This document shows positions 1 through 64,000 of a DNA stretch of 64,000 bases, one piece after another. This stretch comes from an uncultured Rhodospirillales bacterium. GTDB taxonomy: Bacteria > Pseudomonadota > Alphaproteobacteria > Acetobacterales > Acetobacteraceae. The notes under the pieces are model-generated. The model saw only the letters and a list, made by a program, of their open reading frames with translations. It did no database searches and was not told the DNA's origin. How positions within the stretch are numbered: position 1 is the first letter of the stretch; every line of letters begins with the position of its first letter. The position numbers and the translations under genes were made by a program. The DNA lies in contig CAILMF010000008.1 of the NCBI GenBank assembly GCA_903835235.1, positions 62,001-126,000 on the forward strand, written 5' to 3'.

Positions 1-447
1 CTGCATATCGGCCTGGTCCGCCACCTGGCCCACGCCGCGCCGGAAGGCCTGGTGCGGGTGCGGGCCGAAGACCCGGTGCGCGGCATCGCCACGTCAGGCT
101 GGCCCGGCCGCAGCTTCTCGCTTGGCATCGCCGATGCGGTGACGGTGCTGGCCGCCAGCGCCGCCGCGGCCGATGCCGCCGCCACCGTCATCGCCAATGC
201 CTGCAACGTGGCGCACCCCGCCATCAGCCGCGCCCCGGCGCGCAGCTTGGACCCCGACAGCGACTTGGGCGACCTGCTCGTCACCACCGCGGTTGGCCCG
301 CTGCCGCCGGAGGCCGTCGCCACTGCGCTGGCGGCCGGGGAAGCGGTGGCGGAAGCCCTGCTGGCGCGCGGCCTGATCCACGCCGCGCTGCTGGCGGTAG
401 GCGATACGCTGGGCAGCGTCGGCACACCACTGCTGAGCCATGGCTGA
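1..447 (+). CDS. UPF0280 family protein (ApbE-like), 3' part only
   Basis: The reading frame is open from the first base, so the gene starts outside the window; 148 C-terminal residues are visible. Features of the UPF0280 family are seen: a GRSFSLGIADAVTVLA stretch, a run of Ala/Asp residues, IANACNVAHPAI, and LDPDSDLGD followed by a VGPL segment. UPF0280 proteins are distant relatives of ApbE flavin transferases, and their substrate is not established. A 112-base gap separates the gene from the HDO gene downstream, so membership of the same operon is possible but not shown. Family assignment is from motif memory. Confidence 0.75.
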   Translation: MHIGLVRHLAHAAPEGLVRVRAEDPVRGIATSGWPGRSFSLGIADAVTVLAASAAAADAAATVIANACNVAHPAISRAPARSLDPDSDLGDLLVTTAVGPLPPEAVATALAAGEAVAEALLARGLIHAALLAVGDTLGSVGTPLLSHG

Positions 448-452
448 CCGTC

Positions 453-527
453 GCCGTATACGGCGCGCCCCGCATATCCACCAGAACGCCGCAAAATCCG
501 ATTGACGCGACCACTGCCGTATACGAC
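453..527. promoter_or_regulatory. Candidate operator pair upstream of the HDO cluster
   Basis: GCCGTATACGGC (453-464) is a perfect 12-base palindrome. GCCGTATACGAC (516-527) repeats it with one change, 63 bases on. A TTGACG -35-like hexamer (502-507) lies between them. The position just upstream of the cluster suggests regulator binding. That is inference from symmetry and repetition only. Confidence 0.35.
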
Positions 528-559
528 GATGCCCCACCCCACCCGCAGGAGAGCCCGCG

Positions 560-1291
560 ATGACCGCGCTGATGAACCAGGACGAATTCCGCACCGCGCT
601 GGAAAACGCCATCAAGGGCAAAAGCGCGAACACCTCGCCGTTCAGCGTCGCCTGGGCCTCGGGCAAGCTCTCGCGTGAGCATCTCTGCCGCTGGGCCGAG
701 AACCACTACCATTACGTCGGCCCCTTCGCCGACTACCTCGGCTACGTCTATGGCCGCATGCCCGCGCAGTACCAGGAGGCCAAGGACTTCCTGCTGGCCA
801 ACATGTACGAGGAAGAGATCGGCGGCGACCGCCACACCGACCTGCTGATCCGCTTCGCCGAGTCCTGCGGCACCACGCGCGAACGCGTGAAGGACGAGAA
901 CAACATGTCCGCCACCACCCGCGCCCTGCAGGCCTGGTGCTACTGCGTGGCCATGCGCGAGGACCCGATCGTCGCCGTCGCCGGCCTGGTGGTTGGCCTG
1001 GAATCGCAGGTCCCCAGCATCTACCGCCGCCAGACCCCGACCCTGCGGGAGAAGTACGGCTTCACCGATGAGGAGGTCGAGTTCTTCGACCTGCACATCG
1101 TCTCCGACGAGATCCATGGCGAGCGCGGCTATCAGATCGTGCTGGAGCACGCGACCACGGTCGAGTTGCAGCAGAAGTGCCTGAAGATCTGCGAGATCGG
1201 CGCCGAGATGCGGCTGCTGTACACCACCGCGCTGTACAACGACTACGTGGCCCGCGACCTGTCGCTGGCCGACCTGGACATGGCCGCGTGA
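560..1291 (+). CDS. Haem-oxygenase-like diiron (HDO/PqqC-TenA fold) enzyme
   Basis: This 243-residue protein belongs to the iron-containing redox branch of the PqqC/TenA fold. The expected metal-ligand pattern is present: an EEEIGG...H segment (about residues 89-98), LESQVP (about 149-154), then FFDLHIVSDEIHGE (about 174-187), giving Glu, His, Asp and His ligands. Characterised HDO enzymes (UndA, BesC, SznF and CADD types) activate O2 to cleave or oxidise small molecules; the substrate here is unknown. The start follows a GCAGGAGAG ribosome site. Two ferredoxins downstream could supply electrons. A TenA- or PqqC-type role cannot be excluded, but the full ligand set favours a diiron enzyme. 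Confidence 0.85.
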   Translation: MTALMNQDEFRTALENAIKGKSANTSPFSVAWASGKLSREHLCRWAENHYHYVGPFADYLGYVYGRMPAQYQEAKDFLLANMYEEEIGGDRHTDLLIRFAESCGTTRERVKDENNMSATTRALQAWCYCVAMREDPIVAVAGLVVGLESQVPSIYRRQTPTLREKYGFTDEEVEFFDLHIVSDEIHGERGYQIVLEHATTVELQQKCLKICEIGAEMRLLYTTALYNDYVARDLSLADLDMAA

Positions 1292-1319
1292 TTGCCGGGC
1301 AACATGGTTGCCCGGCAAT
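1291..1319 (+). terminator. Perfect 13-bp hairpin after the HDO gene
   Basis: ATTGCCGGGCAAC and GTTGCCCGGCAAT form a perfect 13-bp stem around a 3-base ATG loop, beginning on the last base of the stop codon. No U-run follows (CAGGTCTTTCC). It may act as a weak terminator or as a 3' stabiliser that sets different expression of the HDO gene and the ferredoxins. Confidence 0.55.
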
Positions 1320-1474
1320 CAGGTCTTTCCACCCTCAAAGGCGTCGTGCGAGCAGCACGCCTGCGGCGTGACGCGCCGGCATCCGTCGGCTTGGCTTACG
1401 CCACACCTGTAGCGGGCGCCGTTCGGCGCCTCGGTACGGGGCTTGGCCCCGTGCCGCCAACCAGAGGCAAGCGC
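1320..1474 (+). other. Structured leader before the ferredoxin operon
   Basis: This interval has no credible gene but at least two strong hairpins: GGCGCCGTTCGGCGCC, and CGGTACGGGGC-TTG-GCCCCGTGCCG (11 bp with one G-U pair). The structures end about 30 bases before the ferredoxin start. It could be an attenuator, a processed spacer or an inserted palindromic repeat. No known riboswitch class was recognised. Confidence 0.35.
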
Positions 1475-1771
1475 ATGCCCACCGTCACCTTCCGCGTCGG
1501 CGACCTGGCCTTCACCGAGGAGGTGGCTGATAACACCAACCTGGTGGTCCGCGCCGGCATCAAGAAGTTCCCCTTCCCGCACCTGAAGTACAAGTGCGGC
1601 ATGGGCAAGTGCGGCACCTGCGCCAGCCGCGTGCTGGCCGGCGCCGAGCACCTGCCCGAGCCGAATTGGAAGGAACAGAAGGTGCTGGGCGAGCGTCTCT
1701 CGCAAGGCTGGCGGCTGGGCTGCCAGCTCTGGCTGCATCACGACCTTGAACTGACGCAGGACCGCGCCTGA
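1475..1771 (+). CDS. [2Fe-2S] ferredoxin (plant/adrenodoxin-type fold)
   Basis: A 98-residue electron carrier. The cluster-binding pattern is clear: KYKCGMGKCGTCASR gives Cys-x4-Cys-x2-Cys, and a fourth Cys lies in WRLGCQLWL near the C-terminus. The frame stays open upstream to base 1292, but the ATG used here follows AACCAGAGGCAAGC and gives the normal ferredoxin N-terminus (PTVTFRVGDLAF). Its stop overlaps the start of the next gene (TGATG), so translation is probably coupled. The likely role is electron delivery to the HDO enzyme or another oxidase, inferred from context. Confidence 0.88.
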   Translation: MPTVTFRVGDLAFTEEVADNTNLVVRAGIKKFPFPHLKYKCGMGKCGTCASRVLAGAEHLPEPNWKEQKVLGERLSQGWRLGCQLWLHHDLELTQDRA

Positions 1772-2088
1772 TGTACGCCATCCTCACCAGCAAGCCCGGC
1801 CAGTACCGCACGGAAATCGCCGCCGGCGTGACCCCGGTGGAAGCCTATGACTACGTCTTCTGCGGCGCCGTCCGCGCCCGCTTCGTCATCGCGGAACTGG
1901 GCGACGCCGAGCGGTTGCACGTGATCGACGAAGGCAACCCGCCCACGGTCAACAAGGTGCCGGTAAAATTCTTCCCCAGCTTCGCCACACTGGAAGCGGC
2001 GCGACGCGAGCTGCAGCATCTCGTAAAATTCGGCTCCATGCAGGTGGCGCTGGACCCGGTGCCGCTGCCATCAGCGGTGGCCGCCTGA
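1771..2088 (+). CDS. Conserved small protein of unknown function in the ferredoxin cluster
   Basis: This 105-residue protein sits between two ferredoxin genes, and its start and stop codons each overlap a neighbour. It begins MYAILTSKPGQYRTE, has one Cys (FCGAV), and contains a FVIAELGD...VIDEG region that suggests a small alpha-beta fold. No signal peptide, membrane segment or cofactor motif is visible. The tight coupling on both sides is good evidence that it is real and acts with the ferredoxins. I do not recognise the family and assign no function. Confidence 0.75.
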   Translation: MYAILTSKPGQYRTEIAAGVTPVEAYDYVFCGAVRARFVIAELGDAERLHVIDEGNPPTVNKVPVKFFPSFATLEAARRELQHLVKFGSMQVALDPVPLPSAVAA

Positions 2089-2405
2089 TGCCGCAGGTCA
2101 CCTTCCTGACCAATGCCGGCAAGGTCGCCCCCGCGCCGGAGGAGCCGACAAGCCTGCTGCGCATCTCCATCCGCGAGAAAGGCGGCATTCCCTTCAAATG
2201 CGGCGGCGGCCTCTGCGGCACCTGCAAATGCCTGATCGAGGCGGGCCGCGAGAACGTGGACGCGATCAAGCCGAAGGAGCGCAAGCACCTGAGCGAGGAG
2301 CAGTTCGCCGCCGGCTGGCGCATGGCCTGCCAGACTTTTGTGCTGGGCGATGTCAGCGTCTCCTGGCCCCCACCCCCGCCCAAGCCCGGAAGCCCGCGCC
2401 CATGA
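2088..2405 (+). CDS. Second [2Fe-2S] ferredoxin
   Basis: A 105-residue ferredoxin with the ligand pattern FKCGGGLCGTCKCLIE (Cys-x4-Cys-x2-Cys) and a fourth Cys in WRMACQTFV. The tail is proline-rich (SWPPPPPKPGSPRP). It differs from the first ferredoxin mainly before the cluster loop, so the two may have different redox partners or potentials. Its start overlaps the stop of the preceding gene, and its last four bases overlap the GlcG-like gene, placing all of them on one transcript. Family assignment is firm; the partner is inferred. Confidence 0.87.
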   Translation: MPQVTFLTNAGKVAPAPEEPTSLLRISIREKGGIPFKCGGGLCGTCKCLIEAGRENVDAIKPKERKHLSEEQFAAGWRMACQTFVLGDVSVSWPPPPPKPGSPRP

Positions 2406-2881
2406 AAAAAGCCCTGAAGCTGGAAGCCCGCGAGGCCCGCGCCATGGTCGCCGCCGCCCTGGCGGAAGCCGCGCGCCTCGGCGTGCCGCAGACCTGCTGC
2501 GTGACGGATGAAGGCGGCTTCCCCATCGTGCTGGAACGCATGGATGGCGCCCGCGTCACCGGCCCGCAGATCAGCTGGAACAAGGCGTTCACGAGTGCCG
2601 GCCACAAGCGCAGCACCCACCTGTTCAACACCCCGCCCAACGGGCCGGCGCTGCCGGGCAACGAGGCCTTCGGCATCCAGTGGAGCTTCGAGGGCCGCTT
2701 CGCCGTCTTCGTCGGCGGCTTCCCGGTGGTGGTGGATGGCGAGGTCGTCGGCGGCATCGGCCTGTCGGGCGGCAATGGCGAACAGGACATCGCCTGCGGC
2801 GTCGCCGGGCTGAAGGCCCTGGCGGAGCTGCTGGCGCCCGCGGGCCATACCGTGCTGGTGGCCGCGGATATCAAGAAGTAG
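2402..2881 (+). CDS. GlcG/HbpS-family protein (possible haem-binding)
   Basis: A 159-residue single-domain member of the GlcG/HbpS (DUF336) family. Visible features are the N-terminal helix rich in Ala and Arg, VTDEGGFPIVLERMDGA, SWNKAFTSA, and the glycine-rich VDGEVVGGIGLSGGNGEQD segment typical of the fold. Family members bind haem or cobalamin-like ligands or are found in degradation operons. No signal peptide is present, so it is probably cytosolic. The overlap with the ferredoxin gene upstream ties it to the HDO cluster, where it could bind a cofactor, substrate or haem. The haem role is inference. Confidence 0.8.
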   Translation: MKKALKLEAREARAMVAAALAEAARLGVPQTCCVTDEGGFPIVLERMDGARVTGPQISWNKAFTSAGHKRSTHLFNTPPNGPALPGNEAFGIQWSFEGRFAVFVGGFPVVVDGEVVGGIGLSGGNGEQDIACGVAGLKALAELLAPAGHTVLVAADIKK

Positions 2882-2903
2882 CGACCTGGGTTATCCTGGC
2901 CGC

Positions 2904-3371
2904 GTGACCCACGACTCCCCTGCCCCGGCCGGTTTCCGGCAACTCCCCGGCTACGACAAGCCCGTCTTCAACAACCTGGTCGGCCCGCTCTGGGCCATGC
3001 CGGAGGGTGCCGACGGCATCCTCTACGGCTTCCGGGTGGAACTGCGGCACTGCAACCCGCAGGAGGTCGCGCATGGCGGCCTGCTGGCCAGCTTCGCCGA
3101 CATCGTGCTGACCGGCGGCACCAACTACGTCGCCAGGCTCTCGCGCTTCGTCGTCACCGTCTCGCTCGCCACCGACTTTCTCGCGCCGGCCCGCATCGGC
3201 GCCTGGGTGCAGACCCGGCCGGAAGTGCTGCGCGTCGGCCGCAGCACCGCCTTCAGCCAGTGCCTGGTCACCGCGGATGGCAAGCCGGTGCTGCGCTGTT
3301 CCGGCACCTTCAACCTGGGTGGCGAGGTACACGAGAAATACGACCGGCTGCGCCACTTCCTCGGCACATGA
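2904..3371 (+). CDS. PaaI-like hot-dog thioesterase
   Basis: A 155-residue hot-dog-fold protein. The family motif is seen as a near match to N-x-x-G-x-x-HGG (CNPQEVAHGGLLASFAD), with the usual Asp in the following helix and the late strand FLAPARIGAWVQTRPEV. Such enzymes hydrolyse acyl- or aryl-CoA thioesters in the cytoplasm. Translation starts at GTG 22 bases after the GlcG-like gene, and the stop overlaps the MFS gene by ATGA. It is therefore probably co-transcribed with both, and may release product from CoA before export. The substrate is unknown. Confidence 0.82.
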   Translation: MTHDSPAPAGFRQLPGYDKPVFNNLVGPLWAMPEGADGILYGFRVELRHCNPQEVAHGGLLASFADIVLTGGTNYVARLSRFVVTVSLATDFLAPARIGAWVQTRPEVLRVGRSTAFSQCLVTADGKPVLRCSGTFNLGGEVHEKYDRLRHFLGT

Positions 3372-4552
3372 GCCGCGCGGCCAGCCTGGGCACGGCGCTG
3401 CTGGCCACCACCACGGCGCAGGGGCTGGCCACCTTCACCGTCTTCGTGCTGCCGGTGCTGGCACCGCAGGCCAGCGCCACGCTGGGCGTGGGCGCGCAGC
3501 TCATCGGCGTGCAGATGGCGCTGGTCTATGGCGCCGCGGCCTGCACCTCGGCGGTGGCTGGCGGCGCGCTGCGGCGCTGGGGGCCGGCGCGCTGCACGCA
3601 GATCGCGCTGGCCAGCGCCGCCTTCGCCTGCCTGGCGATTGCGCTGGGGGGCCTGGTCGGCGTGGCGCTGGGCTCGCTGGCCACCGGGCTGGGCTACGGC
3701 CTGACCAACCCGGCGGCCACGCAGGTGCTGGCGCGGCTGGCGCCGCCGGCCCGGCGCAACATGGTCTTCGCCATCAAGCAGACCGGCGTGCCGCTGGGCG
3801 GGGCGCTGGCCGGGCTGCTGCTGCCGACGCTGGCGGCCTGGCTGGGCTGGCAGGGCGCGGCCCTGGCTTCGGGCGCCACCATCGCCCTGGTCACGCTGGC
3901 CTATACGCCGCTGCGCCAGCATTGGGACACCGGGCGCGACCCCGCCTCCCCGTTGCGGGCTGGCAGCGGCGCCGGCTTGCGGGCGCTGCGGGAACAGCCG
4001 GGGCTGTTGGGCCTGGCGGTCTGCGGCGGCTGCTACAGCGGCATCCAGCTGGCCATGGGCGCCTTCATGGTCACCATGCTGGTGGCCGAGTTCGGCTGGA
4101 CCCCGGTGGCCGCCGGCCTGGCCACGGCGGTGGTGCAGGCGGCGGGCGCGGTGGCGCGGCTGGCCTGGGCCTGGGTGGCGGACCGCAGCGGTAGCGGGCT
4201 GCGCACGCTGGTGGCCATTGGCTGCCTGACCGTGGGCTGCGCGCTGCTGATCCCGCTGGCGCCGACCTGGCCGCAGGCGGCGGTGCTGGCGCTGTTCACC
4301 GCGCTGGGCTTCTGCGCCTCCGGCTGGAATGGCGTGCTGATGGCCGAAACCGCCCGCATGGCCGCACCTGGCCGCGCCGGGGAAGCCGCCGGCGGCGTGC
4401 TGGTGCTGAGCGTCGGCGGCGTGGTGGTCGGCCCCGGCCTGGCGGCGGCGCTGGTGGGCCTGATGGGCAGCTACGCCCTGGCCTTCGCCGCGCTGGCGCT
4501 GCTGCCGCTGACCGGGGCGATGGTGGCCTGGCGCACGGCGCGGCGGGCGTAG
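3368..4552 (+). CDS. MFS transporter
   Basis: A 394-residue protein made almost wholly of hydrophobic helices, about 12 by eye. It has the central basic loop (YTPLRQHWDTGRDP, about residue 180) that divides two six-helix halves. The ATG overlapping the thioesterase stop was chosen over an upstream in-frame alternative because it places the first helix right after MSRAAS. Segments such as FAIKQTGVPLGGALAG are typical of the CynX/NarK-like major facilitator group. Substrate and direction are unknown. It closes the plus-strand cluster and faces a convergent Bug gene only eight bases away. Confidence 0.85.
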   Translation: MSRAASLGTALLATTTAQGLATFTVFVLPVLAPQASATLGVGAQLIGVQMALVYGAAACTSAVAGGALRRWGPARCTQIALASAAFACLAIALGGLVGVALGSLATGLGYGLTNPAATQVLARLAPPARRNMVFAIKQTGVPLGGALAGLLLPTLAAWLGWQGAALASGATIALVTLAYTPLRQHWDTGRDPASPLRAGSGAGLRALREQPGLLGLAVCGGCYSGIQLAMGAFMVTMLVAEFGWTPVAAGLATAVVQAAGAVARLAWAWVADRSGSGLRTLVAIGCLTVGCALLIPLAPTWPQAAVLALFTALGFCASGWNGVLMAETARMAAPGRAGEAAGGVLVLSVGGVVVGPGLAAALVGLMGSYALAFAALALLPLTGAMVAWRTARRA

Positions 4553-4560
4553 CCCCCGTC

Positions 4561-5502
4561 CTATTCCGCCTTGATCCCGGCGTCGCGGATGATGGCCTCC
4601 GCCCGGGCATAAGCGTCGCGGATATGCGCCATCGCCTCGGCCGGGGTGCCGCCGCGCGCCACCACCTGTTGCTCGGCCAGCGCCCGCCGCAGTTCCGGCC
4701 GCGCCAGCGCCTGATTGACAGCCGCGCTGACCCGCGCCACCACCTCGGCCGGCGTGCCCTTGGGTCCGTACAGCGTGAAGAAGCCGTTGCTCTCGAAATC
4801 CGGCACGCCCTGTTCGGCGAAACTCGGGATATCCGGCAACTCCGGGCTGCGCTGGCTGCCCGCGATGCCCAGCGTGATCAGCCCGCCGGACTGGATCACA
4901 TCCATCGGCCCGACATAGAAAGCGCATTGGATGCGCCCGGTCAGCAAATCCTGGATCAACCCGGTGCGCGGATAGGGCACCATCTCGATATCCAGCTTCT
5001 CGCGGATTTTTAGTAGTTCCATCGCCAGTTGCTGCGGCGTGGCATTGCCGCCGCTGCCGTAGCTCAGCTTGCCCGGGTTGGCGCGCGCATAGGCGATGAA
5101 CTGCTGCAGGTTGCGCGGGGGAATGCTGGGGTGGCTGACCAGCATCATCCGGTTGGTGCCGATCAGCACCATCACCACGGCGTCGTTGGTATCGAAGTTC
5201 AGCCGCTTGAGCAGTGGATTGCCGACATGCACCGGCAGCGCGCCCAGCCCCAGCGTGTAGCCATCCGGCGCCGCGCGCAGCACGTATTCGGTGGCCACGG
5301 TGCCGCTGCCGCCGGCGCGGTTCTCAATGACCACCGGCTGGCCCAAAATCTCCTGCATATGCGGCGTCAGCACCCGCAGCACCGCGTCCGTCGCGCTGCC
5401 AGCGGCGAAGATATCCACGATGCGGATCGGCCGGTTCGGCCAGGCGCCCTGCGCCAGGGCAGGCGTCGCCAACGCGGCGCCGAGCAAGGTCCTACGCAGC
5501 AT
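4561..5502 (-). CDS. Bug/TctC-family periplasmic solute receptor
   Basis: A 313-residue receptor with a signal peptide (MLRRTLLGAALATPALAQ). The Bug signature begins WPNRPIRIVDIFAAGSATDAV, and VIENRAGGSGTVATEYV follows. The start chosen leaves an 11-base overlap with the CoA-transferase gene upstream, a sign of coupled translation. Bug proteins bind carboxylates or other small acids, either for TctAB-type permeases or as sensors; no permease gene lies nearby. Context suggests it captures the acid that the CoA-transferase then activates. The VDIFAAGS loop departs from the usual VPFPAGG, which may alter specificity. Confidence 0.88.
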   Translation of the reverse strand: MLRRTLLGAALATPALAQGAWPNRPIRIVDIFAAGSATDAVLRVLTPHMQEILGQPVVIENRAGGSGTVATEYVLRAAPDGYTLGLGALPVHVGNPLLKRLNFDTNDAVVMVLIGTNRMMLVSHPSIPPRNLQQFIAYARANPGKLSYGSGGNATPQQLAMELLKIREKLDIEMVPYPRTGLIQDLLTGRIQCAFYVGPMDVIQSGGLITLGIAGSQRSPELPDIPSFAEQGVPDFESNGFFTLYGPKGTPAEVVARVSAAVNQALARPELRRALAEQQVVARGGTPAEAMAHIRDAYARAEAIIRDAGIKAE

Positions 5503-6727
5503 GGGCCACCACCGCTCCTGTCGCCTGCAACGCGGCGATTTCATGCGCGCTGAAGCCGGCTTCGCTCAGCACCTCAAGGCTGTGCTCGCCCATGCGTGGC
5601 GGCTGCCGCCGCAGCGTGGTGCGGGCGCCGCCGCCGAACTCCACCGGCAGGTTGGGCAGGCCATAGATATCGCCGCCGCCCATCGCCGAAATCGCCGTCT
5701 GCAACAGCCCACCGCTGGCCAGCAGATGCGCGTCCTCGAACAGGTCGCGCGGCTTGCCGACATTGGCGAAGCTGACGCCGCAGCCCTCGCACAGCCGCGC
5801 CGCCTCGGCCTGCGGAAAGGCCAGCAGCGCCTCCTGCAATGCCGGGATCAACCAGGCGCGTTCCTTCGCTCGCTTGGCGTTGGTGTCCAGCCTTTCATCG
5901 GCGGCCAGCGCCGCCAGCCCGAAGGCCTCGGTAAACCGCAGCCATTGCTGGTCGGAGGTGACGCCGATGAACAACTCGCCTTCGCCACCGGTCCTGAACA
6001 CGTCGTAGATGCCCCAGGCGCCGCGCCTGGCCGGCATCGGCGGCGCTTCGGTGCCCGTCGCGGCAAAGCCGGCCATGTGGCTGCCCATCAGGAAGGCCGC
6101 GCTCTCGAACAGCGCCGAGGAAACCCGCTGCCCCTCCCCGGTGCGGTCGCGTTCCCGCAGCGCCGCCAGCACCGCGGTCACGCCGAAGACAGCACCGAGG
6201 ATGTCGATGATGGAGGCACCTGCCCGCAGCGGCCGGCCCGGCGGCCCGGTCATGTAGGCCAGCCCGACCTGGAACTGCACCACCTCGTCCAGCGCCGGCC
6301 GATGCTCGTACGGCCCGGCCAGGTAGCCCTTCAGCGCCAGGTAGACCAACCTCGGGTTCACGGCGCGCAACTGCTCCCAGCCGCAGCCCAGGCGCTCCAT
6401 GGTGCCGGGCCCGTAATTCTCCAGCACCACATCGGCCTGCGCCACCAGCCTGTGCGCCGCGGCGCGCCCGGCCTCGCTCTTCAAATCCAGCGCGATGCTG
6501 CGCTTGTTGCGGTTGAACGCGGCGAAGAACCCGGCCGCGAAGCCCGGCAGCTTGCGGGTGTGGTCGCCAGCCGGGGCCGGTTCCACCTTCACCACCTCGG
6601 CGCCAAGGTCGGCAAACAGCAGGCCCGCACAAGGCCCCATGATGGTGTGACTGAACTCCAGGACCTTCAGCCCGGCCAGCGGCCTTGCTTCGGCCGGCGC
6701 CCTGCGGCCATCGGACGGCGCGCTCAT
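5492..6727 (-). CDS. Class III (CaiB/BaiF) CoA-transferase
   Basis: This 411-residue enzyme moves CoA between acyl groups. The opening LAGLKVLEFSHTIMGPCAG and FADLGAEVVKVEP are hallmark class III features, followed by KRSIALDLKSEAGR, VLENYGPGTMERLG and TGPPGRPLRAGASIID. Length is normal for the family. It lies between an HMG-CoA-lyase-like gene (25 bases upstream) and a Bug receptor gene that overlaps its 3' end. A plausible pathway is uptake of a branched hydroxy-acid, activation to CoA, and aldol cleavage. The substrate cannot be read from sequence. Confidence 0.88.
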   Translation of the reverse strand: MSAPSDGRRAPAEARPLAGLKVLEFSHTIMGPCAGLLFADLGAEVVKVEPAPAGDHTRKLPGFAAGFFAAFNRNKRSIALDLKSEAGRAAAHRLVAQADVVLENYGPGTMERLGCGWEQLRAVNPRLVYLALKGYLAGPYEHRPALDEVVQFQVGLAYMTGPPGRPLRAGASIIDILGAVFGVTAVLAALRERDRTGEGQRVSSALFESAAFLMGSHMAGFAATGTEAPPMPARRGAWGIYDVFRTGGEGELFIGVTSDQQWLRFTEAFGLAALAADERLDTNAKRAKERAWLIPALQEALLAFPQAEAARLCEGCGVSFANVGKPRDLFEDAHLLASGGLLQTAISAMGGGDIYGLPNLPVEFGGGARTTLRRQPPRMGEHSLEVLSEAGFSAHEIAALQATGAVVAHAA

Positions 6728-6752
6728 GCGGGCACTCCCGTCACCACCGCCC

Positions 6753-7712
6753 TCACGCCGCGCGCTTCCGGAACGCGTCCAGGCTGCCCGCGCGGATCAA
6801 CTCGCTCGGCAGCATGTGCCCGACAATCCGCTCCGCCATGCGCCCCACCTCGATCAGCCGGTCCAGGTCCACGCCGGTGCTGATGCCCATCTCCTCGCAC
6901 AGCAGCACCAGCTCCTCGGTGCAGATGTTGCCCGCGGCGCCCTTCTGACCCGCAAAGGGGCAGCCGCCCAAGCCCCCAACGGTGCTGTCGAACTGCGTCA
7001 CCCCCAGCCGCAGCGCCGTCGCCGCATTGGCCACCGCCAGGCCGCGCGTGTCGTGCAGGTGCAGCCCCACCGCAATCTCCGGCCAGCGCTCCCGCACCGC
7101 CGCCACCCCGCGCTCTATCCTTATCGGCGTCGCCCAGCCCATGGTGTCCGCCAGGCTGATCCGCTCGATCGTGCAGCCCTGCTCGGCCGCGATCGCCATG
7201 CCATCCGCCACCGTCTGCACCACCTGACCCGCAGAAATATCGCCCTGGTAGTTGCAGCCGAAGGCCGCCATCACCCCCACCCGCGTCACCGCAATGCCGT
7301 TCCGCAGATGCACCGCGGTCTGCTTGCGCATCGCGTCCAGGTTTTCCTGGTGGCCGCGGTTCAGGTTCTTCCGGGTGAAGGCCTCGGACGCCGCCAGGGA
7401 GATGCTGCCGCTCATCGCCAGCTTCTCCGAAAAGGCCAGCGCCCGGTTCAGCCCGTTCTCGTTGAACCACAGCGCGGTGTAGTCCACCCCCGGCACCGGC
7501 CGCAGCCCGGCGCAGACGGCCTCGGCATCCGCCCAGCCCGGCACCAGGCGCGGGTTGACGAAGGAACAGACCTGGATGTGATGCAGCCCCGTCTCCGCCA
7601 GGGCATGGATCAGCTCCAGCTTGTCCGCGGTGCTGATCGGCCCGGGCTCGATCTGGAAGCCCTCGCGCGGGCCTTCCTCATGGATATGCACAGCCTTCGG
7701 CAGATCGGTCAT
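6753..7712 (-). CDS. HMG-CoA-lyase-like aldolase
   Basis: A 319-residue TIM-barrel enzyme of the HMGL-like group, which cleaves 3-hydroxy-acyl-CoA esters to acetyl-CoA and a keto acid. The C-terminal active-site loop GGLGGCPFAGQKGAAGNI contains the catalytic Cys, and VGLHLHDTRGLAVANA carries the metal-binding His pair. The N-terminal motif reads EEGPREGFQIE, where classical lyases have PRDG, so a metal or catalytic Asp is replaced by Glu. The ATG before TDLPKAVHIHE was chosen as the start. First gene of the minus-strand catabolic operon, divergent from the crotonase gene. Confidence 0.85.
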   Translation of the reverse strand: MTDLPKAVHIHEEGPREGFQIEPGPISTADKLELIHALAETGLHHIQVCSFVNPRLVPGWADAEAVCAGLRPVPGVDYTALWFNENGLNRALAFSEKLAMSGSISLAASEAFTRKNLNRGHQENLDAMRKQTAVHLRNGIAVTRVGVMAAFGCNYQGDISAGQVVQTVADGMAIAAEQGCTIERISLADTMGWATPIRIERGVAAVRERWPEIAVGLHLHDTRGLAVANAATALRLGVTQFDSTVGGLGGCPFAGQKGAAGNICTEELVLLCEEMGISTGVDLDRLIEVGRMAERIVGHMLPSELIRAGSLDAFRKRAA

Positions 7713-7814
7713 GGCCGGGTTCCTCCATTCGGTTGCCCCATCCTGCCGCCCGCGGCCTTGCTTCACCAGCCCCACCCCGGCAAAACCCTACCAGAAACCC
7801 GGAGGAAGACCCCG

Positions 7815-8621
7815 ATGAGCGCCGCCGCCCAGACCACGGATGAAGGCACCCAGCCCACCCTGAGCATCCAGGGCAGCCGCGCCACCCTCCACCTGAACCG
7901 CCCCAAGGTGATGAACCGCATCCAGCCGGAGGACATCATCGCGATCATGGGCTTCCTGGCCGAGGTGGAAGCCAACCCGGCGGTGCGCGTCCTCGTCATC
8001 GCCAGCGAAGGCAAGTCGTTCTCGGCCGGCGCCCATCTCGGCGCCATGCACGCCCAGGCCGCGGCCGGTGGCATCAAGGACACGCCCGGCGCGACCTTCG
8101 AGGACATGATCAACCGGCTGGAAATGCTGAAGATCCCGACCATCGCCCGCCTGCATGGCGGCGTCTATGGCGGCAGCACGGACCTGGTGCTGGCCTGCGA
8201 CTTCCGCATCGGCGTCACCCCCGCCACCGTCATGTTCATGCCGGCCGCGCGCATCGGCGTGCATTATTACGAGAGTGGGCTCCGCCGCTACGTCTCCCGC
8301 CTCGGCCTGAACAATGCCAAGCGGCTGTTCATGCTGGCCGAGCAGCAATCCACCGAGGAACTGCTCCGCATCGGCTACCTGACCGACGTGGTGGCGCCGC
8401 CCGAGCTGGACGCCAAGGTGGACGCCATCGCCAACCGCCTGGGCGAACTCGCCCCGCTGGCGGTGCAGGGCGCCAAGCGCGCCATCAACGAACTCGGCCA
8501 CGGCGCGCTGGACGTGCCGGCGCTGGAAGCCCGCATGAAGGCGGCGAAGAACAGCGACGACATCAAGGAAGGCCTGGCCGCCTTCAAGGAAAAGCGCAAG
8601 CCGGTGTTCAAGGGGCGCTGA
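7815..8621 (+). CDS. Crotonase-fold (enoyl-CoA hydratase/isomerase family) protein
   Basis: A 268-residue crotonase-fold protein. The oxyanion-hole segments are present ([13 protein letters not shown] and [21 protein letters not shown]). The two catalytic glutamates of true enoyl-CoA hydratases are not evident: the first position reads STD, and the PE of the second is replaced by [13 protein letters not shown]. Classical hydration is therefore doubtful; isomerase, hydrolase or another crotonase reaction is possible. It is divergent from the HMG-lyase operon with about 100 bases between them, and is followed after seven bases by an FAD oxidoreductase gene. Confidence 0.82.
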
Positions 8622-8628
8622 TCCACTC

Positions 8629-9732
8629 ATGGAGGAAGTCGACTGCATCGTCGTCGGCGCCGGCGTTGTCGGCCTGGCGGTGGCCCGCGCCATGGCCCTG
8701 GCGGGGCGAGAGGTGCTGGTGCTGGAAGCCGCCGAGGGCATCGGCACCGAGACCTCCTCCCGCAATTCGGAAGTGATCCACGCCGGCATCTACTACCCCG
8801 CCGGCAGCCTGCAGGCGCGCAGCTGCGTGGAGGGCCGCAAGCTGCTCTACGCCTATTGCGGTGAGCGCGGCCTGCCGCACGACAACTGCGGCAAGCTGAT
8901 CGTCGCAACCGATGAGGCCGAGGCCGCCAAGCTGCTGGCCATCCAGGCCCGCGCCGCCGCCAATGGCGCGGAACTGCACCTGCTGACGCGCGACGAAGCC
9001 CTGGCGATGGAACCCGCCCTGCACTGCACCGCGGCCCTCCTCTCGCCCAGCACCGGCATCATCGACAGCCATGCCTTCATGCTCAGCCTGCAAGGCGACG
9101 CCGAGAATGCCGGCGCCACCCTGGTCTTCCACACGCCCGTCCTCGGCGGCCGTGTGAGCAATGCGGGCATCGAGGTCGAGTGCGGCGGCGCCGAGCCGAT
9201 GCGCCTTTCCTGCCGCACGCTCATCAACAGCGGCGGCCTGCACGCACCCAAGCTGGCCGGCGCCATCCAGGGCATGCCGGCGCAGCAGGTGCCGGGCATG
9301 TGGTACGCCAAGGGCAACTACTTCTCCCTGGCCGCGAAGAACCCGTTCGGCCGGCTGATCTACCCGGTGCCGGTCCCCGGCGGCCTCGGCACCCACCTGA
9401 CCATCGACCTCGGCGGCCAGGCCCGGTTCGGGCCGGATGTGGAATGGGTGGAGACGCTGGACTACGAGGTGAACCCCCGCCGCGGCGACAGTTTCTACGA
9501 GTCGATCCGGCGCTACTGGCCGGGCCTGCCGGATGGCGCCTTGCAGCCGGGCTATTCCGGCATCCGCCCCAAGACCGTGCCCCCCGGCGCCCCGGCGCAG
9601 GATTTCGTGGTGCAGGGTCCGCGCGACCACGGCATCCCCGGCCTGGTGCATCTGTTCGGCATCGAAAGCCCCGGCCTGACCGCCTCGCTCGCCCTGGCCA
9701 ACCACGTCGCCGAGGTTGTCGCCGCCGGCTGA
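8629..9732 (+). CDS. FAD-dependent oxidoreductase, L-2-hydroxyglutarate-oxidase-like
   Basis: A 367-residue DAO-family flavoenzyme. The N-terminal Rossmann motif is [17 protein letters not shown], followed by [26 protein letters not shown], which closely fits L-2-hydroxyglutarate oxidase/dehydrogenase. A C-terminal FAD-contact region reads [21 protein letters not shown]. It probably oxidises an L-2-hydroxy acid to the 2-keto acid, with electrons passed to O2 or quinone. The gene lies seven bases after the crotonase gene, so the two are likely co-transcribed. The exact substrate is uncertain. Confidence 0.82.
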
Positions 9733-9934
9733 AAAGCGCCACCCCGGCAAGGGCTTGCAGCCGGCGGCGAAGATGCCGCATGATCCCCGCCAAGGTCGCC
9801 GCAAGCCCCCTCCGGCGGCGTCCCGCTCAACTTCCCGCCACCGGCAACCAGTGTCATCGCCATGCGATGGAACCTGTCGCCGGGCCGGCCGAGAAGCGCC
9901 CGGCCTGCACGCCGATGGGGGACGATTCGCCACG

Positions 9935-10213
9935 ATGACCGAAACCGAGCTGCTGACCTACCTGACCAGCGCCACCGAACCACCGCCCCGCCTTGGCGAC
10001 GCCGTGGTGCTGCGGGCCAGGGAAGGCGCCAACGATGCCGAGGCCTTCTCCACCAGCGGCCGCCTGCTGGGCCGCGTGCCGCCGGCCGAACGCGCCGCGC
10101 TGGGCACCCTGCTCAATGAAGGCCACAGCGTACCCGGCCGCGTCACCGCCCTGGTGCCCCGGCCCAACCAGGCCGGCATCGGCCGCGTCCACGTCACCCT
10201 CTTCGCCGCCTGA
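9935..10213 (+). CDS. Small protein with HIRAN-like domain (tentative)
   Basis: A 92-residue protein occupied by one domain resembling HIRAN: VLRAREGANDAEAFSTSGRLLGRVP followed by ERAALGTLLNEG and VPGRVTALVP. HIRAN domains bind DNA 3' ends or altered DNA, usually inside larger helicases, but stand-alone forms exist. No membrane or signal sequence is seen. The ATG was chosen because upstream in-frame sequence is basic and unlike the domain. About 200 bases of apparently empty sequence lie on each side. The assignment rests on pattern similarity only. Confidence 0.5.
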   Translation: MTETELLTYLTSATEPPPRLGDAVVLRAREGANDAEAFSTSGRLLGRVPPAERAALGTLLNEGHSVPGRVTALVPRPNQAGIGRVHVTLFAA

Positions 10214-10404
10214 GAGCCCGTTCCGCACCCGGCCGACCCTGGCCGGGTATGCATCGACATCAGCACCGATGCCGGGGCATGCTGCCTGCTTACCGGAGCG
10301 AAGCAGCGCCGCATGGCCCACAGGGCGGTTGAACCCGCCGGGAAGCCCTCCCGGTTGAGACAGGAAGCCCGGCGCCCCAGCGCCGCGCCGGCGGCCCCGC
10401 GGCC

Positions 10405-10848
10405 ATGACCGGCCCTGCCTTCCAACAGGACATCACCCCAACCCCGGCCGGCCTGGCCGAGACCAGCCTGGCCCTGGGCGCCTGGCTCACCGCCCAGGGC
10501 GCGCCGGAAGCCGGCATCGGCCGGGTGGAGCTGGTGCTGGAGGAGGTGGTGATGAACATCATCATGCACGGCGCCTCGGCCGAGGGCGCCGCCCGCATCC
10601 AGCTGGCCGCCCAGGCCCAGCCCGGCGCCTGCGACCTCCGCGTCACCGACAACGGCCCGGCCTTCGACCCCACCACCGCCACCCCGCGGGCCGATGGCGC
10701 CTCGCTGGACCAGGCCGCACCAGGCGGCCTCGGCCTGGTGCTGCTGGCCCGCTATGCCCGCGGGCTCGGCTACCGCCGGCTGCCGGGCGGCAACCAGCTC
10801 GACCTCAGCATCCCCTACCCCCTGCCGCCTTCGGGAACATTGCGCTAG
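10405..10848 (+). CDS. RsbW-like anti-sigma/HATPase-domain protein
   Basis: A 147-residue single HATPase_c domain. The N box is seen as ELVLEEVVMNIIMHG, the G1 box as VTDNGPAFDP, and the G2 region as GGLGLVLLARYA. This arrangement is that of serine-kinase anti-sigma factors of the RsbW/SpoIIAB type, which phosphorylate an STAS-domain antagonist and bind a sigma factor. No sigma, STAS or PP2C partner gene lies nearby, so the regulatory circuit must be elsewhere. It ends 29 bases before the ABC-permease-like gene, which suggests co-transcription. Confidence 0.78.
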   Translation: MTGPAFQQDITPTPAGLAETSLALGAWLTAQGAPEAGIGRVELVLEEVVMNIIMHGASAEGAARIQLAAQAQPGACDLRVTDNGPAFDPTTATPRADGASLDQAAPGGLGLVLLARYARGLGYRRLPGGNQLDLSIPYPLPPSGTLR

Positions 10849-10877
10849 AACCACGGCGGGGCGGCGCAAGGGGGACG

Positions 10878-12230
10878 ATGATGCTGGCGGTGATCGGCGC
10901 CCTGCTGCGGGCCGGGCTGGGCTTCCTGCTGGGCGGCGCCCTGCTCTATCTGTTGATCACCCCGCCTGCGGACTGGAGCTTCGGCGCGCTCCGCGGCCTT
11001 GCCGCGCTGCCGGGCCTGCTGCCGGCCGAGGCCACCCTGGACTCGCTGCTGCTGCTGGCCGGCGGGGCGCTGCTGGGCGTGCCGGTCGCGGCCCTGCTGC
11101 TGCGCCTGCCGGCCCTGGCGCATCCGGCCTTCCCGGCGGTGGCGCTGGCCTTCCCGGCCTGGGTGCTGGCACTGCTCCTGGCCCTCGCCTGGTCCCCCGG
11201 CCCGGCGATGGCGCTGGCCGGCATCGGCTGGACCGCGGCGCTGGCCTATGCGCTGCCCTGGCGCGCCGCCACCGGCCAGCCGCTGATGGCGGTGCTGCGC
11301 CGTGCCCCCACGACCATGGCCGCGCTGCTGGCCGTGCAATTGCCGCTGGAACTGCACTGCGGCGCCGGCGGCCTGGCCGCCTTTCTGGTGCAGGCCAAGC
11401 ATTGGCGCCGGCCGGAGGAGAGCCTGGCCCTGCTGCTGGGCTGGCTGGCGCTGGCGCTGGCCATCGGCCTGCTGGCCCGGCTGGCCGAACCGGCGGCGGC
11501 GCGCGTGGCCAGCGCACCGCGGCCCAGCACGGCCACCCCCGGGCTGCGCCAGCTCGGCCTTGGCCTGGTGCTGCTGCATCTCGGCGCCGCGCTGCTGGCG
11601 CTGCTGCCGCAGGCCTGGCCCGCCGGCAGCCTGGTGGAGCGCCTGATGGCCGGCGGCTGGCCCCTGGTGCTGCCGGTTGCCGCCGCCATTGCCGTGGCGC
11701 TGCCCCTGGGTGGCCTGGCCGGGCTGGCTTATGGCCTGCACCGCGCCTCGCCCGGCCTGCCGCCGCTGCTGGCCAGCCTGGGGGCGCTGCCCCTGCTGCT
11801 GGCCGCCCGCATGGAACCCGAGGAACCCACCCGCGCCTGGTGGCTGGCCCTGCTGCTGCCGGCCTTGGCCGGGCTGTTCCACGCCGGGCGCACCGCCGGG
11901 GCCGCGCTGGCGCCGCAGGGCTTCGTGCTGCAGGCGCGGTTGCGCGGCACGCAGGGGCTGGCGCTGGCGCTGGCCATGCTGCCGCACGCAGCGGCCCCGC
12001 TGCTGGCCGCCGCCGCCCGCCAGGCCGCGCTGCTGCTGCTGGCGCTGGCCATGCTGTCCGCCATCGGCATGGCGCTGCAACCGCCGGAGGATTGGGGCCG
12101 GCTGTTGCTCTACGCCCGCGGCCGTGGCGGCCCCATCGACCCCGTGGCGGTGCTGCTGCCGGCGCTGTGGCTGGGCAGCCTGGTTGCCGGCCTGCTGCTG
12201 CTGGGCGCCAAGGACCGCACCGATGGCTGA
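10878..12230 (+). CDS. Fused, divergent DppB-DppC-like ABC permease
   Basis: A 450-residue, strongly hydrophobic protein (about 12 helices). The first half ends like a DppB permease. The second half follows the DppC pattern: QARLRGTQGLALALAMLPHAA at the EAA-loop position, then LSAIGMALQPPEDWGRLL, matching the LGLGVQPPxxxWG motif of dipeptide permeases. The normally conserved EAA residues are mostly lost, keeping a Gly and the LP pair. Two permeases therefore seem merged and drifting. It overlaps the next gene by eight bases. A fully functional but divergent transporter is possible; no solute-binding protein lies nearby. Confidence 0.65.
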   Translation: MMLAVIGALLRAGLGFLLGGALLYLLITPPADWSFGALRGLAALPGLLPAEATLDSLLLLAGGALLGVPVAALLLRLPALAHPAFPAVALAFPAWVLALLLALAWSPGPAMALAGIGWTAALAYALPWRAATGQPLMAVLRRAPTTMAALLAVQLPLELHCGAGGLAAFLVQAKHWRRPEESLALLLGWLALALAIGLLARLAEPAAARVASAPRPSTATPGLRQLGLGLVLLHLGAALLALLPQAWPAGSLVERLMAGGWPLVLPVAAAIAVALPLGGLAGLAYGLHRASPGLPPLLASLGALPLLLAARMEPEEPTRAWWLALLLPALAGLFHAGRTAGAALAPQGFVLQARLRGTQGLALALAMLPHAAAPLLAAAARQAALLLLALAMLSAIGMALQPPEDWGRLLLYARGRGGPIDPVAVLLPALWLGSLVAGLLLLGAKDRTDG

Positions 12231-13542
12231 AGCCCCCACCTTGGCCCCCCTCCTCGCGCCGGGCGCCGCGCTGGCGGTGCTGGCCCCCGCATGGCCCTGG
12301 CCGCTGCCGCCGGGCACCCTTCTGCTGCCGGCCGAGGCAGACGCCCATGGCGGCCTGGCGGCCGACCCACATGGCGGCCTGGCGGCCGACCCACATGGCG
12401 GCCTGGCGGCCGACGCCCATGGCGGCCTGGCGGCCGACGCCCATGGCGGCCAGGCGGCCGACACCCAAGGCGGCCTGGCTTGGCGCAACGCCCTCACCGC
12501 CGCCCTGGCCGCCAGGCCGGGCCTGCTGGCCCTGGCGATCCCGCCGCTGGCGCCCCTGGCCCTGGCGGAGGTGCTGGCCGCGCTGCGCCAGGCCCGCCGG
12601 GCAGGCCAGGCGCTGCTGCTGCTGACCGAGGACCTGAACCTGGCCACCGCCCTGGCCGAGCAGGCCTGGCTGCCCCCCGGCCCCGCCCAGCCGATCGCCC
12701 GCCTGCTCTCTCGCCCGCCCAACCCCACCGCGCGCGACCTGGTCGCCGCTGCCCGCCTGCCCAGCGCCGGCCCGCCCGCCCCGCCACCCGGCCGTGGCGC
12801 CCTCTCGCTGCACGGCGTCGCCGGCCTGCCGCTCAGCCTCGCCGCCGGCGAGATCCTGGCCCTCCTCGGCGACGACCCGGCCGGGCGCCGCCAGCTCGCC
12901 CTCACCCTCGCCGGCCTGGGCGCCGCCCCGGCGGGGCTGCTGGCGCTGGATGGCCACGCCATCCCCTGGCCCGCCCACCAGCGCAGGGCCGCCGAACTCG
13001 CCGCCCTGCAACTGCTGCTGCCGGACCACGCCACTCCGCTGGACCCGCGCCGCAGCCTGGGCGCGGCGCTGCAAGGCCGGCTGCACAGCCTGGGCCAACC
13101 CGCCGCCCGCGCCGCCGAACTGCTGGCCGCCTGCGGGCTGGACCCCGAGCGCGCCTGGCAGACCCCGCCGCAGCTGACGCCCGTGCAGCGCCAACGCGCC
13201 CAGCTGGCCCTGGCGCTGGCCGCCAATCCGCTGGTCATCCTCAGCCAGGACTGGACCGCCGGCCTGCCCATCGCCGCCGCCGCCGAGCTGCTCGGCCTGC
13301 TCGCCCGGCTGCGTGGCCGCGCCGCCTGGCTGATGCTGGGCGAATCGCTGCCCCTGGCCGCCCGCCACGCGCATCGCCTGGCCATGCTGGACCAGGGCCG
13401 CATCGTCGAGGCCGGCGCCACCACCGCGCTGCTGGCCCGTCAGGCCCACCCCGCCACCACGGCGTTGGTCGCCCTGGCCGCCACCACCCGGCGGCTGGCG
13501 GCGGCGCAGGTGGTCCCGATCACCGCCGCCGCCATCGACTGA
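12223..13542 (+). CDS. Fused DppD-DppF-like ABC protein with eroded ATP-binding motifs
   Basis: A 439-residue protein that resembles two ABC ATPases joined. In the second domain Walker A reads GDDPAGRRQ instead of GxxGxGKS/T, the signature reads LTPVQRQRAQLALA instead of LSGGQRQR, Walker B reads LVILSQDWTAG without the DE pair, and the switch His is absent (LMLGESLPLAARHAHR). The first domain keeps only its later half (LLLLTEDLNLATALAE) after an N-terminal 8-residue repeat tract. ATP hydrolysis is therefore unlikely. The frame has stayed open for 440 codons, so it may be a degenerating gene or a repurposed scaffold. Confidence 0.65.
   Translation: MAEAPTLAPLLAPGAALAVLAPAWPWPLPPGTLLLPAEADAHGGLAADPHGGLAADPHGGLAADAHGGLAADAHGGQAADTQGGLAWRNALTAALAARPGLLALAIPPLAPLALAEVLAALRQARRAGQALLLLTEDLNLATALAEQAWLPPGPAQPIARLLSRPPNPTARDLVAAARLPSAGPPAPPPGRGALSLHGVAGLPLSLAAGEILALLGDDPAGRRQLALTLAGLGAAPAGLLALDGHAIPWPAHQRRAAELAALQLLLPDHATPLDPRRSLGAALQGRLHSLGQPAARAAELLAACGLDPERAWQTPPQLTPVQRQRAQLALALAANPLVILSQDWTAGLPIAAAAELLGLLARLRGRAAWLMLGESLPLAARHAHRLAMLDQGRIVEAGATTALLARQAHPATTALVALAATTRRLAAAQVVPITAAAID
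12340..12483 (+). repeat. In-frame 24-bp tandem repeat, six units
   Basis: Six near-identical 24-base units encode repeats of the type ADAHGGLA/ADPHGGLA inside the eroded ABC gene, where the first ATPase domain should have its Walker A region. The last unit is the most diverged (ADTQGGLA). The length is divisible by three, so copy-number change would keep the frame. Confidence 0.95.
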
Positions 13543-13708
13543 CGCCCGCCGGCCCGGGCACGGGCCGGCACCCCTCCGGGTGGCCAACCGCCGCGGGCCG
13601 GCGCTGCGCCACATCGCCTGAATGTTGCCGATTTGAACCATACCGGCCTAACCTTGCGCGGCCCTCGGCCGAACATGCACAGGCAAGGCCGGGAAAAGGA
13701 GTACGCGC

Positions 13709-14503
13709 ATGCCCGTGGTCCGCCACGATGGCTGCGACCTGCACTACGACATCGCGGGTCAGGGTCCGACGCTCGTCTTCGCTTCCGGCCTGGGAGGCAC
13801 CGCCACCTGGTGGAAGCGGGAGGTCGCGCTCTATTCCCAGCACTATCGCTGCCTGACCTTCGACCAGCGCGGCACCGGCCGCTCCAGCCATGTCCAGGTG
13901 CACAGCGTGGAGCAGATGGCCGCCGACCTGGTCGCCATCCTGGACCATGCCGGCCTCCCCAGCGCCCATCTGGTCGGCCATTCCACCGGCGGCGCCATCG
14001 GCCTGGCCATGGCGCTGGACCACCCGGGGCGGATCGCCTCGCTGGTCATCCAGTCCTCCACCAGCCATGGCGACGCCTATCGGCGCCGGCTGTTCGAGAT
14101 CAGGCGCAACCTGCACGCCATCAGCGCCCAGGATTACGCCCGCTTCTCGACCCTGCTGCTCTACCCGCCCTACATCATCAACGCGCGGGACGAAGCCCTG
14201 GCCGCCGAGGAAGCCGCCAGCGCCGCGGCGCTCGGCCCGCCGGCGGTGCAAGGCAGCCGGCTGGACGCGATCCTGGCCTTCGACCGCCGCGCCGACATGC
14301 ACCGCCTGCGGCTGCCGGTCCGAGTCATCGTGGCGGATGACGACATCCTGACGCCCCGCTACTTCGCCGAGCAACTGGTGCAGCATATCCCCGGCGCCGA
14401 GGCCGCCTTTACCCCGCGCGGCGGCCACGCCCTGTCGCGCAGCGAACCCGCGGTCTTCGACGCGTTGGTGATGCCCTTCCTGGCCAAGGTCACTGCGACA
14501 TGA
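13709..14503 (+). CDS. Alpha/beta hydrolase
   Basis: A 264-residue alpha/beta-hydrolase of the 3-oxoadipate enol-lactonase/haloperoxidase-like group. The nucleophile elbow is GHSTGG (about residues 90-95), the acid is in VIVADDDILTP, and the His is in RGGHALSRSEP. FDQRGTGRSS is the usual early motif. No signal peptide is seen, so it is cytosolic. A good AAGGAG-type ribosome site precedes the ATG. Its stop overlaps the start of the Bug gene (ATGA), so it may act on the compound that receptor recognises. The substrate is unknown. Confidence 0.87.
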   Translation: MPVVRHDGCDLHYDIAGQGPTLVFASGLGGTATWWKREVALYSQHYRCLTFDQRGTGRSSHVQVHSVEQMAADLVAILDHAGLPSAHLVGHSTGGAIGLAMALDHPGRIASLVIQSSTSHGDAYRRRLFEIRRNLHAISAQDYARFSTLLLYPPYIINARDEALAAEEAASAAALGPPAVQGSRLDAILAFDRRADMHRLRLPVRVIVADDDILTPRYFAEQLVQHIPGAEAAFTPRGGHALSRSEPAVFDALVMPFLAKVTAT

Positions 14504-15531
14504 TCACCCCTCGCGATCCCGCATCCATGCACCGCCGCAATCCTGCATCCATGCACCGCCGTGCAATGCTCGCCACCTTCCTCGCCGCGCCGGCCCTGGC
14601 CAGCCCCGCCCTGGCCCAGCCCGCCTGGACCCCCAGCCGGCCGCTGCGCATCGTCGTGCCCTTCCCGGCCGGCGGCAGCTTCGACGTGCAGGCCCGGTTG
14701 CTGGCCGAGGGCCTGGCCCCCGCGCTGGGCCAGCCCGTGGTGGTGGAGAACCGCCCCGGCGCCGGTGGCACCATCGGCGCGGCGGAGGTCGCCCACGCCG
14801 CGCCGGACGGCCACACCCTGCTGATGGGCAGCAACGGCACCCAGGCCGCGAACGTCACGCTGTACCAGGGCCGCCTGCCCTACGACCCCGCCCGGGACCA
14901 CGCCCCCATCACCCTGGTCACGGTGCAGCCGCAGATCGTCGCGGTCGGCGAGGCCTGGCCCGCCGAGCGCAGCCTTGCTGGCCTGCTCACCGCGCTGAAG
15001 GCGCGGAGCGAGCCACAGCCCTTCGGCTCCTCCGGCAATGGCTCCCCCACGCATCTGGCTGGCGAGATGTTCGGCCGCGCGCTGGGCGTGGCGCTGACCC
15101 ATGTGCCCTATCGCGGCCAGGGCCCAGCGCTGAACGACCTGATCGGCGGCCGGCTCGGGCTGATGTTCCCCTCGGTGGCCGACGTGCTGGGCCAGTTGCG
15201 CGCCGGCCGCGTCTTCGCGCTCGCCGCCATGAGCGACCACCGCCTGGCCCTGCTGCCAGACGTGCCGACCCTGGCGGAACTCGGCCACCCTGGCCTCACC
15301 AGCTCCATCTGGGCCGGCCTCTACACCCGCGCCGGCAGCCCGCCCGCCGCCATCGCCCGGCTGAACGCTGACATCACCGCCCTGCTGAACGCACCCGCGC
15401 TCCGCACCCGGCTGGAAGCCCAGGGCTTCGAGGTCCTGCCCGGCACGCCGCAGGCCCTCGCCGCCCGCCAGGCCGCCGAGACCACCCGCCTCGGCGAGAT
15501 CATCCGTGCCTCGGGTGCGACGGCGGACTGA
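14500..15531 (+). CDS. Bug/TctC-family solute receptor with duplicated start region
   Basis: A 343-residue periplasmic receptor. The Bug core is clear: RPLRIVVPFPAGGSFDVQARL, VVENRPGAGGTIGAAEV and THVPYRGQGPALNDL. The signal peptide (AMLATFLAAPALASPALAQ) is preceded by two copies of PASMHRR, so ATG codons at 14500, 14527 and 14551 are all in frame. The first overlaps the hydrolase stop and is used here; a later start would give a more typical signal peptide. It probably feeds the same catabolic unit as the hydrolase and the TauD enzyme. Confidence 0.87.
   Translation: MITPRDPASMHRRNPASMHRRAMLATFLAAPALASPALAQPAWTPSRPLRIVVPFPAGGSFDVQARLLAEGLAPALGQPVVVENRPGAGGTIGAAEVAHAAPDGHTLLMGSNGTQAANVTLYQGRLPYDPARDHAPITLVTVQPQIVAVGEAWPAERSLAGLLTALKARSEPQPFGSSGNGSPTHLAGEMFGRALGVALTHVPYRGQGPALNDLIGGRLGLMFPSVADVLGQLRAGRVFALAAMSDHRLALLPDVPTLAELGHPGLTSSIWAGLYTRAGSPPAAIARLNADITALLNAPALRTRLEAQGFEVLPGTPQALAARQAAETTRLGEIIRASGATAD
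14516..14563 (+). repeat. Direct 24-bp duplication over the Bug gene start
   Basis: Two adjacent 24-base units (14516-14539 and 14540-14563) differ at about two positions, and each carries an in-frame ATG within GCATCCATGCACCGCCG. The duplication adds an alternative start without breaking the frame. Confidence 0.9.
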
Positions 15532-15721
15532 ACACCGGCGGCGGCAGTCCTGCTTCGGCCTGCCTTCGCGCAGGATCGGCACGGCCTCCCGCGCGGCATG
15601 CGACGCCAATGGGCCGGCCCGTTCCAGCCCGCAGCCGCGCAGCTGACGCCGCATGCCGCCCGGCATTTGCCCGCCGGCCCGATTCCGCGCCACCATCCCG
15701 CCAAAGGAATGGAGGAACGCC

Positions 15722-16561
15722 ATGGCCCTGACCGTCACGCCGCTCTCCGGCGCCTGCGGCGCCGAGATCGCCGGCATCGACCTGGCCCGCGACCTGACCG
15801 ACGCCGCCCTCGCCGAGATCCGAGCCGCGCTGAACCAGCACGGCGTGGTCTTCTTCCACGACCAGGCCTTCGACGACGAAACCCACAAGGCCATCGCCCG
15901 CCGCTTCGGCCAGCTGTTCATCCACCCCAATTTCCGCGGCACCGGCAGCGCCGACCCGGAGATCGTCTGGGTCAAGCGCGAGCCGCACGACCCCTCCGTG
16001 GTCGGGGAGCAATGGCACGCCGACACCACCATGTGCGCCGCCCCGCCGATGGGCGCGCTGCTGCACGGCATCGAGGTGCCGCCCTTTGGCGGCGACACCA
16101 TGTTCGCGCACCAGGCCGCCGCTTATGACGCGCTGAGCGACGGCATGAAGCGCATGCTGGAAGGCCTGCGCGCCTGGCACACCGACCGCATGGTGGCCGG
16201 CCCGAATTCCGGCATCAACGCCCGCCGCAGCACCAAGGTGCGCGACGGCGCCGACTGGGTGGAAACCCGCAGCCTGCACCCGGTGGTCCGCACCCATCCG
16301 GAAACCGGTCGCCGCATGCTCTTCGTCAATGCCAGCTACACCACGGGCTTCGAGGGCATGACCGAGGCCGAGAGCCGCCCGCTGCTGGACTATCTGATGG
16401 AACACAGCCACCGGCTGGACTTCAGCTGCCGCTTCCGCTGGCGCGCCGGCAGCCTGGCCTTCTGGGACAACCGCGCGGTGCTGCACATCGCCCTGAACGA
16501 CACCGGCCCGCAGCGCCGGCTGATGCGCCGGGTGCAGATTGCCGGGGATGTGCCGGTCTAG
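15722..16561 (+). CDS. TauD/TfdA-family Fe(II)/2-oxoglutarate dioxygenase
   Basis: A 279-residue dioxygenase. The iron-binding HxD is in QWHADTT and the distal His is in RAVLHIALND; the 2-oxoglutarate-binding Arg is in QRRLMRRVQI. The N-terminus (TVTPLSGACGAEIAGIDL) and GVVFFHDQAF are typical of TauD. Such enzymes oxidise taurine, aryloxyacids, sulfonates or related compounds with 2-oxoglutarate and O2. The start was set at the ATG before ALTVTPL, after AAAGGAATGGAGG. It lies 190 bases after a Bug gene, so the two may form an uptake-oxidation pair. The substrate cannot be predicted. Confidence 0.88.
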   Translation: MALTVTPLSGACGAEIAGIDLARDLTDAALAEIRAALNQHGVVFFHDQAFDDETHKAIARRFGQLFIHPNFRGTGSADPEIVWVKREPHDPSVVGEQWHADTTMCAAPPMGALLHGIEVPPFGGDTMFAHQAAAYDALSDGMKRMLEGLRAWHTDRMVAGPNSGINARRSTKVRDGADWVETRSLHPVVRTHPETGRRMLFVNASYTTGFEGMTEAESRPLLDYLMEHSHRLDFSCRFRWRAGSLAFWDNRAVLHIALNDTGPQRRLMRRVQIAGDVPV

Positions 16562-16598
16562 CGTCTGACCGCCCGAGGGCGGGGATCAACCGCCCGAA

Positions 16599-17546
16599 CT
16601 ACCCCCGCTCCACCGGCACAATCGTCACCCGGCGCAGGTCGCCGCGGCGCAGGAAGGCCACCTCGGTCACCTGGCCCACGCGCTCCCCGGTCAGCCAGCG
16701 CAACAGGCTGTCCACGCCCGTCGCCGGGTGGCCACCGATGCCGACCACCATGTCGCCGGCCTCCAACCCCGCCCGCGCCGCCGGCGTGCCCGGCTGCACG
16801 CCCGCCACCAGCACGCCGCTGGTCTGCTCCAGCCCATGCAGCCGCGCCAGGCGTCGCGGGATGTCCTCGCGCTGCCCGGCCAGCCCCAGCTGCGCCCGCC
16901 GCACCCGGCCGAACCGCACCAGGTGCCCCAGCACCAGCCGCGCCGTATCCGCCGCCACCGCAAAGCACAGCCCCTGCGCCCCGGATATGATCGCGGTGGA
17001 AATGCCGATCACCCGGCCGCCACTATCCACCAGCGCTCCGCCGGAATTGCCCGGGTTCAGCGCCGCATCGGTCTGCACCAGGTCCTCAATGGGCCGGCCA
17101 CCGCGCCCCGGCAGCGTCCGCCCCAGCGCGCTGACCACGCCAGCCGTCACGGTGAAGGAAAACCCCAGCGGATTGCCGATCGCGACCGCCAGCTGCCCCA
17201 CCTTCAGCCCGCCGCTGTCGCCCAGTTCCGCCACCGCCAGGCCGTGGTCGGCCTCCATCCGCAGCAGCGCCAGGTCGGTCTCGGCATCGGCGCCGACCAG
17301 CCGGGCGACATGGCTGCGGCCCTCCACCGTGGTCACCACAATCTGCTCGGCCTCGGCGGCCACGTGGTGGTTGGTCAGCACCAGGCCATCGCCGCTGACC
17401 ACCACGCCGGAACCGGTGCCGGCGCCGCGCGCCCCGCGCGTGGCCACATGCACCACGGCGGGTCCGGCGCGCTCCACCGCCGCGGTCACCGCGCGGGAAT
17501 AGGCATCCAACAGCATTGCGTCATTCGGGGGGGTGGCGTCGGGCAT
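16599..17546 (-). CDS. HtrA/DegP-like serine protease with PDZ domain, no signal peptide
   Basis: A 315-residue trypsin-like protease. The catalytic triad is visible as LTNHHVAAEA (His), ETDLALLRM (Asp) and NPGNSGGALV (Ser). One C-terminal PDZ domain covers roughly residues 215-305 (GVLVAGVQPGTPAARAGLEAGDMVVGIGG). The usual export signal is lacking: from the ATG the N-terminus is MPDATPPNDAM, and the alternative TTG start adds only nine residues. It is therefore probably cytosolic, unlike classical DegP. It is divergent from the antiporter gene, with a shared 52-base promoter region. Confidence 0.85.
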   Translation of the reverse strand: MPDATPPNDAMLLDAYSRAVTAAVERAGPAVVHVATRGARGAGTGSGVVVSGDGLVLTNHHVAAEAEQIVVTTVEGRSHVARLVGADAETDLALLRMEADHGLAVAELGDSGGLKVGQLAVAIGNPLGFSFTVTAGVVSALGRTLPGRGGRPIEDLVQTDAALNPGNSGGALVDSGGRVIGISTAIISGAQGLCFAVAADTARLVLGHLVRFGRVRRAQLGLAGQREDIPRRLARLHGLEQTSGVLVAGVQPGTPAARAGLEAGDMVVGIGGHPATGVDSLLRWLTGERVGQVTEVAFLRRGDLRRVTIVPVERG

Positions 17547-17598
17547 GGCCGTTACGACATAAGCAACGCCCAAACCCCCTCCAACCCCCGCCGAATGG

Positions 17599-19227
17599 GT
17601 GCCCGCCGTGGAAATCGTTGAAGCCGTCCTGGCCCTGATGGCCGCCTGCGTCGGCTTCTCGCTGGTCGCGCGCCACCTGAAGCTGCCCTACGCCGTCATC
17701 CTCGTGCTCGGCGGCATGGTGCTGGCCCTGATCCCCGGCCTGCCGCCGGTGCGGCTGGACCCGGAACTGGCGCTGGCCTTCTTCCTGCCGCCGCTGCTGC
17801 AGGGCAGCGCCTACCGCACGGATTGGCGCGCCTTCCGCAGCAACCTGCGACCCATCCTTTTGCTGGCGCTCGGCTGCGTGCTGTTCACCGCCGCCTGCAT
17901 CGCCGTGGTGGTGCGCTGGCTGGTGCCGGAGATGCCTTGGGCCGTCGCGGTCGCGCTCGGCGCCATCGTTGCGCCGCCTGATGCCGTGGCCGCCGCCGCC
18001 GTGCTCCAGCGCCTGCGCCTGCCGCGCCGCGTGGTCTCGGTGCTGGAAGGCGAAAGCCTGATCAACGACGCCTCCTCCCTGGTGCTCTACAAGCTGGCGC
18101 TCAGCGCCGTCGCGGTCGGCGCCGTCTCTCCGCTGGAGGGCCTCGGCCAGTTCTTCCTGCTGGCCATCGGCGGCGTCGCCTTCGGCTGGGTCATCGGCCG
18201 CGCCGCGCTGTTCGCGGCACTGCGGCTGGAGGATGTGCTGCTGGTCACCGTCGCCAGCTTCCTTGCCTGCTACGCCAGCTACCTGGTGGCCGAGGCGCTG
18301 CACGTCTCCGGCGTCATGGCCGTGGTCACCACCGGCGCCGTGCTCGGCCGCGCCCAGCACCGCTTCAGCGGCGAGGTCCGGCTGGAAACCCGCACGGTCT
18401 GGGAGTTCGTGGAGTTCCTGCTGAACAGCCTGGTCTTCATCCTCATCGGCTTGCAGCTGAACCAGATCCTGACCCGCATCGACGGCCATGGCACCGGCTG
18501 GCACCTGGTGGGCCTGGGTGCCGCCATGGCCGCCACGCTGATCGTCAGCCGCTTCCTCTGGCTGGTCCCCGGCAGCTTCGCCGCCCAGGTGGTGCCCATG
18601 GTCCGCCGGCACGAAGGCGAGGCCAATTGGTCCCATGTCGCGATCATCGGCTGGTCCGGCATGCGCGGCGTGGTCAGCCTGGCCGCGGCCCTGGCCCTGC
18701 CGCTGGACTTCCCCTATCGCGACCTGATCGTCTTCCTGGCCTTCGCCGCCATCCTCGGCACGCTGGTGGTGCAGGGCACCACGCTGGAGCCGCTGATCCG
18801 CTGGCTGCGCGCCGAGGAACCGCCGCATGAGGGCGGCATCCACCCGGAGGAGGCCGAGGGCCGCCGCCTGGCCGCCCAGGCCGCGCTGGAGTCCATCGAG
18901 GCCCGGCTGGACGACCCGCTGGACGGCGCCATCGCCGCCGACCTGGTGGCCGAGTTCCGCGACCGCGCCGGCCACCTGCACCGCACCGCGAAGAACCGCG
19001 GCGCCGCGGCGGCCGAACGCGCGGCCCGCCGCAGCATCCGCCTGGCCGCGCTGGAGGCCAGCCGCGTCGCGCTGATCAACCACCACGCCAAGGGCGCGCT
19101 GGAGGCCGAGGTGATGGTCAAGCTGGAGACCGAGCTGGACCTGGAGGAAGTGCGCATCCGCCAGGCGCTGGGCGACGAGCGCACCGCGGCCCAAAAGCGC
19201 GCCGCAAAGCGGCCGAACCCCACTTGA
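17599..19227 (+). CDS. CPA1-type Na+/H+ antiporter (NhaP-like)
   Basis: A 542-residue monovalent cation/proton antiporter. About 12 transmembrane helices occupy residues 1-400, including GAIVAPPDAVAAAAVL and EGESLINDASSLVLYK, which carry the transport Asp and the Asn-Asp pair typical of the family. The roughly 130-residue C-terminal tail is charged and cytosolic (ALESIEARLDDPLDGA onward), a likely regulatory region. Translation begins at GTG; no better ATG is in frame. The probable role is pH and Na+ homeostasis. Confidence 0.87.
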   Translation: MPAVEIVEAVLALMAACVGFSLVARHLKLPYAVILVLGGMVLALIPGLPPVRLDPELALAFFLPPLLQGSAYRTDWRAFRSNLRPILLLALGCVLFTAACIAVVVRWLVPEMPWAVAVALGAIVAPPDAVAAAAVLQRLRLPRRVVSVLEGESLINDASSLVLYKLALSAVAVGAVSPLEGLGQFFLLAIGGVAFGWVIGRAALFAALRLEDVLLVTVASFLACYASYLVAEALHVSGVMAVVTTGAVLGRAQHRFSGEVRLETRTVWEFVEFLLNSLVFILIGLQLNQILTRIDGHGTGWHLVGLGAAMAATLIVSRFLWLVPGSFAAQVVPMVRRHEGEANWSHVAIIGWSGMRGVVSLAAALALPLDFPYRDLIVFLAFAAILGTLVVQGTTLEPLIRWLRAEEPPHEGGIHPEEAEGRRLAAQAALESIEARLDDPLDGAIAADLVAEFRDRAGHLHRTAKNRGAAAAERAARRSIRLAALEASRVALINHHAKGALEAEVMVKLETELDLEEVRIRQALGDERTAAQKRAAKRPNPT

Positions 19228-19309
19228 TGCCGCGCAAGGCGCCCGCCCGCGCCGGCGCCTAGCCTGCCCTGGCCGGAACCCCCAGGTGGTTCCGCCAAGG
19301 AGAGCCCCG

Positions 19310-19993
19310 ATGAAACTCGGTGACATCATGACCCGCAACGTCATCGCCGTGCCGCCGGACACGCCGGCGCTGGCGGTGGCCCGGCTGCTGGCCGACCGTG
19401 GCATCTCCGCGGTGCCGGTGACCGACAGCTGGAACATGCTGCTCGGCATCGTCTCCGAGGCCGACCTGATCCACCGCCTGGCGGTCAACGACGTGCCCAC
19501 CGGCGGCCTGCTGCACGCCCTGTTCTACGACCGCGACCGCGCCGCCACCGAATACGCCCGCGCCCATGGCGCCACCGCGGCCGACGTGATGACGCACGAG
19601 GCCGACCTGATCACCGCCACCGAGGACACCACCGCCGAGCACGCGGCGAAGTTGATCGAGCAGCACAAGGTCCGCCGCCTGCCGGTGCTGCGCGACGGCC
19701 TGCTGGTCGGCATCGTCAGCCGGGCGGACCTGCTGCGCGCCCTGCTGGTGCCGCCTGCCGCCGGCACGGATGCCGAGATCCGCACCCGCGTCGCCGCCGA
19801 GATCGCCCGGCTGCCCTGGGCCGATGCGCCCTATGTGTTCTTCGACGTGCTGGGTGCCGAGGTCACGCTCTACGGCTTCTGCCATTCCGCCGCGGTGCGG
19901 GCAGGCCTGCGCGCCCTGGCCAGCGCCACGCCAGGGGTGGCCCGGGTGGTGGACCGCATCACCGACGCCGCCAGCAACCACCACGCGATCTGA
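19310..19993 (+). CDS. CBS-pair protein with C-terminal BON domain
   Basis: A 227-residue soluble protein. Two CBS motifs are seen: MTRNVIAVPPDTPALAVARLL with GISAVPVTDSWNMLLGIVSEADL, and the second with VRRLPVLRDGLLVGIVSRADLL. A BON-like domain follows (VTLYGFCHSAAVRAGLRALA). CBS pairs sense adenine nucleotides; BON domains are thought to bind membranes or phospholipid. The ATG after GGAGAGCCCCG was chosen. It stands alone, 82 bases after the antiporter gene, and could share its transcript. The physiological role is not known. Confidence 0.88.
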   Translation: MKLGDIMTRNVIAVPPDTPALAVARLLADRGISAVPVTDSWNMLLGIVSEADLIHRLAVNDVPTGGLLHALFYDRDRAATEYARAHGATAADVMTHEADLITATEDTTAEHAAKLIEQHKVRRLPVLRDGLLVGIVSRADLLRALLVPPAAGTDAEIRTRVAAEIARLPWADAPYVFFDVLGAEVTLYGFCHSAAVRAGLRALASATPGVARVVDRITDAASNHHAI

Positions 19994-20043
19994 ACGGCGC
20001 GGCCGGGCAGCCTGAAGCTGCCCAGGCCTGCCTGCGCGCGGCC

Positions 20044-20496
20044 TCAGGCCTTCCGCTGCGCCCGCAGCTCGTCGCGAATCTCCGCCAGCAGCGCCTCGCT
20101 CGGCGTCGGGCCGGCCGGCGCCACGGCCGCCTTGCCCATTTCCTTCAGCTTCAGCCGCGACAGCGCCTTCACCACCCAGAACACCGCGAAGCTGACGATG
20201 ACGAACTTGATGATGGCGTTGATGAAGTTGCCCCAGGCCAGCACCGCGGCGCCGCCCTGGCGCGTGGCCGCCAGCGTCTCCTTCCGCTCCCCGGCCAGCA
20301 CCGCGAACTGGTTGGAGAAATCCACCCCGCCGGTCGCCAGCCCGATGAGCGGGTTCAGCAGATCCTCCACCGCCGAGGAGACGATGGCGGTGAAGGCGGC
20401 GCCCACCACCAGGCCCACCGCCAGGTCCACCACGCTGCCGCGCAGCAGGAAGGCCTTGAACTCGGAAATCCAGGCGGGCTCGCGCAGCAGGGCCAT
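20044..20496 (-). CDS. mscL: Large-conductance mechanosensitive channel MscL
   Basis: A 150-residue membrane protein with the two MscL helices: FLLRGSVVDLAVGLVVGAAFT near the N-terminus and NAIIKFVIVSFAVFWVVKAL near residue 100. The periplasmic loop between them and the charged C-terminal bundle (LLAEIRDELRAQ) are as expected. MscL opens at high membrane tension to release solutes during osmotic downshock. It starts 13 bases after the TAXI receptor gene, so it is probably co-transcribed with it, an unusual pairing. Confidence 0.95.
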   Translation of the reverse strand: MALLREPAWISEFKAFLLRGSVVDLAVGLVVGAAFTAIVSSAVEDLLNPLIGLATGGVDFSNQFAVLAGERKETLAATRQGGAAVLAWGNFINAIIKFVIVSFAVFWVVKALSRLKLKEMGKAAVAPAGPTPSEALLAEIRDELRAQRKA

Positions 20497-20509
20497 GGCG
20501 GCAGTCTCC

Positions 20510-21805
20510 TCAGGGGTTGGTCAGGCGCTGGCGGACATAGTCGATATCCCGCCGCATGGCATACACCAGCGCAGCATAGCCAGAGGGCACGCCCATGCGC
20601 GAGACCTGGGCTTCCAGCGTATCCAACTGCTCCAGCAGCGCCCCGCGTGCGGCGGCATCGGCCTTGCCCGCGGCCTCGCGCTCCACCCGCCGCAGCCGGT
20701 CGTAGCCGCGCCAGACCCGCATGCGCATCTGCCAGGCATAGACCGGGGGCGCGAAGCGCAGCAGCGGCAGGAACAGCGTCACCAGCGGAATGGCGAAGAC
20801 CCATAGCCGCTCCACCGCCACCGCCCAGCGGAAGGACAGCCATTGGTGCAGCTGGGAAGGCCCATGCTCATAGGCCTGGCGCGCCGCCGGGTGGACCGGC
20901 AATTCCTGGTTCAGCGCATTCGGATAGGTGCCCTCGGCGGCAAAGAGCTGCCGCCCCCGATGCGTCGCCTGCAGCACCCGCACCAGCAGCGCCGCCAGCT
21001 GCGGGTTCACGTCCTCGCGCGCCGCCAGGAAGGCCTGCGCCGCCAGCATCGTGGCGGGCTGCGCCGGCAGGTCGTCGGCCAGGGAAAACCCGGCGCGCGG
21101 CAGCACCACGGGGCTGAGGAAGGGCAGCCGCACCGCATAGGCCGCGGCCCGGGTGGCAAAGTTGACCAGCTCCGCCTGGCCCGGCTCCCGCAGCAGCAGG
21201 GAGATCGCCGGCCCCGGCCTGGTGGCGACGAAGAAAGCGACATCGACCTCGCCGGCCAGCAGCGCCTCGGCGGCGGCCAGCCCGGCGAGGGGCAGCGCCT
21301 CGAAGCTGCCGGGCGCCACGCCATTGGCCGCCAGCAGGGCCAGCGCCAGCGCGCGGGTGCCGCTGCCCTCGGGCCCCAGCGCCACCTTGTGGCCGGCCAC
21401 GCGCATGGGGTTGCGCAGCCCGGCGCCGCGGCGGACGAAGACCCAGGCCGGTTCGTTGAAGATCCCGCCCAGGCTGACCAGCCCGGCATCCCGCTCAGCC
21501 AGCACCAGCCCGCCCTGCACCGGCGCCAGGTCCACCTCGTTGCCGCGCAGCAGCGCCAGGTTCTCCACCGCGCCATCGGTCGGCCGCAGCGCCACCGCCA
21601 GCCCCTCGCGCTCCAGCGCCGCGGCCCAGGCCTCCGCCACCTCGCGATAGGCACTGCCCTCCGGCCCGGTGCCGATCCGCACCACCGCCGGCGGTGGTGG
21701 CGCGACGAAATGCCAGGCCAGCGCGCAGCCGCCCGCCACCAGCGCGGCGCCCAGCACCCAGGTTCGCAGGAAGGCGAGGAAGCGGCTCAGCATGGCCGCC
21801 AACAT
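20510..21805 (-). CDS. Membrane-anchored TAXI-family TRAP solute-binding protein
   Basis: A 431-residue protein. An N-terminal hydrophobic segment (WVLGAALVAGGCALAWHFVA) is followed by a TAXI domain (VVRIGTGPEGSAYREVAEAWA, LRGNEVDLAPVQGG). A further membrane helix lies near residue 325 (VFAIPLVTLFLPLLRF) with a basic, helical cytosolic tail. Ordinary TAXI receptors lack this anchor, so it may signal or anchor rather than only capture solute. ATG codons at 21805 and 21793 are both possible starts. No TRAP permease gene adjoins it; mscL follows closely. Confidence 0.8.
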   Translation of the reverse strand: MLAAMLSRFLAFLRTWVLGAALVAGGCALAWHFVAPPPPAVVRIGTGPEGSAYREVAEAWAAALEREGLAVALRPTDGAVENLALLRGNEVDLAPVQGGLVLAERDAGLVSLGGIFNEPAWVFVRRGAGLRNPMRVAGHKVALGPEGSGTRALALALLAANGVAPGSFEALPLAGLAAAEALLAGEVDVAFFVATRPGPAISLLLREPGQAELVNFATRAAAYAVRLPFLSPVVLPRAGFSLADDLPAQPATMLAAQAFLAAREDVNPQLAALLVRVLQATHRGRQLFAAEGTYPNALNQELPVHPAARQAYEHGPSQLHQWLSFRWAVAVERLWVFAIPLVTLFLPLLRFAPPVYAWQMRMRVWRGYDRLRRVEREAAGKADAAARGALLEQLDTLEAQVSRMGVPSGYAALVYAMRRDIDYVRQRLTNP

Positions 21806-21921
21806 AGCGGAAGGTTCCGCGCCAGGCCATCGCCGCCGCTCAGGTGCCGGCGCAACCGAAATGGCCCGACGGCGTTCCCGCCCATACTGGTGCAGTCCCG
21901 CACCGGATGAGGGAAGATGCA

Positions 21922-22149
21922 ATGATTCGGCTCATGATTGGTTTGCTGGCTATCACGGTTACCGTTGCCGCCTGCAGCCCCAACAACATGTCGCGCACCG
22001 GCAGCGGCAGCGGCGTGCCTACCAGTGCCAGTGGCACCCCGGCAACCAACTCGCCGCCCATCGCGCCCGGCATGCAGCCCGGGGATGATGCGTCCCTGCG
22101 CGGTGACGCCGGCCGCGGTGCCGGCGGCCTGGGCCGCGCCCGGCCCTGA
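21922..22149 (+). CDS. Small lipoprotein, Ser/Gly/Pro-rich
   Basis: A 75-residue peptide beginning MIRLMIGLLAITVTVAAC, a signal peptide ending at a plausible lipobox Cys (residue 18). The mature part is low-complexity (SRTGSGSGVPTSASG) and probably disordered. The start was chosen for the signal peptide, since upstream in-frame sequence is not hydrophobic. It is divergent from the TAXI gene and followed by a strong hairpin, so it is likely a single-gene transcript. Function is unknown; small entericidin-like lipoproteins are similar in size. Confidence 0.65.
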   Translation: MIRLMIGLLAITVTVAACSPNNMSRTGSGSGVPTSASGTPATNSPPIAPGMQPGDDASLRGDAGRGAGGLGRARP

Positions 22150-22157
22150 GACGGCAT

Positions 22158-22190
22158 GCCGCACTTCCCCCTCCGCTGGGGGAGTGCGGC
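22158..22190 (+). terminator. GC-rich hairpin after the small lipoprotein gene
   Basis: GCCGCACTTCCCCC pairs with GGGGGAGTGCGGC (one bulged base) around a short loop, nine bases after the stop codon. No U-run follows. It is probably a terminator or mRNA end. Confidence 0.6.
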
Positions 22191-22213
22191 GCCAGGGCAG
22201 GCCGCGTCCAGCT

Positions 22214-22295
22214 GGACGCAGCTTGCCCTGGAAGTCTTCGAATCCAGGGCAAGAAATGCGTTCAGATGAGGTCAGCTGAACGCATGTTGCTCTAC
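22214..22295 (-). repeat. 82-bp intergenic element, copy 1 (terminator after the TRAP large permease)
   Basis: This 82-base block matches 26291-26372 without gaps at 71 of 82 positions and overlaps the stop codon of the permease gene. On the minus strand it holds a 10-bp hairpin (ATGCGTTCAG/CTGAACGCAT) followed by TTTCTTG, an intrinsic-terminator pattern, then a second 10-bp hairpin (TTGCCCTGGA/TCCAGGGCAA). A 16-base palindrome GCGTCCAGCTGGACGC partly overlaps it at 22204-22219. Confidence 0.85.
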
Positions 22296-23596
22296 CGTCG
22301 CAGCAGCCAGTCCGGCAAATCCGTCACCAGCGTCTGCGGGAACACCGTGATCAGCACCACGGTGACCACCAGCATCAGGAAGAACGGCATGCTGGCCTTG
22401 GCCACCTCGGTCTGTTCCTTGCCTGTCATGGTCTGCATGACGAACAGGTTGAACCCCACCGGCGGCGTGATCTCGGCGATCTCCACCAGCAGCACGATGA
22501 AGATGCCGAACCACACCAGGTCGAACCCCGCCTTCTGCACCAGCGGAATGACGATGGAAGTGGTCAGCACGATCATCGAGACGCCGTCGAGCGCGGTGCC
22601 GAGGATGACATAGACCACCGTCAGCACCGCGATCAGCCCATAGGGGCCGAGTTGCAGGTAGGCCACGCCCTCCGCCAGCGCCGAGGGAATGCCGGTCAGT
22701 GCCATGGACTTGGTCAGGAAGGCGGCGCCAGCCAGGATGAACATGATCATGCAGGACAGCCTGGTCGCGCCCTTCAGGCTCTCGACAAAGCTGGTCCAGG
22801 TCAGCGTCCGCGTCACCGCCGCCAGGATCAGGCTGCCCAACACGCCGAAGGCCGCAGCCTCCGTGGCCGTGGCCCAGCCGACGAACATGGTGCCGATGAC
22901 CGCGATGATCAGGATGGCGCAGGGGATCAGCTGGGCCGAGGCCTTCAGCTTCTCCCACAGGCTCATCCGCGGCTCCATCGGCGGCTGCTTGCTGGGGTTC
23001 AGCAGCGCCCAGATCACGATGTAGGCGCTGAACAGCAGCATCACGATCAGCCCGGGCAGGCAGCCGGCGATGAACACCCGGACGATGCTGACCTCGGCCG
23101 CCACGGCATAGACCACCATGATGATCGAAGGCGGGATCAGGATGCCCAGCGTGCCCGAGGTGGCCAGCGAGCCGATGGCGATGTTTTCATCGTAGCCGCG
23201 CCGCTTCAGCTCCGGCAGCGCGATCTTGGAGACCGTGGCGCAGGTGGCGGCCGAACTGCCAGAAACACTCCCAAATATGCCGCAGGCAAGAATGTTCACA
23301 TGCAGCAGCCGCCCGGGGATGCGCCGCACCCAGGGCGCCAGGCCGTTGAACAGCTCCTCGGAAAGCTTGGTGCGGAACAGGATTTCGCCCATCCACACGA
23401 ACATCGGCAGCGCCGCCAGGGTCCAACTCCCGGTCGCCTCCCAGAACGCGCTGGCCAGGTACTGCCCGGCGGGCTGGCCGGTATAGATCATCGCCACCCA
23501 GCCGACGAAGGCGAGCGACATCGCGATCCACAGCCCCATGCCCAGCAGCAGGCACAGCAGGATCAGCAGGCCAAGGGCCAGTTCGAGCAATTCCAA
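22292..23596 (-). CDS. TRAP transporter large permease (DctM family)
   Basis: A 434-residue membrane protein with the DctM pattern: about 12 helices and conserved segments such as GSVSGSSAATCATVSKIALPELKR and GTLGILIPPSIIMVVYA. Together with the DctQ and DctP genes upstream it forms a complete TRAP importer, which takes up organic acids using an ion gradient. The start is TTG, four bases after the DctQ stop. The gene ends in a conserved intergenic element that looks like an intrinsic terminator. The substrate is unknown. Confidence 0.92.
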   Translation of the reverse strand: MELLELALGLLILLCLLLGMGLWIAMSLAFVGWVAMIYTGQPAGQYLASAFWEATGSWTLAALPMFVWMGEILFRTKLSEELFNGLAPWVRRIPGRLLHVNILACGIFGSVSGSSAATCATVSKIALPELKRRGYDENIAIGSLATSGTLGILIPPSIIMVVYAVAAEVSIVRVFIAGCLPGLIVMLLFSAYIVIWALLNPSKQPPMEPRMSLWEKLKASAQLIPCAILIIAVIGTMFVGWATATEAAAFGVLGSLILAAVTRTLTWTSFVESLKGATRLSCMIMFILAGAAFLTKSMALTGIPSALAEGVAYLQLGPYGLIAVLTVVYVILGTALDGVSMIVLTTSIVIPLVQKAGFDLVWFGIFIVLLVEIAEITPPVGFNLFVMQTMTGKEQTEVAKASMPFFLMLVVTVVLITVFPQTLVTDLPDWLLRR

Positions 23597-23600
23597 AGCC

Positions 23601-24134
23601 CTACACCTCCGCCGAGAAGTCGCCGGCCGCGGCGCGTTCCTCGGCCGCGGTCACGTAGCCCGGCTTCTGGCCGCCCAGCACGGTGAAGAACTCGTCCAAT
23701 ATCGCCACCAGCAGCAGGCCGCTGCCGGCGGGCACCGCAATCTTCGGAATCCACAGCGGGAAGGGCACGGTGCCCTGCGCCACTTCCTCGATCTCCAGGC
23801 TGAACAGCATGTCCTGCGTGGTCCAGTACACCACGTAGCCCAGGATGCCCGCGGCCACCGCCAGCACGAACAGCTCCTGCACCCGGCGCACCCCCGGCGG
23901 CAGCCGGTCGATCCCCATCCCCACGCGGATCAGCTCGCCACGCTTGAAGGTGGCGGCCAGCGCGAAGAAGGTCGTCGCCACGCACAGGTAGGCGCTGATG
24001 TCGTCCGCGCCAGGCAACTGCTTGTTCATCTCGCGCAGCGCCACCTGCGCCATCATCACCAGGAAGATGCCCAGCAGCGACAGCGCCGCCAGGCCCGCAC
24101 TCAGCGTGTAGACGCCATCCAGAAACCGGCGCAC
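23601..24134 (-). CDS. TRAP transporter small permease (DctQ family)
   Basis: A 177-residue protein with four hydrophobic helices, as expected for DctQ (LSAGLAALSLLGIFLVMMAQ, AYLCVATTFFALAATF, LFVLAVAAGILGYVVYW and VPAGSGLLLVAILDEFF). The GTG before RRFLDGVYTL was chosen because it lies four bases after the DctP stop and gives a normal N-terminus. It bridges the receptor and the large permease in the membrane. Gene order P-Q-M with four-base gaps indicates one operon. Confidence 0.88.
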   Translation of the reverse strand: MRRFLDGVYTLSAGLAALSLLGIFLVMMAQVALREMNKQLPGADDISAYLCVATTFFALAATFKRGELIRVGMGIDRLPPGVRRVQELFVLAVAAGILGYVVYWTTQDMLFSLEIEEVAQGTVPFPLWIPKIAVPAGSGLLLVAILDEFFTVLGGQKPGYVTAAEERAAAGDFSAEV

Positions 24135-24138
24135 GCGA

Positions 24139-25125
24139 TCAGGCCCGATAGGCGTCGAGCAGGGTCTTGCCGTCCGGCCCGGCCTTGGCCAGCCATTCAT
24201 CCGCCATGGTGCGGCCCACCGCGGCCATGCCGTCCATCAGGGCCGTGCTGGGCTGCATCACCTGCATGCCCTTGCTGGCCAGCATGGCCTCCTGGTCCAC
24301 CTTGGCCTTCTGGCTGGCTTCCCAACCGCGATTCTCGGCCGCATTGGCCACCTCGCGCAGCGTCTGGCGATCCCGCTCGGAGAGCGCTTCCACCGCCCGG
24401 CGGCTGGCGAAGACGCAGTTGCGGGTGAAGGTGAAGCCGATGGGCGTGAAGTATTTGGCGTAGTCCCAGGCCTGGGTGTCCACGCCGGTCGCCGCCGAGG
24501 TCACCATGGCGTTGACCACGCCGGTGGCGAAGGCCTGCGGGATTTCGGCCGCCTGCACCAGCGTCGGCGTCGCGCCGATCAGCGTGGCGAAGCGGTTGGT
24601 CAGCACGTTGAAGGTGCGCATCTTGCTGCCGCGCAGCGTCTCCAGCGTCGGCACCGGGGTGTTGGTGTAGAAGCCCGAGGGCGGCCACGGCACATGGTAC
24701 AGCACGGTCATGCCCTGGCGGGCGAAGCGCGCCTCGATGAACGGGCGCGCCAGTTCCAGCAGCTTCTTCGCCTGCGGGAAGCTGGTGACCAGCTGCGGAA
24801 TGCCGTCCACCTCGAACATCGGGTCTTCATTGCCATAGGCGCTGAGCAGGATCTCGCCCAGCTGCACCTGGCCGGACTGCACCCCGCGCTTGATCTGCGG
24901 CTGCGGCAGCAGGGACTGGTTGGTGTGCAGCTGCACGCCGACGCGCCCGCCCGTCGCCTTCTCCAGCTCCTCCACGAACTGGCGGTTGTTGCGGGTGTGG
25001 AAGTTGGTGTCCTGGTACGGCGTGGCGAATTGCCAGCGCGCGCCTGCCTGCCCCTGGGCCTGCGCATTCGCAGCGAAAGGCAGCCCGGCGGCGGCCGCGA
25101 ACAAGGTACGGCGAGAGGTGTTCAT
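24139..25125 (-). CDS. TRAP solute-binding protein (DctP family)
   Basis: A 328-residue periplasmic receptor. The N-terminus MNTSRRTLFAAAAGLPFAANAQAQ is a signal peptide with a Tat-like SRRTLF motif. The mature part has DctP features (FATPYQDTNFHTRNNRQFVEE and LRGSKMRTFNVLTNRF). It is closely related to the second DctP encoded about 1.2 kb upstream (shared FHTRN, SLL, IKRGVQ.GQVQ.GEILL and YSVPWP-type segments). It starts the complete P-Q-M operon. The ligand is probably a carboxylate, by family. Confidence 0.92.
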   Translation of the reverse strand: MNTSRRTLFAAAAGLPFAANAQAQGQAGARWQFATPYQDTNFHTRNNRQFVEELEKATGGRVGVQLHTNQSLLPQPQIKRGVQSGQVQLGEILLSAYGNEDPMFEVDGIPQLVTSFPQAKKLLELARPFIEARFARQGMTVLYHVPWPPSGFYTNTPVPTLETLRGSKMRTFNVLTNRFATLIGATPTLVQAAEIPQAFATGVVNAMVTSAATGVDTQAWDYAKYFTPIGFTFTRNCVFASRRAVEALSERDRQTLREVANAAENRGWEASQKAKVDQEAMLASKGMQVMQPSTALMDGMAAVGRTMADEWLAKAGPDGKTLLDAYRA

Positions 25126-25287
25126 GCGGAGGCCCCCGAAAGTTCCGGTTATTGCGATGAACCATGCGCCGGGCGCTTCCCGCCGCGCAAGGGGGGCGGC
25201 GGCACCGGCCTGCCCGCGCGGCAGGCGACTGCACCCACCCGGGGCAGCGTGGCGGCGAAACCGCCCAGCCGCGCGGCAGCGCCGCGG

Positions 25288-26094
25288 CTACTTGGCGTCG
25301 GCGCTGTCCAGCACCACCAGCAGGCGGCCGGCCAGCGCGGTCGGCTCGCGCTCCGGGTGCAGCACGGCGCGGTGGCGCTGGTCGCCGGTCAGCAGGCTCG
25401 CCTCATGGTCCACGTCCAGTACGCCGCGGCGGTCCAGGAAGCGGTTCAGCGCGGCCGAGATGCGGATGCAGCCCTGCGACGCCGGGCGACCCAGCCGCTG
25501 CTCCAGCTGGTCCGGGTCGGTCGCGTGCAGCAGCAGGCGCATCTCGCGTGGCGGCTCGCTGGCCGGCAGCCAGCCCGGCTGCGCCTGGTTCCAGCCGAAA
25601 TCCCACACCCGGCTGCCCTTGGCCCCCAGGCCACGGATGCCGTTCTCGTTGTAGGTGCCCTCGGCGCGATAGTCGCGAATGGCCGTGCTGTGCGGAAACA
25701 CGCCGACCGGGGTGATGAAGTAGCCGCGCCGCCCGGCCTGGCCGGTGGAGACCTTCTCCAGCGCCAGCACCTCCCACTCGGTCTCGGGGCCGGCCAGCAC
25801 GAGCGCCAGGCGCTGCACCGCGGGGTTGCGGTCCACCACCAGGATGATCTGTTCGCGCGTCACCTTCTCCCCGGCCTGGTCCAGCGCGGCACGGGCGGCG
25901 TCGAGCAGCGCCGCCGCCTGCTCGGGCGAGGCCGCCTCGGCCGCCGGCAGCTCGGCCCGCAGCGCCGCGCGAAATGCCGCCAGCGCGCCTTCGGCCGGCA
26001 CGGTGACGGCAACCGGCAGGGCCTGCGCCCGCAACACCGGCGCCCAGCCGACCAGGGCCGCCGCCAGGGCGACGGGAATGAGCTTGCTGCGCAT
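25288..26094 (-). CDS. Secreted L,D-transpeptidase (YkuD fold)
   Basis: A 268-residue exported protein. A signal peptide (LIPVALAAALVGWAPVLRAQA) precedes a helical region and a YkuD-type catalytic domain. The active site is seen as LLLHATDP...SQGCIRISA, giving the His and the catalytic Cys of the SxGCI/VR motif. Such enzymes form 3-3 peptidoglycan cross-links or attach lipoproteins to the wall in the periplasm. It lies between two TRAP receptor genes on the same strand but is probably independent, with 160-270 bases on each side. Confidence 0.82.
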   Translation of the reverse strand: MRSKLIPVALAAALVGWAPVLRAQALPVAVTVPAEGALAAFRAALRAELPAAEAASPEQAAALLDAARAALDQAGEKVTREQIILVVDRNPAVQRLALVLAGPETEWEVLALEKVSTGQAGRRGYFITPVGVFPHSTAIRDYRAEGTYNENGIRGLGAKGSRVWDFGWNQAQPGWLPASEPPREMRLLLHATDPDQLEQRLGRPASQGCIRISAALNRFLDRRGVLDVDHEASLLTGDQRHRAVLHPEREPTALAGRLLVVLDSADAK

Positions 26095-26290
26095 CAGGGA
26101 ACCCCCTCGTTCCCGCGCAGCCTAGCGGAACGATGCGGCGGCGGAAGCGGCAGCACGCGCGCGCCGCAGGTTTTTCCCGCCATCGCGGCAGCTAGGCCAC
26201 GCTGCCCCGCCACCGCAACCCGCCGCCGGCGCGATCACCAGCGGCGAGACACCAATCCGGCGCAGGTCCCAGAGCACGCTGCATCCCCTG

Positions 26291-26372
26291 GGACGCAGCG
26301 TGCTCTGGAAGTCATTGAATCCAAAGCAAGAAATGCGTTCAGATGACCCCATCCGAACGCATGTTGCTCTAC
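26291..26372 (-). repeat. 82-bp intergenic element, copy 2 (terminator after the orphan DctP)
   Basis: The second copy of the element also overlaps the stop codon of a minus-strand TRAP gene. Its hairpin ATGCGTTC/GAACGCAT (inner GATG/CATC pairing) is followed on the minus strand by TTTCTTG. The adjoining second stem differs from copy 1: CCAGAGCACGCTGC (26269-26282) pairs with GCAGCGTGCTCTGG (26295-26308). Structure is thus kept while sequence changes. Confidence 0.85.
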
Positions 26373-27352
26373 GCGGAGGCGCGATAGGCCGCCAGCAGCC
26401 TGCGGCCATCGGCGCCGGTCTTCTCCACCCATTCATTGGCCATGGTGGCGCTGATCTTCTTCAGCTCCTCCATCACCGCCGGCGCGATCCGGCCGATCGC
26501 CATGCCCTTCTCGGCCAGGCGCGCCACGGCGGCCTTGTCGCTTTCCTCGGCGTAGCGATAACCGCGCTCCTCCGCCTGCGCCGCGGTGGCGCGCACCATC
26601 GCCTGGTCTTCCGGGCTCAGCGCCTGGAAGGCGCGGCGAGACACGAAGACCGCATTCTTCGTCATGGTGAAGCCGGTGGGGGTGAAGACGCGGCAATAAT
26701 CCCAGGCGCTGGTATCCACGCCGGTCTGGGCCGAGGTCACCTGCACTTGCACCACGCCGGTGGCGAAGGCCTGCGCCAGTTCCGCCACCTGCACCAGGGT
26801 CGGCGTGGCGCTGACCAGCGCGGCGAAGCGGTTGGTCATCGGGCTGTAGGTGCGGAAGCGGCTGCCCTTCAGCACGTCCATGCTGTCCAGCGGGGCATTG
26901 GTGTAGAAGCCCGCGGCCGGCCAGGGCACGGAATACAGCAGCATCAGCCCCTGCCGTTCCAGCCGCGCCTCGATATAGGGCTTCTGCAGGTCGGACAGCC
27001 GCTTGGCCGCCGCGAAGTCATCCACCAGGAAGGGGATGGCATCCGCGTCGAACATCGCCTCCTCGTTGGAATAGGCGGTCAGCAGGATCTCGCCCATCTG
27101 CACCTGGCCCTGCTGCACGCCGCGCTTGATGGCGGGCATGCCCAGCAGGCTGCCATTGCTGTGCAGTTGCACGTTGATCCGCCCCTTGCTGCTGGCCTCC
27201 AGCTCGGCCAGCCATTCGCGGATGTTGCGGGTGTGGAAGTTGCCGTCCGGGTAGGGCACCGCCATCTGCCAGCGGGCTTGGGCCCCGGCCAGGTGCGGCG
27301 CGGCCAGGGTTGCTGCGGCAGCGGCCAGCGCGGCGCGACGAGTGATGGACAT
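26369..27352 (-). CDS. Orphan TRAP solute-binding protein (DctP family)
   Basis: A 327-residue receptor with a Tat-like signal (MSITRRAALAAAAATLAAPHLAGAQ). The mature part resembles the other DctP of this window throughout (FHTRNIREWLAELE, GMPAIKRGVQQGQVQMGEILL, GFYTNAPLDSMD). No permease genes follow, only a terminator-like element and the L,D-transpeptidase gene. It probably arose by duplication and either uses the neighbouring TRAP permease or has lost its own. The start was set at the ATG before SITRR, since upstream sequence is not signal-like. Confidence 0.9.
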   Translation of the reverse strand: MSITRRAALAAAAATLAAPHLAGAQARWQMAVPYPDGNFHTRNIREWLAELEASSKGRINVQLHSNGSLLGMPAIKRGVQQGQVQMGEILLTAYSNEEAMFDADAIPFLVDDFAAAKRLSDLQKPYIEARLERQGLMLLYSVPWPAAGFYTNAPLDSMDVLKGSRFRTYSPMTNRFAALVSATPTLVQVAELAQAFATGVVQVQVTSAQTGVDTSAWDYCRVFTPTGFTMTKNAVFVSRRAFQALSPEDQAMVRATAAQAEERGYRYAEESDKAAVARLAEKGMAIGRIAPAVMEELKKISATMANEWVEKTGADGRRLLAAYRASA

Positions 27353-27479
27353 GGATTCCCCCAAAGGCCCTGTTGCTGGGCCGCAGCTTGGCCGCGCCCA
27401 CCCCACCGATGCAACCCCCAAGGGTGCCACGCACAGGGTACCACTCCGAGGGCGCAACCCCGCGGGCAGGCGCCGCGCG

Positions 27480-27746
27480 CTACAGTGGGTAGTCGCGCTC
27501 CGGGTCCACCCCGGCGCTGGCCAGGAATTTCCGCAGCGCGCCGACCTCCTCCTTGGACAGGCTGTGGTGGGTGTCGTGGAAGCCGTGGCTATGGCCGTTC
27601 AGCTTCACCAGCACCTGGCCATGGCCGCCATGGCTGACCTCGGCACCCAGCTCGCCCAGCGCGGCATGCACCTGCTTCGGGTCCAGGTTGCTGCTGACGG
27701 GATGGGCGAACAGCGCGTGCAGTACCTTGCGGTGATGGTGGTTCAT
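27480..27746 (-). CDS. Small His-rich protein, HicA-like (tentative)
   Basis: An 88-residue protein with the pattern of a widespread small family often labelled HicA-like: HRKVLHALFAHPVSSNLD, LGELGAEVSHGGHGQV, LNGHSHGFHDTHHS and VGALRKFLASAGVDP. The HicA fold is a double-stranded RNA-binding-like domain used in mRNA interferase toxins. No HicB antitoxin gene adjoins it, so a toxin role is unproven. Ten histidines could also bind metal. A real small gene is likely, with a plausible start and a free-standing position. Confidence 0.55.
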   Translation of the reverse strand: MNHHHRKVLHALFAHPVSSNLDPKQVHAALGELGAEVSHGGHGQVLVKLNGHSHGFHDTHHSLSKEEVGALRKFLASAGVDPERDYPL

Positions 27747-27915
27747 GGCGTGGCTCCCGGCCGTGATGGATTGGCCAGCACATGCAACGCCCCCGGGCGC
27801 CCAAAGTCCTTGCGCCGGATCAAGCCGGCCCGGCGCGCCGCACCACCCCCGCCCACACTGAACCGGTGGGAGCGGATTGCGGGCCGTCGTTCCGACAGGG
27901 TGCCGAGCCGGACAT

Positions 27916-27941
27916 CCGTACTGCCGCTTCCGGCAGCACGG
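27916..27941 (-). terminator. Hairpin after the CBS gene
   Basis: CCGTACTGCCG and CGGCAGCACGG pair (one A-C mismatch) around a CTTC loop, nine bases beyond the stop codon of the minus-strand CBS gene. There is no U-run. Probable transcript end. Confidence 0.5.
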
Positions 27942-27949
27942 ACATCGCG

Positions 27950-28384
27950 CTACCCCGCCGATGCCACGTAGTTCTTCAGCTCCGCGGCCTCCAGCTCGGC
28001 CTGCTCGATCCGCGCCTTCACCAGGTCGCCGATGCTGACCATGCCGGCCACCCTGGTCCCCGCCATCACCGGCAGGTGCCGCACCCGGCGGTCCGTCATC
28101 AGCGCCAGCGCGGTCGTCACCTTCTCCTCCGGCGTCACGGTGATGACGTTCCGCGTCATCAGGTGCTTCGCGTAAAGTTGGGTGGTGCCCTGGCCCTGCC
28201 CGGCCATGCCGCGGACGATGTCGCGCTCGCTGATGATGCCGAGCATGCCACCCTGCGGGTCGCTCACCAGCGCCGCGCCGATGCGGTGCTGCGCCAGGGT
28301 GACCGCCACCTGGTGGATGGTGTCGTCCGGGTTCACCGAGAAGACCTGGCCACCCTTCCGCTTCAGGATGTTGGCGATGATCAT
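27950..28384 (-). CDS. CBS-domain pair protein
   Basis: A 144-residue protein made of two CBS motifs: VFSVNPDDTIHQVAVTLAQH with GAALVSDPQGGMLGIISERDIVR, and MTRNVITVTPEEKVTTALALM with VRHLPVMAGTRVAGMVSIGDLVK. It is the common stand-alone form that binds adenosyl ligands and modulates partner enzymes. The ATG before IIANILKRKGG was chosen, preceded on the minus strand by GGGAGGGG. It is a single-gene unit between a HicA-like gene and ndvA. The partner is not evident. Confidence 0.9.
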   Translation of the reverse strand: MIIANILKRKGGQVFSVNPDDTIHQVAVTLAQHRIGAALVSDPQGGMLGIISERDIVRGMAGQGQGTTQLYAKHLMTRNVITVTPEEKVTTALALMTDRRVRHLPVMAGTRVAGMVSIGDLVKARIEQAELEAAELKNYVASAG

Positions 28385-28555
28385 GCCTACCCCTCCCTTT
28401 GTCTTGAGGGGCAAGGCTGCGCCGGCGCCCGAAGGGAATGCAAGCAAAAGCACAACCGGAACGGGTAGCGCCCCGCGCAATTCTGCGCGGCCCGGGCCTG
28501 CTCCGCCAGGCCGGCCGGGCGGAAAAGCCGCGCCGGGCCGACCCGGGACAGACCC

Positions 28556-30379
28556 TCAGGGCGCGGCCGGCGGCGCCACCCCCGCCGCGGCCGGCGCACC
28601 CGCCGCCACCGCCACCGCCACCGGTGTCAGCGCCGTGGTCAGCTGGGTCTTCACCAGTTCGGCGAAGCGCCCATCCAGCCGCACCAGCTGCTCGAAGGTG
28701 CCGCGCTCCACAATCCGCCCGGCATCGAACACCAATATCTCGTCGGCATCCTTCACGGTCGAAAGCCGGTGGGCGATGATGAAGGTCGTCCGCCCCTCCA
28801 TCAGCGCCTTCAGCGCCTTGCTCACGCGCGCCTCGGTCGCCGCATCCAGCGCCGATGTCGCCTCGTCCAGGATCAGCACCGGCGGGTCCTTCAGCAAGGC
28901 GCGCGCAATCGCCAACCGCTGCCGCTGCCCACCGGAAAGCGACGCCCCGCGCTCCCCCACCATGGTGTCGTAGCCATTCTGCTGCCGGGTGATGAAGTCA
29001 TGCGCCTCGGCCATGCGGCAGGCGCGCTCCAGCTCCTCCTGCGTCGCGTCCGGCTTGCCCACCAGCAGGTTGTCGCGGATGGTGCGGTTGAACAGCATGC
29101 TCTCCTGGAACACCACGCCGATGTTCTTGCGCAGGCTGTCCAGCGTCACGTCGCGCACGTCGTGGCCATCCAGCGTGATCCGCCCCTCCACCGGGTCCCA
29201 CAGGCGTTGCAGCAGCGCCATGGCGGTGGACTTGCCGGCGCCGGTCTGCCCCACCAGCGCCACGGTCTTGCCGGGCGGCGCATGGAAGGAAACCTCCGCC
29301 AGGATCTTCGGCCCATGCGGGTAGCCGAAGCCGACATTGTCGAACAGCACGTCGCCGGAGGTGCGCGCCAGCGCCAGCGCGCCGGGCTTTTCCGGCACCG
29401 TGCTGCGCGCGTCCATCACCTCGAAGAACTCCCTCAGGCTGGGCGCATGCAGCACCAGCGCGGCGACGAAGGAAACCGCACCCTCCAGCTTGCCGATCAG
29501 CAGCCCGGCGAAGCCCATGAAGGACACGATCTCGCCGACCGTGGCGAAGCCATCCAGGTGCAGCAGGGTGCCCAGCATGAAGATGGCGATGGTGGTGATG
29601 GTGCTGGCCGCCCGGGTCAGCACGCTCACCACCGCCCACCAGTTCAGCACCGGGAATTGCCGGTCCAGCACCTGCTGCACGATGTGGCGGAAATTGGCCA
29701 TTTCGCTGGCCATGCGGGTGAAGCTCTGCACCACCACCACGTTGCTCAGCGCGTCCTGCGCATTGCCGGCCAGCTGGCTGTGGAAGCGCGTCACCTGGCC
29801 CTGCGCCGCCTCGGTCTTGCGGATGACGATCGCGGTCAGCACCGCGAACATCACCACCAGGCCGATCAGCAGCAGCGACAGCCGCCAGTTCAGCACCAGG
29901 GTCAGCGGCAGCAGCACCACGGCGGCGACGAAGGTGGAGAGATGCTCGCGGAAAAAGCCGAGCCATTGGCCGAACAGGTTGTCGCTGCCCACCAGCATCA
30001 CCTTCATCAGGCGGCCGGACTGGATATCCCCGTGGAAGCTCAGCGGCAGCGCCAGCACGTGCTGGAAGAAGGCCGCCATGGCGGTCAGCCGGTTGCGATG
30101 CGCCATGCGGTCCGCCATCAGGGCAATGGCCACATTGGCGCCAATGGCGGAAAGCCCGACGCTGGACCACAGCGCCAGCAGTTCCAGCGCCTGGGTCCAG
30201 ACCTCGGCGCGCTCCAGCCGCTCGGCCCTGGTCAGCACATCGATGACGCGGCCGAACAGCACCGGCTCCAGGAATTGCAGGGCGGCCATGACCACATTGG
30301 CCAGGGTCAGGCCCGCGGCCACCCGCCTGTCCGGCCCCAGCATGCCAAGCACCCGGGTGTAGAGTTTGACGAATTCCAT
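28556..30379 (-). CDS. ndvA: Cyclic beta-1,2-glucan ABC exporter (NdvA/ChvA-like)
   Basis: A 607-residue half-transporter with an N-terminal six-helix domain and a C-terminal ATPase. All motifs are intact: Walker A GQTGAGKST, signature LSGGQRQRLAIARALL, Walker B PVLILDEATSALD and H-loop IIAHRLST. The N-terminus (FVKLYTRVLGMLGPDRR) and the membrane domain strongly resemble NdvA/ChvA. The Ala/Pro-rich tail after residue 585 is unusual. The likely role is export of cyclic glucan or a related polymer to the periplasm. No glucan synthase gene (ndvB) lies in the window, so the substrate is inferred. Confidence 0.83.
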   Translation of the reverse strand: MEFVKLYTRVLGMLGPDRRVAAGLTLANVVMAALQFLEPVLFGRVIDVLTRAERLERAEVWTQALELLALWSSVGLSAIGANVAIALMADRMAHRNRLTAMAAFFQHVLALPLSFHGDIQSGRLMKVMLVGSDNLFGQWLGFFREHLSTFVAAVVLLPLTLVLNWRLSLLLIGLVVMFAVLTAIVIRKTEAAQGQVTRFHSQLAGNAQDALSNVVVVQSFTRMASEMANFRHIVQQVLDRQFPVLNWWAVVSVLTRAASTITTIAIFMLGTLLHLDGFATVGEIVSFMGFAGLLIGKLEGAVSFVAALVLHAPSLREFFEVMDARSTVPEKPGALALARTSGDVLFDNVGFGYPHGPKILAEVSFHAPPGKTVALVGQTGAGKSTAMALLQRLWDPVEGRITLDGHDVRDVTLDSLRKNIGVVFQESMLFNRTIRDNLLVGKPDATQEELERACRMAEAHDFITRQQNGYDTMVGERGASLSGGQRQRLAIARALLKDPPVLILDEATSALDAATEARVSKALKALMEGRTTFIIAHRLSTVKDADEILVFDAGRIVERGTFEQLVRLDGRFAELVKTQLTTALTPVAVAVAAGAPAAAGVAPPAAP

Positions 30380-30544
30380 GCACCGCGCCCTTGCCCGGAC
30401 CAGCCCCGGGGCCGCGGCAACCTAGCCTGTAACCACCATCGGCGGAACGCCCACCGCACCGATTCCGCATCGGGCTTGCCAGCAGGCCACGCGATGCGGC
30501 ACGAGGATGAACAAACCGCCATTTTCCGCGCGGAGGAAACGCCG

Positions 30545-31528
30545 ATGACCCACCCGATTCAGCGCCGCAGCCTGCTGGCCCTGCCCCTGCTGGCCGGCCC
30601 CGCCCTGGCCCAGACCGCCCCTTGGCCCAGCCGCCCGTTCCGCATGATCGTGCCCTTCCCGGCCGGCGGCACCACGGATGTGCTGGCCCGCATGCTGGCG
30701 GAGGGCCTGGCCCAGCGCCTCGGCCAGCCGGTGGTGGCGGAGAATCGCGGCGGCGCCGGCGGCGCGGTGGGGGCCGAAGTCGCCTCTCGCCTGCCCGGCG
30801 ACGGCACCAGCCTGTTCTTCGCCAGCATCGGCAGCGCCGCCATCATCCCCCACCTGGTGCCGCGGCTGAACTGGAACCCCGAGGACCTGCTGCCGGTGGC
30901 GCTCTTCGCGGACCTGCCGAACATCGTCGTGGTCGGCAAGCGCAGCCCGCACCGCACCCTGGCGTCGCTGCTGGCGGACGCCAAGGCCCGGCCCGGCGCG
31001 CTCAGCTTCGCCACCTCGGGCATCGGCTCCTCGCTGCACCTGTCCGGCGAATACCTGAAGGCGATGGCCGGGGTGGACATGCTGCACGTGCCGTTCCGCG
31101 GCGGCGCCGACACCGCGAACGAGGTGATGGCCGGGCGCGTCGACTTCGGCGTCAACAACCTGCCCAGCGCCATCGAGCTGGTCCGCGCCGGCGAGATGCG
31201 CGGCCTGGCGGTGACCACCCAAACCCGCAACCCCGCCTGCCCCGAGATCCCGACGGTCGCGGAAACCCCGGGCTGGCCGATGGCCAGCTACGACGCCAGC
31301 GCCTGGTTTGGCCTGCAGGTGCCGAAAGGCACGCCGGAGGGGGTGATCGCCCGGCTGAACCGGGAGCTGAACGCCACCCTGGCGGACCCACAAGTGAAAT
31401 CCCGCATGGACCTGCTGGGCGCCCGCGGCCGTGGCGGCAGCCCCGCGGATTTCGTCGCCTTCATGGCCGCCGAGAACGTGAAGTGGCGCGAGGTCATCCG
31501 GGTCAGCGGGGCGAAGGCGGAGGGGTGA
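30545..31528 (+). CDS. Bug/TctC receptor, first of five in tandem
   Basis: A 327-residue periplasmic receptor with signal peptide (RRSLLALPLLAGPALAQ) and Bug core segments (RPFRMIVPFPAGGTTDVLARM, VAENRGGAGGAVGAEV, MLHVPFRGGADTANEVM). Its ENRGG loop and AEVASRLPGDG region differ from the second, third and fourth array members, so it may be an older or separately acquired copy. No permease, enzyme or regulator gene separates it from the next Bug gene, which starts after 77 bases. The ligand is unknown. Confidence 0.9.
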   Translation: MTHPIQRRSLLALPLLAGPALAQTAPWPSRPFRMIVPFPAGGTTDVLARMLAEGLAQRLGQPVVAENRGGAGGAVGAEVASRLPGDGTSLFFASIGSAAIIPHLVPRLNWNPEDLLPVALFADLPNIVVVGKRSPHRTLASLLADAKARPGALSFATSGIGSSLHLSGEYLKAMAGVDMLHVPFRGGADTANEVMAGRVDFGVNNLPSAIELVRAGEMRGLAVTTQTRNPACPEIPTVAETPGWPMASYDASAWFGLQVPKGTPEGVIARLNRELNATLADPQVKSRMDLLGARGRGGSPADFVAFMAAENVKWREVIRVSGAKAEG

Positions 31529-31605
31529 GGCACCGCTTTCAACCGCACCGCTTTCACCCCATATAAGCGCCAACGGCCGCCACCAGGCCGACCCAGGGAA
31601 ACGCC

Positions 31606-32592
31606 ATGCTGAACCGCCGCACGCTCCTCGCCGCCCCCGCCGCGCTGCTCGCCACCCCGGCGCTGGCGCAATCCGGCTTCCCCAACAAGTCCATCCGCCT
31701 GGTCGTCGGCTTCACCCCCGCGGGCACCACGGATATCGCCGCCCGCATCCTGGCGCAGGCGCTGGGCAACCGGCTCGGCCAGCAGGTGGTGGTGGAAAAC
31801 CGCCCCGGCGCCGGCGGCAATATCGGCAATGAGGTGGTCGCCAAGGCCGACCCGGACGGCCACACCCTGCTGATGGCCACCATCAGCAGCGCCGCCATCA
31901 ACTTCGGCCTCTACGGCCCGCGCATGCCGATCAAGCCCGAGGACCTGGTCGCCGTCGGCCTGCTGCTGCGGGTGCCCAACGTGATCTTCGTCACCAACAG
32001 CCTGCCGGTGCATTCGCTGCGCGAACTGGTGGCCTATGCCAAGGCCAATCCGGGCAAGCTGAACAACGGCTCCTCCGGCAGCGGCACCAGCCTGCACATG
32101 ACCGGGGAGCTGCTGAAGAACGTCGCGGGCATCCAGATGACGCATGTGCCGTTCCGCGGTTCGGGCCCCATGCTGCAGGAAGTCATCGCCGGCCGGATCG
32201 AGGTGGCGGTGGACAACCTGCCCAGCGTCATCGGCCATCTGAAGGAAGGCCGGCTGCGCCCACTGGCCATGACCACCGCCACCCGCAGCCCCGCCATGCC
32301 CAATGTCCCCACCACCGCCGAGGAAGGTTTTGCGGGTGTGGAAGCCACCGCCTGGTTCGGCGTGCAGGCCCCGGCCCGCACCCCGCGGGATATCGTGGAG
32401 CGCCTGGGCCGCGAGATCGACGCCGTGGCGAAGGACCCCGCCACCTGGGCCCGGCTGGAGGAACTCGGCGGCATGAAGCCGGATGTCGGGCCCGACCACG
32501 GCACCACGCCGGCGGGCTTCGAAGCCTTCATCAAGGCCGAGATCGCCAAGTGGGGCGAGGTGGTGCGCCGCAGCGGCGCGACGGTGGACTGA
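31606..32592 (+). CDS. Bug/TctC receptor, second of five in tandem
   Basis: A 328-residue receptor with signal peptide (NRRTLLAAPAALLATPALAQ). Core segments are KSIRLVVGFTPAGTTDIAARI, VVENRPGAGGNIGNEV and THVPFRGSGPMLQEV. It shares the INFGLYG...MPIKPEDLVAVGLLLRVPN region with the third and fourth members, which indicates these three are the most recent duplicates. The next gene follows after 88 bases. A role in carboxylate capture is inferred from the family. Confidence 0.9.
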   Translation: MLNRRTLLAAPAALLATPALAQSGFPNKSIRLVVGFTPAGTTDIAARILAQALGNRLGQQVVVENRPGAGGNIGNEVVAKADPDGHTLLMATISSAAINFGLYGPRMPIKPEDLVAVGLLLRVPNVIFVTNSLPVHSLRELVAYAKANPGKLNNGSSGSGTSLHMTGELLKNVAGIQMTHVPFRGSGPMLQEVIAGRIEVAVDNLPSVIGHLKEGRLRPLAMTTATRSPAMPNVPTTAEEGFAGVEATAWFGVQAPARTPRDIVERLGREIDAVAKDPATWARLEELGGMKPDVGPDHGTTPAGFEAFIKAEIAKWGEVVRRSGATVD

Positions 32593-32680
32593 ACCGGCAA
32601 CCCGGGGGGCAGCAACCCCTTCCCCCCGCGGCCAATTCCATCGCACCATCCCCGGCAACAATCAAAAACGGGGAAACGCC

Positions 32681-33670
32681 TTGCCCACCCGCCGCACGCT
32701 GCTCGCCGCCACCCTTGCGCTTCCGGCGGTGCATGCCCGCGCCCAGGGCGCATGGACGCCCACCCGCCCCATCCGCCTCATCATTCCCTTCACGCCGGCC
32801 GGCACCACGGACCTGGTCGGCCGCATCGGCGCGGAACGCCTCTCCGCCCGGCTCGGCCAGCAGGTGGTGGTGGAAAACCGCGCCGGCGCCGGCGGCAATG
32901 TCGGCGCCGATTTCGTCGCCAAAAGCGACCCCGATGGCCACACCCTGCTGCTGACCACCATCGGCACCGGCGCCATCAACTTCGCCGTCTATGGCGACAA
33001 GATGCCCTACAAGCCGCAGGACCTGGTCGCCGTGGGCCTGTTCATCCGCGTGCCCAACGTGCTGATGGTGCGGAAAGACCTGCCGGTCAGCAGCATCGCG
33101 GAACTGACCGCCCTGGCAAAAGCCCGCAATGGTGGCCTCAACTATGGCACCGCGGGCATCGGCAGCAGCCCGCATGTCTGCACCGAGCTGTACAAGATCA
33201 TGGCGGGCATCGACATGACCCATGTGCCCTACCGCGGCAGCGCGCCGATGCTGACCGAGCTCATCGCCGGCCGCGTCGATGTGGGCATGGACAACATCCC
33301 CTCCGCCCTGGCGCATTGCCGGGAAGGCTCGGTCAAGCCGCTGGCCACCACCGGCCTGCGCCGCAGCAGCGTGCTGCCCAACCTGCCCACCATGCAGGAA
33401 GCGGGGCAGCCGGGCTTCGAGACCACCGCCTGGTTCGGCATCCTCGCCCCCGCCGGCCTGCCGGCGCCGGTGCTGGCCCGGCTGAGCCACGAGATCGACG
33501 CCATCGTCAAGGAACCCGCCTTCCACGCCCGCATGGCCGAATTCGGCGGCGAGATGCCGGCCCTGACGCCGGATGGCGGCTCCTCGGCCGCGGGGTTCGA
33601 GAGCTTCATCGCCGCCGAACGCACCAAATGGGCGGATGTCGTCCGCCGCAGCGGCGCCAAGGTGGAATAG
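32681..33670 (+). CDS. Bug/TctC receptor, third of five in tandem, TTG start
   Basis: A 329-residue receptor. The start appears to be TTG (GGAAACGCC-TTG), since no ATG gives an intact signal peptide (PTRRTLLAATLALPAVHARAQ). Core segments are RPIRLIIPFTPAGTTDLVGRI, VVENRAGAGGNVGADFV and THVPYRGSAPMLTEL. INFAVYGDKMPYKPQDLVAVGLFIRVPN mirrors the second member. The fourth member begins four bases after its stop, so those two are certainly one transcript. Confidence 0.88.
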   Translation: MPTRRTLLAATLALPAVHARAQGAWTPTRPIRLIIPFTPAGTTDLVGRIGAERLSARLGQQVVVENRAGAGGNVGADFVAKSDPDGHTLLLTTIGTGAINFAVYGDKMPYKPQDLVAVGLFIRVPNVLMVRKDLPVSSIAELTALAKARNGGLNYGTAGIGSSPHVCTELYKIMAGIDMTHVPYRGSAPMLTELIAGRVDVGMDNIPSALAHCREGSVKPLATTGLRRSSVLPNLPTMQEAGQPGFETTAWFGILAPAGLPAPVLARLSHEIDAIVKEPAFHARMAEFGGEMPALTPDGGSSAAGFESFIAAERTKWADVVRRSGAKVE

Positions 33671-33674
33671 CGCC

Positions 33675-34649
33675 ATGCAACGCCGCACCCTGCTGGCCAC
33701 GCTGCTGGCCGCCCCCGCCCTGGCCCGCGCCGAGACCTACCCCACCCGCGCCATCCGCATGCTCGTCGGCTTCCCGCCCGGCGGCACCACGGATATCGCG
33801 GCCCGCCTGGTCAGCGAACGCCTCTCCGCCCGGCTCGGCGTGCCGGTGACGGTGGAGAACCGCCCCGGCGCCACCGGCAATATCGCCACCGAGGCCCTGC
33901 TGCACGCCGAGCCCGACGGCTACACCCTGCAGACCATCAGCGCCGCCGAGGGCGCGATGAACTACACCCTGTTCGGCCCCCGCAACCCCGCGCGGCCCGA
34001 GCAGGTGACCCAGGTGGGCCTGCTGATGCGCGTGCCCAACGCCATCTTCGTCCACCCCAGCCTGCCGGTGCATTCCATCGCCGACCTCATCGCCCATGCG
34101 AAGGCCAACCCGGGCAAGCTGAACTTCGGCAGCACCAGCCTGGGCGGCACCCCACACATGGGCCTGGAACTGCTGAAGCTGCGCACCGGCATCGACCTGC
34201 TGCACGTGCCCTTCCGCGGCGCCGGCCCGATGCTGATCGAGGCCATGGCCGGCCGGGTACAGGTGGGCAGCGACAACATGCCCAGCGTGATCGGCCACCT
34301 GCGGGATGGCCGGCTGCGCGCCATCGCCGTGACCAGCGCTGGGCGCAGCCCGGCGCTGCCCAGCCTGCCGGCGGTGGCCGAGACCGTCCCGGGCTTCGAG
34401 GCCACCGGCTGGTTCGGCGTGCAGGCCGCCGCTCGCGTGCCCGCCGCCATCATCGCCCGTCTCGGCGCCGAGATCGACACCATCACCCAGGAACAGACCT
34501 ACCGCCTGCGCCTGGCGGAGCTGGGCGCCGACCCGCCCGCCCTGACCCCGGCCGGCGGCACCACCCCGGCCAGCTTCGCCGCCTTCACCCAGGCCGAGAT
34601 CGGCAAATGGGGCGAGGTGATCCGCGCCAGCGGCGTGCGCCTGGAATAG
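33675..34649 (+). CDS. Bug/TctC receptor, fourth of five in tandem
   Basis: A 324-residue receptor with signal peptide (QRRTLLATLLAAPALARA). Core segments are RAIRMLVGFPPGGTTDIAARL, VENRPGATGNIATEAL and LHVPFRGAGPMLIEA. MNYTLFGPRNPARPEQVTQVGLLMRVPN aligns with members two and three, though it is more divergent. It starts four bases after the preceding gene. Ligand pocket loops differ from its neighbours, so the array could cover several related acids rather than raise the dose of one. Confidence 0.9.
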   Translation: MQRRTLLATLLAAPALARAETYPTRAIRMLVGFPPGGTTDIAARLVSERLSARLGVPVTVENRPGATGNIATEALLHAEPDGYTLQTISAAEGAMNYTLFGPRNPARPEQVTQVGLLMRVPNAIFVHPSLPVHSIADLIAHAKANPGKLNFGSTSLGGTPHMGLELLKLRTGIDLLHVPFRGAGPMLIEAMAGRVQVGSDNMPSVIGHLRDGRLRAIAVTSAGRSPALPSLPAVAETVPGFEATGWFGVQAAARVPAAIIARLGAEIDTITQEQTYRLRLAELGADPPALTPAGGTTPASFAAFTQAEIGKWGEVIRASGVRLE

Positions 34650-34695
34650 CGCGCCCGCTTGCGCTTGCTGCGGCGCAGCATGCTAGCCTGCGCTC

Positions 34696-35667
34696 ATGAC
34701 CCTGCCGCGCCGCGCCCTGCTCGCCCTCCCGCTCCTCGCCACCCCGGCCATCGCCCAACCGGCATGGCCCGCCGCCCGCCCGCTGCGCCTCGTGGTGCCC
34801 TTCCCGCCCGGCGGTGCCACGGATGCCGTGGGCCGCCTGACCGGCACGCTGATCAGCCAGCAGATCGGCCAGCAGGTCATCATCGAGAATCGCGGCGGCG
34901 CCGGCGGCAACCTGGGCGCCGAGCTGGCCGCCAAGGCCGACCCGGACGGCTACACGCTGCTGATCACCACCATCAGCGCCGCCGCCATGGGACCGCATTT
35001 GTACCCTCGCCTGGGCTACGACCCCATGCGGGACCTGGTGCCGGTGGGCCAGAGCTGCCACGTCTGCAACGGCATCATGGCCCGGCCGGACCTGCCGGTG
35101 GCCACGCTGAAGCAAGCGCTGGAACTGGCCAAGCGCCGCCCCGGCGAGCTGGTCTATGGCAGCCCGGGCAACGGCACCTCCGGCCACCTGGTGGGCGAAT
35201 ACCTGAACCGCAACGCCGGCGTCACCATGCAGCACGTGCCGTACCGCGGCACCGCACCGATGATGACCGACCTGCTGGGCGGCCGGCTGGACCTGGTGCA
35301 TGACAACCTGCCGGGCTACCTGCCGGCCATCCGCGACGGTCGCGCCAAGTTGCTGGCAGTGACCAGCCCGCAGCCCTGGTTCGCCGCCCCCGGCACCCCC
35401 ACCGTGGCCGAAGCCGCCGACCTGCCGGGCTTCTCCGCGATGATCTGGTGGGGCGTGCAGGTGCCGACCGGCACGCCGGAGCCGATCATGGACCGGCTCT
35501 CAGCCGCCATGGTCGCCGGCTTCAGCGGCACCGAGGCGCGCGACCGGCTGCACCAGCTGGGGATCGAGCCCGCCCCGCTGGACCGCGCCGCCTTCACCGC
35601 GCATGTGGCGGCGGAGTATCGGAAGTGGGGCGAGGTGGTGCGTCAGGCCGGGATCAGGGTGGATTGA
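34696..35667 (+). CDS. Bug/TctC receptor, fifth of five in tandem
   Basis: A 323-residue receptor with signal peptide (PRRALLALPLLATPAIAQ). Core segments are RPLRLVVPFPPGGATDAVGRL, IIENRGGAGGNLGAEL and HVPYRGTAPMMTDL. YPRLGYDPMRDLVPVGQSC sets it apart from members two to four and nearer to common Bug proteins. The array ends here, and an SOS-type promoter follows within 25 bases for the next gene. No TctA or TctB gene was found on either side. Confidence 0.9.
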   Translation: MTLPRRALLALPLLATPAIAQPAWPAARPLRLVVPFPPGGATDAVGRLTGTLISQQIGQQVIIENRGGAGGNLGAELAAKADPDGYTLLITTISAAAMGPHLYPRLGYDPMRDLVPVGQSCHVCNGIMARPDLPVATLKQALELAKRRPGELVYGSPGNGTSGHLVGEYLNRNAGVTMQHVPYRGTAPMMTDLLGGRLDLVHDNLPGYLPAIRDGRAKLLAVTSPQPWFAAPGTPTVAEAADLPGFSAMIWWGVQVPTGTPEPIMDRLSAAMVAGFSGTEARDRLHQLGIEPAPLDRAAFTAHVAAEYRKWGEVVRQAGIRVD

Positions 35668-35690
35668 GGGGGGCGCGAGCCTGGTTTTCC

Positions 35691-35720
35691 TTGCATCTAC
35701 CAATCGTTCACTTTATGTTC
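35691..35720 (+). promoter_or_regulatory. SOS-type promoter: -35, -10 and LexA box
   Basis: TTGCAT (35691-35696) and TATGTT (35714-35719) are spaced by 17 bases. GTTCACTTTATGTTC (35706-35720) is an exact GTTC-N7-GTTC, the LexA box of alphaproteobacteria, and covers the -10 element. A promoter repressed by LexA is the simplest reading. The transposase-like gene starts 26 bases downstream. Confidence 0.72.
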
Positions 35721-35745
35721 ACGGCTCCCGCGCCGGACACCCCCC

Positions 35746-36330
35746 ATGCTCCCCCGCCTCACCAACCCCCGCCCCTGGCAACCGCTCGACGACGCCGAAC
35801 TCGCCGCCCTCATCCCCTTCTTCACCCGCCAGGGCAGCGGCCGCCCCATCTTCGATATCCGCGCCCGGCTCGACGCCATTCTGTGGGTTGCCTGCCACAA
35901 TGGCCCCTGGAAGGACCTACCCACAGAAATGGGGCCAGCCGACACCGCCTCCCGCCAGTTCCGCCGCTGGACGCATGCCGGGGTCTGGTCCCGCCTGCTC
36001 AAGGCCGTCGCGGACCCACGCGCCCCCGCCGCGCTGCGTCGGCTGGAACACTGGATCTGCCGCGCCTACCGCCGCGCGCTGCGCATCCTGAAGCTGGCCG
36101 GCATCGTCCTGGCCCGCCGCCTCGGCCTGCACAGCGCCCTGAACGCCCCGGCCCACCTGCTGCCCGACCCGGATTTGTCCAAAACGCTCATGCCGCTGGT
36201 CCAGGCCAAGGTCGCGGCGCTGATTGGTCGCTGCGACCGGGGCATGATCCCGGTCCTGCGCCTGGCCCGGGCCGCCCACCAGCTCTGCGGCGGCAGATCC
36301 CGCCTTCCCCGCTGGATGGCGCCGCCGTGA
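35746..36330 (+). CDS. Transposase N-terminal-domain-like protein (IS5/DUF4096 type)
   Basis: A 194-residue protein. Residues about 10-85 resemble the N-terminal domain of IS5-type transposases: WQPLDDAELAALIPFF, GRPIFDIRARLDAILWVACHNGPWKDLP and SRQFRRWTHAGVWSRLL. The rest is helical and basic, with no recognisable DDE catalytic core, and no flanking inverted repeats were seen. It is therefore not an active insertion sequence. An apparent LexA-controlled promoter lies directly upstream, which suggests a domesticated DNA-binding protein of the damage response. A truncated transposon remnant is the alternative. Confidence 0.65.
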   Translation: MLPRLTNPRPWQPLDDAELAALIPFFTRQGSGRPIFDIRARLDAILWVACHNGPWKDLPTEMGPADTASRQFRRWTHAGVWSRLLKAVADPRAPAALRRLEHWICRAYRRALRILKLAGIVLARRLGLHSALNAPAHLLPDPDLSKTLMPLVQAKVAALIGRCDRGMIPVLRLARAAHQLCGGRSRLPRWMAPP

Positions 36331-36533
36331 CGCCGCTCAAACCACCCGCGCCGCCGCCGCCACGGGGCAGCATACCGCCCGGCGTGGGGGCGCAGCGGCA
36401 GCCGCGCGGTCGGGCCAGGCCGGGTCAGGCGCCAGAGTCTGCAAGGCGCGGACAGAAACGCCTGACACACCCTAAGCTGTTGTTTGGGCGGCCGATTCAC
36501 GCCGCCGGTGATTCCAGCGGCGGCGATCAGGCG

Positions 36534-37274
36534 CTAGTCGGCGGCGTCCGGAAGATGCTCGTCATGCATCCGATCGTAGGCGTCGCGCACCACCCGGTAG
36601 CATTCGCAGGAAGCCTGCTCCAGCCGGGGCCGATCCAGTACGGTCATGGTGCCCCGTTCGTAGCGCACGATGCCTGCAGCCTGCAGCGCCGCGGCCGCCA
36701 CCGAGACACCTGCCCTGCGCACCCCCAGCATCATCGCCAGCAGTTCATGCGTCATGCGAAAGCATGGGCTGCCCAGCCTGTCCTGGGCCATCAGCAGCCA
36801 GCGCGCCAGCCGCTGCGGCACCTGGTGCCGGCCGTTGCAAACAGCGGTGCGTGCCACCTGGCCGAGAAATCCCAGCACGAAGCGCATCAATACCGCTTTC
36901 AGAATAGGGTCGGCCGCCAGCGCCTTGCGAAACGAGGCGGCGCTCAGGCACAGGGCAGTGCCAGCCGCCTGCACCATGGCCTCCTGGTCGTCGAACTCGG
37001 CGCCAAGCAACACCGGCAGGCCAACCATCCCCTCGTAGCCGATCAGCCCCACCTCCACCATCTCGCCGTCGGCCAGCACCCCAACCATGGAAACCAGGCC
37101 GGTTTCCGGAAAATAGATGGTCGTGACGGGCAGATGCACGGGGTGCAGCACCTGACCCAACTCCAGGGCAACCAGGCTGAGCCGAGGCAACAGCAGGGCA
37201 AGGCTCTGGGCGGGCAGGGCCCGCAGCAGGGTATTCCGCGGCAAGGGCGCGACGACATCGCAACTGAAAGTCAT
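36534..37274 (-). CDS. Crp/Fnr-family transcriptional regulator
   Basis: A 246-residue regulator with an N-terminal cyclic-nucleotide-binding-like domain (LELGQVLHPVHLPVTTIYFPETGLVSMV, DGEMVEVGLIGYEGMVGLPVLLG) and a C-terminal winged helix (MTHELLAMMLGVRRAGVSVAAAALQ, GIVRYERGTMTVLDR). No N-terminal FNR-type Cys cluster is seen, so it is not an oxygen-sensing Fnr. Members of this subgroup often respond to stress or unknown ligands. A receiver-domain gene lies upstream on the same strand, 151 bases away. Targets are unknown. Confidence 0.88.
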   Translation of the reverse strand: MTFSCDVVAPLPRNTLLRALPAQSLALLLPRLSLVALELGQVLHPVHLPVTTIYFPETGLVSMVGVLADGEMVEVGLIGYEGMVGLPVLLGAEFDDQEAMVQAAGTALCLSAASFRKALAADPILKAVLMRFVLGFLGQVARTAVCNGRHQVPQRLARWLLMAQDRLGSPCFRMTHELLAMMLGVRRAGVSVAAAALQAAGIVRYERGTMTVLDRPRLEQASCECYRVVRDAYDRMHDEHLPDAAD

Positions 37275-37425
37275 TGGTCCTGCTGCTGCGGCCTACCGGG
37301 AGGTGACCCCTCCCCCACGCGCCCGTGCCGACTTGAACCCGACGCCTCTCACTATATGGGGCGCCCGGCCCCCAGGTCGGTACTGCATCGTACGTTCGTG
37401 AAACCCGGCGGCCGTTTGCGGTCGA

Positions 37426-37779
37426 TCACGCGCTCAGCGCGGCACGGAGACCCTCGACCAGGGCCTGCGCGCCGTATGGCTTCGGCAGCACAACCAGGCC
37501 CGCGTCGCAGCCTTGCCCGGGTTCACCATCGATGACGATCGGAATGCCGCGCGCCCGCAGCGCCGCGATCACCGCGGCACATCCCCCGCCCAGAACATAT
37601 CGGTCAACCAAGGCAACATTGCCGCGCCGGTCTGGCAGGGCCGATATGGCTTGCAATGCCACTGCCGGGCCATCCACCAGAATCACCTCGGCAACGCCGG
37701 CGCGAAGCAACACGGCTTCTATCAGGACGCCCAGGTGTTCAGATTCATCAATAACAAGCACGTGGGTCGGGGAAACCAT
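37426..37779 (-). CDS. Stand-alone response-regulator receiver domain
   Basis: A 117-residue single receiver domain. The acidic pocket lies in VLVIDESEH, the likely phosphoacceptor Asp in VALVDRYVLGGG, and the conserved Lys in VVLPKPYGAQAL. No output domain is present. It may pass phosphate to another protein or act by protein contact. No histidine kinase gene adjoins it. The Crp/Fnr gene downstream on the same strand is a possible functional partner. The upstream region is AT-richer than its surroundings. Confidence 0.8.
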   Translation of the reverse strand: MVSPTHVLVIDESEHLGVLIEAVLLRAGVAEVILVDGPAVALQAISALPDRRGNVALVDRYVLGGGCAAVIAALRARGIPIVIDGEPGQGCDAGLVVLPKPYGAQALVEGLRAALSA

Positions 37780-37798
37780 GGTCCAGCCCTGCTTTTTG

Positions 37799-37821
37799 GT
37801 TCACCCAAAGTTGGTGAAATC
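37799..37821 (-). promoter_or_regulatory. Inverted repeat upstream of the receiver gene
   Basis: TTCACC and GGTGAA face each other about 20 bases upstream of the start codon, within an unusually AT-rich segment. GTTCACCCAAAGTTG in the same place is one base short of a GTTC-N7-GTTC LexA box. It may be an operator. Evidence is weak. Confidence 0.25.
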
Positions 37822-37892
37822 GGCAGGGGAATGTCGGTACGCAATCGTGCGCCTGGCACTGAAACTTTTGAATCAGCGAACCAATCGGCCAC

Positions 37893-39664
37893 TCAAACCA
37901 CCCGCGCGGCGTCCACCACGTGGAAGCAGGCAGTCACATCGTCGTTCCAGCGCTCGGCGCGCAGTTGCCCGGCCAGGTGCAGCGGCAGCCGCTCGCCCGA
38001 AAGCAGCGCGTCGGCCAGCGGGCCTTCCTTGGCGCGGAAGCAAATCGCCTTCAGCCGTCCGCCGGCCTCGCCTTCAAGATAGGCGCGCACCGTCGCGCCT
38101 TCCTTGCCCACGCGGTCGGCCCGCACCACGCGGCAGCGCGGCAGCACGAAGATCGGTTCCTCATTGCCGGACCCAAACGGCGCCAGCCGCTCCACCTGGC
38201 GCGCCAGGTCGGTGGTTGCCGCCGGCACGGTCACGCTGCCTTCCACCACCAGGTCGGCGGCGCCGGCCAGGCCACCCGCCAGCGCCAGGCGCTCATTCAG
38301 AAAGTCGTGCAGCGCCTGCTGCTTGCCCACGGCAAAGCCGAACCCCGCGGCCATGGCATGCCCGCCGCCGCTCACCAGCAGCCCCAGCTGCCGGGCCGCG
38401 ATCACCGCCGCGCCCAAATCCTGCCCGGCCACCGACCGCCCGCTGCCCTTGCCGAAGCCGGCCGCCAGCCCGGCCACGCAGGCGGGACGATTGTACTTTT
38501 CCTTCAGCCGCCCGGCGACAATGCCCACCACGCCGGGGTGCCAGCCTTCGCCGGCAACCAGCAGCACCGGCATGCCCGCCGCCGCCTGCGCCTCCGCCAT
38601 CTCGAAGGCGGTGCCCAGCACATCGGCCTCCACCTCCTGCCGGCGCTTGTTCACCGCGTCCAGCCGCTCGGCCATCTCGCGCGCCTCAACGGGGTCGTCG
38701 CACAGCAGCAGCCGCATGCCCAAATCCGGCTCATCGATCCGCCCCGCGGCATTTATCCGCGGCCCCAGCACAAAGCCGAGGGAATGCGCGGAAGGCGCCT
38801 CCCGCACCAGGCCCACATCCAGCAGCGCCGCCACGCCGGCATGGCCGCGCCGCGCCATCACCTTCAGCCCCTGCGCCACCAAGGCGCGGTTCACCCCGGT
38901 CAGCGGCATCACGTCGCACACAGTCGCCAGCGCCACGATATCCAGCAGGTCCAGAAGCTTCGGCTCCTCCCGGGTCTGGAACCAGCCCTGCCGCCGCAGC
39001 AGCCGATGCGTCGCCACCATGGCCAGAAACGCCACGCCGGCCGCGCACAGGTGCTTCAGCCCGCTGCTGCAATCCAGCCGGTTCGGGTTCACCACCGCCC
39101 GCACCGGCGGCACCGCGCCCTCGGCCTTGTGATGGTCCAGCACCACCACATCCGCCTCGCCCTGCGCCACCGCCAGGGCCTCATGCGCCGCCACGCCGCA
39201 ATCGACGCAGACAATCAGCGTGGCACCGCGCGCCAGCAATTCCCGAATCGCGCCGGCATTGGGGCCATAGCCCTCCTTCAGCCGGTCGGGGACATAATGC
39301 GTCACCTCACAGCCGAGCATCCGCAGCGCCCGCACCATCAGCGCGCCGCTGCACGCCCCGTCCACGTCATAGTCGCCGAACACCGCCACCTGTTCGCCGG
39401 TGCGCACCGCATGCGCCAGGCGCTGCGCCGCATTGTCCATGTCCATGAGGATGGACGGATCGGGCAGCAACGCCCGCAGCGTCGGCTCCAGAAAATCCTG
39501 CGCCGCATCCAGCCCGATGCCGCGCGCGGCCAGCAGCCGGCCGACCACTTCCGGTACTTCCAGCCGCTGGGAGATCGCCAGGCCGACGCGCTGGTCGCCC
39601 TCGCGCCAGACCCAGCGCCTGCCGGAGACGCTGGCCTCAACCCCCAATACGGCGCCGGGCTGGA

Positions 39665-39668
<4 letters not shown>
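37893..39668 (-). CDS. recJ: Single-stranded-DNA exonuclease RecJ
   Basis: A 591-residue 5'-3' exonuclease of the DHH family, acting in recombination and mismatch repair. Motifs are intact: GDYDVDGACSGAL, VDCGVAAHEAL, VVLDHHKAEG, LGPRINAAGR in the core, and SGGGHAMAAGF in the DHHA1 domain; an OB-fold follows (LERLAPFGSGNEEPIF). The suggested TTG start overlaps the glpX stop (TTGA); a second TTG 21 bases inside is possible. It is the last gene of the aminotransferase-hom-glpX-recJ group. Confidence 0.93.
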
Positions 39669-40660
<992 letters not shown>

Positions 40661-40757
40661 GGGAAGCCTCCGTATGCGTTCCCACGACCCTACACCGCGC
40701 GGGGAGTCGCCGGAAGCACTCCCTACGGCAGTGTTATGTCGGATCCTGTCGCCGACC

Positions 40758-42047
40758 TCAGGCCGGCTCGATCCGGATCAGCACCGGCTTCTCCATCACC
40801 GCGGCCAGTTCCTCGATCCGCGCGATCGCAGCGCGCATCCCGGCTTCCTCGCATTCATGCGTGGTCAGCACCACCGGCACCGCCTCGCCGGGCGCGCGGC
40901 CGCGTTGCAGCATGCTCTCCAGGCTGATGCTGTGGTCGCGCAGCACGCCGGTCACGTCGGCGATGACGCCGGGGCGGTCCACCACCATCAGGCGCAGGTA
41001 GTAGCAGCCGGTATGCGCCGCCATCGGCACGCTGGGCACCGCCGCCAGCGCCCCGGCCGCACTGCCCCACACCGGGGTGAAGCGGCCACGGGCAATGTCG
41101 ATCACATCCGCCACCACCGCGCTGGCGGTCGGGCCGGCGCCGGCGCCGCGGCCCTGCAGCACCACGCGGCCGACGAAGTCACCCTCGGCCACCACGGCGT
41201 TGAACACGCCATCCACCCGCGCGATCGGCGCCGCCTGCGGCACCATGCAGGGATGGACACGGGTAGAAATCCCCGCCTCGGTCCGCTGCGCAATGCCCAG
41301 CAGCTTGATGCGGTAGCCCAGTTCCTCCGCCATCTGGAAATCCAGCGCGGAGACCTGGCGGATGCCCTCGACATGCACGCTGGCGAAATCCACCGGGCGG
41401 CCGAAGGCCAGCGCGGCCAGGATCGCCAGCTTGTGCGCGGCGTCCACGCCGTCGATGTCGAAGCTGGGGTCAGCCTCGGCGTAGCCAAGCTTCTGCGCCT
41501 CGGCCAGCACATCGGCGAATTCGCGCTTCTGCTCGCGCATCGTGGTCAGGATGTAGTTGCAGGTGCCGTTGAGGATGCCGGCCACGCGCGACAGGTTGTT
41601 CGCCGCCAGGCCTTCCCGCAGCGCCTTGATCGCGGGGATGCCGCCGGCCACCGCGGCCTCGAAGGCCAGGGGCGTGTCGCCGGCCAGCTCCGCCAGGCTG
41701 GCGCCATGCACCGCCAGCAGCGCCTTGTTGGCGGTGACCACCGGCTTGCCGGCACGCAGCGCGGCTTCCACCAGCGCGCGGGCCGGTCCCTCGCTGCCGC
41801 CGATGCACTCGACAACCACGTCCACGCCGGCATCGCCGGCCAGCGCCACGGGGTCGTCGTACCAGCGCAGGCCCGCCACGTTCACGCCGCGGTCGCGCCC
41901 GCGTTCCCGCGCGGAGACCGCCACCACCGCCACCGGCCGCCCGGCGCGGGCCGCCACCACATCGGCATTGTCGGCCAGCAGCTTCAGCACGCCGGCACCC
42001 ACGGTGCCCAGCCCGGCCACGCCGAGCGTCAGGGGACGCATGCTCAT
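40758..42047 (-). CDS. hom: Homoserine dehydrogenase
   Basis: A 429-residue enzyme converting aspartate semialdehyde to homoserine for threonine and methionine synthesis. Domains in order: an N-terminal NAD(P) fold (TLGVAGLGTVGAGVLKLLA), a catalytic domain with NGTCNYILTTMRE and YAEADPSFDIDGVDAAHK, and a C-terminal ACT regulatory domain (YYLRLMVVDRPGVIADVTGVL) expected to bind threonine. The start overlaps the aminotransferase stop by four bases (ATGA), so the two are translationally coupled. Confidence 0.96.
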   Translation of the reverse strand: MSMRPLTLGVAGLGTVGAGVLKLLADNADVVAARAGRPVAVVAVSARERGRDRGVNVAGLRWYDDPVALAGDAGVDVVVECIGGSEGPARALVEAALRAGKPVVTANKALLAVHGASLAELAGDTPLAFEAAVAGGIPAIKALREGLAANNLSRVAGILNGTCNYILTTMREQKREFADVLAEAQKLGYAEADPSFDIDGVDAAHKLAILAALAFGRPVDFASVHVEGIRQVSALDFQMAEELGYRIKLLGIAQRTEAGISTRVHPCMVPQAAPIARVDGVFNAVVAEGDFVGRVVLQGRGAGAGPTASAVVADVIDIARGRFTPVWGSAAGALAAVPSVPMAAHTGCYYLRLMVVDRPGVIADVTGVLRDHSISLESMLQRGRAPGEAVPVVLTTHECEEAGMRAAIARIEELAAVMEKPVLIRIEPA

Positions 42048-43288
42048 TGTGCCGCCAGCTCCACCTCGGGCAACGCAGGGCCGTCGCTGCCATGCAGCGC
42101 GGGACCAGCGTTATCCACCGCCATGAAGCTGCGGATGCCCCGCAGCGCCTGGCGAATGCGGTGGTTGTTCTCCACCAGGGCGATGCGGACATGACCATCG
42201 CCATGCTCGCCGAAGCCCAGGCCCGGGGCCACCGCCACCTTGGCCTTGGCCATCAGCAGCTTGCTGAACTCGACGCTGCCGAGATGGCGGAACTTCTCGG
42301 GGATCGGCGCCCAGATGAACATGGACCCCTCGGGCGAAGGCACGTCCCAGCCGGCCTGGTGCAGCCCCTTCACCAGCAGGTCGCGGCGTTCCTTGTACAG
42401 CACGCGCATCTCGGCAACGCTGTCCTGCGGGCCGTTCAGCGCGGCGGCGGCGGCGATCTGGATCGGCGCGAAGGCACCGTAGTCCAGGTAGCTTTTGACG
42501 CGGGTCAGCGCCGCGATCAGCCGCTGGTTGCCGGCGGCAAAGCCCATGCGCCAGCCCGGCATGTTATACGTTTTGGACAGGCTGGTGAACTCGACGCAGA
42601 CATCCATCGCCCCCGGCACTTCCAGCACGCTGGGCGGCGGCGTCTCGCCGAAATACAGCTCGGCATAGGCCAGGTCGCTCAGGATGTAGAGCTCGTGCTT
42701 GCGGCACAGCGCCACCAGCTCGCGGTAGAACTCAATCGAAGCCAGGTGCGCGGTCGGGTTGCTGGGGAAGTTCACGATGACCGCGGTCGGCTTCGGCACG
42801 GAATGCCGCACCGCGCGGTCGATCGCCTGCAGCATCTCGTCATCCGGCGTGCAGGGCAGGCTGCGCACGCTGGCGCCGGCGATGATGAAGCCGAATTGGT
42901 GGATCGGGTAGCTGGGGTTCGGCACCAGGATGGTATCGCCGGGGCTGCTGATGGCCTGGGCCAGGTTGGCCAGGCCCTCCTTGCTGCCCAGCGTGGCGAC
43001 AACCTCGGTCTCCGGGTCCAGCTTCACGCCGAAGCGACGGTCGTAATAGCCGGCCAGGGCCTTGCGCAGCCCCGGGATGCCCTTGGACATGCTGTAGCGG
43101 TGGGTGCGCGGGTCCTGCACCGCCTCGATCAGCTTGGCGACGATATGCGGCGGCGTCGGGCTGTCCGGGTTGCCCATGCCGAGGTCGACGATATCCTCCG
43201 CTGCTGCCCGCGCCTTGGCCTTGGCCGCGTTCACCTCGGCGAACACGTAGGGCGGCAGGCGGCGGATGCGGTGGAATTCCTCGGTCAT
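42044..43288 (-). CDS. Class I/II aminotransferase (AlaC/LL-DAP-aminotransferase-like)
   Basis: A 414-residue PLP enzyme. The PLP-binding Lys is in EFTSLSKTYNMPGWRMGF, and the conserved Asp-Tyr and Arg sites lie in LYILSDLAYAELYFGE and GSMFIWAPIPEKF. The N-terminal HRIRRLPPYVFAEVN and DLGMGNPDSPTPPHIV match the group annotated as LL-diaminopimelate or glutamate-pyruvate aminotransferase. Direct coupling to hom favours a role in amino-acid synthesis. The exact amino donor cannot be assigned by eye. Confidence 0.9.
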   Translation of the reverse strand: MTEEFHRIRRLPPYVFAEVNAAKAKARAAAEDIVDLGMGNPDSPTPPHIVAKLIEAVQDPRTHRYSMSKGIPGLRKALAGYYDRRFGVKLDPETEVVATLGSKEGLANLAQAISSPGDTILVPNPSYPIHQFGFIIAGASVRSLPCTPDDEMLQAIDRAVRHSVPKPTAVIVNFPSNPTAHLASIEFYRELVALCRKHELYILSDLAYAELYFGETPPPSVLEVPGAMDVCVEFTSLSKTYNMPGWRMGFAAGNQRLIAALTRVKSYLDYGAFAPIQIAAAAALNGPQDSVAEMRVLYKERRDLLVKGLHQAGWDVPSPEGSMFIWAPIPEKFRHLGSVEFSKLLMAKAKVAVAPGLGFGEHGDGHVRIALVENNHRIRQALRGIRSFMAVDNAGPALHGSDGPALPEVELAAQ

Positions 43289-43387
43289 CTTACGGGTCCG
43301 TGCGGGTTGGCCCGGCCGGTATCCGGCTCGGGGCCGGCACGTATAAAGCGGTTTGCCCGCCAGCGGTATCGCCGCGACGCGAAAAAC

Positions 43388-43936
43388 CTATTGCAGGCGC
43401 GGCAGCGGCGGCGGGGCCGCCAGCAGGTCCGGCGTCGGGCCGGCCGGCACCTCGCCTGGCTCGGGCAAGGGGGCCGTGCTGCCGGGGGCGGCGCCGGGCA
43501 GGGCCTGCACCCCGCCGGGCAGCACCCAGGGCACGGCGACGGCGCCGGCCAGCCGCGGCGGTTCCGGTGGTGCGGCCGGCACGGGTGGAGTGCCGGGGGC
43601 CTCGGCCTCGGCCGGCGGTGCCGGAATGTCGCGCGGTGCCAGCGGTTGCAGGCTGCGGGCGCGGTCGGCCTCCAGCGTCGCCGTCAGGCCGGCGCGGGTC
43701 TTGGCATCCGGCCGCTCCGGCCGCGGCGGCACCGTGCCCAGGCTGGGATAGGGCCGGTCCATGCCGGGCGGGCGTTCGCGCCCGGCATCGATGTCGCCGG
43801 TCACCTCGTCATAGATCACGAAGGGGTCGATCTCGCGCGGGATACCGCAGCCGGCCAAGGGGCAGGCCAGCGCCAGCGCCAGGGCAGCCGCCGCCGGCCG
43901 GGGCCAGCAAGCCCGCCCTGCGCTGCTGCGGTTCAC
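43388..43936 (-). CDS. Proline-rich lipoprotein of unknown function
   Basis: A 182-residue protein with a signal peptide ending in a lipobox (ALALACPLAGCG). The early mature part (IDPFVIYDEVTGDID, PYPSLGTVPPRPERPDAKTRAG) looks conserved, while the rest is rich in Pro and Ala and probably extended. The start is GTG; another in-frame GTG lies five codons upstream. It is divergent from phaC, with about 170 bases between, and follows the aminotransferase operon on the same strand. It probably sits in an envelope membrane. Function is unknown. Confidence 0.65.
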   Translation of the reverse strand: MNRSSAGRACWPRPAAAALALALACPLAGCGIPREIDPFVIYDEVTGDIDAGRERPPGMDRPYPSLGTVPPRPERPDAKTRAGLTATLEADRARSLQPLAPRDIPAPPAEAEAPGTPPVPAAPPEPPRLAGAVAVPWVLPGGVQALPGAAPGSTAPLPEPGEVPAGPTPDLLAAPPPLPRLQ

Positions 43937-44104
43937 CCGTTCCGGCCCCACCTGCGGTTCCCCTTCGCCCCGATCACGCCAGGGTTAGCGCGGATGCCCG
44001 GCCGGGGAAAGCCGGCCCGGGCCGGCGGCGGGGTTGAACGGCGCCGCGGCTTGGCGCATGTGGTCAGGCAAATAGAGGACCGTGCCAACCGCGCGGGACG
44101 CCAC

Positions 44105-45922
44105 ATGGCCGAAAAACCGCCTGTCGAACCGCCGCAGTTCCGCCTGCCCGACCCGGCGCTGGTCACCCGCACCATGGCCGAGGTGGCCGAGCGCGGCCAG
44201 CGCATCGTCGGCGACTTCCTGAAGCGCCAGGCCGAAGGCGGTTCCTCGCCGGACCCGCTGAACCTGGGCGGCGCCTTCATGGAGATGACGGCGCGGCTGA
44301 TGGCCAATCCGGCCCGCCTGGTGCAGGCGCAGCTGGGCTTCTGGCAGGACTACCTGACGCTGTGGCAACACACCGCGCGCCGCATGATGGGCGAGGCGAC
44401 GCCGCCGGTGGTGGCGGAGGACCCGAAGGACCGCCGCTTCAAGGACGATGCCTGGCGCGAGAACGAGGTCTTCGACTTCATCAAGCAGAGCTACCTGCTG
44501 AGCGCCCGCTACTTCCAGAACGTGGCCGGCAGCGCCGATGGCATGAACGCCAAATCCGCCCAGAAGGTGGATTTCTACACTCGGCAATTCGTCGACGCGA
44601 TGAGCCCCAGCAACTTCCTGATGACCAACCCGGAAGTGCTGCGCAAAACCGCGGAAACCGGCGGCGAGAACCTGCTGAAGGGCCTCTCCCACCTGCTGGC
44701 GGACCTGGAGCGCGGCAAGGGCCAGCTGCGCATCAGCATGACCGACGACAGCAAGTTCAAGATGGGCGAGAACATCGCGATCTCCCCCGGCAAGGTCGTG
44801 TTCCAGAACGACCTGATGCAGCTGATCCAGTACACGCCGGCCACCAAGGAAGTCTTCAAGCGACCGCTGCTGATCTTCCCGCCCTGGATCAACAAGTTCT
44901 ACATCCTGGACCTGCGGCCCAGGAACTCCTTCGTCAAATGGGCGGTGGAACAGGGCCACACGGTGTTCATGGTGTCCTGGGTGAACCCGGACGAGCACCT
45001 GGCCCAGAAGGGCTTCGACGCCTACATGACGGAAGGCGTCTACGCCGCGCTGGACGCGGTGGAAAAGGCCACCGGCGAGCGCGAGGTGAATGCCATCGGC
45101 TATTGCCTGGGCGGCACGCTGCTGGCCACCACCCTGGCGCATATGGCGGCGAAGGGCATCGACCGGATCAAGACCGCGACCTTCTTCGTGACCATGACCG
45201 ACTTCGAGGAAGCCGGTGAGCTTGGCGTCTTCATCGACGAGGAACAGCTGAAGGCGCTTGAGGAGAAGATGAACAAGCGCGGCTTCCTCGACGGTGCCGA
45301 GATGGCCAGCACCTTCAACATGCTGCGCGCCAACGACCTGATCTGGTCCTTCGTGGTCAACAACTACCTGCTGGGGCAGGAGCCCTTCCCGTTCGACCTG
45401 CTGTACTGGAACGACGACAGCACCCGCATGCCCGCGAAGATGCACAGCTTCTACCTGCGGCGGATGTACCAGGCCAACGACCTGGTGAAGCCGGGCGCGA
45501 TCACGCTGCTGGGGGAGAAGATCGACCTGCGCAACATCAAGGTGCCGGCCTACTTCATCAGCACGCGGGAAGACCACATCGCGCCGTGGAAAAGCACCTA
45601 TCGCGGCACCCAGGTGCTGGGCGGGCCGGTGCGCTTCGTACTGGCGGCGTCAGGCCACATCGCCGGCGTGGTGAACCCGCCGGACAGCGGCAAGTACAGC
45701 CACTGGATCAACGACACGCTGCCGCCGACACCGGATGAATGGTTCGCCGGCGCCACGGAACTGGCCGGCAGCTGGTGGCCGGACTGGCACCGCTGGGTCA
45801 GCGCCCAGGGGAGCAAGGATGGGGCGCCGGAGAAGGTGGCGGCGCGGGTGCCCGGCAAGGGCAAGCTGAAGGCGCTGGAGGACGCGCCGGGCAGCTATGT
45901 GGCGGTGATGGCGAGTGACTGA
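44105..45922 (+). CDS. phaC: Class I poly(3-hydroxyalkanoate) synthase PhaC
   Basis: A 605-residue synthase that polymerises hydroxyacyl-CoA into PHA granules. The lipase-like box GYCLGG contains the catalytic Cys; the Asp is in FISTREDHIAPWKST and the His in AASGHIAGVVNPP. The PhaC_N region (FFIKQ-like FIKQSYLLSARYF, NPEVLRKTAETGGENLLKG) and length fit class I. The ATG before AEKPPVEPPQF was chosen over a frame that stays open far upstream. No phaA, phaB or phasin gene is nearby. Three unusual lipoprotein genes lie convergent downstream. Confidence 0.96.
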   Translation: MAEKPPVEPPQFRLPDPALVTRTMAEVAERGQRIVGDFLKRQAEGGSSPDPLNLGGAFMEMTARLMANPARLVQAQLGFWQDYLTLWQHTARRMMGEATPPVVAEDPKDRRFKDDAWRENEVFDFIKQSYLLSARYFQNVAGSADGMNAKSAQKVDFYTRQFVDAMSPSNFLMTNPEVLRKTAETGGENLLKGLSHLLADLERGKGQLRISMTDDSKFKMGENIAISPGKVVFQNDLMQLIQYTPATKEVFKRPLLIFPPWINKFYILDLRPRNSFVKWAVEQGHTVFMVSWVNPDEHLAQKGFDAYMTEGVYAALDAVEKATGEREVNAIGYCLGGTLLATTLAHMAAKGIDRIKTATFFVTMTDFEEAGELGVFIDEEQLKALEEKMNKRGFLDGAEMASTFNMLRANDLIWSFVVNNYLLGQEPFPFDLLYWNDDSTRMPAKMHSFYLRRMYQANDLVKPGAITLLGEKIDLRNIKVPAYFISTREDHIAPWKSTYRGTQVLGGPVRFVLAASGHIAGVVNPPDSGKYSHWINDTLPPTPDEWFAGATELAGSWWPDWHRWVSAQGSKDGAPEKVAARVPGKGKLKALEDAPGSYVAVMASD

Positions 45923-46001
45923 TGCCGGGCTGGCATGCCGGCGGCGCGGGGCAGCACAGCCCCGCGGTCCGGCACGCCGGCCAGTCCGCGGTTGCTGTTT
46001 G

Positions 46002-46661
46002 TCAGAACCCGCTGCCCATCCCAAGCCCCGGGGCGCTGCCGCCGGGCGAGGTGCCGACCTGCATGCCGATGAGGTCCTGGCTGCGGCCCTGCAGCCAGAG
46101 CCGGTTGGTATCCATCCGCGCCAGGTCCTGCTGGGCCAGGCTGGTCGCCGCCGCGGCCTGGGGCAGCGGGCCAGGTTCAGCGAAGCGGCGGACCGAAGCG
46201 GCCCCGCCCGGGCGGAACAGCCCCACCGGCAAGGCCGCCGCCGCCTGATCCGGCTGGCCGGCCCGCAGCGCCCGCGCCACCGCCAGCAGCGCGCGGATCA
46301 CGCGTTGCGGCTCGGCGCTGTCGTTGACGCCCAGCGCCGCGCGCAGCTCCTCCCGCGCCAGGCCAAGGCTCATCACCGTGGTCTGCGGCATCGCGGCATA
46401 GGCCTCGGACCGCGGCAGCACCATGGAGAGGTACTCCAGCTGCGCCGCCGCCTGGGCCACCTCGGCCGGCTTCTCCGCCAGGCTCAGCCCGGCATCGGCA
46501 AAGGCGGCGGCACTGGCGACAATCGCCGCCCGCACCGGGTCCGCCAGCTGGCCGGGCTGGTTGCCCGCGCCCAGCTCGGCCGGCGGCGGCGGGGCGGCCG
46601 GCGTGCGCAGTTCGGCGCAGCCGGCCAGCACCACCAGCAGCGGGAGCACAACCCGCCGCAT
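46002..46661 (-). CDS. Tandem paralogous lipoprotein 3
   Basis: A 219-residue predicted lipoprotein (signal LPLLVVLAGC with lipobox Cys at residue 16). It shares with the two genes upstream a common plan: a DPVRAAIVASAAAFADAG-type segment, an Ala-rich helix ending in EYLS, an EELRAALGV motif, and a helix VIRALLAVARALR. A unique tail is rich in Gly, Met and Ser (GMQVGTSPGGSAPGLGMG). Its start overlaps the stop of gene 2. The family is not recognised; location is probably periplasmic or outer-membrane. Confidence 0.78.
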   Translation of the reverse strand: MRRVVLPLLVVLAGCAELRTPAAPPPPAELGAGNQPGQLADPVRAAIVASAAAFADAGLSLAEKPAEVAQAAAQLEYLSMVLPRSEAYAAMPQTTVMSLGLAREELRAALGVNDSAEPQRVIRALLAVARALRAGQPDQAAAALPVGLFRPGGAASVRRFAEPGPLPQAAAATSLAQQDLARMDTNRLWLQGRSQDLIGMQVGTSPGGSAPGLGMGSGF

Positions 46662-47242
46662 CAGAAGCGGCCGAACCCACTCCGGCGCAGCACGCGGCTG
46701 GCTTCCTGCGCGGCCTGGTTGGTCACGGGCAGGTCCGGCAGGCTGGCCAGCCGGGCCAGGGTGGCCGGGCCGCCCAGGGTGAAGATCGGCTGCGAGAGCA
46801 CCACCTCGGCCGAGCGGGGCTGGCCGCCCTGCAGCGCGCGCGCGGCGGCGAACATGCCGTCGATCACGGCCTGCGGCGGGGCGGCAGGGCTGATGCCCAG
46901 CGCGCGGCGCCATTCCGCCTGCGCCGACGGAAAGATGGTGCTGGCGGTGGTGGAGCCACCGGCGCTGCGCGGGTTGGAGGCGATCTCCACCTTCAGGAAC
47001 TCCATCTCCGCCACCGCACGGGCCGCCTGGGCCGGCTTGCCGGCCAGCTGGGACCGGTTGGAGAAGGCGATGGTGCTGTTGTTGATGGCGGAGCGCATCG
47101 GGTCACCCGCACCGGCATAGGCATCCTCCGGCAAGCTCGCGGTCTGTTCCACCGGCAGGCCCAGCGAGGACAGCGACGGCAGGGTGCAGGCCCCGAGCCC
47201 CAGGGCAAGGAGCAGGCTGGCGGTGGTGGTGAGGCGCGACAT
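46661..47242 (-). CDS. Tandem paralogous lipoprotein 2
   Basis: A 193-residue predicted lipoprotein (TTTASLLLALGLGAC, Cys near residue 20). Shared plan with its neighbours: ASLPEDAYAGAGDPMRSAINNS, a helix ending MEFLKVEIAS, AEWRRALGISP and VIDGMFAAARALQ, then FTLGGPATLARLASLPDLP. It is closest to gene 1. The ATG before SRLTT was taken as start. The gene lies between the other two with 21 bases upstream and a one-base overlap downstream, so the three form one operon. Confidence 0.8.
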   Translation of the reverse strand: MSRLTTTASLLLALGLGACTLPSLSSLGLPVEQTASLPEDAYAGAGDPMRSAINNSTIAFSNRSQLAGKPAQAARAVAEMEFLKVEIASNPRSAGGSTTASTIFPSAQAEWRRALGISPAAPPQAVIDGMFAAARALQGGQPRSAEVVLSQPIFTLGGPATLARLASLPDLPVTNQAAQEASRVLRRSGFGRF

Positions 47243-47263
47243 CGGTAGTTCCTTCATTGGGGC

Positions 47264-47824
47264 TTACTGGCCGCGCCCGCCGGCGGAATCCCCGCCGGGG
47301 CTGGTGCGGCCCACGAAATCGATTCGGTTCAGTTCCTGCTGGGTCTCGGCCGCCGCCAGCGCGGTGTGCGGCAGCGGCGGCAGGGCGCCCAGGCGGGCAA
47401 AGGTTGTGGCGGGTTGCGGATAGAGTGCCTGAGGCAGCGCCTCGGCGCCACCACCGCGCACCACGGCGTAGAGTGAATCCACCACGGGCTGCGGCAGCGC
47501 ATCCGGCGCAATGCCCAGCGCCTCGCGCCATTCCGTCCGCGCGCGCTGCAACCCGAAGGTCACCTGCGGCTGGAACTCGACCCAGCGCGGGCCGACGGGG
47601 ATTTCCGCGGCCAGGTATTCCATGCCGGCCAGGGCGCGCGCCGCCTCGCCCGGCTGCCCCGCCAGTACCGCCGGGGCGTTGAAGACGTAGGCGCTGCGCA
47701 GGATGGTCGTGCGCGTCGGGTCGCCAGAGCCGAGCACGGCATCGGGCGGCAAGCTGGCAGTGGGCGGCAATGGGCCGCAGGCGGCAAGGCCCACCACCAG
47801 GCAGAATGGCATGAAGCGACGCAT
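47264..47824 (-). CDS. Tandem paralogous lipoprotein 1
   Basis: A 186-residue predicted lipoprotein (RRFMPFCLVVGLAACG). The family plan is present: ASLPPDAVLGSGDPTRTTILRS, a helix ending MEYLAAEIPV, TEWREALGIAPDALPQPV and a final LGALPPLPHTALAAAETQQEL. It is the first gene of the lipoprotein operon. The conserved E-x-R-x-ALGI motif and alternating helices in all three suggest a compact helical domain under selection. No known domain was recognised. The link to the convergent phaC gene is positional only. Confidence 0.8.
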   Translation of the reverse strand: MRRFMPFCLVVGLAACGPLPPTASLPPDAVLGSGDPTRTTILRSAYVFNAPAVLAGQPGEAARALAGMEYLAAEIPVGPRWVEFQPQVTFGLQRARTEWREALGIAPDALPQPVVDSLYAVVRGGGAEALPQALYPQPATTFARLGALPPLPHTALAAAETQQELNRIDFVGRTSPGGDSAGGRGQ

Positions 47825-47914
47825 GGCGTTGTCTCCTCCGTTTCCCCTGGGGTGAACTTCGCCGGCAGACTGGCCTGCGGTAACGGGTGGGGCAACCGAA
47901 GCTTCGTTAATGCC

Positions 47915-48892
47915 TCAGTAACAGCCCGCAACACGGCCGCGTGAGCGGACCAGCGCCAGCACGGTGCGGCAGGTGGGCACCGGCAGCTCCACCATCTCGG
48001 CCAGTTCCACCACGCTGCCCAGCAGCGCGTCGATCTCCATGGGACGGCCGCGTTCCAGGTCCTGCAGCATGCTGGTCTTGTGCGCGCCCACCTCGGCGCC
48101 GCCGGCGATGCGCTTGTCGACATCGATGGCGAATTTCACGCCGAGCGCCTCGGCCACGGCCTGGGCTTCCAGCATCATCTGGCGGCAGACCGCGCGCAGT
48201 TCCGGCTCGCCGGTGATGATGTCGAGCGTCGCGCCGGTCAGCGCGGAAAGCGGGTTGAAGGCCAGGTTGCCCCACAGCTTGACCCACATCTCGTCGCGGA
48301 TGCGCGGGCGGACCGGGGCCTTGAAGCCGGCCGCCATCAGCGCCTTGGAGAGCGCCTCGGCGCGCGGGCTGCGGCTGCCATCCGGCTCGCCCAAGGTGAA
48401 GCGGTCGCCGTAGGTGTGGTCGATGACGCCGGGCTCCGGCACCTCGGCCGCGGGATAGACGATGCAGCCGATGGCGCGGCTGGGGTGCAGCAGCTCGCCC
48501 ACCGTGCCGTCGGGGTCCACGGAGGTGACGCGACGATCCTCGTGGGCGCCGGGCAGCTTATAAAAATACCACCAGGGGATGCCGTTGACGGCCGAGACGA
48601 TGGCGGTCTCTGGCCCCAGCAGCGGCTGCATCTGCTTCGCGGCGCCGGGCAGCGAATGGGCCTTCAAGGTTACCACAACGTAATCCTGCGGCCCCGCTTC
48701 CTCGGCTGAGGCGACGCAGCGCGGGTGGGTGACGGACTCCACGCCCTCGCTGCGCAGGCGCAGGCCATGCTGCTGCATGGCGGCCAAATGCGGGCCGCGG
48801 GCGATGACGGTGACCTCGTGCTCGCCCTTGGCGGCCAGCTTGGCGGCCATCAGGCCGCCGATGGCGCCGGCGCCGAAAATGCAGATCTTCAT
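47915..48892 (-). CDS. Ketopantoate reductase-like (PanE/ApbA family) dehydrogenase
   Basis: A 325-residue NADP-dependent dehydrogenase. The Rossmann start is MKICIFGAGAIGGLMAAKLA; the catalytic region includes VVVTLKAHSLPGAA (Lys) and VKLWGNLAFNPLSALTGATL (Lys, Asn), and the C-terminal HKTSMLQDLERGRPMEIDALLG motif is typical. It reduces a 2-keto acid, ketopantoate in true PanE, though paralogs act on other substrates. The ATG before KICIFG was chosen. It follows the acyl-CoA ligase gene on the same strand beyond a hairpin-rich spacer. Confidence 0.85.
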   Translation of the reverse strand: MKICIFGAGAIGGLMAAKLAAKGEHEVTVIARGPHLAAMQQHGLRLRSEGVESVTHPRCVASAEEAGPQDYVVVTLKAHSLPGAAKQMQPLLGPETAIVSAVNGIPWWYFYKLPGAHEDRRVTSVDPDGTVGELLHPSRAIGCIVYPAAEVPEPGVIDHTYGDRFTLGEPDGSRSPRAEALSKALMAAGFKAPVRPRIRDEMWVKLWGNLAFNPLSALTGATLDIITGEPELRAVCRQMMLEAQAVAEALGVKFAIDVDKRIAGGAEVGAHKTSMLQDLERGRPMEIDALLGSVVELAEMVELPVPTCRTVLALVRSRGRVAGCY

Positions 48893-48916
48893 GGGGAGGT
48901 CTCCGTATGGCTTCCC

Positions 48917-48999
48917 CTCCCCCGTTGGCGGGGGAGAGTCGGGGGGGGGTGGGGCGGTGCTGGCCCCCACCCCATCCCTCCCCCGCCCGCGGGGGAGGG
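48917..48999. terminator. G-rich double hairpin between the ligase and panE-like genes
   Basis: CTCCCCCG-TTGG-CGGGGGAG (48917-48936) and CCCTCCCCCG-CCCG-CGGGGGAGGG (48976-48999) are two perfect stems. The span between includes runs of nine and four G, so G-quadruplex formation is possible on the plus strand. This kind of GC-rich palindromic spacer is probably a transcription end or a dispersed repeat. Confidence 0.55.
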
Positions 49000-49007
49000 T
49001 GTTTGGT

Positions 49008-50531
49008 TCAGGCGGTCACGCCCAGCTTTTCGGCCAGGCCGATGCGCATCAGCTTGCCGGTCGCACCCTTCGGGATTTCCGCCAGGAAGACGATCTTGCG
49101 CGGCACCTTGAAGTCCGCCAGGTGCTTCGCGGCGTGGTCGCGCAGCTCGCGCTCCGTCACCTCCATGCCTTCCTTCAGCACCACGGCGGCGCCGACTTCC
49201 TCGCCCAGCATGGTGTGCGGAATGCTGAAGGTCAGCGCCTGGGCCACGGCGGGGTGCTCGCTCAGCACGCCGTCCACCTCCAGCGGGCTGACCTGCTCGC
49301 CGCCGCGCTTGATCAGTTCCTTCAGCCGGCCGGTCAGCAGCAGGTAGCCATCGGCGTCGAACATCCCCTGGTCGCCGGTGCGGAACCAGCCCTTGGTGAA
49401 GGCCTTTTCGTTCGCTTCCGGATTGGCCTCGTAGCCATGCGTCACGTTGGCGCCGCGGATGACGACCTCGCCGATCTCGCCCTTGGGCAAAATCTCGCCG
49501 TCATCATCCATGATGGCCACTTCCGGCCCGGCGGGCAGGCCGACCAGGCCGGGCTTCTGCGCGCGGGGCGGCAGCGGGTTGCTGCACATCTGGTGGCTGG
49601 CCTCGGTCATGCCATAGGCCTCGATCACCGGGGCGCTGAACGCCGCGGCCAGGTCCTTCATCGCCTGCGCCGGCAGGCTGGCGGAGGAGGAGCGGATGAA
49701 GCGCAAGGGCGCGCGGCGGATGACCTCCGCGTTGCGCTCGGCCCGCTGCAAAATCGCCTGATGCATGGTCGGCACCGCCGTGTACCAGCTGGGGCGTTCG
49801 GCATCCAACAGGCCGAAGAAGCGCAGCGCGTTGAAGCCAGGCGTGCAGATGACGGCGCCGCCGGCGGCCAGGGAGGCCAGCGTCGCCGCGATGAGGCCGT
49901 GGATGTGGAACAGCGGCATCACGTTGAGGCAGGCATCGGCGCGGGTCAGCGCGAGCGTCCCGGCGATGTTGCGGGCACTGGCGGAAACATTGCCATGGGT
50001 CAGCGGCACGATCTTCGGCCGCGCCGTGGTGCCGGAGGTGTGCAGCACCAGCGCCACGTCTTCTTCCAACGCCATGCCGGGCTTGGCGGCGGCGCCGGGG
50101 GTGCCACCTTCCAGGCTGAAGCGGCCGGCGCCGCCGACGGTGTCGGGCACCAGTTCCAGCACCGGCACGCCCAGCTTCTGCGCCACGGCGCGGGCCGGGG
50201 TTTCCCAGCCGGCCTGCACCACCAGCGCCTTCGCGCTCAGGTCGGTCAGGTAGAACTCGAACTCCTCGGCCTTGTAGGCCGGGTTCAGCGGGGCGGTGGT
50301 GGCGCCGCCGGCAATGGCGACGAAGGCGGCGGCCATTTCCGGGCCGTTCGGCAGCACGATCGCCACCCGGTCGCCACGGCCGATGCCGATGCCGTTCAGC
50401 CGGGCGACCGTGCTGGCGGTCAGTTCGCGCAGGCCACCATAGGACAGCGAGGCGCGTTCCGGCGCGCGGATGGCGGGCAGGCTGGCCTCGCCCACCTGGA
50501 GCAATTGGGCGACGGTCTTGAAGTCAGGCAT
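49008..50531 (-). CDS. Acyl-CoA synthetase, oxalyl-CoA-synthetase-like
   Basis: A 507-residue AMP-forming ligase. The P-loop is LVLHTSGTTARPKIVPLTHGN; other core motifs are EAYGMTEASHQ, GWFRTGDQG and GRLKELIKRGGE, with the adenylation Lys in PKGATGKLMR. The pattern is that of the oxalyl-CoA synthetase/AAE3 group, which makes oxalyl-CoA from oxalate, ATP and CoA. The gene just upstream encodes an OxlT-like carrier, which supports oxalate as substrate. Other short dicarboxylates remain possible. An oxalyl-CoA decarboxylase is not in the window. Confidence 0.82.
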   Translation of the reverse strand: MPDFKTVAQLLQVGEASLPAIRAPERASLSYGGLRELTASTVARLNGIGIGRGDRVAIVLPNGPEMAAAFVAIAGGATTAPLNPAYKAEEFEFYLTDLSAKALVVQAGWETPARAVAQKLGVPVLELVPDTVGGAGRFSLEGGTPGAAAKPGMALEEDVALVLHTSGTTARPKIVPLTHGNVSASARNIAGTLALTRADACLNVMPLFHIHGLIAATLASLAAGGAVICTPGFNALRFFGLLDAERPSWYTAVPTMHQAILQRAERNAEVIRRAPLRFIRSSSASLPAQAMKDLAAAFSAPVIEAYGMTEASHQMCSNPLPPRAQKPGLVGLPAGPEVAIMDDDGEILPKGEIGEVVIRGANVTHGYEANPEANEKAFTKGWFRTGDQGMFDADGYLLLTGRLKELIKRGGEQVSPLEVDGVLSEHPAVAQALTFSIPHTMLGEEVGAAVVLKEGMEVTERELRDHAAKHLADFKVPRKIVFLAEIPKGATGKLMRIGLAEKLGVTA

Positions 50532-50630
50532 CGGCGGCCTCGTTCTTTCTCAGGACGGTAGCGGCTTGTTTAACGCAAACGCCGGCCAGGTAAAATCACC
50601 CGGCCGGCGGTGCGAGGCGGGCCGTGGGGG

Positions 50631-51959
50631 TCAGCGCAGTGCCTCGCCGGCGATGACGGCGGCATGCGGCAACTCGTTCTCCACCGCCGGCGGCAGTTGC
50701 CGCCTGGCCATGCGGGCGCGCATCGGCTTGACCAGCAGCAGCGCCATGGCGCTGGCCAGCAGGTTGGCGGCGACCACCACGTAGAACACGCCGTTCCAGC
50801 TGCCCGTCGCCTCCTGCACCCAGGAGGAGAACGGCACCAGCAGCGCCGCCGTGCCCTTGGCAGTGTAGAGCATGCCGTAATTGGCCGTGGCGTATTTGCG
50901 GCCGTAGATGTCGGTGCAGAGGCTGGGGAACAGGCTGTAGATCTCGCCCCAGGCGAAGAACACGAAGCCCGAGAGCACCACGAACAGCACGGGGTCGTGG
51001 GCGAAGGTGGCCAGCAGCCAGATGCCGATGCCTTCCAGCCCGAAGGCGATGAACATGGTGTTCTCGCGGCCGATATGGTCGCTGACCCAGCCGAAGAAGG
51101 GCCGCGTCAGGCCGTTGAGGATGCGGTCGATGGAGAGCGCGAATTGCAGCGCCGGCAGGGTGAGGCCGAGCACGCTGACCGGCACATCGGCCACGCCATA
51201 GTCGCGCGCCATCGGCGCCAGCTGGGCCACCGCCATCAGCCCGCCGGCGCAGACCATGACGAACATGGCGTAGAGCACCCAGAACAGCGGGCTGCGGGCG
51301 ACCTCGCCGGGGGTGTAGTCGCGCGCGGATTGCGCCGCCAGCGTGGCGGCCGAGGGGGCCGGGGTTTCGCCCGGCTTCGGTGCCCGCAGGAACACCGCGG
51401 CGGCGATGACGATGATCCCCTGGCCCAGGCCGAACCAGAGGAAGGCGGCCTGGTAGCCCTGCGACGCGATGGTGTTGGCGATGGGGATGACGGTGAGCGC
51501 GGAGCCACCGCCGAAGCCGCCGGCGACGATGCCCGCCGCCAGGCCGCGCCGGTCCGGGAACCACTTCAGCGCATTGCCGACGCTGGCGGAATAGACCACG
51601 CCGGCGCCGATGCCGCCCAGCGCCGCCGCCAGGTAGAGCACGACGAGCGAGGTGGCATAGCTGTTGGCCACCCAGGCGCAGCCGACCATCAACCCGCCCA
51701 GGGCCACGCTGATGGCCGGGCCGAAGCGGTCGATCAGCCAGCCTTCGATCGGCACCAGCCAGGTCTGCATCAGGATGAAGATGGTGAAGGCGATCTGGAT
51801 GTCGCGGCGCGACCAGCCCTGCGCCTGTTCGATGGGGGTGACGAAGAGGGTCCAGCCATATTGCAGGTTGGCGATCATCACCATGCAGGTGACGCCGAGG
51901 GCGAGTTGCAGCCAACGCCAGGGCGGCGTCGGCGCGGCCGCGGAAGTGGTGTGGGACAT
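50631..51959 (-). CDS. oxlT: OxlT-like oxalate/formate MFS antiporter
   Basis: A 442-residue MFS protein with about 12 helices. The N-terminal NLQYGWTLFVTPIEQAQGWSR, IQIAFTIFILMQTWLVPIEGWL and DRFGP segments are those of OxlT oxalate:formate exchangers. A Lys-rich region near helix 11 (MLYTAKGTAALLVPF) contains the Lys that pairs with the dicarboxylate in OxlT. It lies 99 bases upstream of the ligase gene on the same strand. The pair would import and activate oxalate. The upstream region is exceptionally AT-rich. Confidence 0.8.
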   Translation of the reverse strand: MSHTTSAAAPTPPWRWLQLALGVTCMVMIANLQYGWTLFVTPIEQAQGWSRRDIQIAFTIFILMQTWLVPIEGWLIDRFGPAISVALGGLMVGCAWVANSYATSLVVLYLAAALGGIGAGVVYSASVGNALKWFPDRRGLAAGIVAGGFGGGSALTVIPIANTIASQGYQAAFLWFGLGQGIIVIAAAVFLRAPKPGETPAPSAATLAAQSARDYTPGEVARSPLFWVLYAMFVMVCAGGLMAVAQLAPMARDYGVADVPVSVLGLTLPALQFALSIDRILNGLTRPFFGWVSDHIGRENTMFIAFGLEGIGIWLLATFAHDPVLFVVLSGFVFFAWGEIYSLFPSLCTDIYGRKYATANYGMLYTAKGTAALLVPFSSWVQEATGSWNGVFYVVVAANLLASAMALLLVKPMRARMARRQLPPAVENELPHAAVIAGEALR

Positions 51960-52403
51960 GGGCGTTCTCCCCTAATGGCCAGCTGAATTGGGTTGATTCG
52001 ATGAGAGGATGATCCGAGGATCGCGACCGTCCATCACCCGTTCGGGTGAGACGCCGCGCGGGGGCACCTGGCCGGTGGCAGGCGGTTGGCGCCGGGGTCC
52101 GGGAGGCGGGTGCTGGGTATCGGGCATCTGGTTCGTTCCGCTGCTGGCTGGAACGATGCTCTCAGGCGGGACCGGGGCGAGGCGAGTGAAGAAACCGTTA
52201 GGTTAAGAAATTATCTAATATTTTCTTATGTTTACGCATGCTCTTCGCCGATTTTCGCGCAATTTACCCGGTTTTGCGGCAATTCTGTCGATAATTTACC
52301 CGTTGGCGCTGCGCGTGCGGCGCCCCCGCCCCGGTGGGACCGGGGCGTTGCGACGGGGCGAACCAGGCCGAGCGGCCCGGGCGATGCGGTGGCGCGGCCG
52401 GTA
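51960..52403. other. 444-base intergenic region with AT-rich island upstream of oxlT
   Basis: No gene is supported here. From about 52190 to 52302 the sequence is strikingly AT-rich for this genome (TTAAGAAATTATCTAATATTTTC and on). It contains three TTTACSC heptamers at an exact 32-base spacing. It is the promoter side of the minus-strand oxlT gene and the 3' side of the carbonic anhydrase gene. Probably a regulatory region. Confidence 0.6.
52231..52302. promoter_or_regulatory. Three phased TTTACSC sites
   Basis: TTTACGC (52231), TTTACCC (52263) and TTTACCC (52295) lie 32 bases apart, about three helical turns. The last two sit in identical AATTTACCCG decamers (52261-52270, 52293-52302). Such phasing suits a regulator binding one DNA face upstream of oxlT. 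Prediction only. Confidence 0.4.
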
Positions 52404-52925
52404 TCAGCCCAGCGAGGCGCGGTGGCGGTGGCCCAGTTCCGCGTAATGCGCGGCGGTGCGGTCGAAGCCGGCGCTCTCGGCGTCGGTCAGCAGCTTGCGC
52501 AGCTTGGCCGGGTTGCCCATCCACTGCTCCTGCCGGCCCATCACCTTGTTGGGCGGCAGGATCGAGCCGGCGGCCAGCATCGAGCCTTCATGCATCACCG
52601 CGCCATCCAGCACGGTGGCGCCCATGCCGACGAAGGCGCGGTCCTCCAGCGTGCAGGCATGGATGATGCAGGCATGGCCGATGGTGACCTGGTTGCCGAG
52701 GATGCAGGGCTCGCGCCCTCGGTTGACGTGCAGGATGCTGCCATCCTGGATGTTGGTCGCCTCGCCGATGCGGATGAAGTTGGTGTCTCCGCGCAGCACG
52801 CAGTGGTACCAGACCGTACTGTTGGGGCCGATCTCGACATCACCGATGACCGCGGCGGTGGGCGCGACCCAGGCCGTGGGGTGGATGCGCGGCCACTTGC
52901 CCTCGAAGGGGAAGATGCTGGTCAT
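52404..52925 (-). CDS. Gamma-carbonic-anhydrase-family protein
   Basis: A 173-residue left-handed beta-helix protein. Hexapeptide repeats run through residues 15-130 ([67 protein letters not shown]). Three metal-binding His positions of the gamma class are visible (in SILHVN, IGHAC and IIHAC). Many family members are inactive as carbonic anhydrases and their role is open. The start overlaps the argC stop (ATGA), so it is translated with argC. Confidence 0.9.
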
Positions 52926-53869
52926 TCGGCGGCGGCCTTCAGCGAGGTGACGACGGCGATGCCGAGCATCAGGCCGATATTCTGCACCGCCGCGCCGGAG
53001 GCACCCTTGCCCAGGTTGTCGTAGCGCGCGGTCAGCACGGCCTGGCCGTACTTGTCATTGCCGTGCACCCGCAGCTCCAGCGCGTTGGTGTTGTTCAGCG
53101 CCTGGGGTTCCAGCTTGGCGCTGGCCGGCACCACCCGCACATGCTCGCCGCCGGCATAGCGCGCGGCCAGCACGGCCTCGATGTCAGCGGCCTTGGGCTT
53201 GCCGGGCAGCGTCTCCAGGTGCAGCGGAATGCTGTCAATCATGCCCTGGCGGAAGTCGCCGACGCTGGGCACGAAGATCGGCCGCCGGGTCAGCCCGCTG
53301 TAGAGCTGGAGCTCGACGATGTGCTTGTGCTCCAGCCCCAGGCCATACAGCTCGAAGTCCGGGGCCGTGCGGGCTTCATAGGCCGCGATCATGGCGTTGC
53401 CGCCGCCGGAGAAGCCGGAGATGGCGTTGCAGGTGATGGGGTGGTCGGCCGGGATGATCCCGGCCTCGATCAGCGGGCGCAGCAGCAGGATGCCGCCCGT
53501 CGGGTAGCAGCCGGGGTTGGAGACACGCATCGCCGCGGCGATCTTCGCCGGCTGCTCGGCGCTGAGCTCCGCCAGGCCATAGGCCCAGTCCGGGTTCACC
53601 CGGTGCGCAGTGGAGGCGTCCAGCAGCTTCGGCGCCGCATCGCCCAGGCTGGCGGCCAGGGCGGCGCTTTCCTTCGCGGCGTCGTCCGGCAGGCAGAGCA
53701 CGACCAGGTCCACCTCGGACATCATCTCGCGGCGCGCCTCGGGGTCCTTGCGGCGGGCCGCGTCGATGCTGCGCACCGCCACGTTCGGCAGCAGCGCCAG
53801 GCGGTCGCGGATCTGCAGGCCGGTGGTGCCGGCTTCGCCATCGATGAAGACAGTGGGCGTCTTGGCCAT
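52922..53869 (-). CDS. argC: N-acetyl-gamma-glutamyl-phosphate reductase, short type
   Basis: A 315-residue enzyme of arginine synthesis that reduces N-acetylglutamyl phosphate to the semialdehyde. The nucleotide-binding start is [14 protein letters not shown], and the catalytic Cys is in [34 protein letters not shown] and the modest length mark the less common short ArgC form. The ATG before AKTPTVF was chosen; the frame stays open upstream through non-homologous sequence. It lies downstream of rplM-rpsI beyond a terminator, and is coupled to the gamma-carbonic-anhydrase gene. Confidence 0.95.
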
Positions 53870-53913
53870 GTTCGTGGACTCCGTCGCGGAAGCAGTATGC
53901 CCTGAAACGCAAC

Positions 53914-53941
53914 AAGGGCGGGACCTTGCGGACCCGCCCTT
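53914..53941 (-). terminator. Hairpin after rpsI
   Basis: AAGGGCGGG (53914-53922) pairs with CCCGCCCTT (53933-53941) with extra G-C pairs near the loop, about 50 bases after the rpsI stop. On the minus strand the stem is followed by GTTGCGTTTC, a short T-rich stretch. Probable terminator of the rplM-rpsI operon. Confidence 0.7.
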
Positions 53942-53988
53942 GCGTATATCGGCCATGCGGCCGGCGCGTAACGCCGGTCCGTCGGCGT

Positions 53989-54492
53989 TTAGCGCTTGCT
54001 GAACTGGAAGCTGCGTCGGGCCTTCGCCTTGCCGTACTTCTTGCGTTCGACCACACGCGGGTCGCGCGTCAGGAAGCCGGCCTTCTTCAGGATCGGGCGC
54101 AGCGCCGGTTCATAGTTGGTCAGCGCGCGGCTGATGCCGTGGCGCACCGCGCCGGCCTGGCCCGAAAGCCCGCCGCCGACCACGGTCACGATCACGTCGA
54201 ACTGCTGGTAGCGGTCCACCACCAGGAAGGGCTGGGTGATCAGCATGCGCAGCACCGGGCGGGCGAAGTAGCGGCCAACCGGGCGGTCGTTGACGGTGAT
54301 GACGCCCTTGCCCGGCTTCACCCAGACGCGGGCAACCGCGTTCTTGCGGCGGCCGGTGGCGTAGCTGCGCCCTTGGGCGTCGCGCTTCACCTGGTAGACC
54401 GGGGCGGCTTCGCCATTGGTCTGCACCGCGGGGGTGCCGGCGACCATCGCCTTCAGGTCGGCCAGGGAGTCACTGGTTTGCTGTTCGCTCAT
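53989..54492 (-). CDS. rpsI: 30S ribosomal protein S9
   Basis: A 167-residue S9 protein, including an N-terminal extension of about 35 residues common in alphaproteobacteria. Conserved parts are [53 protein letters not shown] and the C-terminal [15 protein letters not shown], whose tail contacts P-site tRNA. It begins two bases after rplM, the usual pairing. It is followed by a terminator-like hairpin. Confidence 0.98.
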
Positions 54493-54494
54493 GC

Positions 54495-54968
54495 TCAGCC
54501 CGCCACGTTCTTACGGTTCAGCGCGCCGACATCCAGCGCCACCGGCTGGTTGCCGGCATGCGGGTGTTCCGGCCCGGCATAGACGTGCAGGTTCTTCATC
54601 TGCACGCGGCCCAGCGGCCCGCGGGTGATCATGCGTTCCACCGCCTTCTCGACCACGCTCTCGGGGTGCTTGCCCGCGATGCGCGCCTTGAAGCTGCGTT
54701 CCTTGATGCCGCCGGCATAGCCGGTGTGCCAATAGAAGGTGGACTGCTCGGCCTTGTTGCCGGTGACCTTCACCTTCTCGGCGTTGATCACGACGACATG
54801 GTCGCCGCAGTCGACATGCGGGGTGAACTGGGGCTTGTGCTTGCCGCGGAGACGGTTGGCAACGAGCGTGGCAAGGCGGCCGAGCACGAGGCCCTCCGCA
54901 TTGATCACGATCCAGCCCTTGGTCACCTCGGCCGGCTTCAGCGAGCGGGTTTGCGCTTGCAATTGCAT
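54495..54968 (-). CDS. rplM: 50S ribosomal protein L13
   Basis: A 157-residue L13 protein. Conserved parts are [64 protein letters not shown] and [24 protein letters not shown]. The start at ATG gives the normal N-terminus; a much longer open frame upstream in the same phase is a GC artefact. It is the first gene of the rplM-rpsI operon and has a clear promoter 35-65 bases upstream. Confidence 0.98.
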
Positions 54969-55002
54969 CGGTTGAGTTCTGTCTGATCCAAAAGAGACGC
55001 GG

Positions 55003-55031
55003 CTTATTGCCGCTGGGGGCGCTGAGGTCAA
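55003..55031 (-). promoter_or_regulatory. Sigma-70-type promoter of rplM-rpsI
   Basis: On the minus strand TTGACC (55026-55031) and AATAAG (55003-55008) are spaced by exactly 17 bases, and an extended CTTGACC context is present. A 5' leader of about 30 bases would precede rplM. This is the clearest housekeeping promoter in the window. Confidence 0.65.
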
Positions 55032-55142
55032 GGGAAAACCGGGGATTTTCGCCTGCGGTATTCCGTTACCGTAGCCTGCGGCAGCGCCTTGCGGTGACGC
55101 CCCCGGCCCGGCCATGCTGCCACCCAAGGGAGAACAACGCCA

Positions 55143-56138
55143 ATGACCGGACCCAACCGCCGCCACCTGCTGGCCGCGCCCGCCCTGCTGCTGCCAGCAG
55201 TCGCCCAAGGGCAGGCCCAGGCCCAGGGGCAGCCCCATTCCAGCTATGCCGCGGGGCAGACCGTCACCCTGGTCAACCCCTATGCCGCCGGCGGCGCCAG
55301 CGACGTCATCGGCCGGGTGCTGACCGAGGGGCTTGCCGCCCGGCTCGGCGCCAATGTCATCATGGAACACCGCCCCGGCGCCTCCACCAGCCTGGCCGCC
55401 CGCCAGGTGGCGCGGGCCAAGCCGGATGGGCTGAGCCTGCTGATGGGCACGATCGTGACCTACACCATGGCCCCGCTGGCGCTGAGGAACCCCGGCTACA
55501 ACCCGGTGGAGGACTTCGCCCATGTCGGCATGGTGACCGACAGCATCTACGTGCTCTGCGCCAACCCGAAGTGGCAGAGCCTGGCCGAGATCCTGGCCGC
55601 GGCGAAGGCCGACCCCAAGCGGATCAACTATGCCAGCTGGGGCATCGGCACCACGGCGCACCTGCCGATGGTGGACCTTGGCATCCGCGCCGGGGTGGAG
55701 ATGACCCATGTGCCCTACAACGGCAGCCCGCCGGCGCTGATCGACACCATCGCCGGCCGCACCGACCTGATGTTCGCGCTGCTGGCGGCCTGCAAGGGCC
55801 ATATCGAAAGCGGCCGGCTGCGCCCGCTGGCCACCTGCGCGCTGGACCGCGCGGCGCTGCTGCCAGCGCTGCCGACCGTGGCGGAGCTGGGCTTCCCGGG
55901 CTTCCGCGTCGGCGGCTGGTACGGCGTTTCGGCACCGAAGGAGACGCCGGCGCCGGTGCTGACGCAGCTGGTGGCCGCTACCGCCGCCACCATGGCCTCG
56001 CCCGAGGCAAGGCGGGTGCTGGACCCCGTGGGCATGTTCGAGCAACCGTCGGGGCCGGCGCCGATGCTGGGCCGGATTGCCGAGGAACTGCGCCTGCATG
56101 CGGCGCTGATGCAGCGTTCCGGCGTGGTGCCGGAATAG
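55143..56138 (+). CDS. Bug/TctC receptor of the dehydratase operon
   Basis: A 331-residue periplasmic receptor with signal peptide ([24 protein letters not shown]). Bug segments include [37 protein letters not shown] and [23 protein letters not shown] and PYNGS depart from the usual VPFPAGG and PYRGS, suggesting an unusual ligand. It starts a plus-strand run with a sugar-acid-type dehydratase, which follows after 54 bases. A sugar acid is a reasonable ligand guess from context. Confidence 0.9.
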
Positions 56139-56192
56139 CGCCGCCGCCTTCCCCCCTTGCCATCCGCCCATAGCCAAGGCCCACTCCGCCCC

Positions 56193-57899
56193 ATGAGCAA
56201 AAACGAACCTCCTCGCGGCCTGGCCCGCAACGCCGCCAATTATGGCGACCTCGACTTCGCGCTGTACCTGCGCCGCAGCTTCGCCAAGTCCATGGGCTAT
56301 TCCACCGCCATGCTGGAAAAGCCGGTGGTCGGCATTGCCGATACCAGCAGCGACTACAACAACTGCCATCGCACCGCGCCGGAGCTGGTGGCCGCGGTGA
56401 AGCGCGGGGTGCTGGCCGCCGGCGCCTTGCCGCTGGGCTTCCCCACGGTGTCGCTGTGCGAGCCCTCGCTGTTCCCGACCTCCATGCATTATCGCAACCT
56501 GATGGCGCTGGACACGGAAGCGATGCTCTCGGCCCAGCCGATGGACAGCGCCGTGCTGATCGGCGGTTGCGACAAGACCGTGCCGGCGCAGCTGATGGCC
56601 GCGGCTTCGTCGGACATGCCGAGCGTCATGCTGGTCACCGGCCCGATGCTGGCGCAGCGCTTCGAGGGTGAGCGCCTGGCCGCCTGCACCGATTGCCGCC
56701 GTTACTGGGCGCGCTACCGCGCTGGCGACGTTACGGCCGAGAAGATCAACGCCATTGAGGGCAAGCTGGCGAGCTCCGCCGGCACCTGCGGTGTGATGGG
56801 CACCGCCAGCACCATGGCCTGCATCGCCGCCGTGCTGGGCTTCATGCCGCTGGACACCGCGAGCATCCCCGCCGTGCATTCGGACCGGCTGCGCGCGGCC
56901 GAGGAAGCCGGCGCCCTGGCGGTGCGGCTGATCACCCAGCCGGTGAAGCCGTCGCAGTTGATTACCGCGAAGTCTGTGGAGAATGCGCTGCGGGTGCTGC
57001 TGGCGATTGGTGGCAGCACCAATGCGCTGATCCACCTTGCCGCCATTGCCGGGCGCGTCGGCGTGAAGGTTGACCTGCGCGACCTGGACCGGCTCAGCGA
57101 GACGACGCCGGTGCTGGTGGATTTGAAGCCCACCGGCGAAGGCTACATGGAGGATTTCCACGCCGCCGGCGGCATGAAGATGCTGCTGCGCGAGATGCGC
57201 GACCTGCTGCATCTGGACTGCATCGACCTGTATGGCCGCACCCTGGGCGAACAGCTGGACGAGCCGGGTGACTTCGTGGACCGCCAGTACATCCATGCCC
57301 GCGCCACGCCCGTCTCCCCGGTGGGTGGGCTGGTCTCGTTGTTCGGCAACCTGGCGCCGGATGGGGCCATCCTCAAGCGCAGCGCGGCGACGCCGGCGCT
57401 GTTCGAGAAGGAAGCCCGCTGCGTGGTGTTCGATGGGCTGGCCGACCTTGCGGCGCGCATCGACGACCCCGAGCTGGACGTGACCGCGGACGATATCCTG
57501 GTGCTGAAGAATGCCGGGCCGACCACTCCGGCGGGCATGCCGGAAGCCGGGTATCTGCCGATCCCCAAGAAGATCGCGCGGCAGGGCGTCAAGGACATGG
57601 TGCGGATCAGCGACTGCCGGATGAGCGGCACCGCGTTTGGCACCATCGTGCTGCACATCAGCCCGGAAGCCGCCGTGGGCGGGCCGCTGGCCTTCGTGCA
57701 GTCGGGCGACCGCATCCGGCTGAGCGTGAAGGACCGCAGCATCGACGTGCTGCTGAGCGACGAGGAATTCGCCAAGCGCCGCGCCGCCTGGGTGCGGCCG
57801 GCAGCGCCGAAGCGCGGCTGGGACAAGCTGACGCATGACCAGGTGCTGCAGGCGCCGGATGGCTGCGACCTGGGCTTCCTGCGGCCCGACGGCCGCTGA
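56193..57899 (+). CDS. IlvD/Edd-family sugar-acid-type dehydratase
   Basis: A 568-residue [2Fe-2S] dehydratase. Cluster ligands are seen in [25 protein letters not shown] and [15 protein letters not shown], the pattern of L-arabonate and D-xylonate dehydratases; the Lys in GGCDKT is the usual carbamylated Mg ligand. The C-terminal [24 protein letters not shown] is typical. Such enzymes convert aldonic acids to 2-keto-3-deoxy acids. The start was placed at the ATG before SKNEPPRGL. The specific sugar acid cannot be assigned. Confidence 0.9.
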
Positions 57900-58357
57900 T
57901 GCAGGACGAACTGCCGCCCCACCTGTACCGCGACGCCCGCGGCGTGGTGCGGGACCGGGTGATCGAGCAGCTGGCCGGCGCAATGGAGCGCGGCGAGACG
58001 CTGAACGCCGAGGCCATGGCGCAGTTGAAGCGCCTGGCCGCCATGTTCGGCGACGCGCCGGCGCTGCCGGTGGATGTGCTGACCAATGCCGCCGCCGCAC
58101 TGGACTGGGCGGGCGGGATCGGCCTGGTCAACTTCACCCGGCTGCGGCCGGATCTGCACAAGGCGGAGGCCACGCGGATCAGCGCGCAGGGCCTGCGCTA
58201 CGTCTGCTACCTGGAGACCACGCGGCGCAGCGCCCCGGCCATGGCGCCAACCATCCAGCACGCGGTGGTGGGCGCCGTGGTGCAGACCATGCGGGAACAG
58301 GCGGCGACGCAGAACAACCTGCTGCGCGCCAACGCCACCGCCGGGAAGCCCAACTGA
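57899..58357 (+). CDS. Conserved protein of unknown function coupled to the dehydratase
   Basis: A 152-residue soluble protein whose start codon overlaps the dehydratase stop (TGATG). It has an Ala-rich helical first half ([24 protein letters not shown]) and a second half with [27 protein letters not shown] and [24 protein letters not shown]. No signal, membrane segment or cofactor motif is seen. The coupling implies a role with the dehydratase, possibly as chaperone or accessory subunit, but this is only inference. Confidence 0.7.
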
Positions 58358-58497
58358 GCATGCCGACCGAGGACAAGGCCTTCGCTATCGGCCCGATGCG
58401 GCGGGAGCTGGGCGTGGTGCCGCGGCCGTTGCAACAAGGGCTTGCCCAGACCTTCGCTGCCGCCACATCCTGAGCCAAACCTTCCCAGGACGCCGAC

Positions 58498-59670
58498 ATG
58501 CCGATCATCAACCGCATCGCCGAATACCATGACGAGATGACCGCCTGGCGGCGCGACATCCACATGCACCCGGAGATCGGCTTCGAGGAGACCCGCACCG
58601 CCGCGCTGGTGGCCAGCAAGCTGCGCGAATTCGGCGTGGACGAGGTGGTGACCGGCATCGCCAAGACCGGCGTGGTCGGCGTCATCAAGGGCCAGGGTGC
58701 CAGCGGCAAGGCCATCGGCCTGCGGGCGGACATGGACGCGCTGCCGATGCAGGAAGAAACCGGCCTGCCCTATGCGTCGCGCACGCCGAACATGATGCAT
58801 GCCTGCGGCCATGACGGCCACACCACCATGCTGCTGGGTGCGGCGAAGTACCTGGCCGAGACCCGCAACTTCGACGGCACCGTCTACGTGATCTTCCAGC
58901 CGGCGGAGGAGTCGCTCGGCGGTGGCCGCGCGATGGTCGAGGAAAAGTTGTTCGAGCGCTTCCCGATGCAGCGCGTGTTCGGCATGCACAACTGGCCGGG
59001 CGCGCCGGAAGGCGAGTTCTGGTGGCGCGAAGGCCCGGTCATGGCCGCCGTCGCCAACCTGGACGTGACCATCACCGGCACCGGCGCGCATGGCGCGCTG
59101 CCGCACACGGGGAACGATCCCATCGTGATCGCGGCGCAGATCGTCACCGCGTTGCAGAGCATCGTGGCGCGCAACGTGGAGCCGGTGGAAGCGGGCGTCA
59201 TCACCATCGGCCACATCAATGGCGGCTCCACCTGGAACATCATCCCCGAGAGCGTGAAGCTCATGGGCACCGCCCGCTGGTTCAAGCCGGAGGTCGGCGA
59301 CCTGCTGGAGAAGAAGTTCTGCGAGATTGTCCACGGCATCGCCGCGGCCTTCGGCGCCAAGGCGGAGGTCAAGTTCGACCGCGCCTATCCGGCCACGGTG
59401 AACGAGGCGGAGAGCACGCAGATTGCCCGCAAGGTGGCCGAGCAGATCGTCGGCGCCGCCAAGGTGAAGCACATGGACCGCCCGACCATGGGCGGCGAGG
59501 ATTTCTCCTTCATGCTCAACACCTGCCCGGGCAACTACATCATGATCGGCGGGCAGCGGCGCCCGGGCGAGCCGAACGTGCACAACCCGGCCTATGACTT
59601 CAACGACGCGGTGCTGCCGATCGGCGCCAGCTACTGGGCCACGCTGGCCGAGCAGATGCTGCCGAAGTGA
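58498..59670 (+). CDS. M20 family amidohydrolase (hippurate-hydrolase-like)
   Basis: A 390-residue metalloenzyme. Metal and catalytic motifs are LRADMDALPMQEETGLPYAS, HACGHDGHTTMLLGAAKYL and FQPAEESLGGGRAMVE (catalytic Glu), then MGGEDFSFML with a further ligand. A dimerisation domain occupies about residues 185-295. Relatives hydrolyse N-acyl amino acids such as hippurate. It follows the unknown gene by 140 bases, and its last bases overlap the next gene. The substrate is not determined. Confidence 0.92.
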   Translation: MPIINRIAEYHDEMTAWRRDIHMHPEIGFEETRTAALVASKLREFGVDEVVTGIAKTGVVGVIKGQGASGKAIGLRADMDALPMQEETGLPYASRTPNMMHACGHDGHTTMLLGAAKYLAETRNFDGTVYVIFQPAEESLGGGRAMVEEKLFERFPMQRVFGMHNWPGAPEGEFWWREGPVMAAVANLDVTITGTGAHGALPHTGNDPIVIAAQIVTALQSIVARNVEPVEAGVITIGHINGGSTWNIIPESVKLMGTARWFKPEVGDLLEKKFCEIVHGIAAAFGAKAEVKFDRAYPATVNEAESTQIARKVAEQIVGAAKVKHMDRPTMGGEDFSFMLNTCPGNYIMIGGQRRPGEPNVHNPAYDFNDAVLPIGASYWATLAEQMLPK

Positions 59671-60446
59671 GGCTGGTCCTCGCGCTTTTGCTGCTGCTGG
59701 CGGCGTTGCCCGCCCGGGCGGCGGACCGCGTGGTGGACCTGCCGACCGGGCGCGGCGAGAACATCATGCGCGTGCTGCTGCTGGCCCCGGCGGGGCCGCC
59801 GCGCGGCGCGCTGGTGCTGCTGGCCGGTGGCGATGGCAGCCTTGACATGGCCGCCGATGGCAGCATCCGCGCCCTGGGCGGCAACCAGCTGGTCCGCACC
59901 CGCCAGGCCTATGTGGCCGCCGGCTGGCTGGTGGCCGTGCCGGACATGCCGTTGGATACCTGGCGCGCCCGGCCCTACAGCCGCCTGGGCGCCGAGCATG
60001 CCGCCGACCTGGGCCGGCTGGTGGCGCTACTGCGGCGAGAGGTGCGGCTGGTGGTGCTGGCCGGCACCAGCATGGGCAGCCTTTCCGCCGCCAATGCCGC
60101 GGCCCGGCTGGCCGGCGAGCAGGCGCCGAACGGGGTGATCCTGACCTCTGGCCTGCTGATGGGCGGCAATGGTGGGCCGAGCGTGGAGGAGGGCGTGCCC
60201 GGGCTGGGTGGCATCGCCATGCCGGTACTGCTGGTGCACCACCGCCACGACGGCTGCCGGGTGACCCCGCCGAGCGGCCCGGCCCAGCTGCGCCCGCTGC
60301 TGAAGACGGCGCCGCGGGTGGAGCTGGTGATGCTGGATGGCGGCAGCGGCACCGGCAACCCCTGCGAAGGCCGCAGCGCCCACGGCTTCTGGGGCATCGA
60401 CGACCAGGTGGTGGCGACCGTCACCGAATGGCTGGGGCGGCTTTAG
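59667..60446 (+). CDS. Secreted alpha/beta hydrolase
   Basis: A 259-residue predicted exported hydrolase with signal peptide (RLVLALLLLLAALPARAAD). The nucleophile elbow reads GTSMGS (about residues 132-137). Likely acid and His are in LLVHHRHDGCRVTP and SAHGFWGID. Two Cys residues (GCRV and NPCEG) could form a disulfide. The start is GTG overlapping the M20 stop (GTGA), so it is coupled. It may release the substrate of the M20 enzyme in the periplasm. Specific activity is unknown. Confidence 0.78.
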   Translation: MRLVLALLLLLAALPARAADRVVDLPTGRGENIMRVLLLAPAGPPRGALVLLAGGDGSLDMAADGSIRALGGNQLVRTRQAYVAAGWLVAVPDMPLDTWRARPYSRLGAEHAADLGRLVALLRREVRLVVLAGTSMGSLSAANAAARLAGEQAPNGVILTSGLLMGGNGGPSVEEGVPGLGGIAMPVLLVHHRHDGCRVTPPSGPAQLRPLLKTAPRVELVMLDGGSGTGNPCEGRSAHGFWGIDDQVVATVTEWLGRL

Positions 60447-60464
60447 CGCGGGGCGTGGCGTAGA

Positions 60465-60529
60465 CCACCGGGACACGCCCGGTGGTGACGGCGGGGTCGT
60501 TGCGTGGGCCACCAGGACACGCCCGGTGG
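60465..60529. terminator. Two near-identical hairpins between convergent genes
   Basis: CCACCGGG-ACACG-CCCGGTGG (60465-60485) recurs 44 bases later as CCACCAGG-ACACG-CCCGGTGG (60509-60529), each followed by TGACGG. The site lies between convergent genes and is likely a bidirectional terminator built from a duplicated repeat. Confidence 0.65.
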
Positions 60530-60550
60530 TGACGGTGTGGGTGGCCGCCT

Positions 60551-61006
60551 TTACCCCAGCCCCGCCGCCTTCGCGGCCGCGCCCCACTTTTCCTGCCAGT
60601 CGCCGCCGACGAAATCGACCACGCGGCCGTCTTCCAGGTAGAATTTGTTGGGCATCTGGAAAATCGCCAGCATCAGCCCGCCTTCCGGGCAACTCGCAGA
60701 GTGGCGGCTGCCGGCGGGGCGGTAGATGAAGTCGCCGGCGCGGCATTCGCCGTCGCGGTCCACCAGGCGGCCTTCCAGCACATAGGTCTGCTCGGTCATG
60801 GTGTGCTCGTGGTCCGGCAGGGTGGCGCCGGGGGCCATGCGCATCAGCACCGTCATGGTGCCGGCTTCCTTGTCCATGCACAGCGTCTTGTATTCCACCC
60901 CGGGGAACATGGCGTTTTCCCAGGGCATCTCGGCCACGGCGACAAAGCGCGAGTCCTTTTCGCCCAGGCCCGCGTGGTTGGGGGCGTTGGGGGTGAAAGC
61001 GGTCAT
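60551..61006 (-). CDS. Cupin-domain protein
   Basis: A 151-residue single-cupin protein. Cupin motif 1 is PDHEHTMTEQTYVLEGRLVD (His, His, Glu) and motif 2 is CRAGDFIYRPAGSRHSASCP (His), so a metal site is probably complete. The C-terminal YLEDGRVVDFVGGDWQEKWG is distinctive. The start was placed at the ATG before TAFTPN. Substrates of such small cupins range from isomerisation to dioxygenation, and none can be picked here. It is convergent with the hydrolase gene before it. Confidence 0.82.
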   Translation of the reverse strand: MTAFTPNAPNHAGLGEKDSRFVAVAEMPWENAMFPGVEYKTLCMDKEAGTMTVLMRMAPGATLPDHEHTMTEQTYVLEGRLVDRDGECRAGDFIYRPAGSRHSASCPEGGLMLAIFQMPNKFYLEDGRVVDFVGGDWQEKWGAAAKAAGLG

Positions 61007-61035
61007 GGCGGGGCCTCCCTTGGCTGTTGGGGGAA

Positions 61036-61125
61036 GCCTAACCCCAGGCCGCGCCGCCGCGCTACGGCATGGCGCCGTGGCGGCGCAGGAAGTCCTCCAC
61101 CAGTGGCCCCCAGACGTCGCTGCCG
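61036..61125 (-). repeat. 90-bp 3'-end repeat, copy A
   Basis: Identical at 87 of 90 positions to 62001-62090. It covers the 3' end of the hydrolase gene, the stop codon and 26 bases of downstream sequence. The rest of the two genes is much more diverged, which suggests recent conversion of the 3' end. Confidence 0.93.
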
Positions 61126-61973
61126 CGCCGTCCGAAGAACAGCGCATGGCCGTCCTCGCCCCAGGGGTCCAGCTGGTGCAGTTCGGCGGCGCCACCGCCG
61201 GCGACGAACAGCCGATGCATGGCTGCGGCGATGCTGGGGCGAAAGAAGCTGTCATTCGCGGCGTAGACCCAGATCATGGGTACCCGGGCCGTGCTGCCGA
61301 AGCTGCTGGCGCCTTCGCCCAGCAGGTCCAGCCGACAATTGCTGTCGGGTACCCGCTGTACCCGGCCGCCAACACCCCCGGCCATGTTCACCATCGCGCC
61401 CACCCCCTGCGGGTTCTGGCTGGCCAGGGCCAGCGCGCCCCAGCCGCCGGCGGAAACCCCCAAGACCACGGCGGGCCTGGCGGCGTCCACCCCGGGCAGC
61501 GTGCGGGCCAGCGCCAGGGCCGCGGCGATATCGCGGGCGGATTCGCGGGCCATGGTGGTGAACTCCGGCATCGAGCAACTGAACGCCTCGGCCCAGGGAC
61601 CGCCACTGATGCCATAGCCGCGCCGCAGCGGCTGCCCCACGGCGAAACCGCGCGCCAGGAACCAGCGGATCGCCTCGTGGTCACAGGGTGCCAGGGCGTA
61701 GGTGACGCGGTCGGCTGTCTCCCGCGGCAGGCCGTGGTTCACCAGCACCAGCGGCGCCGGGCCACCCGTTTCCGGCTGGCAAAAGCGCATCCGGATCATC
61801 TGGATCACGCCGTCCAGGCCCACCACTGGCACCTCCAGCATGGCCTCTCGCGCCGCGACGGGCTGAGCGTGGCCGAGGGCTGGCCAGGTCGCGGCCAGCA
61901 GCAGCACCAGGGCCAGCAGGAGCGCTTGGCGGCGCGCCAGCGGACCATGCAGGGCGGGGATATCAGCGGCCAT
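61062..61973 (-). CDS. Exported alpha/beta hydrolase, tandem copy A
   Basis: A 303-residue predicted secreted hydrolase with an N-terminal hydrophobic segment (ALLLALVLLLAATWPALGHAQ). The nucleophile elbow is VLGVSAGGWG; LVLVNHG begins the fold, and the acid and His are likely in YAANDSFF and EDGHALFF. Several Cys residues suggest disulfides. It is a clear paralog of the next gene (shared RGFAVG.PLRRG.G.SGG and the same last 20 residues). Esterase or peptidase activity is possible. The copies are separated by about 50 bases. Confidence 0.8.
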   Translation of the reverse strand: MAADIPALHGPLARRQALLLALVLLLAATWPALGHAQPVAAREAMLEVPVVGLDGVIQMIRMRFCQPETGGPAPLVLVNHGLPRETADRVTYALAPCDHEAIRWFLARGFAVGQPLRRGYGISGGPWAEAFSCSMPEFTTMARESARDIAAALALARTLPGVDAARPAVVLGVSAGGWGALALASQNPQGVGAMVNMAGGVGGRVQRVPDSNCRLDLLGEGASSFGSTARVPMIWVYAANDSFFRPSIAAAMHRLFVAGGGAAELHQLDPWGEDGHALFFGRRGSDVWGPLVEDFLRRHGAMP

Positions 61974-62000
61974 GATCCATCTGGCTCAAGCGGCCACCCA

Positions 62001-62090
62001 GCCTAACCCCAGGCCGCGCCACCGCGCTACGGCATGGCGCCGTGGCGGCGCAGGAAGTCCTCCACCAGCGGGCCCCAGACGTCGCTGCCG
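62001..62090 (-). repeat. 90-bp 3'-end repeat, copy B
   Basis: The partner of the 61036-61125 block, in the same position relative to the stop codon of the second hydrolase gene. The three differences include one in the non-coding part. Confidence 0.93.
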
Positions 62091-62941
62091 AATTGGCCGA
62101 AGAACAGGCCGTGGCCGTCCCGCCCCCAGGGGCCGAGTTGCTTCAATTCGGCCGGCGCGCCGCCGGCGGCATAGGCGGCCACCAGCGGGGCGGCCACGTC
62201 CGGGCCGAAGAACGTGTCGTTTTCGGTATAGACGAACAGCGCCGGCACCCGCGCCCTGGCGCCGAACGTGCCGGCGGCGGCGACCAGCAGGTCCGGCCGG
62301 CAGACATTGTTGGGCCGGCCATTGGCCCAGCCGCCGCGTCCCGCGGCCATGTTGACGAAGGCACCGACGCCGGCCGGGTTGTGGCTGGCCAGCGCCAGGT
62401 TGCCCCAGCCACCGGCGGATTGGCCCACCACCACGGCGGGGCGGCCGGCATCCACGCCAGGCAGCCGGCGGGCGTAGTCCAGCGCCGCCTGCTCGTCGCG
62501 CGCCACTTCCTCGGCCGAACCGGCGGGGTCGGGTGTGTCGCAACGGCCCAACGCCTCGACATAGGCGCCGCCGGAGGCGCCGAAGCCGCGGCGCAGCGGC
62601 ACGCCCACGGCGAAGCCGCGTTGCAGGAACCAGCGCACGGCTTCGCTGTCGCAGCGGGTGGCGACCATGCCCGGCAGCGTGGCGCGGTCCACCGGGGCGC
62701 CGTGGTTCACCAGCACCAGCGGGGCGGCGGCATCGCCCTCCGGCCGGCAGAAGCGCATCAGGATGGTGCGGGGCTGGCCATTGGCCGCCCGCATCGGCAC
62801 GCGGTGCATCTGGTCGCGCCAGCGGCCCTGGGGTTCGCCGATGGCGCCGGCGCGCGGGCCGGGCGCCTCGGCCGGCGGCGGCGCCGTTTCCGGCGTGGCG
62901 CAAGCGGCCAGCAGCAGCAGGATCAGCAGGCGAGGCAACAT
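62027..62941 (-). CDS. Lipoprotein alpha/beta hydrolase, tandem copy B
   Basis: A 304-residue paralog of the preceding hydrolase with a different N-terminus: MLPRLLILLLLAAC, a lipoprotein signal with the lipobox Cys. The nucleophile elbow is VVGQSAGGWG; acid and His are likely in YTENDTFF and RDGHGLFF. An extra ATG three codons upstream is possible. Copy B is thus probably membrane-tethered and copy A free in the periplasm, so the duplicates may have split by location. Confidence 0.8.
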   Translation of the reverse strand: MLPRLLILLLLAACATPETAPPPAEAPGPRAGAIGEPQGRWRDQMHRVPMRAANGQPRTILMRFCRPEGDAAAPLVLVNHGAPVDRATLPGMVATRCDSEAVRWFLQRGFAVGVPLRRGFGASGGAYVEALGRCDTPDPAGSAEEVARDEQAALDYARRLPGVDAGRPAVVVGQSAGGWGNLALASHNPAGVGAFVNMAAGRGGWANGRPNNVCRPDLLVAAAGTFGARARVPALFVYTENDTFFGPDVAAPLVAAYAAGGAPAELKQLGPWGRDGHGLFFGQFGSDVWGPLVEDFLRRHGAMP

Positions 62942-63309
62942 GGGCGGCACCCCTTGGGGGCTCCAACCATAGCGCGAATTGCGGCGATTCTAACCGCGTT
63001 CCGTGGGTCGCGGCGCCATCGGCGGGCGGGCGGGATTCGGGGGTGGGAAGGCGCCGGGGCCGGCGCGCTCAACAGCGTCGCGGCCTTGGCCGCGCCGGGC
63101 AGTCGCGGCTTTGGCTGCGCCGGGCAGTCGCGGCTTTGGCTGCGCCGGGCAGTTGCGGCCTTGGCCGCGCCGGGCAGTTGCGGCCTTGGCCGCGCCGGGC
63201 AGTTGCGGCCTTGGCCGCGCCGGGCAGTTGCGGCCTTGGCTGCGCCGGGCAGTCGCGGCCTTGGCCGCGCCCGGGACTGCGGGCGTTGGCTGCGCCAGGG
63301 CTCGCGGCG
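62942..63309. other. 368-base intergenic region with minisatellite
   Basis: No gene is supported. The region separates the 5' end of hydrolase copy B from the 3' end of smpB, both minus strand. About 130 bases without visible structure are followed by a 25-bp tandem repeat. Open frames across it are created by the repeat, whose length is not a multiple of three. Confidence 0.8.
63071..63295. repeat. 25-bp tandem repeat, seven core units plus two degenerate
   Basis: Units begin CGGGCAGT at 63096 and every 25 bases to 63246, with worn units at each end. Many carry GCGGCC-TT-GGCCGC, a self-complementary stem, so the RNA or single strand could form a row of hairpins. Variants are T/C at GGCAGTYGC and C/T in GGCYGCGC. 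Confidence 0.95.
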
Positions 63310-63798
63310 TTACCCGCGGTCGCGCATCAACCGGGCCTTGTCGCGCTGCCAGTCGCGCGCCGCGATCGCCTGGCGCTTGTCGTGCTTCTTCTTGCCCTCG
63401 GCCAGGCCGAGGTTGATCTTGGCCATGCCGCGTTCATTGAAGTGGATGTCCAGCGGCACCAGCGTGGCGCCGTCGCGGTCGATGGCGCTGATCAGCTCGC
63501 GCATCTGCTTGCGGTGCAGCAGCAGCTTGCGCGGGCGGCGCGGCTCGAACTTCGCCACATGGCTGCCGGCCTGCCATTCGGGGATGTAGAGGTTGAGCAG
63601 GAACAGCTCGCCCTCGCGTTCCGCCGCATAGGCTTCCTGCAGGGTCGCCCGGCCGGAACGGAGCGACTTCACCTCCGGCCCGACCAGCATGATCCCGGCC
63701 TCCACCGTGTCGCCGATCTTGTAGTCGTAGCGGGCCTTGCGGTTCTGCGCCGCAATGCCGGTGGTGATCAGCGACTTCTTCTTCTCGGCCTTGGCCAT
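63310..63798 (-). CDS. smpB: SsrA-binding protein SmpB
   Basis: A 162-residue tmRNA partner that brings SsrA to stalled ribosomes. Conserved parts are NRKARYDYKIGDTVEAGIML, GPEVKSLRSGRATLQEAYA, LFLLNLYIPEW and HKRQAIAARDWQRDKARLMR near the functional tail. Length is typical. It lies about 110 bases after dapA, an order common in alphaproteobacteria. The tmRNA gene itself is not in the window. A minisatellite begins just after its stop. Confidence 0.97.
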   Translation of the reverse strand: MAKAEKKKSLITTGIAAQNRKARYDYKIGDTVEAGIMLVGPEVKSLRSGRATLQEAYAAEREGELFLLNLYIPEWQAGSHVAKFEPRRPRKLLLHRKQMRELISAIDRDGATLVPLDIHFNERGMAKINLGLAEGKKKHDKRQAIAARDWQRDKARLMRDRG

Positions 63799-63842
63799 GG
63801 GGGCTTTCGGGGTAAGGGGCGCCGGCAGGTAGGGGGCGTGGC

Positions 63843-63863
63843 CCCCCGGGTCAAGCCCGGGGG
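63843..63863. terminator. Palindromic repeat between dapA and smpB
   Basis: CCCCCGGG-TCAAG-CCCGGGGG, followed by TGACG, is a perfect 8-bp stem. It resembles the duplicated CCACCGGG-ACACG-CCCGGTGG-TGACGG hairpins near 60.5 kb, so all three may belong to one dispersed intergenic family. Confidence 0.55.
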
Positions 63864-63906
63864 TGACGCGTTGGGCGCCCCGGATGGCCCGTGCCGGGGC
63901 CGGGGC

Positions 63907-64000
63907 TCAGTTCAAAATGCCGACACCAACCATGGCGGCGCGCACCTTTTCCTTGCTGGCGGCGGCAATCGGCGCCAGCGGCAGGCGGCAATGCTCGGTG
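63907..64000 (-). CDS. dapA: 4-hydroxy-tetrahydrodipicolinate synthase, C-terminal end only
   Basis: The last 30 or so codons of a minus-strand gene whose start lies beyond the window. The visible end reads TEHCRLPLAPIAAASKEKVR followed by AAMVGVGILN and a stop, which matches the DapA C-terminus (CRLPL.P and a final helix ending LLN). DapA condenses pyruvate and aspartate semialdehyde in lysine synthesis. Adjacency to smpB supports the call. With so little sequence, a related DHDPS-family aldolase cannot be ruled out. Confidence 0.8.
   Translation of the reverse strand, partial: TEHCRLPLAPIAAASKEKVRAAMVGVGILN

Follow-up and report, generated by a model that had tools for sequence, protein, structure and literature searches.

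The 64-kb window (the whole stretch of DNA analysed, 64,000 nucleotides) contains a gene that is one of eight paralogs in its genome, that carries four codons near-fixed at the nucleotide level, and whose codon motif is found again in non-coding arrays behind the same type of promoter. These features go beyond an earlier note on this DNA, which had inferred a domesticated transposase DNA-binding domain placed under an exact LexA box and serving in the SOS response. Mechanism aside, genomes with the gene show a testable pattern, in which four near-fixed codons turn up again in non-coding arrays at dispersed sites. The simplest mechanism using all the parts would, we infer, be a protein-sponge circuit under SOS control. 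The features of the locus are listed below; in the text, L and G numbers denote loci and genomes, and the genome and genus that the window comes from are called the source genome and the source genus.

35691..35719, plus strand: sigma70-type promoter as read from the sequence, with -35 TTGCAT at 35691-35696, a 17-nt spacer and -10 TATGTT at 35714-35719
35706..35720, plus strand: LexA-type box GTTCACTTTATGTTC, an exact GTTC-N7-GTTC that overlaps the -10
35746..36330, plus strand: open reading frame for a basic protein of 194 aa (pI 11.6), transposase-derived and lacking a catalytic core, with a predicted all-helical structure
35788..35997, plus strand: DUF4096 (IS5-type N-terminal) domain, residues 15-84 (PF13340, E 3.6e-17)
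36028..36291, plus strand: family-specific C-terminal helical part, residues 95-182 (AF2 helices), in the place of the DDE core
36172..36185, plus strand: codon-locked motif GATTTGTCCAAAAC (family consensus GATTTGTCCGAA), coding for DLS[EK]

The gene and its family

The IS5-type N-terminal domain named in the earlier note was recovered with a score of 62.8 bits against a Pfam cut-off of 34.3. DUF4096 was matched by all 39 aligned family members, and no other Pfam family matched more than one of them. The transposase model NF033580 (transpos_IS5_3) also gave E 3.6e-17, but its 62.8 bits lie below the cut-off of 110, and the match is confined to the N-terminal part of the protein; the likeness to the IS5 family covers residues 14-92. 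The absence of a DDE core was borne out as well: from column 85 of the 39-member alignment onwards, acidic residues make up at least 80% of the sequences at 141, 143 and 146 alone. In IS5-type relatives from Sedimentitalea and Marivibrio the DDE core begins after the domain, with DPDFEYVLVDAT; the VDAT segment of these two relatives is absent from the family. Structure prediction, which had been proposed as a check, returned an all-helical AlphaFold model with a mean pLDDT of 88.9, in which helices occupy residues 95-99, 101-126, 142-159 and 167-182. A PDB fold search with this model gave no match at E 0.001 and a second fold comparison with VIA-align reached Z values of at most 4.5, results that exclude nothing; a profile search of PDB sequences gave marginal matches only. 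The family proteins are strongly basic, with pI 10.6-12.0 and a charge of +13 to +25 in 53 members.

At a threshold of E 1e-20 the source genome (5.97 Mb) has eight family copies. One is truncated, and the six full ones other than the window gene have 58-67% identity to the window protein. The truncated copy (L008) stands in tandem with a full one (L004; G000:C1:17737-19867). Among 249 Acetobacteraceae genomes, 57 had family matches at E 1e-15, with up to nine per genome, and 50 of these 57 were kept at the stricter E 1e-20; the matches in the remaining seven genomes, all weaker than 1e-20, may be ordinary IS5 transposases. In a class-wide sample of 385 genomes, a single genome had a match at E 1e-20, namely the source genome itself. 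When named genomes were scanned for the window protein, seven loci emerged, five in uncultured Rhodospirillales/Acetobacteraceae MAGs and the other two in Sedimentitalea and Marivibrio.

In 34 ortholog pairs of the source genus, dN/dS values of 0.08-0.40 indicated purifying selection. Many paralogs of this genus have flanks that are common to different species, and for some copies the downstream flanks are common even to different genera (L003 with L046, L048 and L054; L032 with L040, L043, L049 and L050). Since a DDE core is missing from all 39 relatives, selection is purifying and neighbours are held in common, the reading of the gene as a stably inherited, catalytically empty, domesticated descendant of an IS5-type transposase N-terminal domain is well supported by sequence comparison, in agreement with what the earlier note had proposed. 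Two ortholog groups (L007/L027/L029 and L005/L021/L023) show very low dS (0.07-0.13), a hint of either recent exchange or additional constraint on the nucleotides of the gene.

The promoter and the LexA-type box

The promoter elements and the overlapping exact GTTC-N7-GTTC described in the earlier note were found at the same coordinates. The ATG of the gene, at 35746, lies about 25 bases past the box. Upstream, at 32483-35667 of the window, are three tandem genes for tricarboxylate-type substrate-binding (Bug-like) proteins, named by resemblance. One exact GTTC-N7-GTTC was seen in the 64-kb window where 0.51 was expected, and at least one match occurred in 40 of 100 shuffles; the box is thus close to what chance alone would give, and becomes meaningful only via its context. 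The source genome (6 Mb) likewise has 84 exact sites, against 55 for the backwards control, so single boxes can be chance.

The context is provided by the other members of the family. An exact box was found within 150 nt of the chosen start in 20 of 30 family loci of the source genus, where the genome-wide density predicts roughly 0.001 per locus. The carriers are all members of paralog groups A-E, plus L012 and L015; an exact box in this range was lacking in groups F and G and in L016. In other genera only 4 of 25 family loci had an exact box; the other 21 were without it, and many copies in these genera have TTCCTA- or ATCCTA-like promoters instead. The expectation that orthologs would have a LexA box upstream thus held for most of the source genus and failed for its groups F and G, for L016 and for most loci elsewhere. 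The difference between 20 of 30 and 4 of 25 loci makes LexA control look lineage-specific, and in the source genus it was probably acquired.

The same pattern was found at SOS genes. In the source genome and in all ten other genomes inspected (nine other genera), GAAC-N7-GAAC is present 64-133 nt upstream of lexA. Exact boxes of the source genome also precede ssb and an ImuA-like gene, whose match to the model (E 3.8e-24) stays under the cut-off. At uvrA, parE and a DNA-damage helicase (partial sequences) such a box lies close to the predicted start or slightly past it. No box was found at recA in five loci of the source genus with a pattern that allowed only some single mismatches. The window gene is likely under LexA control in its own genus, as judged from these sites. 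Service in the SOS response, as inferred in the earlier note, is plausible in silico for this genus; the LexA box is not general to the family, and the gene would play its plausible SOS role as part of a larger motif-based system.

A codon-locked motif that recurs outside genes

Codons 143-146 of the gene, GAT TTG TCC GAA, are near-fixed at the nucleotide level across the aligned family. Where the respective residue is present in aligned members, Asp143 is GAT in 36 of 36, Leu144 is TTG in 38 of 38, Ser145 is TCC in 38 of 38 and Glu146 is GAA in 27 of 28, while the family-wide share of TTG is 7.2%, that column included. When codons of the gene were ranked as outliers, TTG144 and GAT143 took the top two places, TCC145 the fifth and GAA146 the ninth. 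A residue other than leucine stands at position 144 in one of the 39 members (L034). Since GATTTGTCCGAA is kept in members down to 42% identity with the window protein (L035), the constraint appears to act on nucleotides.

Copies of the motif, in the form ATTTGTCCGAAAC, are also present at apparent non-coding loci, where they run in the sense direction, alone or up to 10 together; they cluster largely in non-coding, mostly C-rich tracts. In the source genome TTGTCCGAAAC occurs 51 times, and its backwards version not at all; from 79 relaxed-form copies in 21 loci of this genome, a few coding copies included, the consensus GGSSATTTGTCCGAAACCSGC was derived. The window copy reads TCCAAAAC, most arrays of the source genome read TCCGAAAC, and one array (L107) has both. 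The motif suffix matches between gene and arrays in other genomes (GAATAC in G144, GAAAC in G238), which is suggestive.

Many of the arrays share their promoter type with the gene. The source genome has 21 boxes of the form GTTC-N4-TATGTTC, 15 of them with TTG at the -35 position. The motif was found within 1 kb downstream of 14 of these 21 boxes (three of the 14 are family genes), and no match was found within 1 kb of the other seven. In the 1 kb behind the 21 boxes all 47 copies are in sense and none in antisense, and 11 of the genome's non-coding motif clusters follow such a box. For other GTTC-N7-GTTC sites, of which the genome has 63, the motif was downstream in one of the 21 examined. 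Counted the other way, from the motif, an exact GTTC-N7-GTTC within 250 nt before the first copy was present in 6 of 20 loci of the source genome. G099 (14 loci) and G079 (11 loci) had one such locus each, and G238 (8), G144 (23) and G094 (10) had none. One locus in G079, which belongs to another genus, has an exact GTTCGTGATATGTTC ahead of a three-copy motif array (L230).

Some copies lie beside SOS genes. Four follow directly after lexA in the source genome (L131 1634-1885, minus strand), and in three sister genomes the motif is near lexA in two, four and one copies (L132, L133 and L134); in the other two of the five sister genomes (L135, L136) the sequence examined around lexA had none. Three copies with 93-nt spacing come right after the ImuA-like gene (L123 2042-2228). 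One copy lies within the parC reading frame (L122 2085; FSLSETQA), again with a TTG leucine codon.

Of the 249 genomes, 57 have the gene and 192 do not; at least six copies of ATTTGTCCGAA, in-gene copies included, were found in 21 of the former and in none of the latter (Mann-Whitney on motif counts, p 3e-14, not corrected for phylogeny). With the stricter cut for the gene the figures were 21 of 50 and 0 of 199, and the difference in motif counts persisted outside the source genus (52 genomes with the gene, p 3e-12). The association is partly phylogenetic, and in-gene copies inflate the counts; when one copy per gene match was subtracted, only 12 of the 57 genomes had more than five, five being the highest total in a genome without the gene, and many gene-bearing genomes thus have few copies outside the genes. 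G003 has a three-copy cluster though the family gene was not found in this genome, which is 85% complete.

A CTCTTTGAAACCGTGCATCCG-like element precedes the first motif in 21 of 86 loci, and the same pattern on the antisense strand in 0 of 86; the pattern is loose and was written after such loci had been seen, and some of the 86 are coding copies. The loci come from six genomes of six genera, and the element was seen in five of the six. We take it to be boxA, an antitermination signal. The rrn leader of the source genome, which the element resembles, contains TGTTCTTTGACA; the 16S search made to locate rrn leaders succeeded in only one of three genomes, with a partial gene in the source genome. 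We also considered that the motif might be presented unpaired in RNA, and found this unsupported, as predicted folds of 104 copies gave 0.576 against 0.579 for shuffled letters. An Rfam search with 20 motif loci produced two matches, both below gathering, one of them to RsmZ (L180, E 0.015) on the strand opposite the motif.

A possible circuit and its alternatives

The common promoter type, the sense orientation of the motif and the association at genome level join the gene and the arrays in one system, and we consider it evenly balanced whether this system is built on an SOS-induced nucleic-acid-binding regulator that would have the arrays as its sponges. In such a system DNA damage would remove LexA, and the protein and the motif-bearing RNAs would be made together. 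The strongly basic protein would bind the motif, with RNA a likelier target than duplex DNA, and by binding the copy in its own message would limit its own synthesis. The arrays would act as sponges, as CsrB does for CsrA, leading to the release of other motif-bearing messages. The domestication and the shared regulon, as deduced from sequence, are the well-supported steps of this model. Its weakest step is the proposal that this very protein reads the motif, which is possible but on the doubtful side. Several results weigh against the model: 21 of 25 loci of other genera lack the box, recA showed none, seven of the 21 boxes and the lexA stretches of two sister genomes showed no motif, only 6 of 20 motif loci of the source genome follow an exact box, many genomes with the gene have few copies outside it, and predicted folds leave the motif no more unpaired than its shuffled letters. 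The model in its most specific form is more tentative again, and we regard it as rather unlikely in all its details: a transposase DNA-binding domain would have become an SOS-induced, sequence-specific RNA-binding regulator of AUUUGUCCGAAAC, with its own site present as locked codons, titrated by genome-wide sponge arrays, some of which have rRNA-type antitermination leaders. If right, it would add to the SOS response a post-transcriptional layer made from a domesticated transposase.

The motif may have a different reader, such as a trans-acting small RNA, an RNase or another RNA-binding protein, with the gene merely one tagged transcript. The presence of the motif after lexA and the ImuA-like gene and in the parC reading frame speaks for this, as does the G003 cluster in a genome where the family gene was not found, and the AUUUG within the motif resembles RNase E sites. 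All 21 genomes with counts of at least six are, however, among the 57 that have the family gene, with none among the other 192, and no antisense motif copy was seen in the 1 kb behind the 21 boxes. We consider a different reader unlikely, if well worth keeping in mind. It is more improbable that the motif acts as duplex DNA, that is, as an operator, decoy or nucleoid site bound by the protein or a cofactor. IS5-type transposases contact DNA with their DUF4096 end, and the motif copies are scattered and at some sites amplified in tandem, as this would allow; but the exclusively sense orientation of the 47 copies in the 1 kb behind the 21 boxes, and the antitermination-like leaders in 21 of 86 loci, point to RNA.

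Another question concerns the box itself, which instead of a LexA site may be a derivative of an older operator or -10 element of other genera (AGGA..TCCTATA). TTCCTA- or ATCCTA-like promoters are found at many copies in other genera, groups F and G of the source genus have TTTCCTATATCC- or AATTCCTACTATCC-like sequence at the position of the box, and GTTCCTGTTATGTTC is near-fixed in several groups. Against this, the spacer bases outside the -10 vary among the boxes of non-coding arrays, and lexA has the same box pattern in the source genome and in ten others. A palindromic AGGA-TCCT operator common to genes and non-coding loci of other genera can be made out by eye; tested formally as AGGA-N5-7-TCCT before motif loci, the signal was weak (13 against 7 of 46), and the operator is retained as a lead only. 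An origin of this kind seems to us about as improbable as the duplex-DNA reading. Finally, the gene might be the remnant of a transposase in decay or belong to a non-autonomous mobile element, for which one could cite that the truncated L008 adjoins the full L004 and that there are several paralogs per genome. Purifying selection, neighbours common to species and partly to genera, and the divergence of the paralogs in the source genome, which at 58-67% identity are not recent copies, already stand against it. On these grounds of synteny, selection and old divergence the mobile-element reading was dismissed, and decay is highly improbable.

Comparison with known systems

A search of the open-access literature found no account of the motif/gene pattern, and the literal motif matches that it listed were unrelated by title. 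Within the open literature and Rfam searched, the combination of near-fixed codons and non-coding arrays is therefore undescribed. The SOS box of Caulobacter is GTTCN7GTTC, and small RNAs are induced there by mitomycin upon DNA damage; an SOS box was not reported near the start sites of these small RNAs (PMC6237742). By contrast, the source genome has its 11 non-coding motif clusters behind such a box. Expression of an ISCR transposase has been linked, by the title of the report, to the SOS response (PMC13393415); that transposase belongs to a mobile element, whereas the window family is core-less and domesticated. With IS5-family transposases (NF033580, DUF4096) the family has the N-terminal domain in common, and it differs from them in the missing DDE core, the stable neighbours of many copies and the different C-terminal helical part. 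In comparison with CRISPR, the sequence common to different arrays is only about 11-14 nt, and some arrays consist of longer tandem units of their own.

Two other systems come closer in layout. RAYT/REP systems consist of a REP-associated tyrosine transposase and dispersed palindromes, and like them the present family is transposase-derived, kept by selection and tied to dispersed short motifs. The transposase superfamily is a different one, however, and a HUH/Y1 tyrosine transposase domain was not found, DUF4096 being the sole Pfam family in more than one member. There are also several paralogs per genome, and the motif is non-palindromic, sense-oriented, often tandem and locked into a reading frame. 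CsrA/CsrB (RsmA/RsmZ) is a protein-sponge system in which CsrA has its own fold and recognizes a GGA motif. The window protein is unrelated to CsrA, with no CsrA match in Pfam and an all-helical model, and the motif is ATTTGTCCGAAAC instead of GGA. The likeness is one of layout alone, with binding putative: a small basic regulator, multi-site non-coding antagonists, and a site in the regulator's own message.
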